From assembly GCA_003212335.1 (NCBI GenBank), contig QCQA01000009.1, forward strand, positions 1-49,125: 49,125 nt of DNA, written 5' to 3'. The notes under the pieces were generated by a model. It searched no databases and was not told the origin of the DNA. It saw only the letters and a program-made list of their open reading frames with translations. This DNA is from SAR86 cluster bacterium AG-447-A08 (lineage in GTDB: Bacteria; Pseudomonadota; Gammaproteobacteria; Magnimaribacterales; Magnimaribacteraceae). Within the stretch, counting starts at the first letter, position 1. The number at the start of each line of letters is the position of its first letter. Below are positions 1-49,125 of the stretch, piece by piece. Both the position numbers and the translations under genes were made by a program.

Positions 1-591
1 TCGTTTAACTGTCTCCAGGTTTTGAGCAAAGACCTCTAGCTTAGAATCCAAAAGTATTTCTATAGATTGTTCATTTCCTAAAAAATCAGGGACAAGTGCC
101 TCAATAACGACCTCGGGAGCTTCCTTCTTAATTGCTTTTACAGTATCTGCAAAATGTTTTGCACCTCCATCATCAAGGTCGTCCCGGTTTACAGATGTAA
201 GAACTGCATACTTTAAGTTCATATGAGATATTGAATTAGCAACCTTAAGTGGCTCTTCCTTATCGAGCAACCCTTTAGGATTGCCAGTATCTACAGCGCA
301 AAATTTACAGGCCCGGGTACAAACAGAACCCAGTAACATAAAAGTTGCTGTGCCATGGCTCCAACATTCTTGAATATTTGGACACATTGCCTCTTCGCAA
401 ACAGTATGCAGCTTTTTATTGGCTACAATTTCTTTAAGCTCTCTATACTTCGAAGAATTTTGTGACTTAACTCTGAGCCATGTAGGCTTTCTTTCAATTG
501 GAATGAGCTTATTTGAATTAGGCTTAATCCCATTCTTAACGGCGATTACGCCATTTTCTTTGATGGTTTTTGTTGGTATTAAGTTATCCAT
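1..591 (-). CDS. lipA: Lipoyl synthase LipA (C-terminal part beyond window)
   Basis: Radical SAM enzyme that inserts two sulfurs into protein-bound octanoyl groups to make lipoyl cofactors. About 197 N-terminal residues are visible, reading off the left edge; the family is normally about 320 residues. The auxiliary iron-sulfur cluster cysteines (CX4CX5C, in [13 protein letters not shown]) and the radical SAM CX3CX2C motif (CTRACKFC) are both present, followed by the [13 protein letters not shown] segment typical of LipA. The ATG at 591-589 shares one base with the lipB stop codon (TAATG), so the two are translationally coupled. Family assignment is secure. Confidence 0.96.
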
Positions 592-1205
592 TAGGCTGCC
601 CTAGCTCCTTGACTCTTAATAAGCTGTAAGAAATCTCTTTTGACTTCATCAATTGAAATTTCTGCAAATTCATTTATTTGGGTTACTTCCAAGGAGTCGA
701 TTCCACAAGTTACTATTCCATCAAAGGGCTTCATATCCATATCGACGTTTAAGCTAATACCATGGTAACAAAATCCTCTTTTGATTTTTAAACCAATAGA
801 AGCTATCTTCTTATCTTGCACATAAATTCCTGGAGCTCCAGTTCTTCTTGACGCATTTATTTCATATTGCTTTAGAAGATCTATGATTAGCGATTCCATT
901 TCACAAATTAACTTTTTCGGTCCCCAATTAAGTCTTCTTAAATTAAGCAGAAAGTAGATCATTAGCTGTCCTGGTCCATGGTAAGTTACCTGCCCGCCCC
1001 TATCAGTTCTGACTACCGGAATATCGTTTGTTGAAATGATATTTTCTTCTAATGCAGCATGTCCCAGAGTATAAACTGGATGATGTTCCGTAAACCAAAT
1101 ATCATCCTTTTCTTGACCAGACTTTTGGTCTGTAGCTACCTGCATTTGCCTCCAGACATCTTGAAATTCTGTTAGACCTAGATCTTTAGTATCTAAATTA
1201 TTCAA
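591..1205 (-). CDS. lipB: Octanoyltransferase LipB
   Basis: Transfers octanoyl from octanoyl-ACP to lipoate-dependent enzyme domains, supplying the substrate of LipA next door. At 204 residues it is near the usual length. The [13 protein letters not shown] motif, the lysine in [11 protein letters not shown] and the catalytic cysteine in GIVTCGIDS are all present. The start is TTG at 1205-1203, overlapping the TGA of the upstream TRAP protein gene; the sequence following it ([17 protein letters not shown]) matches a normal LipB N-terminus, so the rare start is accepted. It lies in a minus-strand unit uvrD-TRAP-lipB-lipA. Confidence 0.95.
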
Positions 1206-2299
1206 TCCAACTCTCTAGTGTCGATATAAGCCTTTTCCGATATCCTGTGATAGTTGATAACTTGTTCTTTAAATTCGTTATAAGACTTGTAAACTTTTTG
1301 AGCCATCGGATCATCCTCGATAAAATCTTCCATGACTTCTTTTGTTATCTTTTTAAGTTCTATAAGCACACTATCTGGAAGCTTTCGAAGATCCACATTG
1401 TGTTTCTCGATTAATTCTGTAAGTGCCTTATTATTTCTTGCAGTATACTCATCAAGCATCTCTTGATTAGCGGACTTAGCAGCGTATTTAATGATTGCTT
1501 TCAAGTCATCGGGCAAGGTTTCATAAGCTTCTTTATTGATGATAATTTCCAAAGTAGAGCCGGGTTCATGCCATCCTGGATAATAGTAGTAGTCAGAAAC
1601 CTGGTGGAATCCAAAGGTAAGATCATTATATGGTCCTACCCATTCAGCAGCATCAACTACCCCCTGTTGTAAGGAGAGAAAAATCTCATTACCTGGAAGA
1701 GTAACTGTTTCAGCGCCTGCTCTTGTGAATACTTCTCCCGCCAATCCGGGTATTCTCATTTTAAGGCCCTTGAGGTCATCCAAAGAATTGATTTCTTTCT
1801 TAAACCAACCTGCCATTTGTACCCCTGAATTTCCACCTGCTAAAGGAATTAGGTTAAAGGGAGCGTAAGCTTCTTCCCAGAGCTCCATGCCTCCTCCGTA
1901 ATGTAGCCAGCCATTCATCTCCTGAGCAGTTAATCCGAAGGGAACTGCAGTAAAGAATTGAGAGGATTTTACTTTACCTGTCCAATAGTAAGACGCTCCA
2001 TGGCCTAACTGAACATTACCTTGTGAAACTGCATCAAAAACTCCCAAAGCTGGTACAAATTCTCCTGCTCCATAAACCTTAATTTGCATTCTTCCACAAG
2101 TCATCTCATCGACGTATTTAGAAAAGTTTTCTGGACCCATTCCAAGTCCAGGGAAGTTTTTAGGCCAAGTGGTTACCATTGTCCATTTGTAAGTCTTACT
2201 ACCTGTAGAAAAACAACCGTCATCCTCTAGACTTGTAGTCTCGGTGCCAGAGCATGCTATCAAAATAAGTGTTATTCCAGTTGCTAATAATTTTTTCAT
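1202..2299 (-). CDS. TRAP transporter solute-binding lipoprotein (DctP/TakP-like)
   Basis: Periplasmic substrate-binding subunit of a tripartite ATP-independent transporter. The N-terminus is a lipoprotein signal with lipobox LILIAC (Cys16), so it is probably membrane-anchored. The mature part carries the DctP hallmarks: WTMVTTWPKNFPGLG near residue 40, the GLKMRIPGL segment that holds the carboxylate-binding arginine in this family, and AAEWVGPYND. It resembles the TakP branch, which binds 2-oxo acids; the ligand here is inferred, not known. No DctQ or DctM membrane gene lies in the window, which is unusual. It sits 15 bases after uvrD and overlaps lipB by a few bases. Confidence 0.88.
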   Translation of the reverse strand: MKKLLATGITLILIACSGTETTSLEDDGCFSTGSKTYKWTMVTTWPKNFPGLGMGPENFSKYVDEMTCGRMQIKVYGAGEFVPALGVFDAVSQGNVQLGHGASYYWTGKVKSSQFFTAVPFGLTAQEMNGWLHYGGGMELWEEAYAPFNLIPLAGGNSGVQMAGWFKKEINSLDDLKGLKMRIPGLAGEVFTRAGAETVTLPGNEIFLSLQQGVVDAAEWVGPYNDLTFGFHQVSDYYYYPGWHEPGSTLEIIINKEAYETLPDDLKAIIKYAAKSANQEMLDEYTARNNKALTELIEKHNVDLRKLPDSVLIELKKITKEVMEDFIEDDPMAQKVYKSYNEFKEQVINYHRISEKAYIDTRELD

Positions 2300-2314
2300 T
2301 TTGAATACCTTTCT

Positions 2315-4480
2315 TTATATATGTTGTAGTTTAGCGTAAGAAACCATAAGCCACTTCGTTTTGCTAGAATCGAAATTTACCTCCACTCTTGCATTAGCTC
2401 CCTCACCTTCGTAATTAAGAATTACACCTTCTCCAAATGCCTCATGAAGCACTCTCTGCCCTAATTTAAATTCTGTATCTGGTACTTCGCCTGAAACTAT
2501 TTTTGAACTAGATTTTGATGCTCTAGGAACATTTCCGCCGGTTCTGACCTCTACAGTTAGATTTTCAGGTATCTCTCTCAAAAATCTAGAAGCTGGATTG
2601 AAGCTCTCGGACCCATAGAGGTTTCTCATCTCCGCATGAGTAATGAATAGCTTTTCCATAGATCTAGTCATACCCACATAACATAACCTTCTTTCTTCTT
2701 GTAATTGGTTGGGGTCTTCGACGGATAATTTATGAGGAAAGAGACCTTCTTCGAATCCTGATATAAAAACTAGAGGAAATTCCAACCCTTTTGCTGAGTG
2801 TAGAGTCATTAATTGTATAGCAGACTCATGCTCAGAAGCCTGAGTTTCTCCCGCATCAAGAGCTGCATGATCAATAAACATCTTTAATGGACCTTCTTCT
2901 AGGTCATCAAAAGAATCTGGTTCAAAGTCCCTAGCTGCTCCTACTAACTCCGAAAGGTTTTCAACTCTTGTTCTTCCTTTTTCTCCTGCTTCTTTTTTGT
3001 GATATTCGATTAAACCGCTTCTCTCAACAGTAATATCAACAATTTCTCTCAACTGAAGATCTTTGGTGTCATTTTCAAGGTTATCAAAACTAGACATGAA
3101 TCCTTGAATAGCCTGAGAAGCTCTCGGTGTTAGACCGTCATTATCTAGAAGTTCCTCACATGCCCTCCAGAGAGATATGCTCTTTTCAGATGCCCTTGAC
3201 CTAATAAGGTCTATTGTTTTAGCACCTATACCTCTTGGAGGAATATTGATAACTCTCTCAAAAGCAGCATCATCTTCTCTTCCGTAGAGAAGTCTGAGAT
3301 AACTCATAGCATTTTTTATTTCTGCTCTTTCGTAGAATCTTAAACCGCCATAAATTTTGTACGGCAAAGCTTCTCTTAAAATTGCCTCTTCCAAGACCCT
3401 TGACTGAGCATTAGACCGATAAAGGATGGCTACTTCATCAAGACTTCTACCTTGGTTGACCCAATTTTGTATGCTTCCAACTATATATCGAGCTTCATCA
3501 TCTTCGTTATACGCCGAATAGACTGATATTGGCTCTCCTTCTTTTTGATCCGTCCAAAGCTCTTTACCCATTCTGCCTTGGTTATTTTTTATAACTTCAT
3601 TAGCAGCACTTAAAATTACAGAAGTAGATCTGTAATTCTGTTCAAGTCTAATCACTTCGGTATTGTTATAGTCGTTTGTAAATCTATTTATATTTTCACT
3701 CTTAGCTCCCCTCCATCCATAAATAGATTGATCATCATCCCCTACTGACATGAAATTAGCTCCGCCATCCGCTAATAATTTCAAAAATTGATATTGCACT
3801 TCATTAGTATCTTGAAATTCATCAACCAATATATGGCTAAATCTTCTTTGATAATGTCTCAAAACTTCTTCGTTGCTTTTAAGTAACAAGTAGACTCTCA
3901 GTAAAAGCTCTCCGAAATCAACCAAACTTTCCCTCTCACAAAGCTCCTCATAAGCTTTATATACTTCGGTCATCTTTTCAGCGAAGTAATCATCTGAAAC
4001 TTCCACATCTTTTGACCTTCTGCACTCATCTTTTTGTTTGTTTATAAACCATTGAATCTGTCTTGGCGGCCACTTGGTATCATCAAGGCCCATGGATTTC
4101 ACGACTCTCTTGATAACTCGATATTGATCTTCAGAATCCAAAATCGCAAACTCTTTTCTTAAGCCGGCTTCTTCCCAATGTGTTCTTAGTAAACGATGTG
4201 AAATTCCATGAAATGTACCACACCAAAAATTACCCATCTCATCTTGAACAATGTCTTCAATCCTTCCCCGCATTTCTCGTGAAGCTTTATTAGTAAAAGT
4301 TACAGTTAAGATGGAATGAGGGTTTATATTTTCAGCTTTTATTAGCCAGGCCACGCGGTGTGCAATTACCCTAGTTTTACCAGATCCTGCACCGGCAAGA
4401 ACAAGTAAGTTCTTAGATTCAGAAGTTACCGCATTTCTCTGGGGTTCGTTAAGACTTTCGAAAATTTCAGATACATCCAC
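2315..4480 (-). CDS. uvrD: UvrD/Rep-family superfamily 1 DNA helicase
   Basis: ATP-dependent 3'-5' helicase of nucleotide excision and mismatch repair. All SF1A motifs are visible: Walker A LAGAGSGKTRV near residue 30, motif II LVDEFQDTN, GDDDQSIYGWRGA, LEQNYRST, MTLHSAKGLEFPLVF, and the motif VI region CYVGMTRS. The C-terminus ends in a Tudor-like tail (GQRVLHEAFGEGVILNYEG), as in UvrD and PcrA. At 721 residues it is almost exactly UvrD length. The start is GTG at 4480-4478; no ATG is nearby. The gene is first in the minus-strand unit and divergent from the MazG-like gene. Rep is the only realistic alternative; the Tudor tail favours UvrD. Confidence 0.94.
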   Translation of the reverse strand: MDVSEIFESLNEPQRNAVTSESKNLLVLAGAGSGKTRVIAHRVAWLIKAENINPHSILTVTFTNKASREMRGRIEDIVQDEMGNFWCGTFHGISHRLLRTHWEEAGLRKEFAILDSEDQYRVIKRVVKSMGLDDTKWPPRQIQWFINKQKDECRRSKDVEVSDDYFAEKMTEVYKAYEELCERESLVDFGELLLRVYLLLKSNEEVLRHYQRRFSHILVDEFQDTNEVQYQFLKLLADGGANFMSVGDDDQSIYGWRGAKSENINRFTNDYNNTEVIRLEQNYRSTSVILSAANEVIKNNQGRMGKELWTDQKEGEPISVYSAYNEDDEARYIVGSIQNWVNQGRSLDEVAILYRSNAQSRVLEEAILREALPYKIYGGLRFYERAEIKNAMSYLRLLYGREDDAAFERVINIPPRGIGAKTIDLIRSRASEKSISLWRACEELLDNDGLTPRASQAIQGFMSSFDNLENDTKDLQLREIVDITVERSGLIEYHKKEAGEKGRTRVENLSELVGAARDFEPDSFDDLEEGPLKMFIDHAALDAGETQASEHESAIQLMTLHSAKGLEFPLVFISGFEEGLFPHKLSVEDPNQLQEERRLCYVGMTRSMEKLFITHAEMRNLYGSESFNPASRFLREIPENLTVEVRTGGNVPRASKSSSKIVSGEVPDTEFKLGQRVLHEAFGEGVILNYEGEGANARVEVNFDSSKTKWLMVSYAKLQHI

Positions 4481-4603
4481 GTATCTATTTTACCAAGAAT
4501 TGAACTAACATCTTGGGTAATTCGATCTTAATTTTATAAAAAAACTCTTATTAATTTCTTTATAGAGCCTATTAATATCATGTGCTTTAGGTATCATTGG
4601 AGT

Positions 4604-5017
4604 ATGGAAAATGCAGAAAAATTTTTTGAAACATATTGTGATTTCGTCACGAAAGTAACTAGTGATCCAAGCCTAAAAATAGATGACTTAAAAAAATCTT
4701 TGGATAATATTCAGGAAAACTCACCAATTGATACTCCGCGCCTTTTAACGGCTGCACTTGGATTAGGCAGCGAAACTGGAGAATTTGTCGAGATAGTAAA
4801 GAAAATGATACTTCAAGGTAAGCCTGCCGATGAAGACAATATCTTTCATATGAAAAGAGAACTGGGAGATGTTATGTGGTACTGGGTTACTGCCTGTATG
4901 GCATTAGACCTAGACCCTGTAGAGGTTATTTCAGAGAATCAAAAGAAACTGGAAGCTAGATACGGCGAACAGTTCACCATCGATCAAAGCGAAGTTAGGG
5001 CTAAAGGAGATCTTTAA
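4604..5017 (+). CDS. MazG-like nucleotide pyrophosphohydrolase
   Basis: Small all-alpha NTP pyrophosphatase domain protein of about 137 residues. It carries the MazG-type metal-binding acids in LGSETGEFVEIVKKM (EXXE) and in KRELGDVMWYW (EXXD), which would hydrolyse an NTP or modified nucleotide to NMP and pyrophosphate. The ATG at 4604, preceded by GGAG, is preferred over an upstream in-frame ATG at 4580, because the extra residues (MCFRYHWS) are not typical. It converges directly on the ALA synthase gene: the two stop codons abut at 5017/5018. Substrate is unknown; a house-cleaning role is an inference from the family. Confidence 0.85.
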   Translation: MENAEKFFETYCDFVTKVTSDPSLKIDDLKKSLDNIQENSPIDTPRLLTAALGLGSETGEFVEIVKKMILQGKPADEDNIFHMKRELGDVMWYWVTACMALDLDPVEVISENQKKLEARYGEQFTIDQSEVRAKGDL

Positions 5018-6268
5018 CTAATAGATTCTAGATACAGCGGACTTTTCTTCTTCAGCTGAATCGGAACGTCTTAGGTCCATTTGCTTCCAAACATCATCAA
5101 GGGCGTCCAAGAAATGATCTATATCGCTTGCTTCATGACGAGGAGTGATAGTTACCCTGAATCTTTCATCGCCCTTTGGAACCGTTGGGTAAAAAATAGG
5201 CTGAATGTATATTCCATGCTTTTCTAGCAGAAGGTGAGCCGCCTCTTTACAAAGCCTAGGGTCATAGAGATGAATCGGTATTATATGACTGTCATTCTCT
5301 AGGAAAGGTATTTGCAGTTCTCTTAAGCCTGCTCTAATTCGATCAGAGTTAATTCTTATGTTTTCCCGTAGATCTTCAGAGGTCATAGCAATCTTAATAC
5401 TTGTAATGGATGCTGCTGCTATAGACGGATTCATAGAAGATGTGAAGATGAAACCAGGAGCAAAACTTCTGATGTAGTCAATAATATCAGCATTTGCCGC
5501 GACATAACCACCCATCTGTCCATAGGATTTTGATAATGTGCCGTTGATAATATCTATTTCATCTTCGAGTCCTTTTTCAGCCGTTATGCCTCTACCCTCA
5601 GGACCATATAAGCCTACTGAATGGACTTCATCCAGGTAAGTTAGAGCATTGTATTTTTTGGCAATGTCGATTATTTTTTGTAATGGAGAACGTAATCCTT
5701 CCATGGAATAAAGAGATTCAAAAACAATTAGTTTGGGCGTATTTGCATTAGCGGTATTTAAGAGCTCCTCTAAATGTTCTGTGTCGTTGTGTCTGAAGAT
5801 ATGTGTTACTACATCAGCATTTTTTATACCTTGTATTAGAGAGGCATGATTTAGCTCATCAGAAAAAACTTCTATCCCCTCCATGTTCTTGCAGAGAGTC
5901 CAAAGAGTCGATTGATTTGCTGTATACGCTGAAGGGAAAAGAAGTGCAGATTCTTTTCTGTGAAGATCAGCAAGGAGCCTTTCAAGATCTACATGATATG
6001 TTGAAGTACCAGAAATATTTCTTGTTCCACCTGATCCAGTGCCAAGTTCATTTATAACCTCAATAGAGGTCTTAGTTACTTCTGGGTGTTGGCTTAAGTT
6101 TAAGTAGTCATTACTACACCAAACTTCAACTTCTCTTTCTTTACCTTCAAATCTTTCGGTTGCCTTGGGAAAGCTAGATTTGTTTCTATTTATAGCTCTA
6201 AACTTTCTATATAGACCCTGAGATTTAAGTGAAACTAACTCGTCCGAGAAGAATTTTTTATAGTTCAT
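5018..6268 (-). CDS. hemA: 5-aminolevulinate synthase (C4 pathway)
   Basis: PLP enzyme condensing glycine with succinyl-CoA to 5-aminolevulinate, the first step of heme synthesis by the Shemin route. It shows the ALAS N-terminus (FRAINR, then VWCSNDYL at about residue 50), GSGGTRNISGTSTYHVDLE, the LDEVHSVGLYGPEGRG segment with the PLP-binding Asp, and the Schiff-base lysine in GTLSKSYGQMGGY. Length 416 fits the family. The related enzymes KBL and AONS (BioF) are alternatives by fold, but the long N-terminus, the RNISGT motif and the adjacent hem genes point to ALAS. ATG start; divergent from hemCD across 108 bases. ALAS is unusual in Gammaproteobacteria, which mostly use glutamyl-tRNA. Confidence 0.92.
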   Translation of the reverse strand: MNYKKFFSDELVSLKSQGLYRKFRAINRNKSSFPKATERFEGKEREVEVWCSNDYLNLSQHPEVTKTSIEVINELGTGSGGTRNISGTSTYHVDLERLLADLHRKESALLFPSAYTANQSTLWTLCKNMEGIEVFSDELNHASLIQGIKNADVVTHIFRHNDTEHLEELLNTANANTPKLIVFESLYSMEGLRSPLQKIIDIAKKYNALTYLDEVHSVGLYGPEGRGITAEKGLEDEIDIINGTLSKSYGQMGGYVAANADIIDYIRSFAPGFIFTSSMNPSIAAASITSIKIAMTSEDLRENIRINSDRIRAGLRELQIPFLENDSHIIPIHLYDPRLCKEAAHLLLEKHGIYIQPIFYPTVPKGDERFRVTITPRHEASDIDHFLDALDDVWKQMDLRRSDSAEEEKSAVSRIY

Positions 6269-6376
6269 GAATTAATTATTGATAAAAGTTAATATAATCA
6301 GACTTGAAAAGGACGCCATTATAAAACGTTATCGATTAGTGTGGGTTCTTAAGAATTATTCTCATTTAGTTTTAAA

Positions 6377-7873
6377 TTGAAAACCTTAAAAATAGTATCA
6401 AGGAAAAGCCCTCTTGCTAGGATTCAGGCTCTTCTTGTAGCTAAAAAAATAACACAGGCTTTTCCTAAACTAGAAATAAAACACATATATAAAAATACTC
6501 TGGGTGATGAAGATTTAACGACACCTCTAAATGAGATGCCTGACATTGGTGTGTTTACTAGTGATATCAGAACTGACCTTCTTAATGGAGTTGCAGATAT
6601 TGCAGTTCATTCCTGGAAAGACCTACCAGTTGATCTTGAAGGAGGCACTGAGATACTTGGAACAATTGATCGCGCAGATATGAGAGATATGATCTTTTTA
6701 AAAAAAGATAGCATTGGAAAGGAGAATCTAAATATCTTGAGCTCTTCTCCTAGAAGAGAAAAAAATCTTTCTGGCTTTTTACCTTCAGCGCTTCCATTTC
6801 AAACTCAGATTAATTTTAAAGATGTGAGAGGTAATATTCACACTAGATTGACTAAGTTGCTTGAAGGCACGGAGGATGGTCTTGTTGTTGCTAAAGCCGC
6901 CATAGATAGATTCCTGCAAAATAGAACTAGCGAATTTGAACAAGAAAGGTTATCTCTCCTTGAGATGCAGAAAGACCTGAAGTGGATGGTGCTCCCTCTA
7001 TCTCAAAATCCATGTGCAGCTGCTCAAGGAGCTCTTGCAATTGAAGCTCGACAAGAGGATGAAGAGGTAAAAGAAATTATTTCCACTATTACAAATACAG
7101 AAATTTTTAAATCTGTTGAGGTCGAAAGAACAATATTGAAGTCTCATGGTGGGGGCTGTCATCAAAAGATCGGTGTCAGTCATGAAATCCTAGAAACAAC
7201 TGAATTATTGACAGTAAGAGGTGAGACTGAAGAGGGGGAAGATTTGTCTGAAAGATTACTTAAGAGTAATGATGATAACTATTTTGATTCTATAAATAGT
7301 GCTAATTATTTTCCAAGCAATAAATCGGAGCAAAAGTTTTTTAAGCGCGTGCCAATTACAGACTCTGAAATAGTCTTGAAAGGTACTAAGAATAAGGGAA
7401 TATATATAAGCAGATCCAATGCGATAGAAGGCCCCGGACTTATAGATGATTCAAATATCATCTGGACAAGCGGCATAGACACTTGGAAGTCGATGGCAAC
7501 AAAAGGATATTGGGTAAATGGAACCTCAGACAGCCTTGGAGAAAATAACTCTCCTGAAGTAAGTCTATTTCAAGATATAGATTGGCTTAAGTTAACGCAT
7601 AAAGATAATCGCGATGAAGAAAAAGAAGTGATTGCAACTTATGAATTAAAGGCTTTAGATATTTCAGAAAGACTTTTGAGTTGTGACTATTTCTATTGGA
7701 TGAGTGCCAGCTCCTTTGAGCTCGCAATAAAAAAATATCCTGAAATTAAAAAAAGAAATCATGCTTGCGGTCTTGGAAAGACTTTCAAATCCATACAAAG
7801 GACTATCCCACAAGTAACTCCATTTCTAGACTTTGATAGTTGGTTAGAAGCCATAAATAATAAGATAAAATAA
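6377..7873 (+). CDS. hemC: Probable HemC-HemD fusion: porphobilinogen deaminase / uroporphyrinogen-III synthase
   Basis: Residues 1-300 are a divergent hydroxymethylbilane synthase: SRKSPLARIQA at the N-terminus, the catalytic Asp in ADIAVHSWKDLP, AAAQGALAIEAR, and the dipyrromethane-attachment cysteine in HGGGCHQKIGV. Residues from about 335 to 498 are extra. They begin KGIYISRSNA, and contain WMSASSFELAIKKYP and NHACGLGKTF, which look like the weakly conserved HemD signature (a serine-rich SASS-F strand followed by C-G-x-T). So one chain probably makes uroporphyrinogen III from porphobilinogen. The start is TTG at 6377: the reading frame is closed at 6350-6352 and no ATG occurs until residue 53. 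The HemD half is less certain than the HemC half. Confidence 0.85.
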   Translation: MKTLKIVSRKSPLARIQALLVAKKITQAFPKLEIKHIYKNTLGDEDLTTPLNEMPDIGVFTSDIRTDLLNGVADIAVHSWKDLPVDLEGGTEILGTIDRADMRDMIFLKKDSIGKENLNILSSSPRREKNLSGFLPSALPFQTQINFKDVRGNIHTRLTKLLEGTEDGLVVAKAAIDRFLQNRTSEFEQERLSLLEMQKDLKWMVLPLSQNPCAAAQGALAIEARQEDEEVKEIISTITNTEIFKSVEVERTILKSHGGGCHQKIGVSHEILETTELLTVRGETEEGEDLSERLLKSNDDNYFDSINSANYFPSNKSEQKFFKRVPITDSEIVLKGTKNKGIYISRSNAIEGPGLIDDSNIIWTSGIDTWKSMATKGYWVNGTSDSLGENNSPEVSLFQDIDWLKLTHKDNRDEEKEVIATYELKALDISERLLSCDYFYWMSASSFELAIKKYPEIKKRNHACGLGKTFKSIQRTIPQVTPFLDFDSWLEAINNKIK

Positions 7874-7890
7874 ATACCTGTTGCCTAAGG

Positions 7891-7896
7891 TATAAT
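7891..7896 (+). promoter_or_regulatory. Candidate -10 box upstream of hemB
   Basis: A perfect TATAAT stands between hemCD and hemB, 23 bases before the hemB ATG, preceded by GG. No good -35 hexamer is found 16-18 bases upstream, only AT-rich sequence. It could give hemBEFJ a promoter separate from hemCD. The match is short and the region is AT-rich, so this is tentative. Confidence 0.35.
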
Positions 7897-7919
7897 GCCC
7901 CACTGTTATTTCAATTAGC

Positions 7920-8915
7920 ATGAACGTATCCAGAAAATACCCTCAATCAAGATTAAGGCGAACAAGATTTACTTCTTCAATTAGGAGTTTAGTTGCAGAG
8001 AACACCCTCAGTGTGGACGACCTAATACAGCCTATATTTGTAAAGGAAGACCTAGATGGAACGGAAAGTATAGATTCCCTGCCAGGGATTAACAGGTATG
8101 GTCTTAACGCTTTAGATGAAGAAATTGAAAAAATACAAAGCAATAAGATCAAGGCTGTTGCTATTTTTCCGGTCATAAATCCTGATAAAAAAGACGAGCA
8201 AGGAAGTGACTCATTAAATGAAGATAATTTAGTTTGTACTGCTATAAAACAAATTAAGAAAAATTCTGAGCTAGCCGTAATAGCAGATGTTGCTTTAGAT
8301 CCCTACACGTCTCATGGGCATGACGGCGTTTTAGATGAAAATGGATATGTCGAAAATGACAGAAGTCTTTCTCTTCTCGTAAAACAAGCACTTACCCTTG
8401 CAAAAGCTGGGGCAGATATGGTGGCTCCATCAGACATGATGGACGGAAGAATAGCAGATATTAGAGAGTCCTTAGAATCCAATGATTTTGTAAATACCAT
8501 CATTCTTTCTTATGCTGCTAAATATAGTTCAAAATTTTATGGCCCTTTTAGGGATGCTGTAGGATCCTCCGCAAATCTTGGAGTAGGAAGTAAAGATACC
8601 TACCAAATGTCTGTGGCAAATGTAGAAGAAGCTCTGCATGAAGTGAAAATGGATATTGAAGAAGGTGCCGATATAGTTATGGTTAAACCTGGAATGCCTT
8701 ATCTTGATGTTATTAAAGCAGTTAAAGATACATTTAGAGTCCCTACTTTTGCATATCAGGTAAGTGGTGAATATGCCATGTTGAAAGCAGCAATAGAAAA
8801 TGGATGGTTATCAGAAGAAGTTTTACAGGAATCCTTGTTAAGCTTCAAAAGGGCTGGTGCAGATTGTGTTTTGACCTATGCTGCCAATGAAATAGCCTTA
8901 AAGTTAAATCGATAG
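7920..8915 (+). CDS. hemB: Delta-aminolevulinic acid dehydratase (porphobilinogen synthase), Mg-type
   Basis: Condenses two 5-aminolevulinate molecules into porphobilinogen. The active-site loop reads DVALDPYTSHGHDGVLDENG, with aspartates where zinc-type enzymes such as E. coli HemB carry cysteines, so it should be a magnesium- or metal-insensitive type like that of Pseudomonas. The two Schiff-base lysines lie in SSKFYGPFRDA and VMVKPGMPYLD. Length 331 is normal. ATG start, 46 bases after hemCD and 4 before hemE. Assignment is secure. Confidence 0.96.
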   Translation: MNVSRKYPQSRLRRTRFTSSIRSLVAENTLSVDDLIQPIFVKEDLDGTESIDSLPGINRYGLNALDEEIEKIQSNKIKAVAIFPVINPDKKDEQGSDSLNEDNLVCTAIKQIKKNSELAVIADVALDPYTSHGHDGVLDENGYVENDRSLSLLVKQALTLAKAGADMVAPSDMMDGRIADIRESLESNDFVNTIILSYAAKYSSKFYGPFRDAVGSSANLGVGSKDTYQMSVANVEEALHEVKMDIEEGADIVMVKPGMPYLDVIKAVKDTFRVPTFAYQVSGEYAMLKAAIENGWLSEEVLQESLLSFKRAGADCVLTYAANEIALKLNR

Positions 8916-8919
8916 AGTC

Positions 8920-9939
8920 TTGCCTAATAAGAAATTCATAAATGCTATAGAGAGAAAGCCCCAGGCATGTCCTCCGATATGGCTTATGAGGCAAGCTGGA
9001 CGATATCATGATCACTACCAAAGCTTAAAAAAGGATCATACTTTTGAAGAACTTTGTAAACAGCCCATCCTTGCGGCCGAAACTGCGATGGGACCTATTA
9101 ACGAATTTGACTTTGATGTCGCAATTCTATTCAGCGACATATTATTCCCTCTCGAAGCGCTTGGTATGGATTTATCCTACAACCCAGGGCCTCAATTTGG
9201 TCTTCACCTAAGCGAAGACAATGCTGAAAGCTTACTGATAAATCAAAACCCTATAAGCTTTATGGAATTTCAAGGTGAAGCGATAGAGCGAACTATTGAA
9301 AGATTACCCATTGAAAAGTCTTTAATAGGCTTTGTTGGTGGGCCTTGGACTTTAATTGCCTACGCATGCAATATCAGTAAAGATTCCAGGAATATCAATT
9401 TCAATAATTTTCAAATAGGTCTTCTAGATAACGTGATTCTTCCACTTCTTAAAGAGAATGTGGAATTACAATTGAATGCGGGAGCTGAGGTGGTAATGAT
9501 CTTTGACTCGACTGCCCATCAACTTGCCGAAGAAGACTTAAATATCTACTTAGAGAAGACCTTCAATATGTTAGTCAAAGAATTTCCCAATAAGGTTGGT
9601 TACTATGCAAAAGACGGGGTTAACTATGAAACTATAATTGCGAAACAAAATGACCCTCAAATAAGCTTAGCCGGAATGGGTATAGACTCTAATGTCGATC
9701 TAAGAGATTACTTTAAAAAAACTTCAAATGGCTTCGTACAAGGTAATTTTAGTGAGCACTTCTTAACCCTCCCCCATGAGGAATTCTTGCCAAAACTAGA
9801 TACTTTCATAGAACAAATGTCAGTGCTATCACCAGAAGAAAGATCGGGTTGGGTTTGTGGACTAGGCCATGGAGTTCTGAAAACAACGCCTCAGGAAAAC
9901 GTCAAAGAATTTGTACAAAGAATCAGGGCATCCTTTTAA
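8920..9939 (+). CDS. hemE: Uroporphyrinogen decarboxylase
   Basis: Removes four acetate carboxyls from uroporphyrinogen III to give coproporphyrinogen III. The signature PPIWLMRQAGRYHDHY is at residues 18-33, the substrate-binding Asp is in ILFSDILFPLEALGM, and the C-terminal GLGHGVLKTTPQENVK segment is present. The wording around RYHDHYQSLKKDHTF and FDFDVAILFSDILFP differs from the usual proteobacterial RYLPEYR type and, from memory, resembles leptospiral HemE more. The start is TTG at 8920, four bases after the hemB stop; there is no ATG in a suitable position. Function is secure, origin is speculative. Confidence 0.94.
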   Translation: MPNKKFINAIERKPQACPPIWLMRQAGRYHDHYQSLKKDHTFEELCKQPILAAETAMGPINEFDFDVAILFSDILFPLEALGMDLSYNPGPQFGLHLSEDNAESLLINQNPISFMEFQGEAIERTIERLPIEKSLIGFVGGPWTLIAYACNISKDSRNINFNNFQIGLLDNVILPLLKENVELQLNAGAEVVMIFDSTAHQLAEEDLNIYLEKTFNMLVKEFPNKVGYYAKDGVNYETIIAKQNDPQISLAGMGIDSNVDLRDYFKKTSNGFVQGNFSEHFLTLPHEEFLPKLDTFIEQMSVLSPEERSGWVCGLGHGVLKTTPQENVKEFVQRIRASF

Positions 9940-9942
9940 AAA

Positions 9943-10755
9943 ATGGATATTGAAGAAAAAAAATCCTTAACTTCGTCTTGGTTTAGAGAACTAAGAGATA
10001 TGTTCTGCGAAGAATTTGTCGATATAGATGGCGGGAGTTTTGAAAGAAAAAACTGGGATCATAAATTTGAAGGGGGCGGAGAGATGAGCCTCATGAAAGG
10101 TGAAGTTTTTGAAAAGGTTGGTGTAAATATATCTACGGTATCGGGAAAATTTGATAATGATTTTAAATCTGAAGTTAAGGGCACAGAGGAAGCGCCTAAC
10201 TACTGGGCAAGTGGTATCAGTCTAGTGGCACACATGCAGTCACCCAAAGTACCAGCATTTCACTTTAATACTAGATACATAGTCACTGGAGATTCCTGGT
10301 TTGGAGGTGGAGGAGATTTAACTCCAACAATTAAAAAAGAAGAAGAAATTGAGTTTTTTCACAAATGCATGAAAGAAGCTTGTGATTCGGCTGATCCAGA
10401 TTATTACGATAGATATAAAAAGGCTTGTGATGAATATTTCTATCTACCCCACAGGTCAGAAGCCAGGGGTGAAGGTGGAATATTTATAGACCATTTAAAA
10501 ACAAACGATTGGAATAAAGATTTTAGCTTTATAAAAGAAGTAGGTTTATCCACCCTAAAAGCAATTACAACAATTATCAGAAATCTCAAAGATGAGGAAT
10601 GGACGGAACAGGAAAAAGAGCAACAACTTATCAAAAGAGGTCGCTATGTTGAGTTTAATTTGCTTTGGGATAGAGGAACTGCGTTTGGCATAAAAACTGG
10701 GGGCAATTCGGATGCTATATTGATGTCTATGCCGCCTACTGCCAAATGGGATTAG
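9943..10755 (+). CDS. hemF: Oxygen-dependent coproporphyrinogen III oxidase
   Basis: Converts coproporphyrinogen III to protoporphyrinogen IX using O2. Recognised by GDSWFGGGGDLTP, YFYLPHRSEARGEGGIF and the C-terminal block RYVEFNLLWDRGTAFGIKTGG followed by SMPPTAKWD. The protein stops right after that block at 270 residues, about 30 shorter than E. coli HemF. I recall alphaproteobacterial HemF proteins ending in the same way, so this is more likely a lineage feature than damage. ATG start 3 bases after hemE; its TAG directly abuts the hemJ ATG. An O2-dependent enzyme implies aerobic life. Confidence 0.94.
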   Translation: MDIEEKKSLTSSWFRELRDMFCEEFVDIDGGSFERKNWDHKFEGGGEMSLMKGEVFEKVGVNISTVSGKFDNDFKSEVKGTEEAPNYWASGISLVAHMQSPKVPAFHFNTRYIVTGDSWFGGGGDLTPTIKKEEEIEFFHKCMKEACDSADPDYYDRYKKACDEYFYLPHRSEARGEGGIFIDHLKTNDWNKDFSFIKEVGLSTLKAITTIIRNLKDEEWTEQEKEQQLIKRGRYVEFNLLWDRGTAFGIKTGGNSDAILMSMPPTAKWD

Positions 10756-11181
10756 ATGAATACCTACTTAATTTTTAAAACCATTCATATAATCTCGGTA
10801 ATTACCTGGATGGCTGCCCTATTCTATCTTCCAAGACTATTTGTATATCACTCCACTAAGGAAGTAGGCTCAGACGCTTCTGAGACCTTTAAGGTGATGG
10901 AGTCTAAGTTACTGAAAATTATTGCAAATCCATCTCTAATTCTGGTTTGGATATCAGGCCTGGCCCTTTTGAGCTACAAAGGTTTAGAAATTTGGCTGGT
11001 TTTAAAAATGTTTCTTGTCATGGGCATGACTCTTTTTCACTTTTATCTGAATTTTCTCAGGGTAAGTTTTGAGGCCGATTCCAACACAAAATCGGAAAAG
11101 TTTTTTAGGGTTATAAATGAAATACCCACAATACTGTTACTGATAATAGTTGTGCTGGTTGTCTTTCAACCCAGATTTTAA
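10756..11181 (+). CDS. hemJ: Protoporphyrinogen IX oxidase, HemJ type (UPF0093 membrane protein)
   Basis: Four-helix integral membrane protein of 141 residues that oxidises protoporphyrinogen IX to protoporphyrin IX. The N-terminal HemJ signature is clear: KTIHIISVITWMAALFYLPRLFVYH, given here in words as a conserved His followed by W-M-A, then LPRLFVYH. The conserved lysine is in WLVLKMFLV and a second histidine in TLFHFYL. It starts immediately after hemF (TAGATG), so the two are co-translated. Its last codons overlap the convergent hydrolase gene by 4 bases. Ferrochelatase is not in the window. Confidence 0.92.
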   Translation: MNTYLIFKTIHIISVITWMAALFYLPRLFVYHSTKEVGSDASETFKVMESKLLKIIANPSLILVWISGLALLSYKGLEIWLVLKMFLVMGMTLFHFYLNFLRVSFEADSNTKSEKFFRVINEIPTILLLIIVVLVVFQPRF

Positions 11182-12149
11182 AACTCTACAACCTCTCCAG
11201 GCTTTAAAACTCGAAAGAATTCTTCAGATAAACCCAGTTCTTTAAGGGATTGTTTTAAAAGTTCTGGAGGTTCCATAATCGCTTCGTCTGTTAGCTGAAA
11301 AGTGCCCCAATGCATTCCAAAATTCCTTTTAGATTCAAGATCTAGAGCTACCTGGATTGCTTCAGGTGGATTTACATGATTTGTTTTCATGAACCAACGG
11401 GGAGCATAAGCCCCTACAGGAATTAAACTAAGAGAAGGAGAGCCTAATCGTTTTTTTGTTTCAATAAAATCACCTGAATACCCTGTATCTCCAGCGTGGT
11501 AGATAGACTCTGTTTTAAGTTCTATAAACCAACCGCCCCATAGACTTTTATTTCTGTCAGCAATACCCCTTGCAGACCAATGCTGAACCGGGGTAAAAGT
11601 AAATTTTGATCCGTTGATCTCAATTTCTTCCCACCAAAGAAACTCTTTAACATTCTCTATGCCTCTTCTTTCTAGTCTCCTCTTGTCTCCCTTGGGAACC
11701 AAGAATATTGCATCAGGATTTGCTTTATAGATCTTCTTGAGACTTCTTAAGTCCAAATGATCGTAGTGATTATGGCTGACTGTAACGACGTCTATTTTGG
11801 GAAGCTTATCTATGGGAATTGCCGGTGGAATTAGCCTTTTGGGTCCCGCAAATCGGACAGGAGAAGCTCTTTTTGAGAAAACGGGATCGGTAAGAATAGT
11901 TAACCCATCTTTGTTAATAAGATAAGTTGCATGCCCAATCCAAACGAGATAATCGGTTGAGCTAGGAGTTAGCTCTTTCCACTCATCAGATGAATCAATC
12001 GCTACAAGTTCAGGTTTTTTATTTGTGAAAGACCATTTTAAAAATTCTCTAAAAGACTTTCCTGCAGCGTCCTCATCGGTATTTTTAAATCTCTCATTTG
12101 GCATGATTAAGCTCGAGAATAACAATAATAGAAGAATAAATCTTTTCAT
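11178..12149 (-). CDS. Exported metallo-beta-lactamase-fold hydrolase (NAPE-PLD/UlaG-like)
   Basis: Zinc hydrolase of the branch that includes N-acyl-phosphatidylethanolamine phospholipase D and UlaG. Metal ligands are visible in VSHNHYDHLDLRS (HxHxDH), HAGDTGYSG (Asp) and FGMHWGTFQ (His); WIGHATYLI and a proline-rich PAIPIDKLP segment are also typical. The frame is open further upstream, but the ATG at 12149 is chosen: it begins a signal peptide (MKRFILLLLLFSSLIM) and lies just beyond the stop of the upstream VTT gene. Last gene of the carotenoid oxygenase unit. The substrate could be a phospholipid or an ester; this cannot be read from sequence. Confidence 0.85.
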   Translation of the reverse strand: MKRFILLLLLFSSLIMPNERFKNTDEDAAGKSFREFLKWSFTNKKPELVAIDSSDEWKELTPSSTDYLVWIGHATYLINKDGLTILTDPVFSKRASPVRFAGPKRLIPPAIPIDKLPKIDVVTVSHNHYDHLDLRSLKKIYKANPDAIFLVPKGDKRRLERRGIENVKEFLWWEEIEINGSKFTFTPVQHWSARGIADRNKSLWGGWFIELKTESIYHAGDTGYSGDFIETKKRLGSPSLSLIPVGAYAPRWFMKTNHVNPPEAIQVALDLESKRNFGMHWGTFQLTDEAIMEPPELLKQSLKELGLSEEFFRVLKPGEVVEF

Positions 12150-12159
12150 TGGGTTAATT

Positions 12160-12792
12160 TTAAAAGTATCTTTTTGCCAGCAGCCAAAACAAGAAAGGTA
12201 TAAGAGCAATACCAATGAAAGCTATTGAAGCAGATTGACTGGTTAGGGCTGCGGTTCCTATGAAGGCGTAGACTACTGAAATCAATAAATTGCTAAGAAT
12301 CATTACAGTTAAAAAGGTTGTCCATTTCATATCAGCTAAACCAGCAGCAACAGTTGAAATTTCAGCCAAGCCCGGCGCAGGCCTTGCAATCAATAAGAGA
12401 CTCACACCAAATTTTTTGGCCACCTCTTCCGATTTTTCTAAATCTTCCTGGGTGAGTATTTTTTTTGCTAAAGGCTTTGCAGCATACTTTCCTATAGCGA
12501 ACCCAATTATGGAGCCCAAAGTAAGTCCTATCCAAATAACTGGAATAGACAAATAAAACCCCAAAATGGCTCCAGCTAAAGTATTGGTAACGCCATTTGG
12601 AATGGGTAAGAAAACATCAGCTGCCAAAGCAAAAATAACCAAAATAGAGTTTAAAAATTTATTGTTCCCACTCCATTCAATGAATTCATTTGTTAAGTCA
12701 GCCATAGATGACTCGAGTAATGACAAGGGCAAAATTATGGATGTCAGGACAATTAAGATAAAACTCAGGAACTTTAAGAGAGTCTTAATCAT
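12160..12792 (-). CDS. VTT/DedA-type (SNARE-associated) inner-membrane protein
   Basis: A 210-residue polytopic membrane protein with about five hydrophobic segments. It carries the VTT-domain signature: LPIPNGVTNTLAGAILG, GSIIGFAIGKYAAKPLAKK, then LIARPAPGLAEISTVAAGLADM, matching the usual F/R-P-x-P re-entrant loop. Family members (DedA, TVP38/TMEM64) are linked to lipid scrambling and membrane homeostasis. Located between the carotenoid oxygenase/unknown pair and the metallo-hydrolase on the same strand with small gaps, so it is likely co-transcribed. Confidence 0.85.
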   Translation of the reverse strand: MIKTLLKFLSFILIVLTSIILPLSLLESSMADLTNEFIEWSGNNKFLNSILVIFALAADVFLPIPNGVTNTLAGAILGFYLSIPVIWIGLTLGSIIGFAIGKYAAKPLAKKILTQEDLEKSEEVAKKFGVSLLLIARPAPGLAEISTVAAGLADMKWTTFLTVMILSNLLISVVYAFIGTAALTSQSASIAFIGIALIPFLFWLLAKRYF

Positions 12793-12800
12793 ATAAGCCT

Positions 12801-13328
12801 CTAGGTGTTTTCTTTGAATGTCCTTTTATATAAATTTTGAGCAAATAAAGGTGTTTCTTCTTCATTATGTTTTCGCACAAAATAACCACCTAGTGCTAAA
12901 GCAGACATAATTTTCATAATAAAATTAGGATGTTCCGCCAATACGGTATTTTGAAATTTGCATTCGCTATCAGAAACAGGGATTAGGCGCATTTCCCATG
13001 TAACTTTCACTACAACGTGTACTAACTTCATTAACCAAAGGTCAGACATAGAAACCATCTTAACGTAATCAGGTTCTTTAACTTCTGCTACATAGTGTTG
13101 GACTAATAAGTTTCCTCCTACACTTTCTACATTGACAGATGTTTGTGTTCCATCTGTATGAATACTTGATCCAGCACCGATATGCCCACGTGCTGTGGTT
13201 TGATAGTCTTTATCTGATAGAGTAAAAACCCAATCATGAAGATTAAATGCCTCCTTAGGAGCATCAATTGGTGCTTCACAAACAGTTTGAAATAGTTTTT
13301 TGTATTTTTGACTGTTAATCTCAGGCAT
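12801..13328 (-). CDS. Unknown soluble protein, possibly SRPBCC fold
   Basis: 175 residues, no signal peptide, no recognisable catalytic motif. The pattern of alternating strands (GGNLLVQHYVAEVKEPDYVKMVS, described by its start, then VVKVTWEMRLIPVSDSECKFQNTV) and the C-terminal amphipathic helix (FIMKIMSALALGGYFVRKH) resembles START/SRPBCC ligand-binding proteins, but this is a guess from pattern only. ATG start, 24 bases downstream of the carotenoid oxygenase and 8 bases upstream of the VTT gene, so in the same transcript. A hydrophobic-ligand carrier would suit that neighbour. Confidence 0.6.
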   Translation of the reverse strand: MPEINSQKYKKLFQTVCEAPIDAPKEAFNLHDWVFTLSDKDYQTTARGHIGAGSSIHTDGTQTSVNVESVGGNLLVQHYVAEVKEPDYVKMVSMSDLWLMKLVHVVVKVTWEMRLIPVSDSECKFQNTVLAEHPNFIMKIMSALALGGYFVRKHNEEETPLFAQNLYKRTFKENT

Positions 13329-13352
13329 TTTAGCTACTCCTTTAGTCTTAAT

Positions 13353-14729
13353 TTAAATATTTACCCATTCTCCATGGAATCCAAATGGCACTCTTTGAGG
13401 TAAGTGCACTGTAGCCAACGGACCCGATTTTGGTTCCTTAGCATTTAGAATTATCAAATCACTATTATCAGTTTCTTGGTTATACACAAGAGACAATAAA
13501 TAGCCTTCGTCTTCCGATTTAGCACCCTCAGCTGCTACAAATACTGGCTCAGCACCGAATTTTCCAAATCCATATTCATAAACTTCAGAGGTATCATTTT
13601 TAAAGTCGTATTTAACAATCTCTTTAAAATCCGGCTCAATAGTATTCGAGGACGCTAACGCGTAAGCATATTGATTAGATTTTCCTACCAGACTAGGATT
13701 TATTCTTGGAAACTCTACGGCTCTATCATCCAGTTTAGTCGACATTGCTTGACCAGATTTTGGATTTAACTCCCACTTAGTAAGTTGAGGAGGAGATTCC
13801 GTGAAAGGCCCATTCCAATCAGTATCAAATAATCTGTCATAAGCTGCAGCGGTGACAATTACATTACCATTTGAATCTTCATGAGCATTAAATGTATGAA
13901 AAAAATAAGTTCTATCAATGTCAAACCACTGCACAGCATCTGAATCTCCATTTCTGCTCAATAAACCTATTCGAGACTGATGATTGTCATCCCAAGAAAA
14001 AGGGAAATACCCTCTTCCGAGCTTATAAAGATCAAAAACAACCGACAGATCAAACACCAGCATATAGTTTTTAGTAATCGCACATTCATGCAACATAGAC
14101 CTAGACTCAAAAGGTATAGATTGAGTTTTCTTATGCGACCCATTTTGATCAATTACTACATAGTCAACAGTATCAAAATTATTTGCGTAGTCATAACACA
14201 TGGCATGCAACTCGTTAGTATCTGGATCAAGCTTGGGATGAGCGGTGAAGCCCGCGTTTTTGTCTCCGTAAAAAGGTTTGGTATTGAGCGAGTTGAGATC
14301 CTGATCAATTTCTACAGGGTAACCACCGGCCTCAACTATGGCATAAATTTTTCCTGAATGAGAGATAACACTTGTGTTGGCATTAGAATCATTGCCGTCT
14401 ACAAGTTTATTTTTATACCAAAGTGCATTACCAGAATCTAATCTAATGCCATGAAGCATTCCTTCTCCTAAGAACCAATGATGTTTTTTTTCATTTACTG
14501 AAGACATTGGATTTGGACCATTTCTTACAAACAGACCTGACAAGTCTTTGGGAATTTGTCCTGTCACCTTAAGACCTACCTCAGAAATAAGATTTTTTAC
14601 AGGCGCATAATTTCCCTGCAAGTAATAATTCTTTTTTGCTGTAATTCCTGACATGTCTACTCCTATTCCTGCAACAGCTAATCCTCCAAGACTTAGGCTG
14701 GAAACTTTTAAAAACTTTCTTCTGTTCAT
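13353..14729 (-). CDS. Tat-exported carotenoid oxygenase family protein (RPE65/CCD/LSD-like)
   Basis: Non-heme iron dioxygenase of the carotenoid/stilbene cleavage family, 458 residues. The four iron-binding histidines are visible: His164 (FTAHPKLD), His214 (SMLHECAI), His278 (FFHTFNAHED) and His452 (FGFHGEW). FVRNGPNP near residue 70 is the family's N-terminal signature. The N-terminus NRRKFLKVSSLSLGGLAVAG is a twin-arginine signal, so the folded iron enzyme is probably sent to the periplasm, which is uncommon for the family. Substrate (apocarotenoid, retinoid or stilbene) is not readable. First gene of a four-gene unit, facing a TetR gene across operator-like sites. Confidence 0.92.
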   Translation of the reverse strand: MNRRKFLKVSSLSLGGLAVAGIGVDMSGITAKKNYYLQGNYAPVKNLISEVGLKVTGQIPKDLSGLFVRNGPNPMSSVNEKKHHWFLGEGMLHGIRLDSGNALWYKNKLVDGNDSNANTSVISHSGKIYAIVEAGGYPVEIDQDLNSLNTKPFYGDKNAGFTAHPKLDPDTNELHAMCYDYANNFDTVDYVVIDQNGSHKKTQSIPFESRSMLHECAITKNYMLVFDLSVVFDLYKLGRGYFPFSWDDNHQSRIGLLSRNGDSDAVQWFDIDRTYFFHTFNAHEDSNGNVIVTAAAYDRLFDTDWNGPFTESPPQLTKWELNPKSGQAMSTKLDDRAVEFPRINPSLVGKSNQYAYALASSNTIEPDFKEIVKYDFKNDTSEVYEYGFGKFGAEPVFVAAEGAKSEDEGYLLSLVYNQETDNSDLIILNAKEPKSGPLATVHLPQRVPFGFHGEWVNI

Positions 14730-14750
14730 TGATAGAATCCTGCTATTATG

Positions 14751-14772
14751 TTTACTAAGATAACATCTTAAT
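14751..14772. promoter_or_regulatory. Second, weaker operator-like site next to the TetR operator
   Basis: This 22-base segment begins TTTACTAAGATAAC, matching 12 of 14 bases of one half of the palindrome at 14772-14793, and about 16 of 22 over its full length. It also contains its own dyad, TAAGAT/ATCTTA with spacer AAC (14756-14770). The centre-to-centre distance to the stronger site is 21 bases, two helical turns. Confidence 0.5.
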
Positions 14773-14793
14773 TGACTATGTTAACTTAGTCAA
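14772..14793. promoter_or_regulatory. Probable TetR operator between carotenoid oxygenase and TetR genes
   Basis: A 22-base palindrome with arms TTGACTA and TAGTCAA around a central GTTAAC; only one base pair breaks perfect symmetry. It lies 13 bases before the TetR ATG and 43 bases before the oxygenase ATG. Size, symmetry and position are those of a TetR-family operator controlling both divergent genes. Binding is inferred. Confidence 0.75.
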
Positions 14794-14805
14794 CATTAAT
14801 GAATT

Positions 14806-15366
14806 ATGGGATATCACAAAGAGAATCTTAAAGAACAGCTTGTTGAAATTGCGTGGGACATTTGCAACGCAGAATCTTGGCAGAACGTTAATATGCGTAA
14901 GGTTGCTAAGAAGGCTAAAGTTTCAACAACTGCTTTCTACAGGCATTTTAAAAAAAAGGATGATCTTAAAGCAGAGTTGATGCGCAGGGGTTACGAGTTA
15001 ATTAATGAAGGCAGAAAAGACGTAGATACGTTTGCAGGTTACGGTGCTCATTACATAAGATTTGGGTTGGACTATCCATTTATTTACGATTTGATGTTTG
15101 GAAATACAGATTTAGATATGTCTCTCTATCCTGATTTAGAAGAGCAATCCAATGCAGCTTTTGATGGTGTATTAGAAGCACTAAAGGATTTTATGCCTGA
15201 TTCTGCAGAGAAAGATACCAGAATAAAAGCTATCAATATCTGGGCTTCTGTTCATGGATTAGTCGGACTTTTGAGGAGTGGGGATTCCCATGTTTATAAA
15301 TCTGAAGACTTAAAGTGGATTGAAAACAACTTAGAAGAGTATTTGCAAATGACAACTTTTAGTTAA
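14806..15366 (+). CDS. TetR-family transcriptional regulator
   Basis: 186 residues. The N-terminal helix-turn-helix reads NVNMRKVAKKAKVSTTAFY then RHFKKKDDLKAEL (residues 26-58), a standard TetR_N domain. The C-terminal half, with YIRFGLDYPFIYDLMFGN, resembles the WHG ligand-binding domain. It is divergent from the carotenoid oxygenase unit across 76 bases containing the palindromes at 14751-14793, so it most likely represses that unit and itself and responds to a hydrophobic substrate. The ligand is unknown. Confidence 0.9.
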   Translation: MGYHKENLKEQLVEIAWDICNAESWQNVNMRKVAKKAKVSTTAFYRHFKKKDDLKAELMRRGYELINEGRKDVDTFAGYGAHYIRFGLDYPFIYDLMFGNTDLDMSLYPDLEEQSNAAFDGVLEALKDFMPDSAEKDTRIKAINIWASVHGLVGLLRSGDSHVYKSEDLKWIENNLEEYLQMTTFS

Positions 15367-15433
15367 AGCGATTTTTTCGTTATTTTTGGATTGCTTCTAA
15401 CTATTATGAATTATTAGCCCAAAGAAATTTGCG

Positions 15434-16417
15434 TTATCTCGATAGAGCTATATCTATTGCACTAATTTGATCCTGGTCGAGTTCTCCGAGTGATTCTGCT
15501 TCTAAGCAATCTAAAAGCTCTTCCCTATTTTTTACGCCCAGTATTACAGACGAAACTTTTTCTGCACTTAGAGCATATCGATGTGCAAGAATTGATGGAT
15601 TCATATTCCATTCGGAAGCTAACTTTCTAAAAGGTTCGGCTTTATCGTAATCCTCAAAATCTTTTATATCAAAGCCCGACGGGTGAGGCTCTCTATCCAT
15701 TTCTAAAGTTAATGCCCCTGCTTGAACTGCTCTAATTCCTAGTATCGGCACTCCAACTTTCTGACTTTCAGTGAGAATTTTTTGCGGGTCGAAATCTTGA
15801 TCAACATATCCTATGGCGCCTGCTGAATTTAAAGGGTTAACAACACACTGAATAGCTTCGGGTTGAATGTCGTGACTTAAGGCTTCAAGGATTGCTTGAG
15901 TCTGACCTAACCCACCTATACCCCAGCTACCGATCTTGCCCTCTTCTTTTAATCTTTCAAAGGCTGGTATAACTGCATTGTAATAACAAGAAAGTGAAGT
16001 TGTATTAGTCTCTCTGTATTCATTAAGTGTGTACAGCTGGAAATCATCCTGTCGTAACTGAGAATGCAGTAAAAAAAGATCAACCCTTTCCATATTGAGA
16101 TTATCAAGGCTTTTATTAAGCGAAGAAATTAAGCGTTCATACACTTCGTCATCTGGTAACGTTCCCAATCTGCATTTTGTAGTAATTTTTACATCACCTA
16201 AATCTTTTCCTTTAAATACCTCACCAACAACTCTCTCAGCCTCTCCTTTTCCATACATTGGTGCAACATCGAGGTGAGTTATGCCCTTTTCAATGGCAAG
16301 ATTCACAGTTGCAACTGCTTCCTCTCTTGAAGTCTCACCCCAAACTTGACCCAACCCTCCGCCACCTAGGGTAAGAGCACTTACTGAGTCAAAAGGTTTA
16401 AATTGTCTTTGTTGCAT
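15434..16417 (-). CDS. Aldo/keto reductase family oxidoreductase
   Basis: TIM-barrel NAD(P)H-dependent reductase, 327 residues. The catalytic set is visible: Asp and Tyr in HLDVAPMYGKGEAE, Lys in KITTKCRLG, and His in DLFLLHSQLR. The C-terminal cofactor region includes SVILGVKNREELLDCLEA. The substrate (aldehyde or ketone) is not predictable. It begins 2 bases after the extended SDR gene, so the two reductases are co-transcribed and perhaps act on related carbonyl compounds. It converges with the TetR gene. Confidence 0.88.
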   Translation of the reverse strand: MQQRQFKPFDSVSALTLGGGGLGQVWGETSREEAVATVNLAIEKGITHLDVAPMYGKGEAERVVGEVFKGKDLGDVKITTKCRLGTLPDDEVYERLISSLNKSLDNLNMERVDLFLLHSQLRQDDFQLYTLNEYRETNTTSLSCYYNAVIPAFERLKEEGKIGSWGIGGLGQTQAILEALSHDIQPEAIQCVVNPLNSAGAIGYVDQDFDPQKILTESQKVGVPILGIRAVQAGALTLEMDREPHPSGFDIKDFEDYDKAEPFRKLASEWNMNPSILAHRYALSAEKVSSVILGVKNREELLDCLEAESLGELDQDQISAIDIALSR

Positions 16418-16419
16418 GG

Positions 16420-17433
16420 CTATTTAGTTAATCCCATTTCTTGTAATTGTTGGGCTGTTTCAGTTACGGACTGCTCAGTAGAAATATATTCCCAATCGAA
16501 AAAGCGTTCTGCCTTTGTCTTATCTATATCTCCTTTTCGGTCGAGTGCAGATAAAAGGGTCTTCAGTTCTCCCACGAAGAAAGACATTATTTTGACAAGA
16601 AAATTTGGCAGCTCTTTAGTGGGTGATTTTTTAAATCCAGCTTCGTTTAAAGTTTTCCCAACCTCAGCAAAAAACATTTCGTTTTCACTTACTATAATTC
16701 GTTCCCCATTGGTTTTCTCTTCTGTCATTGAAAATATATGTGCCTTAGCCACATCTCTTACATCTATATAGCCCATATGTATCTTAGGACAAGCGGGCAT
16801 AGATCCTGAAATTAGTTTAAGTAAAAAATCATTTGAACTGCCAATATCACTAGTAAGCATTGGCCCAGTAACGGCAACTGGATTAATAACAGTAAGGTCG
16901 AATTTCTTTGATTCTTCTAAATTTTCAACAAACTCCCATGCTGCCTTTTCAGCAAGAGTTTTACTTTTTGCGTACGCGGAGATTTCCCCATCCACACTGG
17001 ACCAATCTTCTTCAGTGTAAACTTCTTTTTCTCTAGGGTGTCCATACCCTACAGCAGCGAAGGATGAAGTTAGTACAACCTTTTGAACATCGGCGTCCGC
17101 ACAGGCTTTTAAGACTCTGAGAGTTCCCTCAACAGCGGGCTTTATAAAAATATCTTCATTTTCTGGTTCGCCCAGAAAGAATGGAGAAGCAACATGTAAA
17201 ACATATTTCGATCCTTCAACAGCCTCTTTCCATCCGTCATCTTTTAATAGGTCCGCAATATAGAATTCTAAGTTTTCACAATTTGAAGAATGCTTTTTCA
17301 TGGCTTCCAGCACTTCTTGTTTCCTAGACTCTGATCTTATAGTGGTTCTAACTTTGTATCCTTTGTCTAGTAATTGTTGAAGGCAATGAAGTCCTATAAA
17401 TCCTGTTCCGCCAGTCACTAAAACTGTTTCCAT
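16420..17433 (-). CDS. NAD(P)-dependent extended SDR (dihydroflavonol 4-reductase-like)
   Basis: Extended short-chain dehydrogenase/epimerase of about 337 residues. Nucleotide-binding VTGGTGFIGLHCLQQLL is at the N-terminus, followed by the catalytic Ser in VVLTSSFAAVGYG and the Tyr/Lys in SAYAKSKTLAEKAAWEF. Overall it looks like the DFR/cinnamoyl-CoA reductase/aldehyde reductase group. Two ATGs (17439 and 17433) follow GGGAG; the second has the better spacing, so 17433 is preferred. Substrate unknown. Co-directional with the membrane protein upstream (gap about 30 bases) and the aldo/keto reductase downstream. Confidence 0.87.
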   Translation of the reverse strand: METVLVTGGTGFIGLHCLQQLLDKGYKVRTTIRSESRKQEVLEAMKKHSSNCENLEFYIADLLKDDGWKEAVEGSKYVLHVASPFFLGEPENEDIFIKPAVEGTLRVLKACADADVQKVVLTSSFAAVGYGHPREKEVYTEEDWSSVDGEISAYAKSKTLAEKAAWEFVENLEESKKFDLTVINPVAVTGPMLTSDIGSSNDFLLKLISGSMPACPKIHMGYIDVRDVAKAHIFSMTEEKTNGERIIVSENEMFFAEVGKTLNEAGFKKSPTKELPNFLVKIMSFFVGELKTLLSALDRKGDIDKTKAERFFDWEYISTEQSVTETAQQLQEMGLTK

Positions 17434-17471
17434 AAACATACTCTCCCTTTTAAATTTTAAATAATTGGTGA

Positions 17472-17957
17472 TTAAGTGGCTTGTCTCTTAAGCCAAATCA
17501 TTTGGGCGATAATCCCAAGCACATAAATAATCAGAAATGCCATATGGAAATTTAGCAATAAAGGATCCTCGAAAGAGTCTATGAATGGATCTCCAACCGG
17601 CAATCTTCTCAGAAAATCTGTAATGGCTGGAATCATGTGAAACAGCAATGTTGAGGTATAGCCTAATGCTTGAAAGTACTTTGAAAAAGATCCAAACCAT
17701 TTGTATCGCTCCATGATGTAGCCACCTGCAAGAGCAATTAAAGTAAGAACTGCCAGCACATGAGCCACTCCGAAACCACCCTGGTTATATATGCCAAGAG
17801 CTGAACCCGCCACAAGAAGGGTCACTAAAACATATAATTTTCCGGAGCCAACTTCTGATGAAATCACTTTATATTTATAGATAGTATAAAAACCGCTCAA
17901 TACAGCCAATATACCCAAGATAGTGTGGAACCATCCTAATAAAGTCATTTCTGGCAT
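17472..17957 (-). CDS. Small integral membrane protein of unknown function (DUF2306-like pattern)
   Basis: 161 residues with four hydrophobic helices. Histidines recur inside or beside the helices (GWFHTILGIL, GVAHVLAVL, LLFHMIPAITDF, LNFHMAFLI), a pattern seen in heme-binding or DUF2306-like membrane proteins; this resemblance is weak and I would not assign a function from it. ATG start, upstream of the SDR and aldo/keto reductase genes on the same strand, so possibly the first gene of that unit. Divergent from the DUF6249-like gene. Confidence 0.65.
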   Translation of the reverse strand: MPEMTLLGWFHTILGILAVLSGFYTIYKYKVISSEVGSGKLYVLVTLLVAGSALGIYNQGGFGVAHVLAVLTLIALAGGYIMERYKWFGSFSKYFQALGYTSTLLFHMIPAITDFLRRLPVGDPFIDSFEDPLLLNFHMAFLIIYVLGIIAQMIWLKRQAT

Positions 17958-17993
17958 TCTTAATTCTCCCCTTATGTTTTTGTTGTCGCGTAT

Positions 17994-18057
17994 TGTAACA
18001 GATTTATTTTAATGTAACCTTTACTTCTCAGTATAAAGATGTTAAGTTTACGTTACA
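17994..18057. repeat. TGTAAC repeats in the divergent promoter region
   Basis: TGTAAC occurs at 17994-17999 and 18013-18018 (19 bases apart, same orientation) and its inverse GTTACA at 18052-18057. They lie between the two divergent membrane protein genes and could be binding sites for the small XRE regulator encoded at 18499. The repeats are short and the region is AT-rich, so chance is possible. Confidence 0.35.
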
Positions 18058-18080
18058 TAAAAATATTTTAAGGAAAAATT

Positions 18081-18473
18081 ATGGATCCATCAATAATACC
18101 ACTTGCAGGAATATCCGTTGGCATCATTGTGCCCTTGGCCGTATTCTTCTGGTTATATCATGAAGCAAAAAATAAAAATGAAACTATTTTAGAGATATCA
18201 AAAAACCTTGATGATCCTATTAAGCTTGAGCGTCTATTAAGAATCTTTGATGAACGAAAAAAAGAGCCTGTTGACTATCGCAGGGGCGGTCTAATAACTA
18301 TTTTTGTTGGTGTTGGAGTTTATTTCCTAGGTCTCTTTGCTATGGGGTCTTTTTTTGAAGGAGTTGGATTGTTAGTTGGCTTTATAGGCATTGGAACTAT
18401 GGCTGCAGGTTACATATATCCAAATACCGGCGAAGAAATAACAAAAGCCGTTGAGGACTTTGAAGAGAAATAG
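18081..18473 (+). CDS. DUF6249-like small membrane protein
   Basis: 130 residues. One N-terminal transmembrane helix (GISVGIIVPLAVFFWLYH), a charged middle (KLERLLRIFDERKKEPVDY, then RRG), and two more hydrophobic segments ending in GTMAAGYIYP. This arrangement matches the DUF6249 family, whose function is unknown. SD-like AAGGA precedes the ATG. It is followed 25 bases later by a 70-residue XRE regulator; small membrane protein plus XRE regulator is a recurring bacterial pairing. Confidence 0.7.
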   Translation: MDPSIIPLAGISVGIIVPLAVFFWLYHEAKNKNETILEISKNLDDPIKLERLLRIFDERKKEPVDYRRGGLITIFVGVGVYFLGLFAMGSFFEGVGLLVGFIGIGTMAAGYIYPNTGEEITKAVEDFEEK

Positions 18474-18498
18474 AAGCTAGAGTTGAAAGGGATTTGCA

Positions 18499-18711
18499 AT
18501 GGGCAAACATCACCAAAATCTTTTAAATAATCTAGAAGAGATTAGGAAAGCTGCTGGTTTGACACAAAAAGAGCTCTCCGAAAGTGCAGAGGTTTCTAGA
18601 AAAAGCATTAATGCTATTGAGAATGGTGTTTATGTCCCTTCAACTGTTTTAGCTTTGAAAATTGCAAAGACTTTAAATTGCAACGTAGAAGATCTTTTTA
18701 AATTGCCTTAA
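18499..18711 (+). CDS. Small XRE-type helix-turn-helix regulator
   Basis: 70 residues, essentially one Cro/CI-type HTH domain: LEEIRKAAGLTQKELSESA (helices 1-2), VSRKSINAIENGVYVPS (recognition helix), then LKIAKTLNCNVEDLFKLP. It resembles the YozG/YgzD kind of stand-alone regulator. A good ribosome site (AAAGGGA) precedes the ATG. It probably controls itself and the preceding membrane protein gene; the TGTAAC repeats upstream are candidate sites. Confidence 0.88.
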   Translation: MGKHHQNLLNNLEEIRKAAGLTQKELSESAEVSRKSINAIENGVYVPSTVLALKIAKTLNCNVEDLFKLP

Positions 18712-18759
18712 TTCTATAAATTGAAGTAATCAATTTGTTCATGCTAACATCTGATTAGT

Positions 18760-19746
18760 ATGATTCTAGAACATGGCCCAACACATACAAAAGACATATC
18801 TCAAGCTAAAGCAGACTTAAGTAAATTTGGTTATTGCATAATTCCTGAGGTACTTAGTGACTCTGAAATAGAGATTTCTAAAAAAAGACTCCTTGAGCAA
18901 GCCGAAGCTGAAGAAGAGCTGGGATTGTCTTTCAGGGATGGTGGAGCTGATCAAGAAATTAAGCTTAAAGATGGAAGAGTTGATAAGGACTCATTTAGTA
19001 CCAAGAATGGAGGTGTGAACCAACGGCTTTGGATGTTAGCAAATAAAGGGGAATGTTTTAGGGATATGGTCACTCACCCCTTGGTGGATGAACTCGTTGG
19101 ATATATTTTGGGTGATGATTTCATTTTATCTACCCATTCAGCAAACATAGCTAAACCTGGCGGCGTAAGGATGGGCCTACATACAGATCAATGGTGGATG
19201 CCTCAACCAGTTAAAGCAGGAGAAAATTATATTAGACCCTCCGAAATATCTAGAAAGGCTGATACGGGTTTTGTAGAACCAGATTTATCTCTCGGCATTT
19301 CTCCACCAGTTGTAGCCAACTGTATGTGGATGCTATCTGATTTTTCTCCAATAAATGGAGCTACAGAAGTTGTTCCTGGGTCTCACTTAACCGGAGCGCA
19401 TCCTAATCAAGAAGATCAAAGTGCCTACCCCATAAATCAACCTGAAGCCAAAGCGGGCTCTTTAATGGTTTTTGATGGAAGATTGTGGCATGGAACAGGC
19501 GCCAATAGAGGAAATACAGATAGATTGGGCGTCCTTACAACTTTCTGCTCTCCTCAATTTAGGCAACAAGAAAATCAGACTCTGGGCCTAGATAGAGATC
19601 TTTGGGAGTCTTGCTCTGAAAAATTAAAATCGAGATTAGGTTTTAAGGTTTGGAATGCTTATGGAAGGATTGAAAGCTCTATGGATTATCTTATAGATAT
19701 CGAACCTGAAAGAATCAAAGAACTGAAACCCACTAATAAGAATTAA
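18760..19746 (+). CDS. Phytanoyl-CoA dioxygenase (PhyH) family protein, copy 1
   Basis: Fe(II)/2-oxoglutarate oxygenase, 328 residues. The HxD part of the iron triad is in RMGLHTDQWWMP and the distal His in DGRLWHGTGANRG; the arginine of TDRLGVLTTF probably holds 2-oxoglutarate. Opens with FGYCIIPEVLSDSEI, the usual PhyH N-terminal strand. Its stop codon overlaps the start of the second PhyH gene (TAATG), so the two are co-translated. The substrate is unknown; marine bacteria carry many such enzymes acting on lipids, osmolytes or secondary metabolites. Confidence 0.9.
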   Translation: MILEHGPTHTKDISQAKADLSKFGYCIIPEVLSDSEIEISKKRLLEQAEAEEELGLSFRDGGADQEIKLKDGRVDKDSFSTKNGGVNQRLWMLANKGECFRDMVTHPLVDELVGYILGDDFILSTHSANIAKPGGVRMGLHTDQWWMPQPVKAGENYIRPSEISRKADTGFVEPDLSLGISPPVVANCMWMLSDFSPINGATEVVPGSHLTGAHPNQEDQSAYPINQPEAKAGSLMVFDGRLWHGTGANRGNTDRLGVLTTFCSPQFRQQENQTLGLDRDLWESCSEKLKSRLGFKVWNAYGRIESSMDYLIDIEPERIKELKPTNKN

Positions 19747-20636
19747 TGAATACTGCAGATTTAAAAGTCTTGAACTATCCTCCCTTAACAGAGGATTTAG
19801 AAGAAGCTAAAACTCATCTTGATAAATATGGCATGGCTTTAATTGCCAATGTTTTAAATGAAGGCGAAGTAGAAGAAATGGACAAGAGGCTCAATGAGCA
19901 ATTCTTGGGCGAGGAAAAGCATAAGGTTGGGTCAAAAGTCCGAGGAGATGAAGGCCTTGGCATAGAATCTTCTGAAGAGGAAAAGGTTAGTAGGCTTGTT
20001 TGGAATCTCATAAATAAAGGAGATTGCTTCTTAAAACTCATTGATCATCCCAAGATATTACCCCTTATCCAGCACCTAATAGGCAAGAAGGTTTGTCTTT
20101 GCTCTATGGGGGCTCATATGAATGGAAGTGGTAATGAAAAAATGGCCTTACATCAAGATCAATGGCCATTAGTTCCTCACCCTATGGAGTTCCCTTTTAT
20201 GGCAAATGTAATGTATTTAATATCAGATAACTCACCTGAGAATGGAGGAACGAGACTAATCCCGGGGTCACATAAGTGGCCGCTGATAGATTATAAGACA
20301 GCAAATGAAGAAGAGATTCAAAAAATGGCTGTTTCATTAACTGCCCCTAAAGGAACGGCAATTGTTTGGGAAGGACGACTTTGGCACGGCAATGGGCTTA
20401 ACAGATCAGGATCTATCAGGAGCAATATCTCAACGGCTTTTTTACAACCTTGGGTTAAACCCCAAGAAAATCATCAATACAGCATTCGAGACGAAGTGCT
20501 ACAAAAAATAACGGATAAACAAAAACACATATTGGGCTTTAGCTCATTTGGAACACTTGGTGGACATGATGGATCTAGCGTCTCTCCTGCTGAGTTTGAT
20601 CCAAAGAGAGAGTCTATAGGTATTCTAAAGCCTTAA
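19746..20636 (+). CDS. Phytanoyl-CoA dioxygenase (PhyH) family protein, copy 2
   Basis: Paralogue of the preceding gene, 296 residues. Iron ligands are in MALHQDQWPLVP (HxD) and EGRLWHGNGLNRSG (distal His); SDNSPENGGTRLIPGSHKW matches SDFSPINGATEVVPGSHL in copy 1. Start ATG overlaps the previous stop. The two differ in the N-terminal third and around the active-site entry (WWMPQPV against WPLVPHP), so they probably act on different substrates or successive steps, or form a heteromer. An alpha/beta hydrolase follows after 6 bases. Confidence 0.9.
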   Translation: MNTADLKVLNYPPLTEDLEEAKTHLDKYGMALIANVLNEGEVEEMDKRLNEQFLGEEKHKVGSKVRGDEGLGIESSEEEKVSRLVWNLINKGDCFLKLIDHPKILPLIQHLIGKKVCLCSMGAHMNGSGNEKMALHQDQWPLVPHPMEFPFMANVMYLISDNSPENGGTRLIPGSHKWPLIDYKTANEEEIQKMAVSLTAPKGTAIVWEGRLWHGNGLNRSGSIRSNISTAFLQPWVKPQENHQYSIRDEVLQKITDKQKHILGFSSFGTLGGHDGSSVSPAEFDPKRESIGILKP

Positions 20637-20642
20637 ATTAAA

Positions 20643-21599
20643 ATGAGCTTTGAGATTCTGATATTCATAATCTCTATATCTCTTTTATCGATCTATTATT
20701 TCCCATTTCAAGTTTTCAAAATTGCCATATATATTCCTTATTTTGTTTATAAAACTCTTGTTTTATGGAAATTAAGATTAGATTCAAGTGCCATGATCAC
20801 CCATCGCGGAAGGATTGAATATAGGGGCAAAGGTCAAAGCGATAATATGCTGCTATATATACATGGATCTCCTGGTGGGTATGATCAAACCACAGATCCA
20901 GGAAAAAACTATAGTGTGTTGACGCCTTCAAGGCCTGGATATCTTGGAACAGATATCTTGTCCGGAAGTAGCCCTGAAGCTCAAGCAGACTGTTTTAAGG
21001 CACTGATAGATGAGCTCAAACTAGACAAAGTTTTTGTCATGGGAGTATCTGGCGGCGGTCCTTCTGCTATGCACTTTGCAGCTCAATACCCAGAAAATAC
21101 TGCTGGTCTTATTCTTTTTGAGGCCGTGAGCTATTCTGAAGACTTTAGAGGAAAAGATGAAGCATTGATTAATGCCTGGGATATGGACCTTTTTATACAG
21201 CTTTCATTTATGACTTTCTTCGGCAGTAAAAAATTGGCTGCTAGGATGCTGCCAAATAAAAATAATAGAACTAGATTGCTTTCTAACAAAAGGAATGTTG
21301 AATTACTCAAAAAAGTTATATGGTCCATATGGCCTATAAGCCGCAGAAGACATGGTATTAAGAATGACTATAGTCAGTTCATGAATCTCAATATCCCATT
21401 TGGAAGAATATCTTGTCCAACACTAATTATTCACGGTAGTGAAGACATAAATGTAGATATAAATCACGCAGAGTACGCTAACAAAAAAATTAATAACTCT
21501 GTTTTATATGTAGTACATGAAGGCGATCATATGATGCACGCAACCCATGAAGATGAGATAGAAAAACAAATTGAGTTATTTATTGCGGAACATTCCTGA
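20643..21599 (+). CDS. Membrane-anchored alpha/beta hydrolase
   Basis: 318 residues. The first 45 are hydrophobic (ILIFIISISLLSIYYFPF and VFKIAIYIPYFVYKTLVLW), suggesting an N-terminal membrane anchor. The hydrolase part shows the oxyanion HGSPGG, the nucleophile Ser in VMGVSGGGPSA, the acid in IIHGSEDINVD and the His in EGDHMMHATH. Third gene of the PhyH unit, 6 bases after copy 2; it may hydrolyse an ester or lactone that feeds or follows the oxygenases. Substrate unknown. Confidence 0.83.
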   Translation: MSFEILIFIISISLLSIYYFPFQVFKIAIYIPYFVYKTLVLWKLRLDSSAMITHRGRIEYRGKGQSDNMLLYIHGSPGGYDQTTDPGKNYSVLTPSRPGYLGTDILSGSSPEAQADCFKALIDELKLDKVFVMGVSGGGPSAMHFAAQYPENTAGLILFEAVSYSEDFRGKDEALINAWDMDLFIQLSFMTFFGSKKLAARMLPNKNNRTRLLSNKRNVELLKKVIWSIWPISRRRHGIKNDYSQFMNLNIPFGRISCPTLIIHGSEDINVDINHAEYANKKINNSVLYVVHEGDHMMHATHEDEIEKQIELFIAEHS

Positions 21600-21613
21600 T
21601 TTTATTCTGATTT

Positions 21614-21641
21614 GATTTTTAAATAAGCCATTTTAAAAATC
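21614..21641. terminator. AT-rich inverted repeat between convergent genes
   Basis: Arms GATTTTTAAA and TTTAAAAATC flank an 8-base loop. It sits in the gap between the convergent hydrolase and transporter genes and could serve as a weak bidirectional terminator. Its stem has almost no GC pairs, so confidence is low. Confidence 0.35.
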
Positions 21642-21648
21642 TAAACTC

Positions 21649-23019
21649 TTAAACCCTGTCTTGTATTTGTTGCTTGATAGCAGCATGTTCTTTTTCACCA
21701 AATGTAAACTTTGTATATAAAAGATATGCACCTAAGCTATAAAAAACTAAAGGCACAAGTCCATACAAGCTTATTAAAGCCATTTTGACTTCCATAGTTT
21801 GCGGTTGATTGGGAATAAATCCTGAAAACTGAAGAACAAACCCTGTAACAAGTAGCATAATTCCTGTCGCACTTTTGAAAACGAAATTAAGGGCAGCAAA
21901 ATAAGAACCTTCTTTTCTCTCTCCTGTGAGATATTCATCATAATCTATGACGTCACCTTTAACGGAAGGGCCAATTGCACCTCCACAACCAGCAGCCATT
22001 CCACCTAATGCAGCTCCCAAAAACATAACAATCAATCTTTCGGATACGGAATCTAAAAAAGGAATGATAAATATTCCACCGAAAGAAACGCCTGTTAAAG
22101 CAAGACTAAACACCCACAATCGGATTTTTCCAAACTTTCTCGAAAGTGGTATCCAAAGTGGCACAGATAAAGCCGAGGGAAGCATATAGGCAAAAATAAT
22201 TAAAGGCGCCCAGGCTGGGGCCTCTACTATATATTGTGTTACGTAAAGAGTTAGGACACCGATAACCGCCCCGCCAAGATTCTCAATAAATAGAACTATT
22301 ATCAAAATCCTTGCGTGCGGGTTAACCCATATATCTCTGAAAGCTTTAAAAGGATTTTTATTTACTCTATTCTGAAATTCTGGATTTTCTTTGAGTCTTG
22401 AAACTGAGAAAAATATCATCAAAGTCATGGCTAGAACAGCAAAGAGAGCTAAATTACCTGCCAACTCCCTAACATCCCCTGTAGGACTGCTTTCTTCACT
22501 TATCAATAAACTCATCGAGACTAAAGATAAAATTGATCCTAAGGTAAAGCCTATGTGTCTTACTCCAAAGAGTCTGGTTCTTTCGTGATAATCTTCTGAT
22601 AATTCTGCTCCCAAGGCCATATGAGGCACATTGAAAAGGGTTATTGCAGAGTAGAAACTTAGAATTGCTATCATCATCCAAAGATCTAGAGACTGACCTT
22701 GCAAAGTCTCCGGAGGGGAAAAAACTGCTAAAAAACCAAAAGCGATTGGTACAAAACTTATCAACATCCAGGTTCGTCTTCTACCAAACTTAAATGTTGT
22801 TCTATCACTTAGATATCCGGCTATAGGGTCTGAGATAGCATCCCAAATTCTCGAAATACTAAATATCGCTCCCATTACAGCTGGAGCAATAAGAAGAACA
22901 TCAGTAGAAAACTTCATGACATAAAGGCTCATTAAAAGGTACATGTACCCTGCCCCTATGGCTGGCATGCCGTAAGAGATTGTGGTCCCCAGGGGAGCCT
23001 TAGTGCTTGTTTCTGTCAA
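21649..23019 (-). CDS. MFS transporter of the GPH (glycoside-pentoside-hexuronide) cation symporter family
   Basis: 456 residues, about 12 transmembrane helices. The family hallmark is clear: SISRIWDAISDPIAGYLSDRT then FGRRRTWMLISFVPIAFGF near residues 50-95, as in MelB-type Na+ or H+ symporters. The second half contains GGMAAGCGGAIGPSVKGDVIDYDEYLTGERKEGS-type cytoplasmic loop (KGDVIDYDEYLTGERKEG), also diagnostic. Start is TTG at 23019, 3 bases after the amidohydrolase stop; no ATG is available before residue 19. The substrate may be a sugar or a glycoside; the adjacent amidohydrolase does not settle it. Confidence 0.88.
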   Translation of the reverse strand: MTETSTKAPLGTTISYGMPAIGAGYMYLLMSLYVMKFSTDVLLIAPAVMGAIFSISRIWDAISDPIAGYLSDRTTFKFGRRRTWMLISFVPIAFGFLAVFSPPETLQGQSLDLWMMIAILSFYSAITLFNVPHMALGAELSEDYHERTRLFGVRHIGFTLGSILSLVSMSLLISEESSPTGDVRELAGNLALFAVLAMTLMIFFSVSRLKENPEFQNRVNKNPFKAFRDIWVNPHARILIIVLFIENLGGAVIGVLTLYVTQYIVEAPAWAPLIIFAYMLPSALSVPLWIPLSRKFGKIRLWVFSLALTGVSFGGIFIIPFLDSVSERLIVMFLGAALGGMAAGCGGAIGPSVKGDVIDYDEYLTGERKEGSYFAALNFVFKSATGIMLLVTGFVLQFSGFIPNQPQTMEVKMALISLYGLVPLVFYSLGAYLLYTKFTFGEKEHAAIKQQIQDRV

Positions 23020-23022
23020 AGG

Positions 23023-24186
23023 TTATAACTTTATGCCCATGAGGTCTTCCATATTCCCATGGTAAAAGGCATTCATTGTCTCTTCATCACAATCAGTCAT
23101 GGTTGCCTCAAACTTCCTTATAGGGTCTGATGTACCCTCAGGATGAGGATAGTCTGATGCATAAACTAACATCTCTGGACCCACATTCTCAATAATCCAG
23201 CCAACAGGCTCACCTGCAAATGGAGAGACTTTGAGATGACGTCTAGCAGTTTCAGAGGGTAGCTCTTTAAACTCTCTCTTCCTCTTAAATAAAGATGCCG
23301 TGTAATCAAGAGCTTTCAGCCAAGAAGGTAACCAAAAAGCACCATGCTCCATAGATATGCCCTTTAATTCAGGATGTCTTTCAAATACTCCATCGAAGAT
23401 CATTGCGGAGAGAAACAACTCAGCACTGCTATTTATAGTCATCAGTCCAAGCTCTCCTGCAGGAGCATCTCCACCTAATTCAAGTTCTGTTTTACCATTA
23501 TTTTTAAAACTTTCTGATACGGCCTTGTAATGTCCATTTACTGCAACATGAATTACAAAAGGTGATTTCTTTTTAACAAACTCATTCCATATTGGATCGA
23601 AGTCAGGGTGGGTAAAAGATATATTTTTGTCATTGGGCTCATTAGTATCAATCATGAAGGAATAACACCCATCTTCAAATCCCTGCTTCATGATCTCAAG
23701 AGCTTTCTCAGGTCCTAACTGTAAGGGAAGATAACCAATGGCCTTAAGTCTCTCATCGGTTTTACAAAAATTGGCCATAGCCTTGTTAAGTGTTCTTGAT
23801 CCAGCATCTAAAACTTCTAAATCCTCAGTATGTGCAATTTGATGAAATGAAAATGTGGGAAGGACCCATTGAATTGAATAACCAAATAGATCTAGTGCGT
23901 GAGACCTTTCCGCAGAATCAAAAGCTCCCAATCTATTCCAACCGCTCTTTGTATTATCTAATATGGCTTCCTCAAATTTAGCCATAGTTTCAGGATCTTT
24001 TTGCCTTTTTTCAAAAAGTTCTCGCCCTCTTGCAAGACCTGCCTCAACGACAGGCAATTCTTTTTGAGAGGACATTAAAGGTATTAAATCTTTATGCTCC
24101 TCATCAGCGACAGCATGTAAGAAGTCATCCAACTCTATAACATGACTATCGGCATCGATAATCTTTCTATGTTGCGCGTAACTCAT
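23023..24186 (-). CDS. Amidohydrolase-2 family metal-dependent hydrolase/decarboxylase (ACMSD-like)
   Basis: 387 residues of the TIM-barrel amidohydrolase group that includes ACMSD and resorcylate decarboxylases. Recognised by IDADSHVIELDDF at the N-terminus, IHVAVNGHY in the middle, SMEHGAFWLPSWLKALD, and the acid in MLVYASDYPHPEGTSDP. The N-terminal metal motif reads DADSH rather than DxHxH, as in many members. A strong SD (GGGAGGAG) precedes the ATG. Co-transcribed with the GPH transporter; the divergently functioning FAD monooxygenase lies just upstream. A role in ring-fission product or aromatic acid metabolism is an inference from the family. Confidence 0.85.
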   Translation of the reverse strand: MSYAQHRKIIDADSHVIELDDFLHAVADEEHKDLIPLMSSQKELPVVEAGLARGRELFEKRQKDPETMAKFEEAILDNTKSGWNRLGAFDSAERSHALDLFGYSIQWVLPTFSFHQIAHTEDLEVLDAGSRTLNKAMANFCKTDERLKAIGYLPLQLGPEKALEIMKQGFEDGCYSFMIDTNEPNDKNISFTHPDFDPIWNEFVKKKSPFVIHVAVNGHYKAVSESFKNNGKTELELGGDAPAGELGLMTINSSAELFLSAMIFDGVFERHPELKGISMEHGAFWLPSWLKALDYTASLFKRKREFKELPSETARRHLKVSPFAGEPVGWIIENVGPEMLVYASDYPHPEGTSDPIRKFEATMTDCDEETMNAFYHGNMEDLMGIKL

Positions 24187-24242
24187 TTTCTCCTCCCTAG
24201 AAACTCATTAAGAGTATATTTTAAGAGGGTTTTAAGCAAGGC

Positions 24243-25406
24243 TTAAAGCTTTGAATTTATTTTCAAAGAAAGTTCTTCATTAAGGTTATAAGAGTGAATC
24301 TTTGTAACACTCGACCTCATTGAAACTTTTGCAATAAAATTTCTCATAGGTGTGAGAATAGGATTGGAGATATGATTAAAAATACCTTGAAGCCTAGATC
24401 TCTTTTGAATCCACCTACTCCTTTTATTTCTCATCTGATCGAAAACACCTAATATTTGGTTAAGATCTTTAATTTTTCTAATTAAAGATGATAGGCAATA
24501 TGCATCTTCAATTGCTAAACATCCGCCCTGTCCAAGAAAGGGAACCATAGGATGGGCTGCATCCCCCATCAACACTGCCTTTCCGTTAAATAAGGATTTT
24601 GGTAGAGGACGTTCAAAGACACCCCATCTGTAAAGTTTTTCTGAGGAGTTTGCCATGGAAATTAAATCTTCATTCCAACCCTTGAAGCTTTTTAAGAAAG
24701 AAAGTTTATCACCCTCTACTTTCCATGACTCTTCTGACCAATTTGGGTTTCTTTCTATGGCAACAAAATTAATCATGCCATCTCTTCCTATAGGGTAGTG
24801 GACCCAGTGTGATCCCGGGCCATAATAAACATTTACTTTTTCACTATCATCAAACTGAGGAAGGTTCTCTTTCTCGGTCATTCCCCTCCAAGCAATGTAA
24901 TTTGTAAATTTAGGTTTTTGGGCCCCGAAGTGTGAATCTCTTAAAGATGACCTTATTCCGTCACACACCAAAATAAGATCGTAAGATTCATCATGATGGT
25001 TGGAAAAACTAATACTTCCCGTTGACGGGCATATAGAAGTTACCTCCTTATTAAAATGGATGTTTCCTTTTATACCTTGGAACCTAATAGCTATCTGGTC
25101 TACGAGGTCACGCCTATCTACTGTTAAGAAATTATCATCCAGTTCCATTGAATTTATTACATCACAATTTTTATAATCTCTTATGTAAGACTTTCCTGGA
25201 AAAACACCATTAGCAGCAATAGAATCAAACAGCCCCAAATCTCTTAATAAAGATGTCGCATTCTTAGATAGAGTAATGCCCGCACCAAATTCATTGATAG
25301 AGCCTGACCTCTCATATAAATCTACTTCTAGGCCTTGTTCTCTAAGAGCATACCCTGATGTTAAGCCAGAAATTCCTGCTCCAATTATTCCAACTCGCTT
25401 CAACAC
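24243..25406 (-). CDS. FAD-dependent aromatic-type monooxygenase (UbiH/salicylate hydroxylase-like)
   Basis: 387 residues, group A flavin monooxygenase. The Rossmann GAGISGLTSGYALREQG at residues 9-25, the LVCDGIRSSLR (DG motif) at about 155, and GKAVLMGDAAHPMVPFLGQGG (GD motif) at about 275 are all in order. The start is GTG at 25406, sharing a base with the rlmN stop (TAGTG). Acts as NAD(P)H-dependent hydroxylase of an aromatic or isoprenoid ring; the substrate is unknown. With the amidohydrolase and two transporters nearby it suggests a small catabolic region. Confidence 0.88.
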   Translation of the reverse strand: MLKRVGIIGAGISGLTSGYALREQGLEVDLYERSGSINEFGAGITLSKNATSLLRDLGLFDSIAANGVFPGKSYIRDYKNCDVINSMELDDNFLTVDRRDLVDQIAIRFQGIKGNIHFNKEVTSICPSTGSISFSNHHDESYDLILVCDGIRSSLRDSHFGAQKPKFTNYIAWRGMTEKENLPQFDDSEKVNVYYGPGSHWVHYPIGRDGMINFVAIERNPNWSEESWKVEGDKLSFLKSFKGWNEDLISMANSSEKLYRWGVFERPLPKSLFNGKAVLMGDAAHPMVPFLGQGGCLAIEDAYCLSSLIRKIKDLNQILGVFDQMRNKRSRWIQKRSRLQGIFNHISNPILTPMRNFIAKVSMRSSVTKIHSYNLNEELSLKINSKL

Positions 25407-26524
25407 TATAAAGCCTTGGTTTTGATTTGATTTTTAGACCTCTCTTTTCGGCGTGTTCTATCATTAACTTGGCCAACTAGTTGTCCGCAGGCGGCCATAA
25501 TATCGTCACCTCTAGTAGATCTGATTGTTGTCACATACCCCCTGTCCTGAAGGAAAGCTTGGAATCGCTTCACTCTATTTCCAGAAGGCTTGAGATAATT
25601 TGATCCTTCGAATGCATTGAATGGAATCAAGTTGATTTTACTTGGTAGTTGTTTAAGCAATTCGCTAAGCTCCTCAGCATGATCAAGCCCATCATTTATA
25701 CCATCTATTAATATGTATTCGATTGTCGTAACTCTTTTATCATCACAAGAGTCCACGTAGCGTTTTACTGAATCCAATAACTCTTGAATAGGGTATTTCT
25801 TATTAATAGGAACTAATTCATCTCTTAATTTGTCATTTGGTGCATGCAAGGAAATCGTTAGTGCTATATCAGTTACTTTACTTAGCTCATCAATCTTAGG
25901 AACTATGCCCGAAGTGCTTAAAGTCACTTTTCTTTTAGATAAACCATAGGCATTGTCGTCAGTCATAATATTCATCGCCCCAACTACTGGCTCAAAATTT
26001 AACAAAGGCTCTCCCATACCCATCATCACTACATTGGTAATATGTCTTGAATTGGGCTCTCTTGGTAATCCAAATGAATTAGCTGCAACCCACACCTGCC
26101 CTATAATCTCATCAAGACCAAGGTTTCTAGAAAATCCCTGTTTTCCTGTCGCACAAAAACTGCAATCTACGGCACAACCAACTTGCGATGAAACACACAA
26201 AGTTGATCTGTTTTTCTCTGGTATTAGTACCATTTCAATTAGATCTTTTTCGCCTACCTTAATAACCCATTTTTTTGTACCGTCTTTAGAGGTTTTTTCA
26301 TACACCACCTCAGGCACTCTTATCTCACATTTGGCCATGAGTTTTTCCCGAAGGTTTTTAGAAAGGTCAGTCATTTGAGAAATGTCTGAAACTCCCCTTT
26401 GGTGAATCCATTTTATGATTTGAGTGGCCCTAAAAGGTTTTTCATCAATAGAAACAAAAAAATCTTCTAGAGCTTTTTTATTAAGCCCCATAAGATTAAT
26501 TTTTTCTTTAAATTTTGTTTCCAT
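25406..26524 (-). CDS. rlmN: Dual-specificity 23S rRNA/tRNA adenine-C2 methyltransferase RlmN
   Basis: Radical SAM methyltransferase that modifies A2503 of 23S rRNA and A37 of some tRNAs. The iron-sulfur motif CX3CX2C is in VGCAVDCSFCATGKQGF, and the two mechanistic cysteines are the one in the C-terminal DIMAACGQL and the one in the CxxxCxxC-distal region. MGMGEPLLN and STSGIVP are also typical. ATG at 26524 (METKFKEK) is preferred to a TTG at 26548 in the same frame, because the latter would overlap the upstream transporter stop. It lies between transporter and monooxygenase genes, unlike its usual pilF/ispG neighbourhood. Confidence 0.94.
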   Translation of the reverse strand: METKFKEKINLMGLNKKALEDFFVSIDEKPFRATQIIKWIHQRGVSDISQMTDLSKNLREKLMAKCEIRVPEVVYEKTSKDGTKKWVIKVGEKDLIEMVLIPEKNRSTLCVSSQVGCAVDCSFCATGKQGFSRNLGLDEIIGQVWVAANSFGLPREPNSRHITNVVMMGMGEPLLNFEPVVGAMNIMTDDNAYGLSKRKVTLSTSGIVPKIDELSKVTDIALTISLHAPNDKLRDELVPINKKYPIQELLDSVKRYVDSCDDKRVTTIEYILIDGINDGLDHAEELSELLKQLPSKINLIPFNAFEGSNYLKPSGNRVKRFQAFLQDRGYVTTIRSTRGDDIMAACGQLVGQVNDRTRRKERSKNQIKTKAL

Positions 26525-26534
26525 GAGCAATATA

Positions 26535-27758
26535 TTATTCAAGTACAAGCTTCTGTTTCTTTCTAATATATAGAGTAAACAAGAAGAGTATGAAAAGATT
26601 TATAACGCCTGAAATACCAGCAAAAGTAAAAGCCCAAATGTAGTCACCGTAAATATCAAAGAAATAACCGCCTAAAAAACCACCCAGACCCATGCCAATC
26701 CAACCAAAAAAGGATGTCAGGCTCATTGCCCTGGCTCCATACTTGGCAGAAACCATAATCCTTGTACAAACCAGAATGCTCGACATAACTCCAGAATAGG
26801 TAAAACCAAATAATGCCGCGATTAGGTAAATGGCAGATGGAGAAAGTAGATGAGGAAACCATACAACAAAAACTGTTTGGCCCAAGGACATCAAAATATA
26901 ACCGGGCAGAGCACCTATATAGTCTCCTAACATGCCTCCAAAAATTCGACCAAATGCGCCGCAAAACATCAATAGCATTAATGCGGATGTTGCAAACTCC
27001 ATTGAAAAGCCTTTATCAGTAAGTAACGGCACCAAGTGCATTATCGGTATTGACATACACACGCAACAAAAAATTACCGCAAAACTAATCCATGCAACTA
27101 CTTCTTTCTCAGATAGAGGAAAATCTGTATCTTCCTGAACAGTATCAGTTCTTGCACTAATTCTCCAAGGGGATTCCTGTATTAAAAAGGAAATGGGAAG
27201 GGCTATTAGAATATAGATAATAGCAAGATCAATATATGCCGACTTCCATCCCGAATTTTCAATCAAAATACCACTTAAGTGCGGTATAAACGCTTGCCCG
27301 ATCGCACCTCCTGATGCTGCGAGGCCTAGAGCAAGTCCAGGATTTTCTCTAAACCAAAAGCCAACATTTGCATATAAGGGAGAAAATAAAAGTGCACTCC
27401 CCATGGCACCAAATAAAAAGTAAAGAAGATAGAACTGAATTATTGAGTCTAGACTGCTCAAAGCAAATAGAACTAAACTCATACAGATTGCTCCGATATA
27501 GCCGAACCATTTTGTTCCATATTTATCTGCAACCTGACCCCAAATTACTCCAAAAGCTGCGGAAGCAAAAGATGCAACTGTATAGGCAAAAGAAGTCTGA
27601 CCCCTTGACCAGCCAAACTCCAAAGAAACGGGCTTTAGAAAAACCGAAATTGAAGCCATGGAACCAAAAGCAAGTCCACTTAATACAAATACAACCACAA
27701 CCATTACCCAACCGTAGTTGAGATTTCTATCCTGAAATAAACTCTCAATAGATTTCAT
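26535..27758 (-). CDS. MFS transporter (monocarboxylate/oxalate-formate antiporter-like)
   Basis: 407 residues with 12 predicted helices. Cytoplasmic loop 2-3 reads GQVADKYGTKWFGYIGA and loop 8-9 FGRIFGGMLGDYIGALPG, the MFS pattern; the start NYGWVMVVVVFVLSGLAFGSM and the EFGWSRGQTSFAYTV segment are typical of the MCT/OFA group that carries organic acids. ATG start. First gene of a unit with rlmN and the FAD monooxygenase, so the substrate may be an organic or aromatic acid; that is an inference from position. Confidence 0.85.
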   Translation of the reverse strand: MKSIESLFQDRNLNYGWVMVVVVFVLSGLAFGSMASISVFLKPVSLEFGWSRGQTSFAYTVASFASAAFGVIWGQVADKYGTKWFGYIGAICMSLVLFALSSLDSIIQFYLLYFLFGAMGSALLFSPLYANVGFWFRENPGLALGLAASGGAIGQAFIPHLSGILIENSGWKSAYIDLAIIYILIALPISFLIQESPWRISARTDTVQEDTDFPLSEKEVVAWISFAVIFCCVCMSIPIMHLVPLLTDKGFSMEFATSALMLLMFCGAFGRIFGGMLGDYIGALPGYILMSLGQTVFVVWFPHLLSPSAIYLIAALFGFTYSGVMSSILVCTRIMVSAKYGARAMSLTSFFGWIGMGLGGFLGGYFFDIYGDYIWAFTFAGISGVINLFILFLFTLYIRKKQKLVLE

Positions 27759-27791
27759 ATTGCTTTTATAACCTTATCAAGGAGAGAGGTA

Positions 27792-28511
27792 TTATTTAAT
27801 TTCATCGGCTACCCAACTGATAGACCAATTATGGCCCAATTTATTTCCTTTGTAAGTTTCAGGAAGCCTTATTACTCTACTATTTTCTATTTCAACTTCT
27901 TGCGGATCGAAGTCTAAATCCTTAAATGCTCCATCTAACTCTTTTATTGTTCTCCATTCATAGAAAGAAATATCAGGACTTATAGATACTGGGATTTGAT
28001 AATTACAAATGTTATTAAGCGCTCCCATTCCTTTTAATGGTGCAGCTATCGAATGAGCCTCTAGTGGTATTTCTTTATCCCATTTATCGGTAAAAGCTGC
28101 TACTAAAAGACCACCATAGCTATGACCTAATAAAACAACTTTCTTAAGGTTAGGGTTTTCCGTAAATTTTTTATCTATCAACTTATTCATATAAGTTATA
28201 GATGGACCTGGACAGGCATCGTCATTCCAACGAAAAAATGAAACTAGATTTGCTTCCTTGTTTAATGCCGACAAAGGGTATACCCACTCATACCCTCTGC
28301 TATTGCTGCCATGCACGCCTATTAAAAGAGTTTGCTGGTCTAAAGTGGCCTGTTCCAGATCATGCAAGCCATACGAGAAAGCAATTAAAGATTTACCTGA
28401 CTTAAATACATCATCATCTGCTGCAAAATTATTGAGCGAAGCTACTTTTTGTTCGCTACAGGATACAAATAAACACAGTGATATTAGAAAAGTGATTTTA
28501 TTGAAATTCAT
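27792..28511 (-). CDS. Lipoprotein alpha/beta hydrolase
   Basis: 239 residues. A lipoprotein signal (FLISLCLFVSC, Cys about residue 18) is followed by a hydrolase domain with HGSNSRGYEW (oxyanion loop) and the nucleophile Ser in VVLLGHSYGGLLVAAF; a late His is in GNKLGHNWS. The domain ends early compared with full-length esterases. ATG overlaps the stop of the glycosyltransferase gene (ATGA), so it is co-translated with the mannosyltransferase-like pair. Envelope-located esterase or lipase is the likely class; the substrate is unknown. Confidence 0.78.
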   Translation of the reverse strand: MNFNKITFLISLCLFVSCSEQKVASLNNFAADDDVFKSGKSLIAFSYGLHDLEQATLDQQTLLIGVHGSNSRGYEWVYPLSALNKEANLVSFFRWNDDACPGPSITYMNKLIDKKFTENPNLKKVVLLGHSYGGLLVAAFTDKWDKEIPLEAHSIAAPLKGMGALNNICNYQIPVSISPDISFYEWRTIKELDGAFKDLDFDPQEVEIENSRVIRLPETYKGNKLGHNWSISWVADEIK

Positions 28512-29635
28512 TTATTGCCCTTCCATGTCCAGTTAGAGTTGATGAGGTAATTCACTATTGCAGCAAGCCCTATGCCAATCAAATTGGCCAAAATATCATA
28601 GAATCCGAAAACCAAAAAGAGAGTTAAAAAAGCTGAGTAGTTTATTAATGCAGAGAACCCACTAACTAGATGAAACTTAACAAATTTAACCCTGATTCTG
28701 CTCTGTGTGATTCTTTTACCAAAAGTCCAAAAATTATTTAGTATAAAATTAGAAATCAACGCCGATTCAATAGCAATTAATGGTGCTACCAATTCAGAAA
28801 TTTCATAATATCTTGTAAGAAATAAATAAAGTCCCAAGTTTACAAATACGCCAGAGACTCCAACCAAAGAATATTTCATAAAATCTTCTAGATTCCTAAA
28901 ACCTAATCTTGGTATATTAAGAAGAAATTCAATTTGATCTCTAAATGCTAACTTAGAATCTCCACCCTGCCTTGAAGAAAATTCAATTGGTATTTCTGAT
29001 ATATCTGCGCCTCTCCATGCCAAGTCACATATTAATGAAGACTGGAAACTGTAACCCCTTGTAGAAAGGTAACTAAAATCTAGCTCCTTAAGATAAGAAG
29101 CGCGGATTGCCCTGTAGCCAGATGTACAATCTTTAACTTGAGTTATACCTCCAACATATCTCACAAGTAAATTTCCTACCTTACTCATAAGCAATCTTGA
29201 AAAAGAAAAATCTGGCGTAGTCCCTCCATCTATAAATCGTGAACCTATGACAACATCTTTACCCTCTTCAATATAACTCACGAAATCAGGAATTAACGAG
29301 GCGTCATGTTGCCCATCAGAGTCCATTTGGAAAATTACATCAGCTTTCAGGTCATTTAAAGCAAATTTAAAGCCACGCTTGTAAGCATCCCCTAAACCTT
29401 TCTTTTGTCCAGTAACCAAGTGGATCTTCGAATTTAACGAAATATATCGTTGAACAATAGCTTGTGTTTCGTCTGTAGAATTGTCATCAACTACCAATAT
29501 TGAAAAGGTATGTTTACTTTGATTCTCTTCCTCTTTTAATATCTGTTGAATTATATTTTCTATGTTCTCCTCTTCGTTATAGGTTGGGAGAACAAAACAA
29601 ATTTTAAAATTAGTATTAATTGAGTCTATATCCAC
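28508..29635 (-). CDS. Polyprenol-phosphate glycosyltransferase (DPM1-like GT2) fused to GtrA-type membrane domain
   Basis: Residues 1-235 are a GT2 domain: FVLPTYNEEENIENIIQQI, VVDDNSTDETQAI, the DxD-type QMDSDGQHD, and DCTSGYRAIRASYL, which is characteristic of dolichol/polyprenol-phosphate mannose synthases. Residues 250-375 are a four-helix GtrA-like domain (FMKYSLVGVSGVFVNLGLY and YLINSNWTWKG). It should transfer a sugar from a nucleotide donor to polyprenol phosphate at the inner membrane. The start is GTG at 29635, overlapping the PMT gene end by 10 bases, so donor synthesis and use are coupled. Confidence 0.9.
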   Translation of the reverse strand: MDIDSINTNFKICFVLPTYNEEENIENIIQQILKEEENQSKHTFSILVVDDNSTDETQAIVQRYISLNSKIHLVTGQKKGLGDAYKRGFKFALNDLKADVIFQMDSDGQHDASLIPDFVSYIEEGKDVVIGSRFIDGGTTPDFSFSRLLMSKVGNLLVRYVGGITQVKDCTSGYRAIRASYLKELDFSYLSTRGYSFQSSLICDLAWRGADISEIPIEFSSRQGGDSKLAFRDQIEFLLNIPRLGFRNLEDFMKYSLVGVSGVFVNLGLYLFLTRYYEISELVAPLIAIESALISNFILNNFWTFGKRITQSRIRVKFVKFHLVSGFSALINYSAFLTLFLVFGFYDILANLIGIGLAAIVNYLINSNWTWKGNK

Positions 29636-30969
29636 GTATCAAACCACATCCTTGAATAGAAGCTTTCGCTAGTTATTTCAAGACCTAGCTGCAAAGGTAG
29701 CCAGTATACAGCTGAAACCAGAACAAGGATTAAGGTTAAATAATAAAGTGGCATATTTTCTGATTTTCTTTTATCTGTAAGCCTGTAAAGCAAAAATGCT
29801 AAGGCCATAAAAGAAAAACAAGCTGAAGGCTGATAGTGGTAAATGAAGGTTGATCTAGAAGCTACGGCCCAAGGTAAAAAATTGGCATAAAACCCAATTA
29901 AAATTACACTCATTACATATGTGTCTTGTGTTACCTTTTTTGTGCCATATGATTTTGCAATTTGCTCTATCCATTTAAATGACAAGATGATTACCGCAAT
30001 AAATGCCAGCAAGTTTAGTGCAGGGTTAGGAAATAGGTGTATCGCTGTAAATATTTCAATACTGTCTCCTCCCGATGCAATTATCGATTCAGAATTAAAA
30101 AAATAACCTATAGGTCGTATCATTAGGGGCCAGGTATACCAGGGTGAGCTGTAAGGGTGAGCCTTTTGATCAGTATCACTAAAATGGTAAGCGATCATCT
30201 GAGAATGTTTATCTACAAGGGTGTTTTCATTATGAATAAGCTCAGGTATCCAAAAAATCAAGTAAATAAAAAAAGGGAGAAAGATAAGAGATAAGAATTT
30301 ACTCAAACCCCCTCTTTCATATTCGTCTCTATAATGTAATTCAAGTCTATGAAAAATAAAATATAAGAACGAAAAGCTTATAAGAGCCAACCAAAACCCT
30401 AATCCATTCCACTTAACAGAGAAAGCTGCCCCAAGCATCAAACCTGATAAAAGAAATTGCCCTAGATTGTTATTCTTATTTCCTTTTACAAAGAATAAGA
30501 CTGCAATAAAACCGAAGAGAGTGAAAAACACATTTATCAAACCTAAGCGAGAGTCTACAAGCAGAGATCCATCTAGCATAAAAAAGAGGGCCACCAGTAA
30601 AGCAAAGTGTTTATGGTCAAATAATTCAAGTGCCAACCTGTAACCTACATAAACCAGCACAACTCCAGAAGTTGCTGCTATCCATCTATAAGATAAAGGA
30701 TTCACATCTCCTACCTGAGCTAACGAGAAATTAATAGACTCTGTCCAAGGCAGCAAGTCATAAACATAAATTCCTAATGTCAGAATATAAGATCCAAGTG
30801 GAGGGTGTACTGAGAAAAAGGTCTCTCCACTTAAGTAGTTAAGGGCAAAGACAGGATAAAAGACTTCGTCAAAAACAGGTCCAGGAATAAGTCCTAAATT
30901 ATAAAATCTTAAAATAGACCCTACTAAGAGGATAGATAAGATTTGCCAATGAGTCTTGATCTTAGTCAA
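29626..30969 (-). CDS. PMT-family (GT39) protein mannosyltransferase-like membrane protein
   Basis: About 447 residues, 10-11 transmembrane helices. It has the PMT catalytic acid pair in PGPVFDEVFYPV, HPPLGSYILTLG in loop 1, SVKWNGLGFWLAL, then AHPYSSPWYTWPLMIRPIG and the C-terminal PMT_4TMC-like block LPWAVASRSTFIYHYQPSA. This matches true protein O-mannosyltransferases better than ArnT-type relatives. An in-frame ATG at 30999 lies inside the upstream terminator hairpin; TTG at 30969, with AAGG eight bases before it, is the more credible start. Works with the downstream polyprenol-phosphate sugar synthase. Acceptor proteins are unknown. Confidence 0.85.
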   Translation of the reverse strand: MTKIKTHWQILSILLVGSILRFYNLGLIPGPVFDEVFYPVFALNYLSGETFFSVHPPLGSYILTLGIYVYDLLPWTESINFSLAQVGDVNPLSYRWIAATSGVVLVYVGYRLALELFDHKHFALLVALFFMLDGSLLVDSRLGLINVFFTLFGFIAVLFFVKGNKNNNLGQFLLSGLMLGAAFSVKWNGLGFWLALISFSFLYFIFHRLELHYRDEYERGGLSKFLSLIFLPFFIYLIFWIPELIHNENTLVDKHSQMIAYHFSDTDQKAHPYSSPWYTWPLMIRPIGYFFNSESIIASGGDSIEIFTAIHLFPNPALNLLAFIAVIILSFKWIEQIAKSYGTKKVTQDTYVMSVILIGFYANFLPWAVASRSTFIYHYQPSACFSFMALAFLLYRLTDKRKSENMPLYYLTLILVLVSAVYWLPLQLGLEITSESFYSRMWFDTWI

Positions 30970-30985
30970 TTTACTTACCTTACAC

Positions 30986-31009
30986 AAAAAGCCCTCCATA
31001 AGGAGGGCT
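30986..31009 (-). terminator. Rho-independent terminator after the small exported protein gene
   Basis: On the minus strand, arms AGCCCTCC and GGAGGGCT form an 8-bp GC-rich stem with a 4-base loop, followed by a run of five T. It ends the transcript of the gene at 31025-31447. The ATG at 30999 lies in its loop, which argues against that codon as the PMT start. Confidence 0.88.
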
Positions 31010-31024
31010 GCATTTTAAAAAAAC

Positions 31025-31447
31025 TTAGAATGGATAAAATGTCATCTCTACAGTTTCAGTTTCTAGATTCATTACAGTCTCGCAATAGTTCATATTGCCA
31101 TCTGTTACGTCATCTAATGACCAAAACTTCATTATTGCTCCTTCTCTTCTGAAAACACCTTGCCTAGATCCTGCCTGTCTAACTCCATCATTAAATCCAA
31201 CGCCTCTACCAGAAAAATAGCCTTGATCAGGCAAAGCCGGATTTAAAGTTACATTGTAAGTTAAGAAAACTTTTCCATACCTACCGGCCTCTGAAGAAAC
31301 AGTTATAGTTCCGCCGCCGTCGGTAAGTTCAACTGACGTAATTTTTCCTGATAAAGAAAAGGATTCTCCTTTAGGGTCATGTGCCAATACAGAAAGTGAA
31401 AAAAGTGCTGACAGCATTATGGCTAAGCCATATTTAATAAATTTCAT
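31025..31447 (-). CDS. Small exported protein of unknown function, paralogue A
   Basis: 140 residues with a signal peptide (FIKYGLAIMLSALFSLSVLA, cleavage after LA-H) and a beta-rich mature part: GESFSLSGKITS, GGGTITVSS, RYGKVFLTYNVTL, then GYFSGRGVGFNDG and VFRREGAIMKFWSLDD. The same blocks occur in the gene at 32243-32689 on the other strand (GESF, ITS, YGKVYLTHNFT, EFTGQAR, GSWTRDGTIVTMYSFD), so the two are paralogues, despite low overall identity. I do not recognise the family. Good SD (AAGGAG), own terminator. A periplasmic or extracellular binding role is only a guess. Confidence 0.75.
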   Translation of the reverse strand: MKFIKYGLAIMLSALFSLSVLAHDPKGESFSLSGKITSVELTDGGGTITVSSEAGRYGKVFLTYNVTLNPALPDQGYFSGRGVGFNDGVRQAGSRQGVFRREGAIMKFWSLDDVTDGNMNYCETVMNLETETVEMTFYPF

Positions 31448-31510
31448 AATATTCTCCTTTTTTAAATGAAAAGATATACTGACCTTAACAAAATAATCAT
31501 TGGAGAAGAA

Positions 31511-32119
31511 ATGTTTAAAAAATATATAGCAATTTGTTTAGTCAGTCTCTTTGCAGCCAGTTCAGCTTTAGCAGACGAACCAAAGGTTGCGCATAATTCA
31601 GCTGAATGGCAAATTTGGGCTTATTCGACAGCAGCTCCTGACTTTATCGGAGATTTTGCCACTGTAAAAGGTGCTAACGGTGAAGTGCTAAGAGAGGGAA
31701 CAAATGGTTGGGTTTGCGTTGCATTTAATCCTATGCCAGAAGGAGGCTTCAATACACCTCATGATGCAAATCCTGCATGCGGAGATGCAGCTTCCCTTGC
31801 TTGGGTAGATGCTTATATGAACAACACTATTCCTGACATGGAAAGCGATGGATGGTTGTGGATGTTACATGGCGATACCGGTGTAGATAATTTTAGAGCT
31901 TATTCTGAAGGAGACAGGGAAGGATCAAATCCTATTCACTTTATTGAATCTGGACCACATTTAATGTTACTTCCTAAAGACCCTAAAAGCTTAGATACCC
32001 AAACTACTGATTTTGATACAGGTGCACCTTATGTGATGTTCAAGGGCTCACCATATGTTCATTTGATGATACCTACAGACGGTTATTATGATTATCAGCC
32101 CAGTGCAGAGCCAAAATAG
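31511..32119 (+). CDS. Conserved exported protein of unknown function
   Basis: About 202 residues. The ATG at 31511 follows GGAG and begins a signal peptide (MFKKYIAICLVSLFAASSALA); an upstream in-frame ATG at 31466 would add residues before it and is rejected. The mature part reads GEVLREGTNGWVCVAFNPMP, CGDAASLAWVDAYMNN, WLWMLHGD, SGPHLMLLPKDP and YVMFKGSPYVHLMIP. I recognise this as a widespread exported family without known function. Two cysteines may pair. It lies between the two small paralogues, divergent from one and co-directional with the other, and has its own terminator. Confidence 0.78.
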   Translation: MFKKYIAICLVSLFAASSALADEPKVAHNSAEWQIWAYSTAAPDFIGDFATVKGANGEVLREGTNGWVCVAFNPMPEGGFNTPHDANPACGDAASLAWVDAYMNNTIPDMESDGWLWMLHGDTGVDNFRAYSEGDREGSNPIHFIESGPHLMLLPKDPKSLDTQTTDFDTGAPYVMFKGSPYVHLMIPTDGYYDYQPSAEPK

Positions 32120-32135
32120 CCATTAAAACATAAAT

Positions 32136-32163
32136 AAAAAATAGGCCTCAGGGCCTATTTTTT
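32136..32163 (+). terminator. Rho-independent terminator
   Basis: AT-flanked stem with core ATAGGCC/GGCCTAT and a 4-base loop (TCAG), followed by eight or more T. Terminates the exported protein gene ending at 32119. Confidence 0.92.
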
Positions 32164-32201
32164 TTGTTGTTTATAAATATAGACCGATTAAAGTATGTGC
32201 G

Positions 32202-32219
32202 AGTTAGAGTGAACTAACT
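32202..32219. promoter_or_regulatory. Inverted repeat upstream of paralogue B
   Basis: Arms AGTTAG and CTAACT around a 6-base spacer, 23 bases before the ATG at 32243. Could be an operator or a hairpin in the 5' leader. No protein or RNA family is recognised for it. Confidence 0.35.
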
Positions 32220-32242
32220 TATTAAATCTAAAGGATAATATT

Positions 32243-32689
32243 ATGTTAAAAATTATAAAAAATAAGATCGCAATTGGAGCTCTTGCTTCTTTGTTCGCTG
32301 TGATATCTCTCAATGTGTTCTCGTTCGAAGTTAGCGGAGAAAGCTTTCCAGCCAACTTTAAGATGACATCTTGGACTGCTGGTGAAGGTAAGAGCACAAT
32401 AACTTCTGAAGGAGTAGTGGGAGAAGGCTACGGCAAAGTGTACTTAACACACAATTTCACTGTGAGTGGTGATGATGGAATGTCTGGAGAATTTACAGGA
32501 CAAGCAAGAACTATCAATCAAGATGGTGAGTTGCAATATGCTTCTCTTCAAGGCTCATGGACCAGAGATGGCACTATAGTCACGATGTATTCTTTCGACA
32601 CTCTCAATAATGGGGTCATAAATCATGCTCAAGGTAAAGTTGACCTTTTTGCTGGTACTCTAAAATTTGAAGTATTCGAAGTAAATTAA
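32243..32689 (+). CDS. Small exported protein of unknown function, paralogue B
   Basis: 148 residues with an N-terminal signal (IAIGALASLFAVISLNVFS) and a beta-rich mature part that aligns block by block with the protein at 31025-31447: GESFPANFKMTS, KSTITSEG, GYGKVYLTHNFTV, GEFTGQARTINQDGEL, QGSWTRDGTIVTMYSFD. The aligned glycine, YGKV and R-x-G-x-I positions suggest one fold. SD AAGGA precedes the ATG. It ends in a strong terminator at 32698-32723. Function unknown. Confidence 0.75.
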   Translation: MLKIIKNKIAIGALASLFAVISLNVFSFEVSGESFPANFKMTSWTAGEGKSTITSEGVVGEGYGKVYLTHNFTVSGDDGMSGEFTGQARTINQDGELQYASLQGSWTRDGTIVTMYSFDTLNNGVINHAQGKVDLFAGTLKFEVFEVN

Positions 32690-32697
32690 GTTTGTTT

Positions 32698-32723
32698 AAA
32701 CGGTCGGCTCATGCCGACCGTTT
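32698..32723. terminator. Bidirectional hairpin terminator between convergent genes
   Basis: A perfect 11-bp stem (AAACGGTCGGC / GCCGACCGTTT) with loop TCAT between paralogue B and the SDR gene. It overlaps the SDR stop codon by two bases. Short T runs on both sides suit termination in both directions. Confidence 0.85.
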
Positions 32724-33432
32724 ATCCCTTGAGGATTGAATTTTCTTCGTTAAACATTGGATATTCTTTCTCATCCCAATAAACCTTGCCGGTAGGTCCG
32801 CCTTCTTCGAAACTAGCCAGTAATCTAGCTGTAGGATAAGTGTCTCCAGGGCTCTGAAGGTGAGGCATATCCTTACCCCAAATACTTGTATTAGTTGGAC
32901 CTGGTATGATCATATTAATCAGAATGTCATGGTCTCGGTTTTCTTTAGCTGCAACTCTAGTTGCAGACCATATCCCAGCTTTAGCTGCTGCGTAAGCAGA
33001 GGTTCTTTCTGCATTGGTCTCAGCATTCCTGGATATGGTATTTATAATTCTGCCGTATCCTTGTTGTTGCATTAAAGGAAGTGCATATCGCATTCCATAG
33101 ACCGTCCCAAATAAATGTACCGACACATGATGTTCAAAGGAACCATCTGGAAAACTATCAACTTTATATCCAAAACCCATTCCAGCATTATTGAACAAGA
33201 CATCAACTCGGCCAGTATTGGTATGAGCTGATTTAATAAAATCTTGGACGTGTTCAGGTTTAGAAACGTCTTTTACTTGTGTATGAATTGCATGATCTTT
33301 TAATTCAGTTAGGCCCTCTTCATTTATGTCACATGCAAAAACTATTGCTCCCTCATCAGAGAATTTTTTTGACCAAGCCTTGCCTAATCCGCTAGCGGCG
33401 CCAGTAATTAAAATAGTCTTATCCTTTAGCAT
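32722..33432 (-). CDS. Classical short-chain dehydrogenase/reductase
   Basis: 236 residues. NAD(P)-binding TGAASGLGKAW at residues 10-20, FNNAGMGFG (NNAG), the catalytic Ser in INTISRNAE, and Tyr/Lys in SAYAAAKAG; IIPGPTNT follows as usual. The acid after strand 2 (FACDINEEG) favours NAD+ over NADP+. ATG start, 13 bases downstream of the alpha/beta-hydrolase-fold gene on the same strand. Substrate unknown; it belongs to a run of four small genes at 32722-35269. Confidence 0.9.
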   Translation of the reverse strand: MLKDKTILITGAASGLGKAWSKKFSDEGAIVFACDINEEGLTELKDHAIHTQVKDVSKPEHVQDFIKSAHTNTGRVDVLFNNAGMGFGYKVDSFPDGSFEHHVSVHLFGTVYGMRYALPLMQQQGYGRIINTISRNAETNAERTSAYAAAKAGIWSATRVAAKENRDHDILINMIIPGPTNTSIWGKDMPHLQSPGDTYPTARLLASFEEGGPTGKVYWDEKEYPMFNEENSILKG

Positions 33433-33445
33433 ATCTATGGCACCG

Positions 33446-34177
33446 TTATTTACTGTGCCAATCTAAGAAGTTTTTTACAGTAAGATCTGGTCTTTGTAAA
33501 ACAGATCCGTGGCCTACATTTTTCAAAACCCTAAGCTCCCCCGTATCAGAATGATTTAACATATCTTGGCTCGAAGTTAAGTTGGGATCGTGATCTCCTG
33601 TCATAATTAGGAAAGGGAAAGATATTTTTGTAAATGCCTTATTTAAATCAAATTTAGAGGCTGCTCCTAGAGATAGTCTTGCGCTTTCTATGTTCAAATG
33701 CTCATTCCAGCCTTCTGGCATTGCATGTCTCTCTATACCACTCTTATCTTGCAAAGTTAGCGCATCTTTTAGTCCTGTTTTTTGGGCTTCTATATCTGCT
33801 TTTCCTATACTTGCGTCGCTAAAAACAGCAGATATGACTCTATCAGTATGCAATGAAGAATAGGCAATTGCAGCCCTAGTGCCCCAGGCCATGCTCCATA
33901 TATGAAAGCGCTCTACATCTAAAAATTCTAGTATTTTGTTTAGGTCCTTTGAATATCTTTCAAAGGTATAAGATTCATTGTCTTGACTTAAATTAATACT
34001 CTTACCTGCTCCCCTAATATCAAAAGCAATTGTGTAGAAGGATTTCTGCAACTCTTTGGTAACAAGATCCCACATCTTCAAAGTACAACCCGCCCCATGC
34101 CAAAGCACGAGAGGCGGATTGTTCTGATTACCTTTTGTAACGAAATTTAGCTTGGCATGATCAAGCTCTAATTCCAT
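33446..34177 (-). CDS. Alpha/beta-hydrolase-fold protein with Ala at the nucleophile position
   Basis: 243 residues with the normal order of landmarks: LVLWHGAGCTLKMWD (oxyanion), FDIRGAGKS, the elbow region RFHIWSMAWGTRAAIAYSS, the acid in IMTGDHDPN and the His in VGHGSVLQRPD. The elbow normally reads G-x-S-x-G-G; here the nucleophile position is Ala97 (codon GCC), with Trp and Thr at neighbouring sites. Asp and His are kept. Either catalysis is lost or moved (Ser95 is two positions earlier), or the protein is a binding or cofactor-free enzyme. Lies between an SDR and a VOC gene with gaps of 4-13 bases. Confidence 0.82.
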   Translation of the reverse strand: MELELDHAKLNFVTKGNQNNPPLVLWHGAGCTLKMWDLVTKELQKSFYTIAFDIRGAGKSINLSQDNESYTFERYSKDLNKILEFLDVERFHIWSMAWGTRAAIAYSSLHTDRVISAVFSDASIGKADIEAQKTGLKDALTLQDKSGIERHAMPEGWNEHLNIESARLSLGAASKFDLNKAFTKISFPFLIMTGDHDPNLTSSQDMLNHSDTGELRVLKNVGHGSVLQRPDLTVKNFLDWHSK

Positions 34178-34181
34178 GAAT

Positions 34182-34574
34182 CTAGCTTAGATTAAGAATT
34201 CCACAAAGTTTGTTTCCTGATGGATCTCTTAGGTATGCTAGATATAATTTCATGCCCATGCCTTCTCTCATTCCAGGAGGGTCTTCGCAAGTAGTTCCTC
34301 CGTTATTGATTCCAGCTTCATGCCATTCATCTCCTTGTTCTGGGCTCTTAACAGCAAATCCAATCGTGCTGCCATTACCGTGTGTGGCTACTTGATCATC
34401 TATCGGTTCAGATATAAGAAACACGTTTCCATCTAAGAAATACATATATCTTTTGTGTCCTGTAGGGTTCACAGAAAGGACTCCTGGCTCTGCACCTAAA
34501 ACAGCAAAAGTGCTGTCGTAGAATTTTTTGGACTCCTCAATATCATTTGCTCCAACCATTATGTGACTGTACAT
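34182..34574 (-). CDS. VOC-superfamily (glyoxalase/dioxygenase fold) protein
   Basis: About 130 residues. SHIMVGANDIEESKKFYDSTF at the N-terminus and YLAYLRDPSGNKLCGI at the C-terminus are the typical beta-alpha-beta VOC ends; GFAVKSPEQGDEWHEAGINN sits between. The ATG at 34574 follows GGAGAGAAGA and is preferred over an in-frame ATG at 34616 that overlaps the next gene. Family members include glyoxalase I-like and lactoylglutathione lyase-like proteins; the exact reaction is unknown. Confidence 0.85.
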   Translation of the reverse strand: MYSHIMVGANDIEESKKFYDSTFAVLGAEPGVLSVNPTGHKRYMYFLDGNVFLISEPIDDQVATHGNGSTIGFAVKSPEQGDEWHEAGINNGGTTCEDPPGMREGMGMKLYLAYLRDPSGNKLCGILNLS

Positions 34575-34618
34575 TCTTCTCTCTCCTTTATTTTGTATAC
34601 AAACAGATTCAAACATAA

Positions 34619-35269
34619 TTATTTTTTAAACAAAACAACATTTTTAGTCGGTATTTCGATTCTCCATGACATCATTGATGCAATAAACTCAAAGGTTTCC
34701 TCTGTATAAAAGACAACGTGAGTTGGGTCTTTTCTGTAATACCAGTCGTTAAAGTTAATAGAGTCATCATAAAAATTAGTCATAATTCCAAGCCAGCCTC
34801 CAACCTCTAAGAGAGAGTTAAGTGTGTGAAATTCTTTATTAGGGCTATAAAAATGTTCAACTGTTTCAGTGCAAGTTATAAAGTCATACTTTTTATTTAA
34901 ACAAGACACGTCGGGGAAAAAATATGGGTCATAGAGGTCAATTATGTAACCATCCTCTTTAAACATTTCTGCTAATGCCGGGCCGGGCCCGCACCCATAA
35001 TCTAGCCCTCTAGCATCTCGTTTTAGTTTATCGGTAATGGGGGCATATAAAGCTGACAAAAATTTACGGTAATTAGAGTCGTAGATATTGTTGTTGTGCT
35101 GAGAATATCTTTCTTGCTCTTCTTTACGGGGTAGGTGTTCTGTAGAACTTACAAAAAAAGCTCGGCAAAACATACAATTAAAATAGTCTTTCCCATCTAA
35201 ATCACCCATCGAGCTAATCTCAGAGCCTAGGCAAACAGGACAATTAACATTCGATAGATTTTTAGACAC
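34619..35269 (-). CDS. Class I SAM-dependent methyltransferase with N-terminal zinc ribbon
   Basis: 216 residues. Residues 10-40 hold a four-cysteine zinc ribbon (NCPVCLGSEI and YFNCMFCRAF). The methyltransferase core follows: RGLDYGCGPGPALAEMF (motif I), IDLYDPYFFPD, CTETVEHFYSPNKEFHTL. This ribbon-plus-methyltransferase layout is seen in sugar- or metabolite-modifying enzymes. The start is GTG at 35269. Upstream is the longest gene-free stretch of the window. Substrate unknown. Confidence 0.82.
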   Translation of the reverse strand: MSKNLSNVNCPVCLGSEISSMGDLDGKDYFNCMFCRAFFVSSTEHLPRKEEQERYSQHNNNIYDSNYRKFLSALYAPITDKLKRDARGLDYGCGPGPALAEMFKEDGYIIDLYDPYFFPDVSCLNKKYDFITCTETVEHFYSPNKEFHTLNSLLEVGGWLGIMTNFYDDSINFNDWYYRKDPTHVVFYTEETFEFIASMMSWRIEIPTKNVVLFKK

Positions 35270-35486
35270 GTTAAAGAATAAGTTATAAATCTAGGCATGA
35301 AACAGAGCACCGACAAGAAACGGTACAGCTTCCGTTACTAGAAACGAGGGGGTTCATGCATGTGTTATATTATTAATGGTCTCTTTCATTCTATAATAAA
35401 GTTATAGATTTACTTAATCTGCTGTAATAAATGGATCGGCAATCACCGGGCTTGGTCCTAATTAAAACTTGCTGTTGGGGATATAA
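35270..35486. other. Intergenic region with a possible 14-codon leader ORF
   Basis: Divergent spacer of 217 bases. It holds a 14-codon ORF at 35297-35341 (MKQSTDKKRYSFRY) whose codons end in C far more often than in neighbouring genes (ACC, GAC, TAC, AGC, TTC, TAC). A short stem AACGG/CCGTT lies within it. I recognise no tRNA, riboswitch or attenuator. GGGG precedes the ATG of the next gene. Confidence 0.3.
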
Positions 35487-37313
35487 ATGCAAAAAACTTT
35501 TAAATATTTAGGATACTCGGTTTTAGTTCTATCGGTGGTTTTTTCACTATACCTTTTAAATCTTTTCTCAAAAAAGCCTTATTCGCTTGATCACTTTCTT
35601 GCGAAAGAATTAATTGTTGGAATATTAGATTCACCTGAATCTATGACCTATCTAGGTATATTCGATGACTATAACCTGATATTCAATCACAACCATAAGC
35701 TTACAGTCTCAAGCCTAGAAAAAGGTAAAGAAGAGTATCTAGAAAATCTGCAGAGACTTGATACTCTCAAACGTTATGAGATTGATGAGCTAAGTAAAAA
35801 TCAACAAATTACCCACAAAATAGCAGTATTTGATACCGAAATAGATATTGAAAGGTTTGAAAGGTTTAGATACCACAGCTATCCGTTCAATCAGATAAGT
35901 GGCAATCATTTAAATTTGGTTGAATTTATGACAGATACACACCCTGTGAGAAATGAAAACGAGGCAAGAGATTATATCGAAAGAGTAAAAATGTTCGATG
36001 ATTCTCTTAAGGCAAATCTGGTTTGGCTGGGGGAGCAAAAAAAGTTAGGAATATTCGCACCCAAATTTGTCTTCGATCATGTAATTCGTCAACTTGAAGA
36101 GATGATTGAATATGGGGATTCTGAAAATCCTTTGGTGCAGGTATTCTCAAAAAAGATAAGTGACATTGGTATGCCAGAAGAGAAAAGGAATGAACTCTTA
36201 ATTGAGCTTAGAAGAACTATTGATTTAGAGGTGAGACCGGGCTTCGAGTTAATCTTGGGTTATATGCTAGATAACTACGAGAATGCTAATGAATATCATG
36301 GTGTTTGGTCCCTTCCTGAGGGGAATGACTTTTATGCATTAAGACTTAAATCTTATACAACTACTGATTATAGCGCTGAGGAGATTCATCAAATCGGACT
36401 GGCAGAGGTTGCCAGAATTGAAAATAGAATGAGGGATATATTCATCGAGCTAGGCTATGAAATAAACAAACCGATAGGCGAGATGATGAGTGATCTAAAC
36501 GAAGATCCGAAGTTTTTGTATGCTGATACGCCTGACAGAAAAGAAATTGTCATTCGAGACTACAACAAAATGGTTAAAGAGGCCGAAGAAGATGTCAGAC
36601 CATACTTTAATGAGTTCCCAAAGAGCACTGTCGAAGTGAGGGCTGTGCCTGAATACTCTGAAAAAACCGCTGCGGGAGGATACTATCAATCACCAAGCTT
36701 AGACGGGTCTCGACCTGGGGTATTTTATGCAAACCTCTATGACATAAAACAAACTCCAAAATTTGGAATGAGAACACTCACATTTCACGAGGCTGTACCT
36801 GGACATCACTTTCAAATAGCTTTGAACCTAGAAAATGAAGATTTGACCTTATACCGCAGGCTTGGTTATAGAACTTCTGCGTTCACGGAGGGTTGGGCCC
36901 TATACTCAGAACAACTTGCTGTTGAAGTGGGAATGACGAAAGATCTCTATGATGAATTGGGGGTACTTCAGAGTGAAATGTTCAGAGCCAATAGATTGGT
37001 TGTCGATACAGGCTTACATCATAAGAAGTGGACCAGAGAAGAGGCCATGGATTATATGAAGAAAACAACTGGAATGTCTGATACAGAAGTACGGGTCGAG
37101 ATAGAGAGATATATTGTCTGGCCTGCTCAAGCAACAAGCTACAAAATGGGAATGCTTAAGATCTTGGAATTGAGAGATAGAGCAAAAAATAAAATGGGTA
37201 ACAAATTTGATCTAAAAGAATTTCATTCCTTGGTTTTGAATCAGGGTATTGTTCCATTGTTCGTGCTTGAGGATTTGGTTGATGAATGGATTGAAGCTGA
37301 AACGAGAAGCTAA
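35487..37313 (+). CDS. DUF885 family protein, putative membrane-anchored metallopeptidase
   Basis: 608 residues. An N-terminal transmembrane segment (YLGYSVLVLSVVFSLYLLNL) is followed by a mostly helical domain. Near residue 433, HEAVPGHHFQIAL matches the conserved HExxxGHH motif of DUF885, and FTEGWALYSEQLAVE downstream supplies a further Glu, consistent with an M3/M32-like zinc peptidase fold. The C-terminal WPAQATSYKMGMLKILELRDRA is also typical. Probably faces the periplasm. No experimental activity can be inferred for this member. Stand-alone gene on the plus strand. Confidence 0.87.
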   Translation: MQKTFKYLGYSVLVLSVVFSLYLLNLFSKKPYSLDHFLAKELIVGILDSPESMTYLGIFDDYNLIFNHNHKLTVSSLEKGKEEYLENLQRLDTLKRYEIDELSKNQQITHKIAVFDTEIDIERFERFRYHSYPFNQISGNHLNLVEFMTDTHPVRNENEARDYIERVKMFDDSLKANLVWLGEQKKLGIFAPKFVFDHVIRQLEEMIEYGDSENPLVQVFSKKISDIGMPEEKRNELLIELRRTIDLEVRPGFELILGYMLDNYENANEYHGVWSLPEGNDFYALRLKSYTTTDYSAEEIHQIGLAEVARIENRMRDIFIELGYEINKPIGEMMSDLNEDPKFLYADTPDRKEIVIRDYNKMVKEAEEDVRPYFNEFPKSTVEVRAVPEYSEKTAAGGYYQSPSLDGSRPGVFYANLYDIKQTPKFGMRTLTFHEAVPGHHFQIALNLENEDLTLYRRLGYRTSAFTEGWALYSEQLAVEVGMTKDLYDELGVLQSEMFRANRLVVDTGLHHKKWTREEAMDYMKKTTGMSDTEVRVEIERYIVWPAQATSYKMGMLKILELRDRAKNKMGNKFDLKEFHSLVLNQGIVPLFVLEDLVDEWIEAETRS

Positions 37314-37347
37314 TAGCAGATTATTTTTGTGTTCCTTAGGAAGCGCT

Positions 37348-37737
37348 TTATTTTTTTAATAAGAACACAATAACTGTGCTTTGAATAAAGAACATAAACC
37401 CAAAGAACAATACATTTAACGGAACCTTTAAAACTTCGGGTTCGATTATCCCCTCTCCTACGGGCTGCCCACCATATAAAGGCATCAATAGAGCCCCGAT
37501 AACAAAACCAAAATGAATACATAGGCTCAATACGCCTGCCAGCATTTCGCTATTCCTCTTCCACAATAAATAGAATCCTACACAAAAAACTAAAAAGTTA
37601 GTTGAAAGTCGCCAGGCCTCATGAACTCGAGCATGGGAGTCCCAGTCAGGGTTGAGCAAATGAGAGGTACTAACATCTACTAGAATTGGCAGGATGCCTC
37701 CAGATATAAGGCAAATAGTTGTCAAAATTTTGGTCAT
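37348..37737 (-). CDS. Four-helix membrane protein of unknown function next to merC-like gene
   Basis: About 129 residues with four transmembrane helices (KILTTICLISGGILPILVDV, LSTNFLVFCVGFYLLW, VLSLCIHFGFVIGALLMP, LNVLFFGFMFFIQST). The frame is open further upstream, overlapping the merC-like gene, but ATG at 37737 gives a non-overlapping gene and is preferred. SHARVHEAWRLS between helices 1 and 2 carries two histidines. No known family is recognised. Follows the merC-like gene after 28 bases, so likely co-transcribed. Confidence 0.65.
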   Translation of the reverse strand: MTKILTTICLISGGILPILVDVSTSHLLNPDWDSHARVHEAWRLSTNFLVFCVGFYLLWKRNSEMLAGVLSLCIHFGFVIGALLMPLYGGQPVGEGIIEPEVLKVPLNVLFFGFMFFIQSTVIVFLLKK

Positions 37738-37765
37738 CTGACCTGCGAGACTGGGTTTAAGAAAT

Positions 37766-38164
37766 TTAATGACACGTATCACAGTCTGTCTGTCTACAGA
37801 GTCTGTAATTCTTGAAATGAGAAAAGGCAACAAGCAAGGCCCCAATTGTGGTGAAGGACTTTTCTCCTAATTCTCCCCAAATCTGCACCCCCAAAGAAAT
37901 AGCAAAAATAAGACAAAGAAGGCCGAAGAGTCCGAGAAGAAAGTAACTGTAAGTTTTATGATTTCTCACTCCTGCTATAAGCGCATATAGGCTGAGGGGA
38001 ATAGCCATAGCCAAAACTAAGTAGTGAACAAGTTCATTGTCATAAGAAAAAGAAATATAACTTGAAAGCAGAACAAGAAAAGAAGGCATGAACAAGCAAT
38101 GCGCAACGCAAATCAGCGAAAGGCTAATAGCTGTCTTATCCGTATATTCTTGAGTAGTTCTCAT
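37766..38164 (-). CDS. MerC-domain membrane protein
   Basis: 132 residues, four helices. Helix 1 contains CVAHCLFMPSFLVLL, the CxxxC-type metal site of MerC-like proteins, and the C-terminus ends CRQTDCDTCH, a second cysteine/histidine cluster. The family takes its name from mercury-resistance operons, but many chromosomal members lie beside zinc- or iron-homeostasis genes. No other mer gene is present here, so mercury transport should not be assumed. ATG start. A four-helix protein gene follows. Confidence 0.83.
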   Translation of the reverse strand: MRTTQEYTDKTAISLSLICVAHCLFMPSFLVLLSSYISFSYDNELVHYLVLAMAIPLSLYALIAGVRNHKTYSYFLLGLFGLLCLIFAISLGVQIWGELGEKSFTTIGALLVAFSHFKNYRLCRQTDCDTCH

Positions 38165-38242
38165 TTTTTCTATCAGGGCGAAGCACTTTAAATTATTAAA
38201 TTAAATAATTCAAATTATTGCTAAGGATTGAGTCAAATACTT

Positions 38243-39607
38243 TTACTGTGGAAGAAGGGTTTTCAATCTCTCAGCTTCTCGAAGCCCTGTATATAAAGCA
38301 GCGTGGGCAAAGCCATACTCATTAAGACTTGTAGCCTCGCCAGCAAAAAAAACTTTACTAGCAATTGGGCTTCCTAGCTCTGTTCTTAATTTCTCATCGT
38401 CTTGGTTATGCCCTGCACTTGAATAAGATCCGAGGATATAAGGCTCTTTACCCCATCTTGTTATTAGATAGTTTTCAGGGTCAGGTATTTCTTGACCATA
38501 AGCTGAACGAAGAGAATTCATCGCCTTCTTAATAATAAAATCATCAGTTTTGTCTTCCATTGCCCTTGAAAAATCTCCTGAATAAAACGAATAAAGAATA
38601 GGTTTTCCAGATATAACCTCATTACTAAGCCAGGTAGTAAAAGCGTGGCGATCTTCTCTCTCAATAAAAATATTATTTGATTGACCCCAAAAATTGTAGG
38701 GAAATTGAAATATGACTTTATTAACATTTCCCCAATTTATGCCATTTATAGCCTCCTGCTTGGCCTGCGTAAGTTCCGGCTGAAATTTAATCATACCTTT
38801 TTGCAATACTCCTAGGGGAACAGTGACAATAACAGCATCGGCGGAATATTTGATATTTTTTACATAAACGTTAACTCCGTCAGAAGAGTAATCTATCTTT
38901 GTTACTGGACTGTTAAGCTTTATATCTAAACCCTGGGATAGATAGTTTGTAAATTGATCAAACCCTCCAAAAACTTCTTCATCCTCTCCGGCGCTCTCCA
39001 TATACTCCGCTTCAGTTATAAGAGCACCTATAGGTAATTTTTCAATATCCTCTGCGGCACTAAGCTCGATGTTTTGAAGGTAGGCTTGAAAGACAACATT
39101 TGGGGCAAAGGATAGCAAGCCGAAATTCCTCAACGAATCGATAACGTCTTTTAGCGTACTCGAAGGTCGAAAAAAAGAAGCAGCATAAGCGGCCAATGCT
39201 ATCCTTGTATCAATTTTATTAAACTCTTCTTCGGTTAAGCCTACTGCATCGCCATCTTTGTTAAATAGTTGAAAGGCTGTAGGGCTCAATGGTGTTATGT
39301 GCGTTTCTATATTTAGCTGATCTTTCAATCCCATTAAGCGGTTACTATCTAATTTATTACTGTGAATCCAATTTGCACCTCTCTCTACAGGAAATCCTAG
39401 GGACCTGTCTGTGTAAATTCTTCCTCCGATTCGTTCACTTGCTTCGAGAACAGTTACTGCATAGCCTGAGTCATGAAGTTCTTTCGCCGCTCCCAGTCCG
39501 GCTATTCCAGCTCCGACAACAATTACCTGATTGTTCTGCTGTTCTGAAAAAGATGCTGTTGAAAGCATAAAAATAATTAACAATGAAATAAAATTAAACA
39601 GTTTCAT
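38243..39607 (-). CDS. Exported flavin-dependent amine oxidase
   Basis: About 454 residues with a signal peptide (FNFISLLIIFMLSTASFS). The FAD-binding motif GAGIAGLGAAKELHDSGYAV is followed by EASERIGGRIYTDRSLGFPVERGANWIH, the monoamine/polyamine oxidase signature, and the C-terminal VFFAGEATSLNEYGFAHAALYTG. ATG 39607, preceded by GGGGAGG, is chosen over an upstream in-frame start at 39643. It would oxidise a primary, secondary or polyamine in the periplasm, releasing H2O2. Divergent from a TetR gene with an operator-like dyad between them. Amine substrate unknown. Confidence 0.9.
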   Translation of the reverse strand: MKLFNFISLLIIFMLSTASFSEQQNNQVIVVGAGIAGLGAAKELHDSGYAVTVLEASERIGGRIYTDRSLGFPVERGANWIHSNKLDSNRLMGLKDQLNIETHITPLSPTAFQLFNKDGDAVGLTEEEFNKIDTRIALAAYAASFFRPSSTLKDVIDSLRNFGLLSFAPNVVFQAYLQNIELSAAEDIEKLPIGALITEAEYMESAGEDEEVFGGFDQFTNYLSQGLDIKLNSPVTKIDYSSDGVNVYVKNIKYSADAVIVTVPLGVLQKGMIKFQPELTQAKQEAINGINWGNVNKVIFQFPYNFWGQSNNIFIEREDRHAFTTWLSNEVISGKPILYSFYSGDFSRAMEDKTDDFIIKKAMNSLRSAYGQEIPDPENYLITRWGKEPYILGSYSSAGHNQDDEKLRTELGSPIASKVFFAGEATSLNEYGFAHAALYTGLREAERLKTLLPQ

Positions 39608-39634
39608 AACTAAACCTCCCCGTAGACCATATAA

Positions 39635-39652
39635 TACGAGCAATTACTCGCA
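39635..39652. promoter_or_regulatory. Probable TetR operator between amine oxidase and TetR genes
   Basis: An 18-base imperfect palindrome with core CGAG-N6-CTCG, matching its reverse complement at 14 of 18 positions. A further ACTCGCA copy lies just downstream, before the TetR ATG. Position between divergent genes fits a shared operator. Confidence 0.5.
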
Positions 39653-39667
39653 ATAAAAACTCGCATT

Positions 39668-40246
39668 ATGAAAACAGCTCTTTTAAGAAAAAAACCCAAG
39701 CAAAAAAGGTCAAAGCTGATGGTCGACAATATCCTTGAAGCATCTATTCGCGTTTTGAAGCATCACCCCTATCAGCAATTCACCACCAACCGAGTAGCAG
39801 AAGCAGCAGGAATAAGTATTGGATCCCTATATCAATACTTTCCCAATAAACAATCAATACTTTTGGAATTGGAAATAAGAGCCGTTAACGAAATGATAGA
39901 AAATGTAGAAAAACTTCTTTTTGACAGCAAATTTCAACCAGAGCGACGTCTTTATCGTGCTATCGAATATTTTTTTATTACAGAATCTGCATTCTATGAA
40001 ATTCCCTTTAGTTCTAATTTTGAGTATCCCACCCAGCTAAATAGAATAAAAAATAGCATTGACTCTTATTTAAGATCAAATGGATATATTGATAAAAAAG
40101 TAGACACTTTCTTGTCAGAATACCTTGTTGTCTTGGTAAGTGGGATAGCTGAACAACTGGGCAGAAGAAGTGATATTAGAAACCTTAAACCTTGGACTGA
40201 AATGACCTTTGACCTTGTAATGCATAGCATCCAATCTCATAAATAA
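39668..40246 (+). CDS. TetR/AcrR-family regulator
   Basis: 192 residues. The HTH domain FTTNRVAEAAGISIGSLYQYF followed by PNKQSILLELE lies at residues 38-70; the N-terminus is very basic (LLRKKPKQKRSK). The C-terminal domain is unassigned. Divergent from the amine oxidase across 60 bases with the dyad at 39635-39652, so it probably controls that gene. Converges with the phosphatase-like gene. Confidence 0.9.
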   Translation: MKTALLRKKPKQKRSKLMVDNILEASIRVLKHHPYQQFTTNRVAEAAGISIGSLYQYFPNKQSILLELEIRAVNEMIENVEKLLFDSKFQPERRLYRAIEYFFITESAFYEIPFSSNFEYPTQLNRIKNSIDSYLRSNGYIDKKVDTFLSEYLVVLVSGIAEQLGRRSDIRNLKPWTEMTFDLVMHSIQSHK

Positions 40247-40270
40247 AGTTATTTCTAGCTATCTAAAATA

Positions 40271-40783
40271 TTATGCAGGGCCTCTTTCTTCTAGAAAAGC
40301 TCTCCAAGTCTTATTTGGAGTCCATACAGCCTTCATATCGCTAACGATTTCATTATGGGTTAGCTTCAATACATCTCTTCTATATTTATATACGAAAGCA
40401 GATACCCTCATATTGGCAGCACAATGAACCCAAATCTTCTTTCCTTTATGTCTTTCTATATTCGATACAAAATCTTCAAAATCTTTGATAGAAGGGTTGT
40501 TAAAGTCTACTGGAATATGAATATACTCCACTTCTTCAGCATCAAAGATTTCTGCTTCGTTGATAACAGCTCCTTCAAGAATAGAGTTGGGTGCTAGATT
40601 GATTACTAGTTCGTATCCGGTCTTTGCCAACAACTTCAATTGTTGTTTGCCTGGCTGTCCAGATGTTTCAAACAAGCCGGGAACATTATGATAGTTATAG
40701 ATTTTTGTAAGATCTTTTGCTGGAAAGCTACCAAACAGTATTCGCTTTAAGATATTTGTGAGAAATCCAAATATATTTTTCAT
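40271..40783 (-). CDS. Protein tyrosine/dual-specificity phosphatase-like protein
   Basis: 170 residues. The active-site loop is VHCAANMRVSAF (CX5R: Cys...Arg), with the probable general acid Asp in IPVDFNNPS and the N-terminal YNYHNVPGLFETSGQPG typical of the DUF442/BLH-like phosphatase group. The first 20 residues (IFGFLTNILKRILFG) are hydrophobic and amphipathic and may tether it to the membrane. ATG start. Followed by two short genes on the same strand. Substrate unknown. Confidence 0.83.
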   Translation of the reverse strand: MKNIFGFLTNILKRILFGSFPAKDLTKIYNYHNVPGLFETSGQPGKQQLKLLAKTGYELVINLAPNSILEGAVINEAEIFDAEEVEYIHIPVDFNNPSIKDFEDFVSNIERHKGKKIWVHCAANMRVSAFVYKYRRDVLKLTHNEIVSDMKAVWTPNKTWRAFLEERGPA

Positions 40784-40807
40784 CTAAGACTTCTACGGCT
40801 TCTACGG

Positions 40808-40978
40808 CTATTTATCGTTTTTGTTTCTTGGCTTTCTCCAACCAATCGCGGCACCAATTGCTACACCAACTGCAATCCACACCGGTTCATTTGTTGCAGC
40901 AAAGGCTGCAGCACCTATTGCAGTACCTACACCAATCCAGTTTTCTGCATCACGAGAAGTCTCAGTCTTTTTATCCAT
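40808..40978 (-). CDS. Small membrane protein with glycine-rich helices (56 aa)
   Basis: A 56-residue reading frame with ATG at 40978 and TAG at 40810-40808. It has a polar N-terminus (MDKKTETSRDAENW) and two short hydrophobic segments, IGVGTAIGAAAFAA and WIAVGVAIGAAIGW, separated by TNEPV, then a basic tail (RKPRNKNDK). The GxxxG-like spacing resembles glycine-zipper membrane peptides. No family recognised. Codon use looks like that of the neighbours, and it fills an otherwise empty gap, so it is probably real. Confidence 0.6.
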   Translation of the reverse strand: MDKKTETSRDAENWIGVGTAIGAAAFAATNEPVWIAVGVAIGAAIGWRKPRNKNDK

Positions 40979-41020
40979 TTAATTTATTTCTATTTTAATA
41001 CAAATCATATTTTCTAATTC

Positions 41021-41191
41021 TCATGGATTTAATAGGTCTATGAGAGAATTATTCTCATCCACAATCCTGTGTCGTATGCCTTTTTGTTTTACCATCTGCT
41101 TCATGACACGAAAAGCATCGGCTTCATTCGTTTTGGTTTGATAGTGTTGCCATTTGCCCCATCTGTCTTGCCACTGAATCTTATACTTCAT
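41021..41191 (-). CDS. Small conserved-looking protein of unknown function (56 aa)
   Basis: A 56-residue reading frame from ATG 41191 to TGA 41023-41021. It reads as a compact two-layer protein: KYKIQWQDRWGKWQHYQTK, then a helix NEADAFRVMKQMVKQKG, then a strand IRHRIVDENNSLIDLLNP. The strand-helix-strand form and the pattern W-x-x-Y...A...R-x-R-I-V-D resemble short proteins seen in many marine bacteria and phages, though I cannot name a family. Same strand as its neighbours; no strong SD seen. Confidence 0.6.
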   Translation of the reverse strand: MKYKIQWQDRWGKWQHYQTKTNEADAFRVMKQMVKQKGIRHRIVDENNSLIDLLNP

Positions 41192-41236
41192 TTGTACTTT
41201 ATCGAAATCTATGAACTGTAAAGGGTGAAGGCTTGG

Positions 41237-41596
41237 TTAACCAAAGCCGACATTACAGAATCCAGAATATACAATCAATAGCCCATCCTCGATAGAGCTT
41301 AATCTTCCTTCTACGCCCATATCTCCTCCTATCAGATAAACAGTACCTTTTTCTGTTTCACCCGCCCTAAAGATTTGCTGAGCATCGAGGTTAGATAGAA
41401 GAGAATTTTCCATAGGCAATGATATTCCATCACCAAATATATCCCAAATATCCTCGTAGCCAGCCGTGCCAACCCAAGCACCTGAAGTAAGTTCATAAGC
41501 TTCGCCAGTCATGAAACTGCAGCTGACGGTTGCCGCTTGAATATTTGATGACGAGAACAAAGTAAACAAGAGTATTGTTAGGTAGTATTTTTTCAT
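41237..41596 (-). CDS. Small exported protein of unknown function
   Basis: 119 residues. Signal peptide (YYLTILLFTLFSSSNIQA, then ATVSC). The mature domain has a Cys near its start (VSCSFMTGEAYEL) and one near its end (VYSGFCNVGFG) that could pair. No motif or family recognised. ATG start; about 45 bases upstream of the 56-residue gene and 127 downstream of the GFA gene. Confidence 0.65.
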   Translation of the reverse strand: MKKYYLTILLFTLFSSSNIQAATVSCSFMTGEAYELTSGAWVGTAGYEDIWDIFGDGISLPMENSLLSNLDAQQIFRAGETEKGTVYLIGGDMGVEGRLSSIEDGLLIVYSGFCNVGFG

Positions 41597-41723
41597 AAGC
41601 CCTCTTTTGTGGTTAATTTTTAAAATTTAGCAGATTTTTTTTGAAATTTCTTTGTCTAATAAAGTTAATAAATGAAACTACTCCACTTTAATATAGTATT
41701 TTGGAACAGTGAATAAAACTTCT

Positions 41724-42107
41724 TTATCTGTTGACCCAATCAAGCATGTCTTCAACATACATATCGCCACTTGGTTCAAAGTCTTGGGGATTGTCTAAGC
41801 TACAAATTGTGACATAAATATATTTAGGATACTCGTCAAGAAGACAAGTTAAAGGAGTTCCACAATCTTGACAAAAGTACCTGCTGCCTTGATTAGAGGA
41901 AATAAGTTTCTTGGGACTACCTTTGTTGTATTCAAAGGCAGTTAATGGAACAGCCATCCAAGAAAGAAAAGCAGCCCCTGAAGTGCGTCTGCACATAGAA
42001 CAGTGACAATTCGCAGAGGGGTAATTGTAGGACTCGAAGCTATAACGAACTGAACCGCAAAAGCACCCTCCCTCTGTAATATTATTCACTGTTTTATCCT
42101 GGTCCAT
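41724..42107 (-). CDS. GFA family zinc protein (glutathione-dependent formaldehyde-activating enzyme-like)
   Basis: 127 residues. Cysteine motifs in order are EGGCFCGSVRY, NCHCSMCRRTSGAAF and YFCQDCGTPLTCL, the zinc-binding pattern of the GFA/CENP-V fold. The founding enzyme adds formaldehyde to glutathione, but most members have no proven activity. ATG start, 9 bases after the ceramidase-like gene, so the two are probably co-transcribed. Confidence 0.9.
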   Translation of the reverse strand: MDQDKTVNNITEGGCFCGSVRYSFESYNYPSANCHCSMCRRTSGAAFLSWMAVPLTAFEYNKGSPKKLISSNQGSRYFCQDCGTPLTCLLDEYPKYIYVTICSLDNPQDFEPSGDMYVEDMLDWVNR

Positions 42108-42116
42108 ATAGCGTAC

Positions 42117-43622
42117 TCATTTTGAATTGTTTTTTGATTCTTCTACAAGCTTAACAAGGTTTTCATGAATTATAGGCGCAGTGTTTGGACCCAAAGACAC
42201 CACCTCGCCATAAGTTTCTTCTTTCTCTCCGTATATCCAAGGGGCGTCTTCATCCCATTCACTTTTTGGAATGATGTATCCAATAGAATCATTGGCTAAA
42301 TTCACCATCATATTAAGTTTGTCTGGAAATTGACTTCGCAAATGAGGAACTTCTTGTGGATCTATAATGTAATCTGCGCCCGTAGGATTTTCTATGCCTC
42401 CAACAGCAATTTCTGGATAAAGTTCTCCAGGAACACCGGTAATAGATGCATCTCCTAATTGTATGAATGCCACTTCACTCAGATAGCGTATAAATGGTGG
42501 CGTCAGACTAAATATAGGATCGGTATCAATCACGCCTAGCAAAGTGCCTAATGAGAGCATGAAATTTTCTATAGCTAATTCTATTTCAGCCGAGTGGACA
42601 GTTATGGATGGCTTTGGAGACTGCTTAAAATCACCTGCATGAAAAGTCTCTATGACACTGCTTGCTAAGCTATATCCATATGCACGCGCTTTTTCATGAC
42701 TAGGCTTAGTAAGCATTTTTTTTAAAACAGGATCATAAATTGGATCGGTTGGTCCGGATGTCATCAAGCCTCCAATGTTTCCTGTAAGCCACAACGTGGT
42801 TCCGCCAAGGCCAGCTCTGATAAGTTGATCGTTATAATAAATGCCTTCACTGATGCCTCTTCTTAAGTAGCCTGCAACATCAGCAGTTAATTCTAGATTT
42901 TTATCCCATGCGAGTTCGACATGAATTCCAAAGTTAATTAACGAGCCTATAATTGAGCCATCAGGGCGGTTAAATAAAATTGCTCTTATGTCATCGTCTA
43001 TCACGATAGGTTTTCGTTTGTCTTTGATAGGCGTAAGGGGGTTGGTCGGAATTAAAGCCAAACTCATTTCTGCAGGCTCCAGGTTATCTATAGCCATTTT
43101 TAATGTGCTTATGAAATCTCTTTTAAGCCGCTCCATATAAGCTTCATCAACGCCGCTTTTTAAAAAACCTGGACCCCAAAGACCTTGAGTATCTGGACCC
43201 TCGTGATTATGCGTTGCATGCACCATGATATAATCAAGACCCCACTCTGCAGGAACATCTTCACGGACACTAAGTACAAATTTTCGCATCAGCCCAATAG
43301 TATCAGCGCTAATAATTCCTATCCGAGTATGGCCATCGTCAATAACCGCAGTTACCACCATGAGGTCATCTTTAACTTTTTGAGCAGCTCGTTTGTTTTG
43401 AAAACCCGCCATCCACACGGCATCAAATTGATTATTACCGTTTACGTCAGTCCACTTATCAGTATCTGGATCAAATTGAGCATCATTGTTTACATCTTCC
43501 CATTCATCAATTAGTTCGGGGGTAATTGGAAGCTCAGCAAACCCAACTTTAAATTCATTTGCATAGATGTGAGAAGTTAAAGCAATGCCAAACATCATAA
43601 AAATGCACAGCCTGTTTTTCAT
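42117..43622 (-). CDS. Exported neutral-ceramidase-like hydrolase with Ca-loop-like insert
   Basis: 501 residues with a signal peptide (LCIFMMFGIALTSHIYA). FKVGFAELPITPELID and VHATHNHEGPDTQGLWGP (zinc-type histidines, as in THNHSGP of neutral ceramidases) mark the family; INFGIHVELAWDKN and ITGVPGELYPEIAVGGI are further family blocks. Between residues 40 and 65 is DVNNDAQFDPDTDKW then TDVNGNNQFDAVW, two DxNxDxxxD loops that look calcium-binding. It would cleave an amide in a lipid or related compound outside the cytoplasm; true ceramide hydrolysis is not established. ATG start. Confidence 0.78.
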   Translation of the reverse strand: MKNRLCIFMMFGIALTSHIYANEFKVGFAELPITPELIDEWEDVNNDAQFDPDTDKWTDVNGNNQFDAVWMAGFQNKRAAQKVKDDLMVVTAVIDDGHTRIGIISADTIGLMRKFVLSVREDVPAEWGLDYIMVHATHNHEGPDTQGLWGPGFLKSGVDEAYMERLKRDFISTLKMAIDNLEPAEMSLALIPTNPLTPIKDKRKPIVIDDDIRAILFNRPDGSIIGSLINFGIHVELAWDKNLELTADVAGYLRRGISEGIYYNDQLIRAGLGGTTLWLTGNIGGLMTSGPTDPIYDPVLKKMLTKPSHEKARAYGYSLASSVIETFHAGDFKQSPKPSITVHSAEIELAIENFMLSLGTLLGVIDTDPIFSLTPPFIRYLSEVAFIQLGDASITGVPGELYPEIAVGGIENPTGADYIIDPQEVPHLRSQFPDKLNMMVNLANDSIGYIIPKSEWDEDAPWIYGEKEETYGEVVSLGPNTAPIIHENLVKLVEESKNNSK

Positions 43623-43632
43623 AATTTCTCTC

Positions 43633-44022
43633 CTAATTTCTTTTTGGCAAACACATTAATAGAGTCAGAATAAAGCAGAGTATTGAGATAAACATAGTGG
43701 ATGCCAAAACAATCATTGTTATTTCATCAACTGTTGTTGCAGAACCTTCTTGCACTGACTCAAATCTCCATGCCCAAGATCGATAATGCAAACAAAAAGT
43801 AAACCCCCATGCCCCGCACAAAATGCCTATCGCTTTTGAATTTTTTAAAACTAGTACGCCACCTGTTACTAAAAGTGCGTCAGCAATTAAGTCAGGCAGG
43901 AGTCCTAAAAATGACTGTCCAAATTGTATTGTATATAGACTTTCTAAGATGAAATGAATTGCAGTCACACAAAATGTAAAAATAACAAACCTTCTAATGA
44001 AAACTTGGTTGTTTATAACCAT
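43633..44022 (-). CDS. Integral membrane protein of unknown function
   Basis: 129 residues, four hydrophobic helices: FVIFTFCVTAIHFILESLY, GLLPDLIADALLVTGGVLVL, IGILCGAWGFTFCLHY and ITMIVLASTMFISILCFIL. RSWAWRFESVQEG lies in the loop between helices 3 and 4. No family recognised. ATG start; its stop is 10 bases upstream of the ceramidase-like gene, so it may be the first gene of that unit. Confidence 0.65.
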   Translation of the reverse strand: MVINNQVFIRRFVIFTFCVTAIHFILESLYTIQFGQSFLGLLPDLIADALLVTGGVLVLKNSKAIGILCGAWGFTFCLHYRSWAWRFESVQEGSATTVDEITMIVLASTMFISILCFILTLLMCLPKRN

Positions 44023-44112
44023 TCCAACCCCTGCTTATTTAATGTTGCAAACTACTCTACCGTAACCGACTTGAATGAAACAGTGATTTGATTTTTTTGC
44101 ATTTTCTGCCTA

Positions 44113-44448
44113 TTAAATATATTTATTAACTATTGTTGTTATTTTATCTATTTGGGATAAACCGTTTTCGATAGTTTCTCCCTTGAGAACAAAACTTTCT
44201 TTTAACTCTTGTATTACTGTTTTTTTCACTTCCCTCATTTCATCTATATCCATTTCAGTATCCCACTCTCTATAGACGACTGCGTGAGGTCCATAAATTC
44301 TTTTAAAATCGTCTTTTCTTCTCTCCCAATCTTCTGTGATACCAAACCGTAAATCTTGATTAGACACTAGATAGTAGTTTGGACTTGCTTTAGGCGTGTT
44401 TCGCATTGGAGTTTCCATGGTAAATCTATAAAGGTAGAATTTTTTCAT
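44113..44448 (-). CDS. Unknown protein, possibly GIY-YIG/T5orf172-like
   Basis: 111 residues. The middle part PNYYLVSNQDLRFGITEDWERRKDDFKR, quoted only by its key positions YYLV, FGIT and ERRKDD, resembles the YxV-(x)-K-x-GIT-x-(4)-R pattern of GIY-YIG-like T5orf172 domains. The first tyrosine pair and the Arg fit, but catalytic Glu is not obvious, so this is a weak lead. ATG start. Downstream of it lies the 4-helix protein gene after 90 bases. Confidence 0.5.
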   Translation of the reverse strand: MKKFYLYRFTMETPMRNTPKASPNYYLVSNQDLRFGITEDWERRKDDFKRIYGPHAVVYREWDTEMDIDEMREVKKTVIQELKESFVLKGETIENGLSQIDKITTIVNKYI

Positions 44449-44475
44449 ATTAAATTTATTATTCTCTGTTTTGTT

Positions 44476-46311
44476 CTACTCGACCGTTACAGATTTAGCC
44501 AAGTTTCTTGGCTGATCTATGTCAGTCCCTTTAAGAATAGCCACATGATAAGCAAGTAGCTGCAAAGGTATTGAGTAAATAAGAGGTGCAATCAGCTCGG
44601 GCACTTCAGGAAGTTCTATGAAGCGCGTGATAGATTCATCATCGTGATGGGCATCGGAATGACCAAAAACATAAAGTTTGCCTCCTCTTGCGCGAACTTC
44701 TTCTAAGTTAGATTGAAGTTTTGCTAGCAAATCATCATTCGGAGCTACGGCTACTACAGGCATTTCTGAATCGACCAACGCAAGAGGGCCGTGCTTTAAT
44801 TCACCAGCAGGATAGGCTTCAGCATGAATGTAAGAAATTTCTTTTAATTTCAATGCTCCTTCCATGGCGACCGGATAATGTATCCCTCTGCCCAAGAAAA
44901 GCGCATGTTCCTTTTGGTCAAAATCTTCTGCCATTTCAATAATCTGGTCTTCAAGTTCCATTACTGCATCTAATGATTCGGGTAACGCCCTCAAGGAGTT
45001 ATTAATTGCATTTTCTGCAACCGAAGACAGCCCGTGATATCGTCCAAGAATTAAAGTTAGCATTAACAGCCCGACCAATTGAGTAGTAAATGCTTTTGTA
45101 GAAGCAACACCTATCTCAGGACCAGCTTTTGTTAAAAAAACCAGATCAGACTCTCTTGCTAAAGAGCTCGAGGGGACATTGCATATTCCGAGACAAGCAA
45201 GATATCCAGAATCCTTAGCGGTGCTAAGGCAAGCTAGCGTGTCGGCTGTTTCGCCGGACTGAGAGATAGTTACAAACAATGTATTGGGTGCCACTACTTT
45301 GTTTCTGTACCGAAATTCACTTGCAACTTCTACACTACAAGGAAGCCCTGCGAGACCCTCCAGCCAATATTTAGCCACCGTGCCGGCATGAAAGCTTGTG
45401 CCGCATGCAACGATTTGTACCGCATTTACTTCTTTGAAAATTTCAGGAGCAGTTGGACCAAAAATCTCTTCTTGAACACCTGTATCAGTTAACTGGCCCT
45501 CTAGAAGACCCTTTATTTTTTCAGGCTGCTCATTAATTTCTTTGAGCATGAAGTGTCTGTATTCTCCTTTATCGACAGTTTCGCCTAGAGACTTAGAAAC
45601 CACCACTGGCCTTTCAACTTCCTCATCGTTTAGGTTCCAAAATTTGGTTCCTGATGAAGTTATTTCCGCTAAATCGCCCTCTTCCAAAAAAACAAAATTC
45701 TCAGCAAAATCTACAAGCGCTAATTGGTCTGAAGCAATAAAGTTTTCTCCATGACCGATTCCCACTACTAACGGACTTCCTTTGCGAGCTGCTGCTATGA
45801 TTCCAGGTTCAGTTTCACAAACAGCGCCTATTGCATAAGCGCCCCTCAAATCTTTCACAGCAAGCTGAAGGGCCTCAACCAAAGGGGCATCTTCTTGAGA
45901 CATTTTTGCATGGATTAAATGCGCTATGACTTCAGTGTCAGTTTCCGACTCAAACACATAGCCCAAAGCCTTTAATGTTGTCCTGATTTCTTGATGATTT
46001 TCGATAATACCATTGTGGATGACAAAAATATTATTATTGGAGTGATGTGGGTGAGCATTATTTTCTGTGGGAAGACCATGAGTGGCCCACCTTGTGTGAG
46101 CTATGCCCACATTTCCATTGACTGGATTTTGATCAATTGAGTTTTGAAGTTCAGCAACTTTTCCAATGCTCTTAAAAATCTTTATCTGGCCTGCTTCATC
46201 AAATATAGCCAATCCGGCTGAATCATAGCCCCTATACTCCTGACGCAAGAGACCTATGAGCAGCTTATCTACTGAAGGTTTAGTTGAGGCTACGCCTATA
46301 ATTCCACACAT
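44476..46311 (-). CDS. glmS: Glutamine-fructose-6-phosphate aminotransferase GlmS
   Basis: Makes glucosamine-6-phosphate from fructose-6-phosphate and glutamine for peptidoglycan and LPS. The N-terminal nucleophile is Cys2 (MCGIIGV), with HTRWATHG and GNVGIAHTRW in the amidotransferase domain; two SIS domains follow (CGTSFHAGTVAKYW and LGRGIHYPVAMEGALKLKE). The C-terminus PRNLAKSVTVE is canonical. Full length at 611. No glmS ribozyme-like leader: the gap to glmU is 3 bases. Part of atpD-atpC-glmU-glmS. Confidence 0.97.
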   Translation of the reverse strand: MCGIIGVASTKPSVDKLLIGLLRQEYRGYDSAGLAIFDEAGQIKIFKSIGKVAELQNSIDQNPVNGNVGIAHTRWATHGLPTENNAHPHHSNNNIFVIHNGIIENHQEIRTTLKALGYVFESETDTEVIAHLIHAKMSQEDAPLVEALQLAVKDLRGAYAIGAVCETEPGIIAAARKGSPLVVGIGHGENFIASDQLALVDFAENFVFLEEGDLAEITSSGTKFWNLNDEEVERPVVVSKSLGETVDKGEYRHFMLKEINEQPEKIKGLLEGQLTDTGVQEEIFGPTAPEIFKEVNAVQIVACGTSFHAGTVAKYWLEGLAGLPCSVEVASEFRYRNKVVAPNTLFVTISQSGETADTLACLSTAKDSGYLACLGICNVPSSSLARESDLVFLTKAGPEIGVASTKAFTTQLVGLLMLTLILGRYHGLSSVAENAINNSLRALPESLDAVMELEDQIIEMAEDFDQKEHALFLGRGIHYPVAMEGALKLKEISYIHAEAYPAGELKHGPLALVDSEMPVVAVAPNDDLLAKLQSNLEEVRARGGKLYVFGHSDAHHDDESITRFIELPEVPELIAPLIYSIPLQLLAYHVAILKGTDIDQPRNLAKSVTVE

Positions 46312-46314
46312 CGA

Positions 46315-47661
46315 TTATTTCTTTTTGTTTAAGTTTACTTGTTTTCCTCTGCCAACAGCCAGTTTTCCCTTTGGAACATTTTTGGTTATTACAGAACCCG
46401 CTCCAGTGTAAGACCCTTCCCCAAGAGTAAGGGGTGCGACTAACGAGCTGTTCGAACCTATAAAAGTTCCATCTTCAATGATAGTTTTGTGTTTATTTTT
46501 TCCATCATAATTGCAAGTGATTGTGCCTGCACCCACATTTACTTTTTGTCCAAGTCTGGCGTCACCAAGATATGTAAGGTGTTTCGCTTTTGAGCCTTTA
46601 CCAATTTTGCTCCTATTTGCTTCTACAAAATTTCCGAGCTCTGATCCATCTGTTAACTCTGACCCTCCTCTAATCCGGCTGAATGGTCCAAGCTTACAGT
46701 TAGCCCCAACCTCACAACCTTCTATGACAGTATTAGAGTAGACAACTGTATTATCCTTTATCGTTGAATTGATGATGTGGCAATTTGGACCTATGTGAAC
46801 ATTTTTTCCAATCTTATTCTGTCCTTCAAAAACATTATTGATATCGATAAAAGATCCTTTTCCAATTTGGGTGCTACCCCTTATATCCATTCTTGAAGTA
46901 TCTGCCACCAAAACATCTTTGGCTAGTAGGCTTTCAGCCAGCCTTTTTTGATAGGACCTTTCTAAATCATGTAGTTCTTGTCTACTGTTTGCTCCCCCTA
47001 CCTCGTGCTCTTCGCATAAAGTGGCTCTAACAGCTATAGAGTGTTTGTTTGCAATTTCAATAAGATCAGTGAGGTAATACTCCTTGGCTGCATTATTATT
47101 TTTAATTAAGGGTAGAAGCTTTTGAAGGATGGTTGTTTTAACGGCCAAAATTCCAGAGTTAACTTCTTTAATTTTTCGTTCTTTGCTTACAGCATCCTTG
47201 TGTTCAACAATTTTTACAATGTTCTGTTTAGGACCTCTTACTATTCTGCCATAGCCTGAAGGGTCTTCTTTCCGGTAAGTAAGAATCGCCAACCTTCCAC
47301 TGGTAGCAGAGTTAACTAGCTTATTGAGTGTTTTTCTTGTTACCAAGGGAGCGTCGCCATAGAGGACTACGCTTACAGAGTTTTTCCTGAGCAAGGTGGT
47401 TGCTTGTTTTACTGCGTGGGCAGTGCCTAGTTGATTTTTTTGTATTACATAATTTATTTTTTTTCTTGAGGAGATGCTGCTTTCAACTTCTTTGCCTTTA
47501 TGACCAACAATGACTGAGGTTTTAGCTTTATGAAAAGTTTCGACAGTATCGATAAGATGTTGGATCATGGGTTTACCCGCCAAGTTGGCGAGAACTTTAG
47601 GGGAGTTGCCTCCCATCCTTGTGCCCTTTCCGGCAGCTAAAATTATAAAATCTATATTCAT
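46315..47661 (-). CDS. glmU: Bifunctional GlmU: GlcN-1-P acetyltransferase / GlcNAc-1-P uridyltransferase
   Basis: Makes UDP-GlcNAc in two steps. The N-terminal uridyltransferase has ILAAGKGTRMGGNSPK at residues 7-22 and VLYGDAPLVTRKTL; the C-terminal left-handed beta-helix has hexapeptide repeats and the acetyltransferase signature KVNVGAGTITCNYDGKNKHKT (abbreviated as NVGAGTITCNYDG). Length 448 is normal. ATG start, 3 bases before glmS. Operon partner of glmS and downstream of atpC. Confidence 0.97.
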   Translation of the reverse strand: MNIDFIILAAGKGTRMGGNSPKVLANLAGKPMIQHLIDTVETFHKAKTSVIVGHKGKEVESSISSRKKINYVIQKNQLGTAHAVKQATTLLRKNSVSVVLYGDAPLVTRKTLNKLVNSATSGRLAILTYRKEDPSGYGRIVRGPKQNIVKIVEHKDAVSKERKIKEVNSGILAVKTTILQKLLPLIKNNNAAKEYYLTDLIEIANKHSIAVRATLCEEHEVGGANSRQELHDLERSYQKRLAESLLAKDVLVADTSRMDIRGSTQIGKGSFIDINNVFEGQNKIGKNVHIGPNCHIINSTIKDNTVVYSNTVIEGCEVGANCKLGPFSRIRGGSELTDGSELGNFVEANRSKIGKGSKAKHLTYLGDARLGQKVNVGAGTITCNYDGKNKHKTIIEDGTFIGSNSSLVAPLTLGEGSYTGAGSVITKNVPKGKLAVGRGKQVNLNKKK

Positions 47662-47704
47662 TGGAACAATGGCGCATTCGCCCCAAGTGGTTTTTCTTAT
47701 TTAA

Positions 47705-48118
47705 CTACTTCTTACGTAGTTTCTGCAAGGCCTTTAGTCTTGCCGCGGCTTCAGCAAGTTGTGCTGTTGCCAGAGAATAGTCCATTTCTGATTTCTGATC
47801 TTCTAGTTCTCGTTCTGCTAATTCTTTGGCCCTCTCTGCCGCAGCAGAGTCAATGTCATCAGCTCGTTCAGCTACATCAGTAAGCAATGTGATCTCACCA
47901 GGCTGCACCTCAAGAAAACCTCCTGATGCAAAGAAAATCTCTTCTTCTCCGCCCTCAAGAACTAATTTGACGGGTCCGGGCTTAAGATTAGTAAGGAGAG
48001 GTGCGTGTCTTGGAGTAATAGCAATTTCTCCTGCACCTCCTTCAGCACTCAACAGCTCAACGGGTCCAGAAAAAAGCTCTCCTTCTGGACTTACAATGTT
48101 GCACTGTATTGTAGACAT
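47705..48118 (-). CDS. atpC: F1F0 ATP synthase epsilon subunit
   Basis: 137 residues. The beta-sandwich N-terminal domain (IVSPEGELFSGPVELLSAEG, GEIAITPRHAPLLTNLKPG, FFASGGFLEVQPGEITLLTD) and the helical tail (AAERAKELAERELEDQ) are typical. Ends the atp operon three bases after atpD. Modulates ATP hydrolysis of the F1 motor. Confidence 0.96.
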   Translation of the reverse strand: MSTIQCNIVSPEGELFSGPVELLSAEGGAGEIAITPRHAPLLTNLKPGPVKLVLEGGEEEIFFASGGFLEVQPGEITLLTDVAERADDIDSAAAERAKELAERELEDQKSEMDYSLATAQLAEAAARLKALQKLRKK

Positions 48119-48121
48119 AAA

Positions 48122-49125
<1,004 letters not shown>

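Follow-up and report, generated by a model that had tools for sequence, protein, structure and literature searches.

The window, a stretch of 49,125 nucleotides from the SAR86 cluster bacterium AG-447-A08 (contig QCQA01000009.1), carries a heme biosynthesis cluster of the C4 type, and SAR86 very probably acquired this route for the most part as a block from marine Alphaproteobacteria, replacing its C5 genes and keeping its resident HemB. Since 5-aminolevulinate synthase (ALAS), the HemC-HemD fusion (HemCD), HemE, HemF and HemJ group with marine Alphaproteobacteria and HemB is SAR86's own, the cluster is regarded as a mosaic operon, most likely imported. In Gammaproteobacteria, 5-aminolevulinate (ALA) is held to come from the C5 route. 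An earlier note made from the sequence alone had proposed that a gammaproteobacterium harbours a C4 cluster complete in itself, and this was found to be so, the taxonomic order being SAR86.

All six open reading frames at 5018-11181 are uninterrupted, and ALAS is divergent from the genes HemCD, HemB, HemE, HemF and HemJ, which follow each other in this order (Table 1). That they cover the steps to protoporphyrin IX, as the note had stated, agrees with the family scores, with HemE recognized through Pfam and the HemD half of the fusion through its predicted fold.

Table 1. Features of the heme cluster in the window, with family scores in bits against the cut-off
Feature	Position	Strand	Evidence and remarks
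ALAS (5-aminolevulinate synthase)	5018..6268	-	TIGR01821 552.5 vs 338.55; predicted glycine + succinyl-CoA to ALA; points away from the other hem genes
Divergent intergenic region, 108 bases	6269..6376		Coordinates; both promoters presumably here
HemCD fusion, 498 aa, TTG start	6377..7873	+	TIGR00212 186.2 vs 164; hydroxymethylbilane synthase at about residues 1-300; predicted UroS fold at 304-498
HemB (porphobilinogen synthase), DVALDP site	7920..8915	+	NF006762 468.3 vs 297; tree; motif counts
HemE (uroporphyrinogen decarboxylase)	8920..9939	+	PF01208 (URO-D) 221 vs 23.9; tree
HemF (oxygen-dependent coproporphyrinogen oxidase), alphaproteobacterial type	9943..10755	+	NF003727 350.6 vs 297; tree and topology tests
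HemJ (protoporphyrinogen oxidase)	10756..11181	+	TIGR00701 143.1 vs 138.05; tree without gammaproteobacterial rows

ALAS and HemCD are divergent in all 95 loci in which both genes were read (several contigs, e.g. L126 and L169, are counted twice), so the arrangement is not due to chance. The region between them has a median length of 108 bases in 26 loci of the window's family (f1), 101 bases in 37 loci of a second SAR86 family (f3) and 661 bases in 32 loci of marine Alphaproteobacteria. When aligned, these f1 regions show conserved AT-rich stretches and no nameable motif. The layout is identical in 20 of 20 f1 and f3 loci examined, and the genes flanking the cluster differ between the two families. 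A binning or assembly error might be suspected in a draft genome that is 88% complete in 31 contigs; its probability is next to nil, as the same cluster with shared flanks recurs in many separate assemblies, includes a HemB of the SAR86 type, and has a G+C content of 36-39% against 38% in the adjoining uvrD. As a sign of transfer, base composition gave no signal in the cluster.

Gene identities were judged from NCBIfam bit scores against the curated cut-offs, with Pfam as a second source. The window's ALAS lies below the cut-offs for KBL (NF005394, 322.1 vs 460) and BioF (TIGR00858, 321.8 vs 426.45), which rules out an identity as KBL or AONS, and its best PDB sequence matches are the ALAS structures 7x98 and 2bwn. 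By family score it is a 5-aminolevulinate synthase, and synthesis of ALA is predicted. The ALAS call of the earlier note thus withstands the objection that the note itself had raised, a C5 pathway plus evidence for KBL or AONS: the KBL and BioF scores fail and GluTR is under its cut-off. HemE scores 211.2 with TIGR01464, below the cut-off of 302.95.

Within the 498 residues of HemCD the TIGR00212 match is confined to residues 4-291, and the HemC half also gave a fold match to 1ah5 (E 2.5e-24). The HemD half is recognized by neither Pfam nor NCBIfam; the Pfam family HEM4 matched none of 20 fusions at E values up to 10 and none of three isolated C-terminal domains, against five of five separate HemD proteins of C5 SAR86. 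A sequence profile search of the PDB with this domain yielded nothing useful, and UroS emerged from the fold search alone: with the AlphaFold2 model of residues 304-498 (pLDDT 89.4), the eight best PDB matches were all UroS (E 1.8e-5 to 5.8e-3), followed by another fold in ninth place (E 0.048). Judged by its modelled fold, the domain is a probable UroS. It is improbable that it is not a working UroS and that a gene at another place supplies HemD or the ring closes spontaneously; the missing HEM4 matches, a profile probability of 3% against HemD of C5 SAR86 and moderate TM-scores (0.40-0.61) would suit this alternative, whereas the agreement of the eight best fold matches and the motifs conserved between SAR86 and marine Alphaproteobacteria oppose it. 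Because the probable UroS is invisible to Pfam, pathway callers may score HemD as missing in these bacteria. The HemC of C5 SAR86 at first appeared to be without HMBS motifs; a closer look revealed variant motifs with the cysteine retained.

The SAR86 sample comprised 121 genomes of the families f1 (34), f2 (33), f3 (33) and f4 (21), and the route splits by family, C4 in f1 and f3 and the older C5 in f2 and f4. Of the 67 f1 and f3 genomes, 47 have an ALAS over the cut-off (19/34 and 28/33), against 0 of 54 in f2 and f4; GluTR passes its cut-off in 0/67 and 47/54 (f2 32/33, f4 15/21), and HemL in 51 of the 121 genomes, all of them f2 or f4 (51/54), with 0/67 in f1 and f3. The draft genome of the window (88% complete, 31 contigs) has neither GluTR over the cut-off, the best match being a shikimate dehydrogenase, nor HemL (best match 336.7 vs 527.3), and by this measure the organism belongs to the C4 route. 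This agrees with the suggestion of the earlier note, for which it had proposed a search for GluTR and hemL, that the C5 genes are dispensable. The ferrochelatase gene of this genome lies outside the cluster; HemH is inside the cluster in f3, and in f1 it is located elsewhere and belongs to another clade. ALAS was found in 4 of 369 sampled Gammaproteobacteria (E up to 1e-110), two of them SAR86, and in 127 of 398 members of the phylum sample, all but three from another class.

Family f1 is most likely Magnimaribacteraceae. Its estimated genome size is 1.59 Mb (14/34 genomes) and its G+C content 37.0% (8 loci); the published description of Magnimaribacteraceae gives four genera, 1.66 Mb and 36.3% G+C. 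The seven f1 genera in the sample, against four published, were counted against this name. In the published tree (PMC11582366), Magnimaribacteraceae is joined with RedeBAC7D11 and Suzuki with CHAB-I-7.

Trees were calculated for a chosen subset with 6 f1, 5 f3, up to 13 marine Alphaproteobacteria and up to 10-12 each of other Alphaproteobacteria and Gammaproteobacteria; for HemH, HemJ and HemCD other subsets were used, in which SAR86 supplied the only gammaproteobacterial rows. Open reading frames shorter than 75% of the reference length (HemCD: <231 aa) were dropped, including the HemB fragment of G631, and L225 was omitted from A6 because of ambiguous residues. No HemF turned up in G370 or G573.

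SAR86 and marine alphaproteobacterial cluster proteins form one clade for ALAS (100/100), HemE (100/100, apart from other Gammaproteobacteria), HemF (100/99), HemJ (100/99, compared with Alphaproteobacteria only) and HemCD (100/100, compared only with separate HemC of the C5 families of SAR86 and of one alphaproteobacterium). For ALAS, SAR86 is supported as a clade (100/98) and its grouping with two other Gammaproteobacteria is rejected (p 7e-8). Cluster HemF nests within Alphaproteobacteria (93/84) and HemF of C5 SAR86 falls with Gammaproteobacteria (100/100); both a single SAR86 clade (p 1.3e-5) and a grouping of cluster HemF with Gammaproteobacteria (p 0.0037) are rejected, as is a single SAR86 clade for HemE (p 0.001). 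HemB behaves otherwise. Without marine alphaproteobacterial rows the C4 and C5 SAR86 sequences stand together (100/100), and a placement of C4 SAR86 HemB with Alphaproteobacteria is rejected (p 0.0013); with these rows, C4 SAR86 and marine alphaproteobacterial HemB share a weak branch (28/84). By its sequence relationships the HemB of the cluster is a resident SAR86 gene. The earlier note had noticed an alphaproteobacterial look of the HemF ending, in agreement with the tree. Its proposal of a mixed or foreign origin is upheld for ALAS, HemF and HemE, which lie away from Gammaproteobacteria, and for HemCD and HemJ, which lie with marine Alphaproteobacteria, with HemB as the resident part; a placement of all six proteins with other Gammaproteobacteria, which the note had named as contrary evidence, was not obtained.

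Points against the reading preferred here are the placement of the f3 row L135, which speaks against a simple one-way import, the ALAS p value of 0.278 and the weakened ALAS node reported below, the different flanks in f1 and f3, the 28/84 branch of HemB, the HemJ and HemH trees with SAR86 as the sole gammaproteobacterial group, and the HemE score under the NCBIfam cut-off.

The marine Alphaproteobacteria OCS116 (L210), PS1 clade (L219) and Pelagibacterales SAG-MED31 (L222) have the SAR86 layout too: ALAS diverges from a fused HemC-HemD gene, behind which come HemE, HemF and in most cases HemJ, and their five proteins belong to the same tree clades. The loci differ in the HemB slot, which is absent in the PS1 and Pelagibacterales types, holds a cysteine-rich, very different HemB in the OCS116 type and a SAR86-type HemB in the window; Pelagibacterales-type loci carry HemH, and the marine alphaproteobacterial divergent region is longer. 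The C5 heme genes of f2 and f4 come from the same taxonomic order and have a HemB of the same clade as the window, but GluTR and HemL take the place of ALAS, HemC and HemD are separate proteins, HemD matches HEM4 in the usual way, and HemE and HemF fall into other clades. Leptospira, a C5 organism, was set aside as nearest layout: the earlier note was reminded of the leptospiral hem cluster, and the match lies instead in marine Alphaproteobacteria (Leptospira sequences were outside the comparison). The window's HemCD shares, by description rather than by sequences, its HmbS and UroS make-up with the Leptospira interrogans fusion, for which both activities are reported (PMC8698207).

The direction of transfer could be reversed: the cluster would then have come together in SAR86, with PS1/OCS116 and Pelagibacterales as its recipients. 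The HemCD tree, with its long outgroup branch, is readable in this way, the f3 rows appearing basal and the marine Alphaproteobacteria nested, and the ALAS test is compatible with a marine alphaproteobacterial clade that excludes SAR86 (p 0.278). The nesting and test result of HemF, together with the rarity of ALAS in the sampled Gammaproteobacteria and its frequency in the phylum sample, render SAR86 quite improbable as donor. The ALAS tree itself is not decisive on the donor; its node joining PS1/OCS116 with SAR86 (96/81) drops to 88/56 with phage rows added.

Delivery of the cluster to SAR86 by phage is very improbable: relatives of ALAS occur on many IMG/VR contigs (81 confirmed), yet most of the phage rows sampled (9 of 11) make up a separate clade (100/99), L361 lies next to the cluster clade on a long branch, one further row falls among Alphaproteobacteria, and HemCD was on no viral contig examined. 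Phage AlaS resembles SAR86 ALAS as a Shemin-route enzyme beyond alphaproteobacterial genomes, described from aquatic samples in PMC11480375, and differs by its mostly separate clade.

Import from marine Alphaproteobacteria, the preferred reading, would most likely have happened once, preceding the split of f1 and f3. Two imports, or a transfer between these families, are unlikely; they would account for the different flanks, for HemH in the cluster only in f3 and for the position of L135 with marine Alphaproteobacteria in the HemCD tree (97/97), but the ALAS (100/98) and HemF (99/98) trees unite f1 and f3 in one clade, and the families are sisters in the published tree (PMC11582366) if the naming used here is right. 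We infer as donors marine Alphaproteobacteria with an oligotrophic way of life, related to PS1, OCS116 and Pelagibacterales, which would have provided ALAS, HemCD, HemE, HemF and HemJ, and HemH in f3. This block would have replaced GluTR, HemL, HemE, HemF and presumably the native HemC and HemD, and the resident HemB would have been kept, now inside the imported operon at the slot of the OCS116-type HemB. In the predicted pathway, ALAS supplies ALA, HemB converts it to porphobilinogen, HemCD polymerises this and closes uroporphyrinogen III within one polypeptide, HemE, HemF and HemJ lead on to protoporphyrin IX, and a ferrochelatase encoded elsewhere would insert the iron.

No paper on a C4 heme cluster of SAR86 was found in the open-access literature searched, and the words heme, hem, porphyrin and tetrapyrrole do not occur in the main text of PMC11582366. 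With f1 and f3, an ocean lineage of high abundance has two families placed on C4, apparently by replacement of a whole pathway with a recognizable partner group; the cost of their heme would fall on glycine and succinyl-CoA and not on glutamyl-tRNA, and a core pathway separates SAR86 families. A possible, if rather doubtful, variant is that the ancestor of the two families was a heme auxotroph that had lost most of the pathway and regained it in one step through a nearly complete C4 cluster from marine Alphaproteobacteria, into which the old HemB, the sole gene kept, then moved. In that case ocean bacterioplankton would lose heme synthesis and recover it through cluster transfer, as is suggested by further losses within f1. 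ALAS, HemCD and HemB are all missing in 15 of 34 f1 genomes, which flags lineages possibly dependent on external heme and is relevant to cultivation.

The window carries six open genes, as read from its ORFs, between 5018 and 11181, with 0-46 bases between neighbours from HemCD to HemJ. Together with a ferrochelatase encoded elsewhere in the genome, these genes thus give a predicted parts list from glycine and succinyl-CoA to heme.

Features of the window and its genome
Feature	Position	Orientation	Evidence
ALAS	within 5018-11181	minus strand	over NCBIfam cut-off
HemCD (first of five)	within 5018-11181	divergent from ALAS across 108 bases	HemC over NCBIfam cut-off
HemB (second)	within 5018-11181	as HemCD	over NCBIfam cut-off
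HemE (third)	within 5018-11181	as HemCD	below NCBIfam cut-off, far above Pfam's
HemF (fourth)	within 5018-11181	as HemCD	over NCBIfam cut-off
HemJ (fifth)	within 5018-11181	as HemCD	over NCBIfam cut-off
Ferrochelatase	G000:C1:100643-101626		whole ORF, 230.3 bits vs 124.6
Carotenoid cleavage dioxygenase family gene	13353-14729		RPE65, PF03055, 363.7 bits; under NCBIfam carotenoid dioxygenase cut-off
Two adjoining PhyH dioxygenase genes, then alpha/beta hydrolase	18760-20636		

Only the HemC half of the 498-residue HemCD fusion is recognised by NCBIfam and Pfam families. The Pfam family HEM4, with E allowed up to 10, matched none of 20 fusions, while it matched all five separate HemD genes tested from SAR86 families with the glutamyl-tRNA (C5) route. 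An AlphaFold2 model of the whole fusion (pLDDT 91.4, 34 sequences in the alignment) aligns over about 300 columns to HMBS structures. For residues 304-498 modelled alone (AlphaFold2, pLDDT 89.4), the eight top PDB fold matches are uroporphyrinogen-III synthases (UroS), and the ninth is another fold (E 0.048). Because the TM-scores against UroS are moderate (0.40-0.61 by query length), the model indicates a UroS fold for the C-terminal domain, from which we infer UroS activity.

The SAR86 order was sampled with 121 genomes in four families, f1 (34 genomes, including the window's), f2 (33), f3 (33) and f4 (21). Genome sizes for f1 to f4, estimated from relatively complete genomes (14, 12, 12 and 10 of them), are 1.59, 1.39, 1.28 and 1.03 Mb, and the G+C contents of the fetched loci are 37.0, 33.0, 33.9 and 33.5%. 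These values resemble those of Magnimaribacteraceae, Suzuki, RedeBAC7D11 and CHAB-I-7, respectively, as published in PMC11582366, and from this likeness we infer that f1 to f4 are these families.

ALAS over the cut-off was found in 19 of 34 f1 and 28 of 33 f3 genomes, f3 having in addition one split ALAS (genome G093) and one fragment (G079), and in none of the f2 and f4 genomes. GluTR over the cut-off is present in 32/33 f2 and 15/21 f4 genomes and in none of the 67 of f1 and f3; HemL over the cut-off occurs in 51 of the 121 genomes, every one f2 or f4. The earlier suggestion that the cluster would make the C5 genes dispensable is supported by the window's genome, where the closest match to GluTR proves to be a shikimate dehydrogenase and the top HemL match falls below the cut-off. 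As Magnimaribacteraceae pair with RedeBAC7D11, and Suzuki with CHAB-I-7, in the species tree of PMC11582366, a single switch from C5 to the ALAS (C4) route suffices for the family pattern, provided that the naming is right. The enzymes of the cluster are already known; no report of a whole-pathway switch in SAR86 was found in the open-access literature searched.

In a collection of 84,980 species genomes, scanning with the fusion turned up 228 confirmed relatives. Among the best 80, which were kept, marine Alphaproteobacteria come next after SAR86 (OCS116, PS1 clade, MED-G09, one Hyphomicrobiales record, Pelagibacterales and others), which match the window's fusion over almost its whole length, with 41-46% identity. 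Their loci mostly show, as in SAR86, ALAS divergent from HemCD, followed by HemE, HemF and HemJ; Pelagibacterales-type loci also carry HemH and OCS116-type loci HemB. ALAS and HemCD are divergent in all 95 loci having both genes (26 f1, 37 f3 and 32 marine alphaproteobacterial, several contigs being counted twice). The genes flanking the cluster differ between f1 and f3. One locus titled Gammaproteobacteria (L217) carries a PS1-like alphaproteobacterial heme cluster, possibly through misbinning.

In the ALAS tree SAR86 and the marine Alphaproteobacteria fall on one side (branch supports 100/100), SAR86 itself being one clade (100/98), and a grouping of SAR86 with two other ALAS-bearing Gammaproteobacteria is rejected (p 7e-8). 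The cluster HemF forms a clade (100/99) placed among Alphaproteobacteria (93/84), and HemF of C5 SAR86 groups with other Gammaproteobacteria (100/100); both the union of all SAR86 HemF (p 1.3e-5) and that of SAR86 with Gammaproteobacteria (p 0.0037) are rejected. HemE likewise gives a cluster clade (100/100), with all SAR86 united rejected (p 0.001). HemJ (100/99, compared with Alphaproteobacteria only) and HemCD (100/100, against HemC of C5 SAR86 and one alphaproteobacterium) agree with ALAS, HemF and HemE. The in-cluster HemH of f3 joins Pelagibacterales-type genes (100/99), f1 HemH is a clade apart (100/99) and that of C5 SAR86 another (99/97).

Transfer was probably into SAR86, a direction drawn mainly from HemF and from how few Gammaproteobacteria have ALAS (4 of 369 sampled, E up to 1e-110, two of the four being SAR86). 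For ALAS, marine Alphaproteobacteria as one clade without SAR86 are not rejected (p 0.278), and in the HemCD tree one f3 row (L135) sits with them (97/97), f3 appearing basal. Beyond SAR86, ALAS was seen in three Gammaproteobacteria (L092 of G281, G764 and L094 of G222), those of G281 and G222 forming their own long-branched clade. A scan of IMG/VR confirmed 81 ALAS relatives on viral contigs (handles L361-L440); of the 11 rows sampled, nine make up a single clade, and L361 is a long branch beside the marine cluster clade.

HemB departs from the pattern of the other cluster genes. With the very divergent marine alphaproteobacterial rows left out, the HemB genes of the four SAR86 families fall on one side (100/100), and a grouping of C4 HemB with Alphaproteobacteria is rejected (p 0.0013). 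When these rows are in the tree, they share a weak branch with C4 HemB (28/84), which we read as long-branch pull. SAR86 cluster HemB has a DVALDP site (25/25 f1 and 39/39 f3 rows); marine alphaproteobacterial cluster HemB has a cysteine-rich metal site (7/7), which we take to be of the Zn type, and the two HemB types share about 36% identity on average. From the tree, the site type and this identity, a resident SAR86 gene appears to fill the HemB slot of the imported operon. In OCS116-type loci (L207, L209-L211, L213, L214 and L225) HemB lies between HemCD and HemE and is very divergent, with about 32-36% identity to every other HemB group.

ALAS over the cut-off, HemCD and HemB are all missing from 15 of the 34 f1 genomes, namely G017, G041, G053 and G115 (genus g3), G025, G069, G085, G100, G106 and G118 (g4), G097 (g6), G103 (g7), and G049, G088 and G094. 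GluTR over the cut-off is absent from all 15, and HemF was found in none of the eight in which it was sought; ferrochelatase is present in 8/15. At completeness of 51 to 93% single absences may be gaps; assembly gaps are an unlikely cause of the genus-wise pattern, 12 of the 15 being every sampled member of g3, g4, g6 and g7. These genomes are possible heme auxotrophs; heme transporters are stated in PMC5225302 to be lacking from SAR86 genomes.

In the window, the carotenoid cleavage dioxygenase family gene lies two genes away from the flank of the heme cluster.
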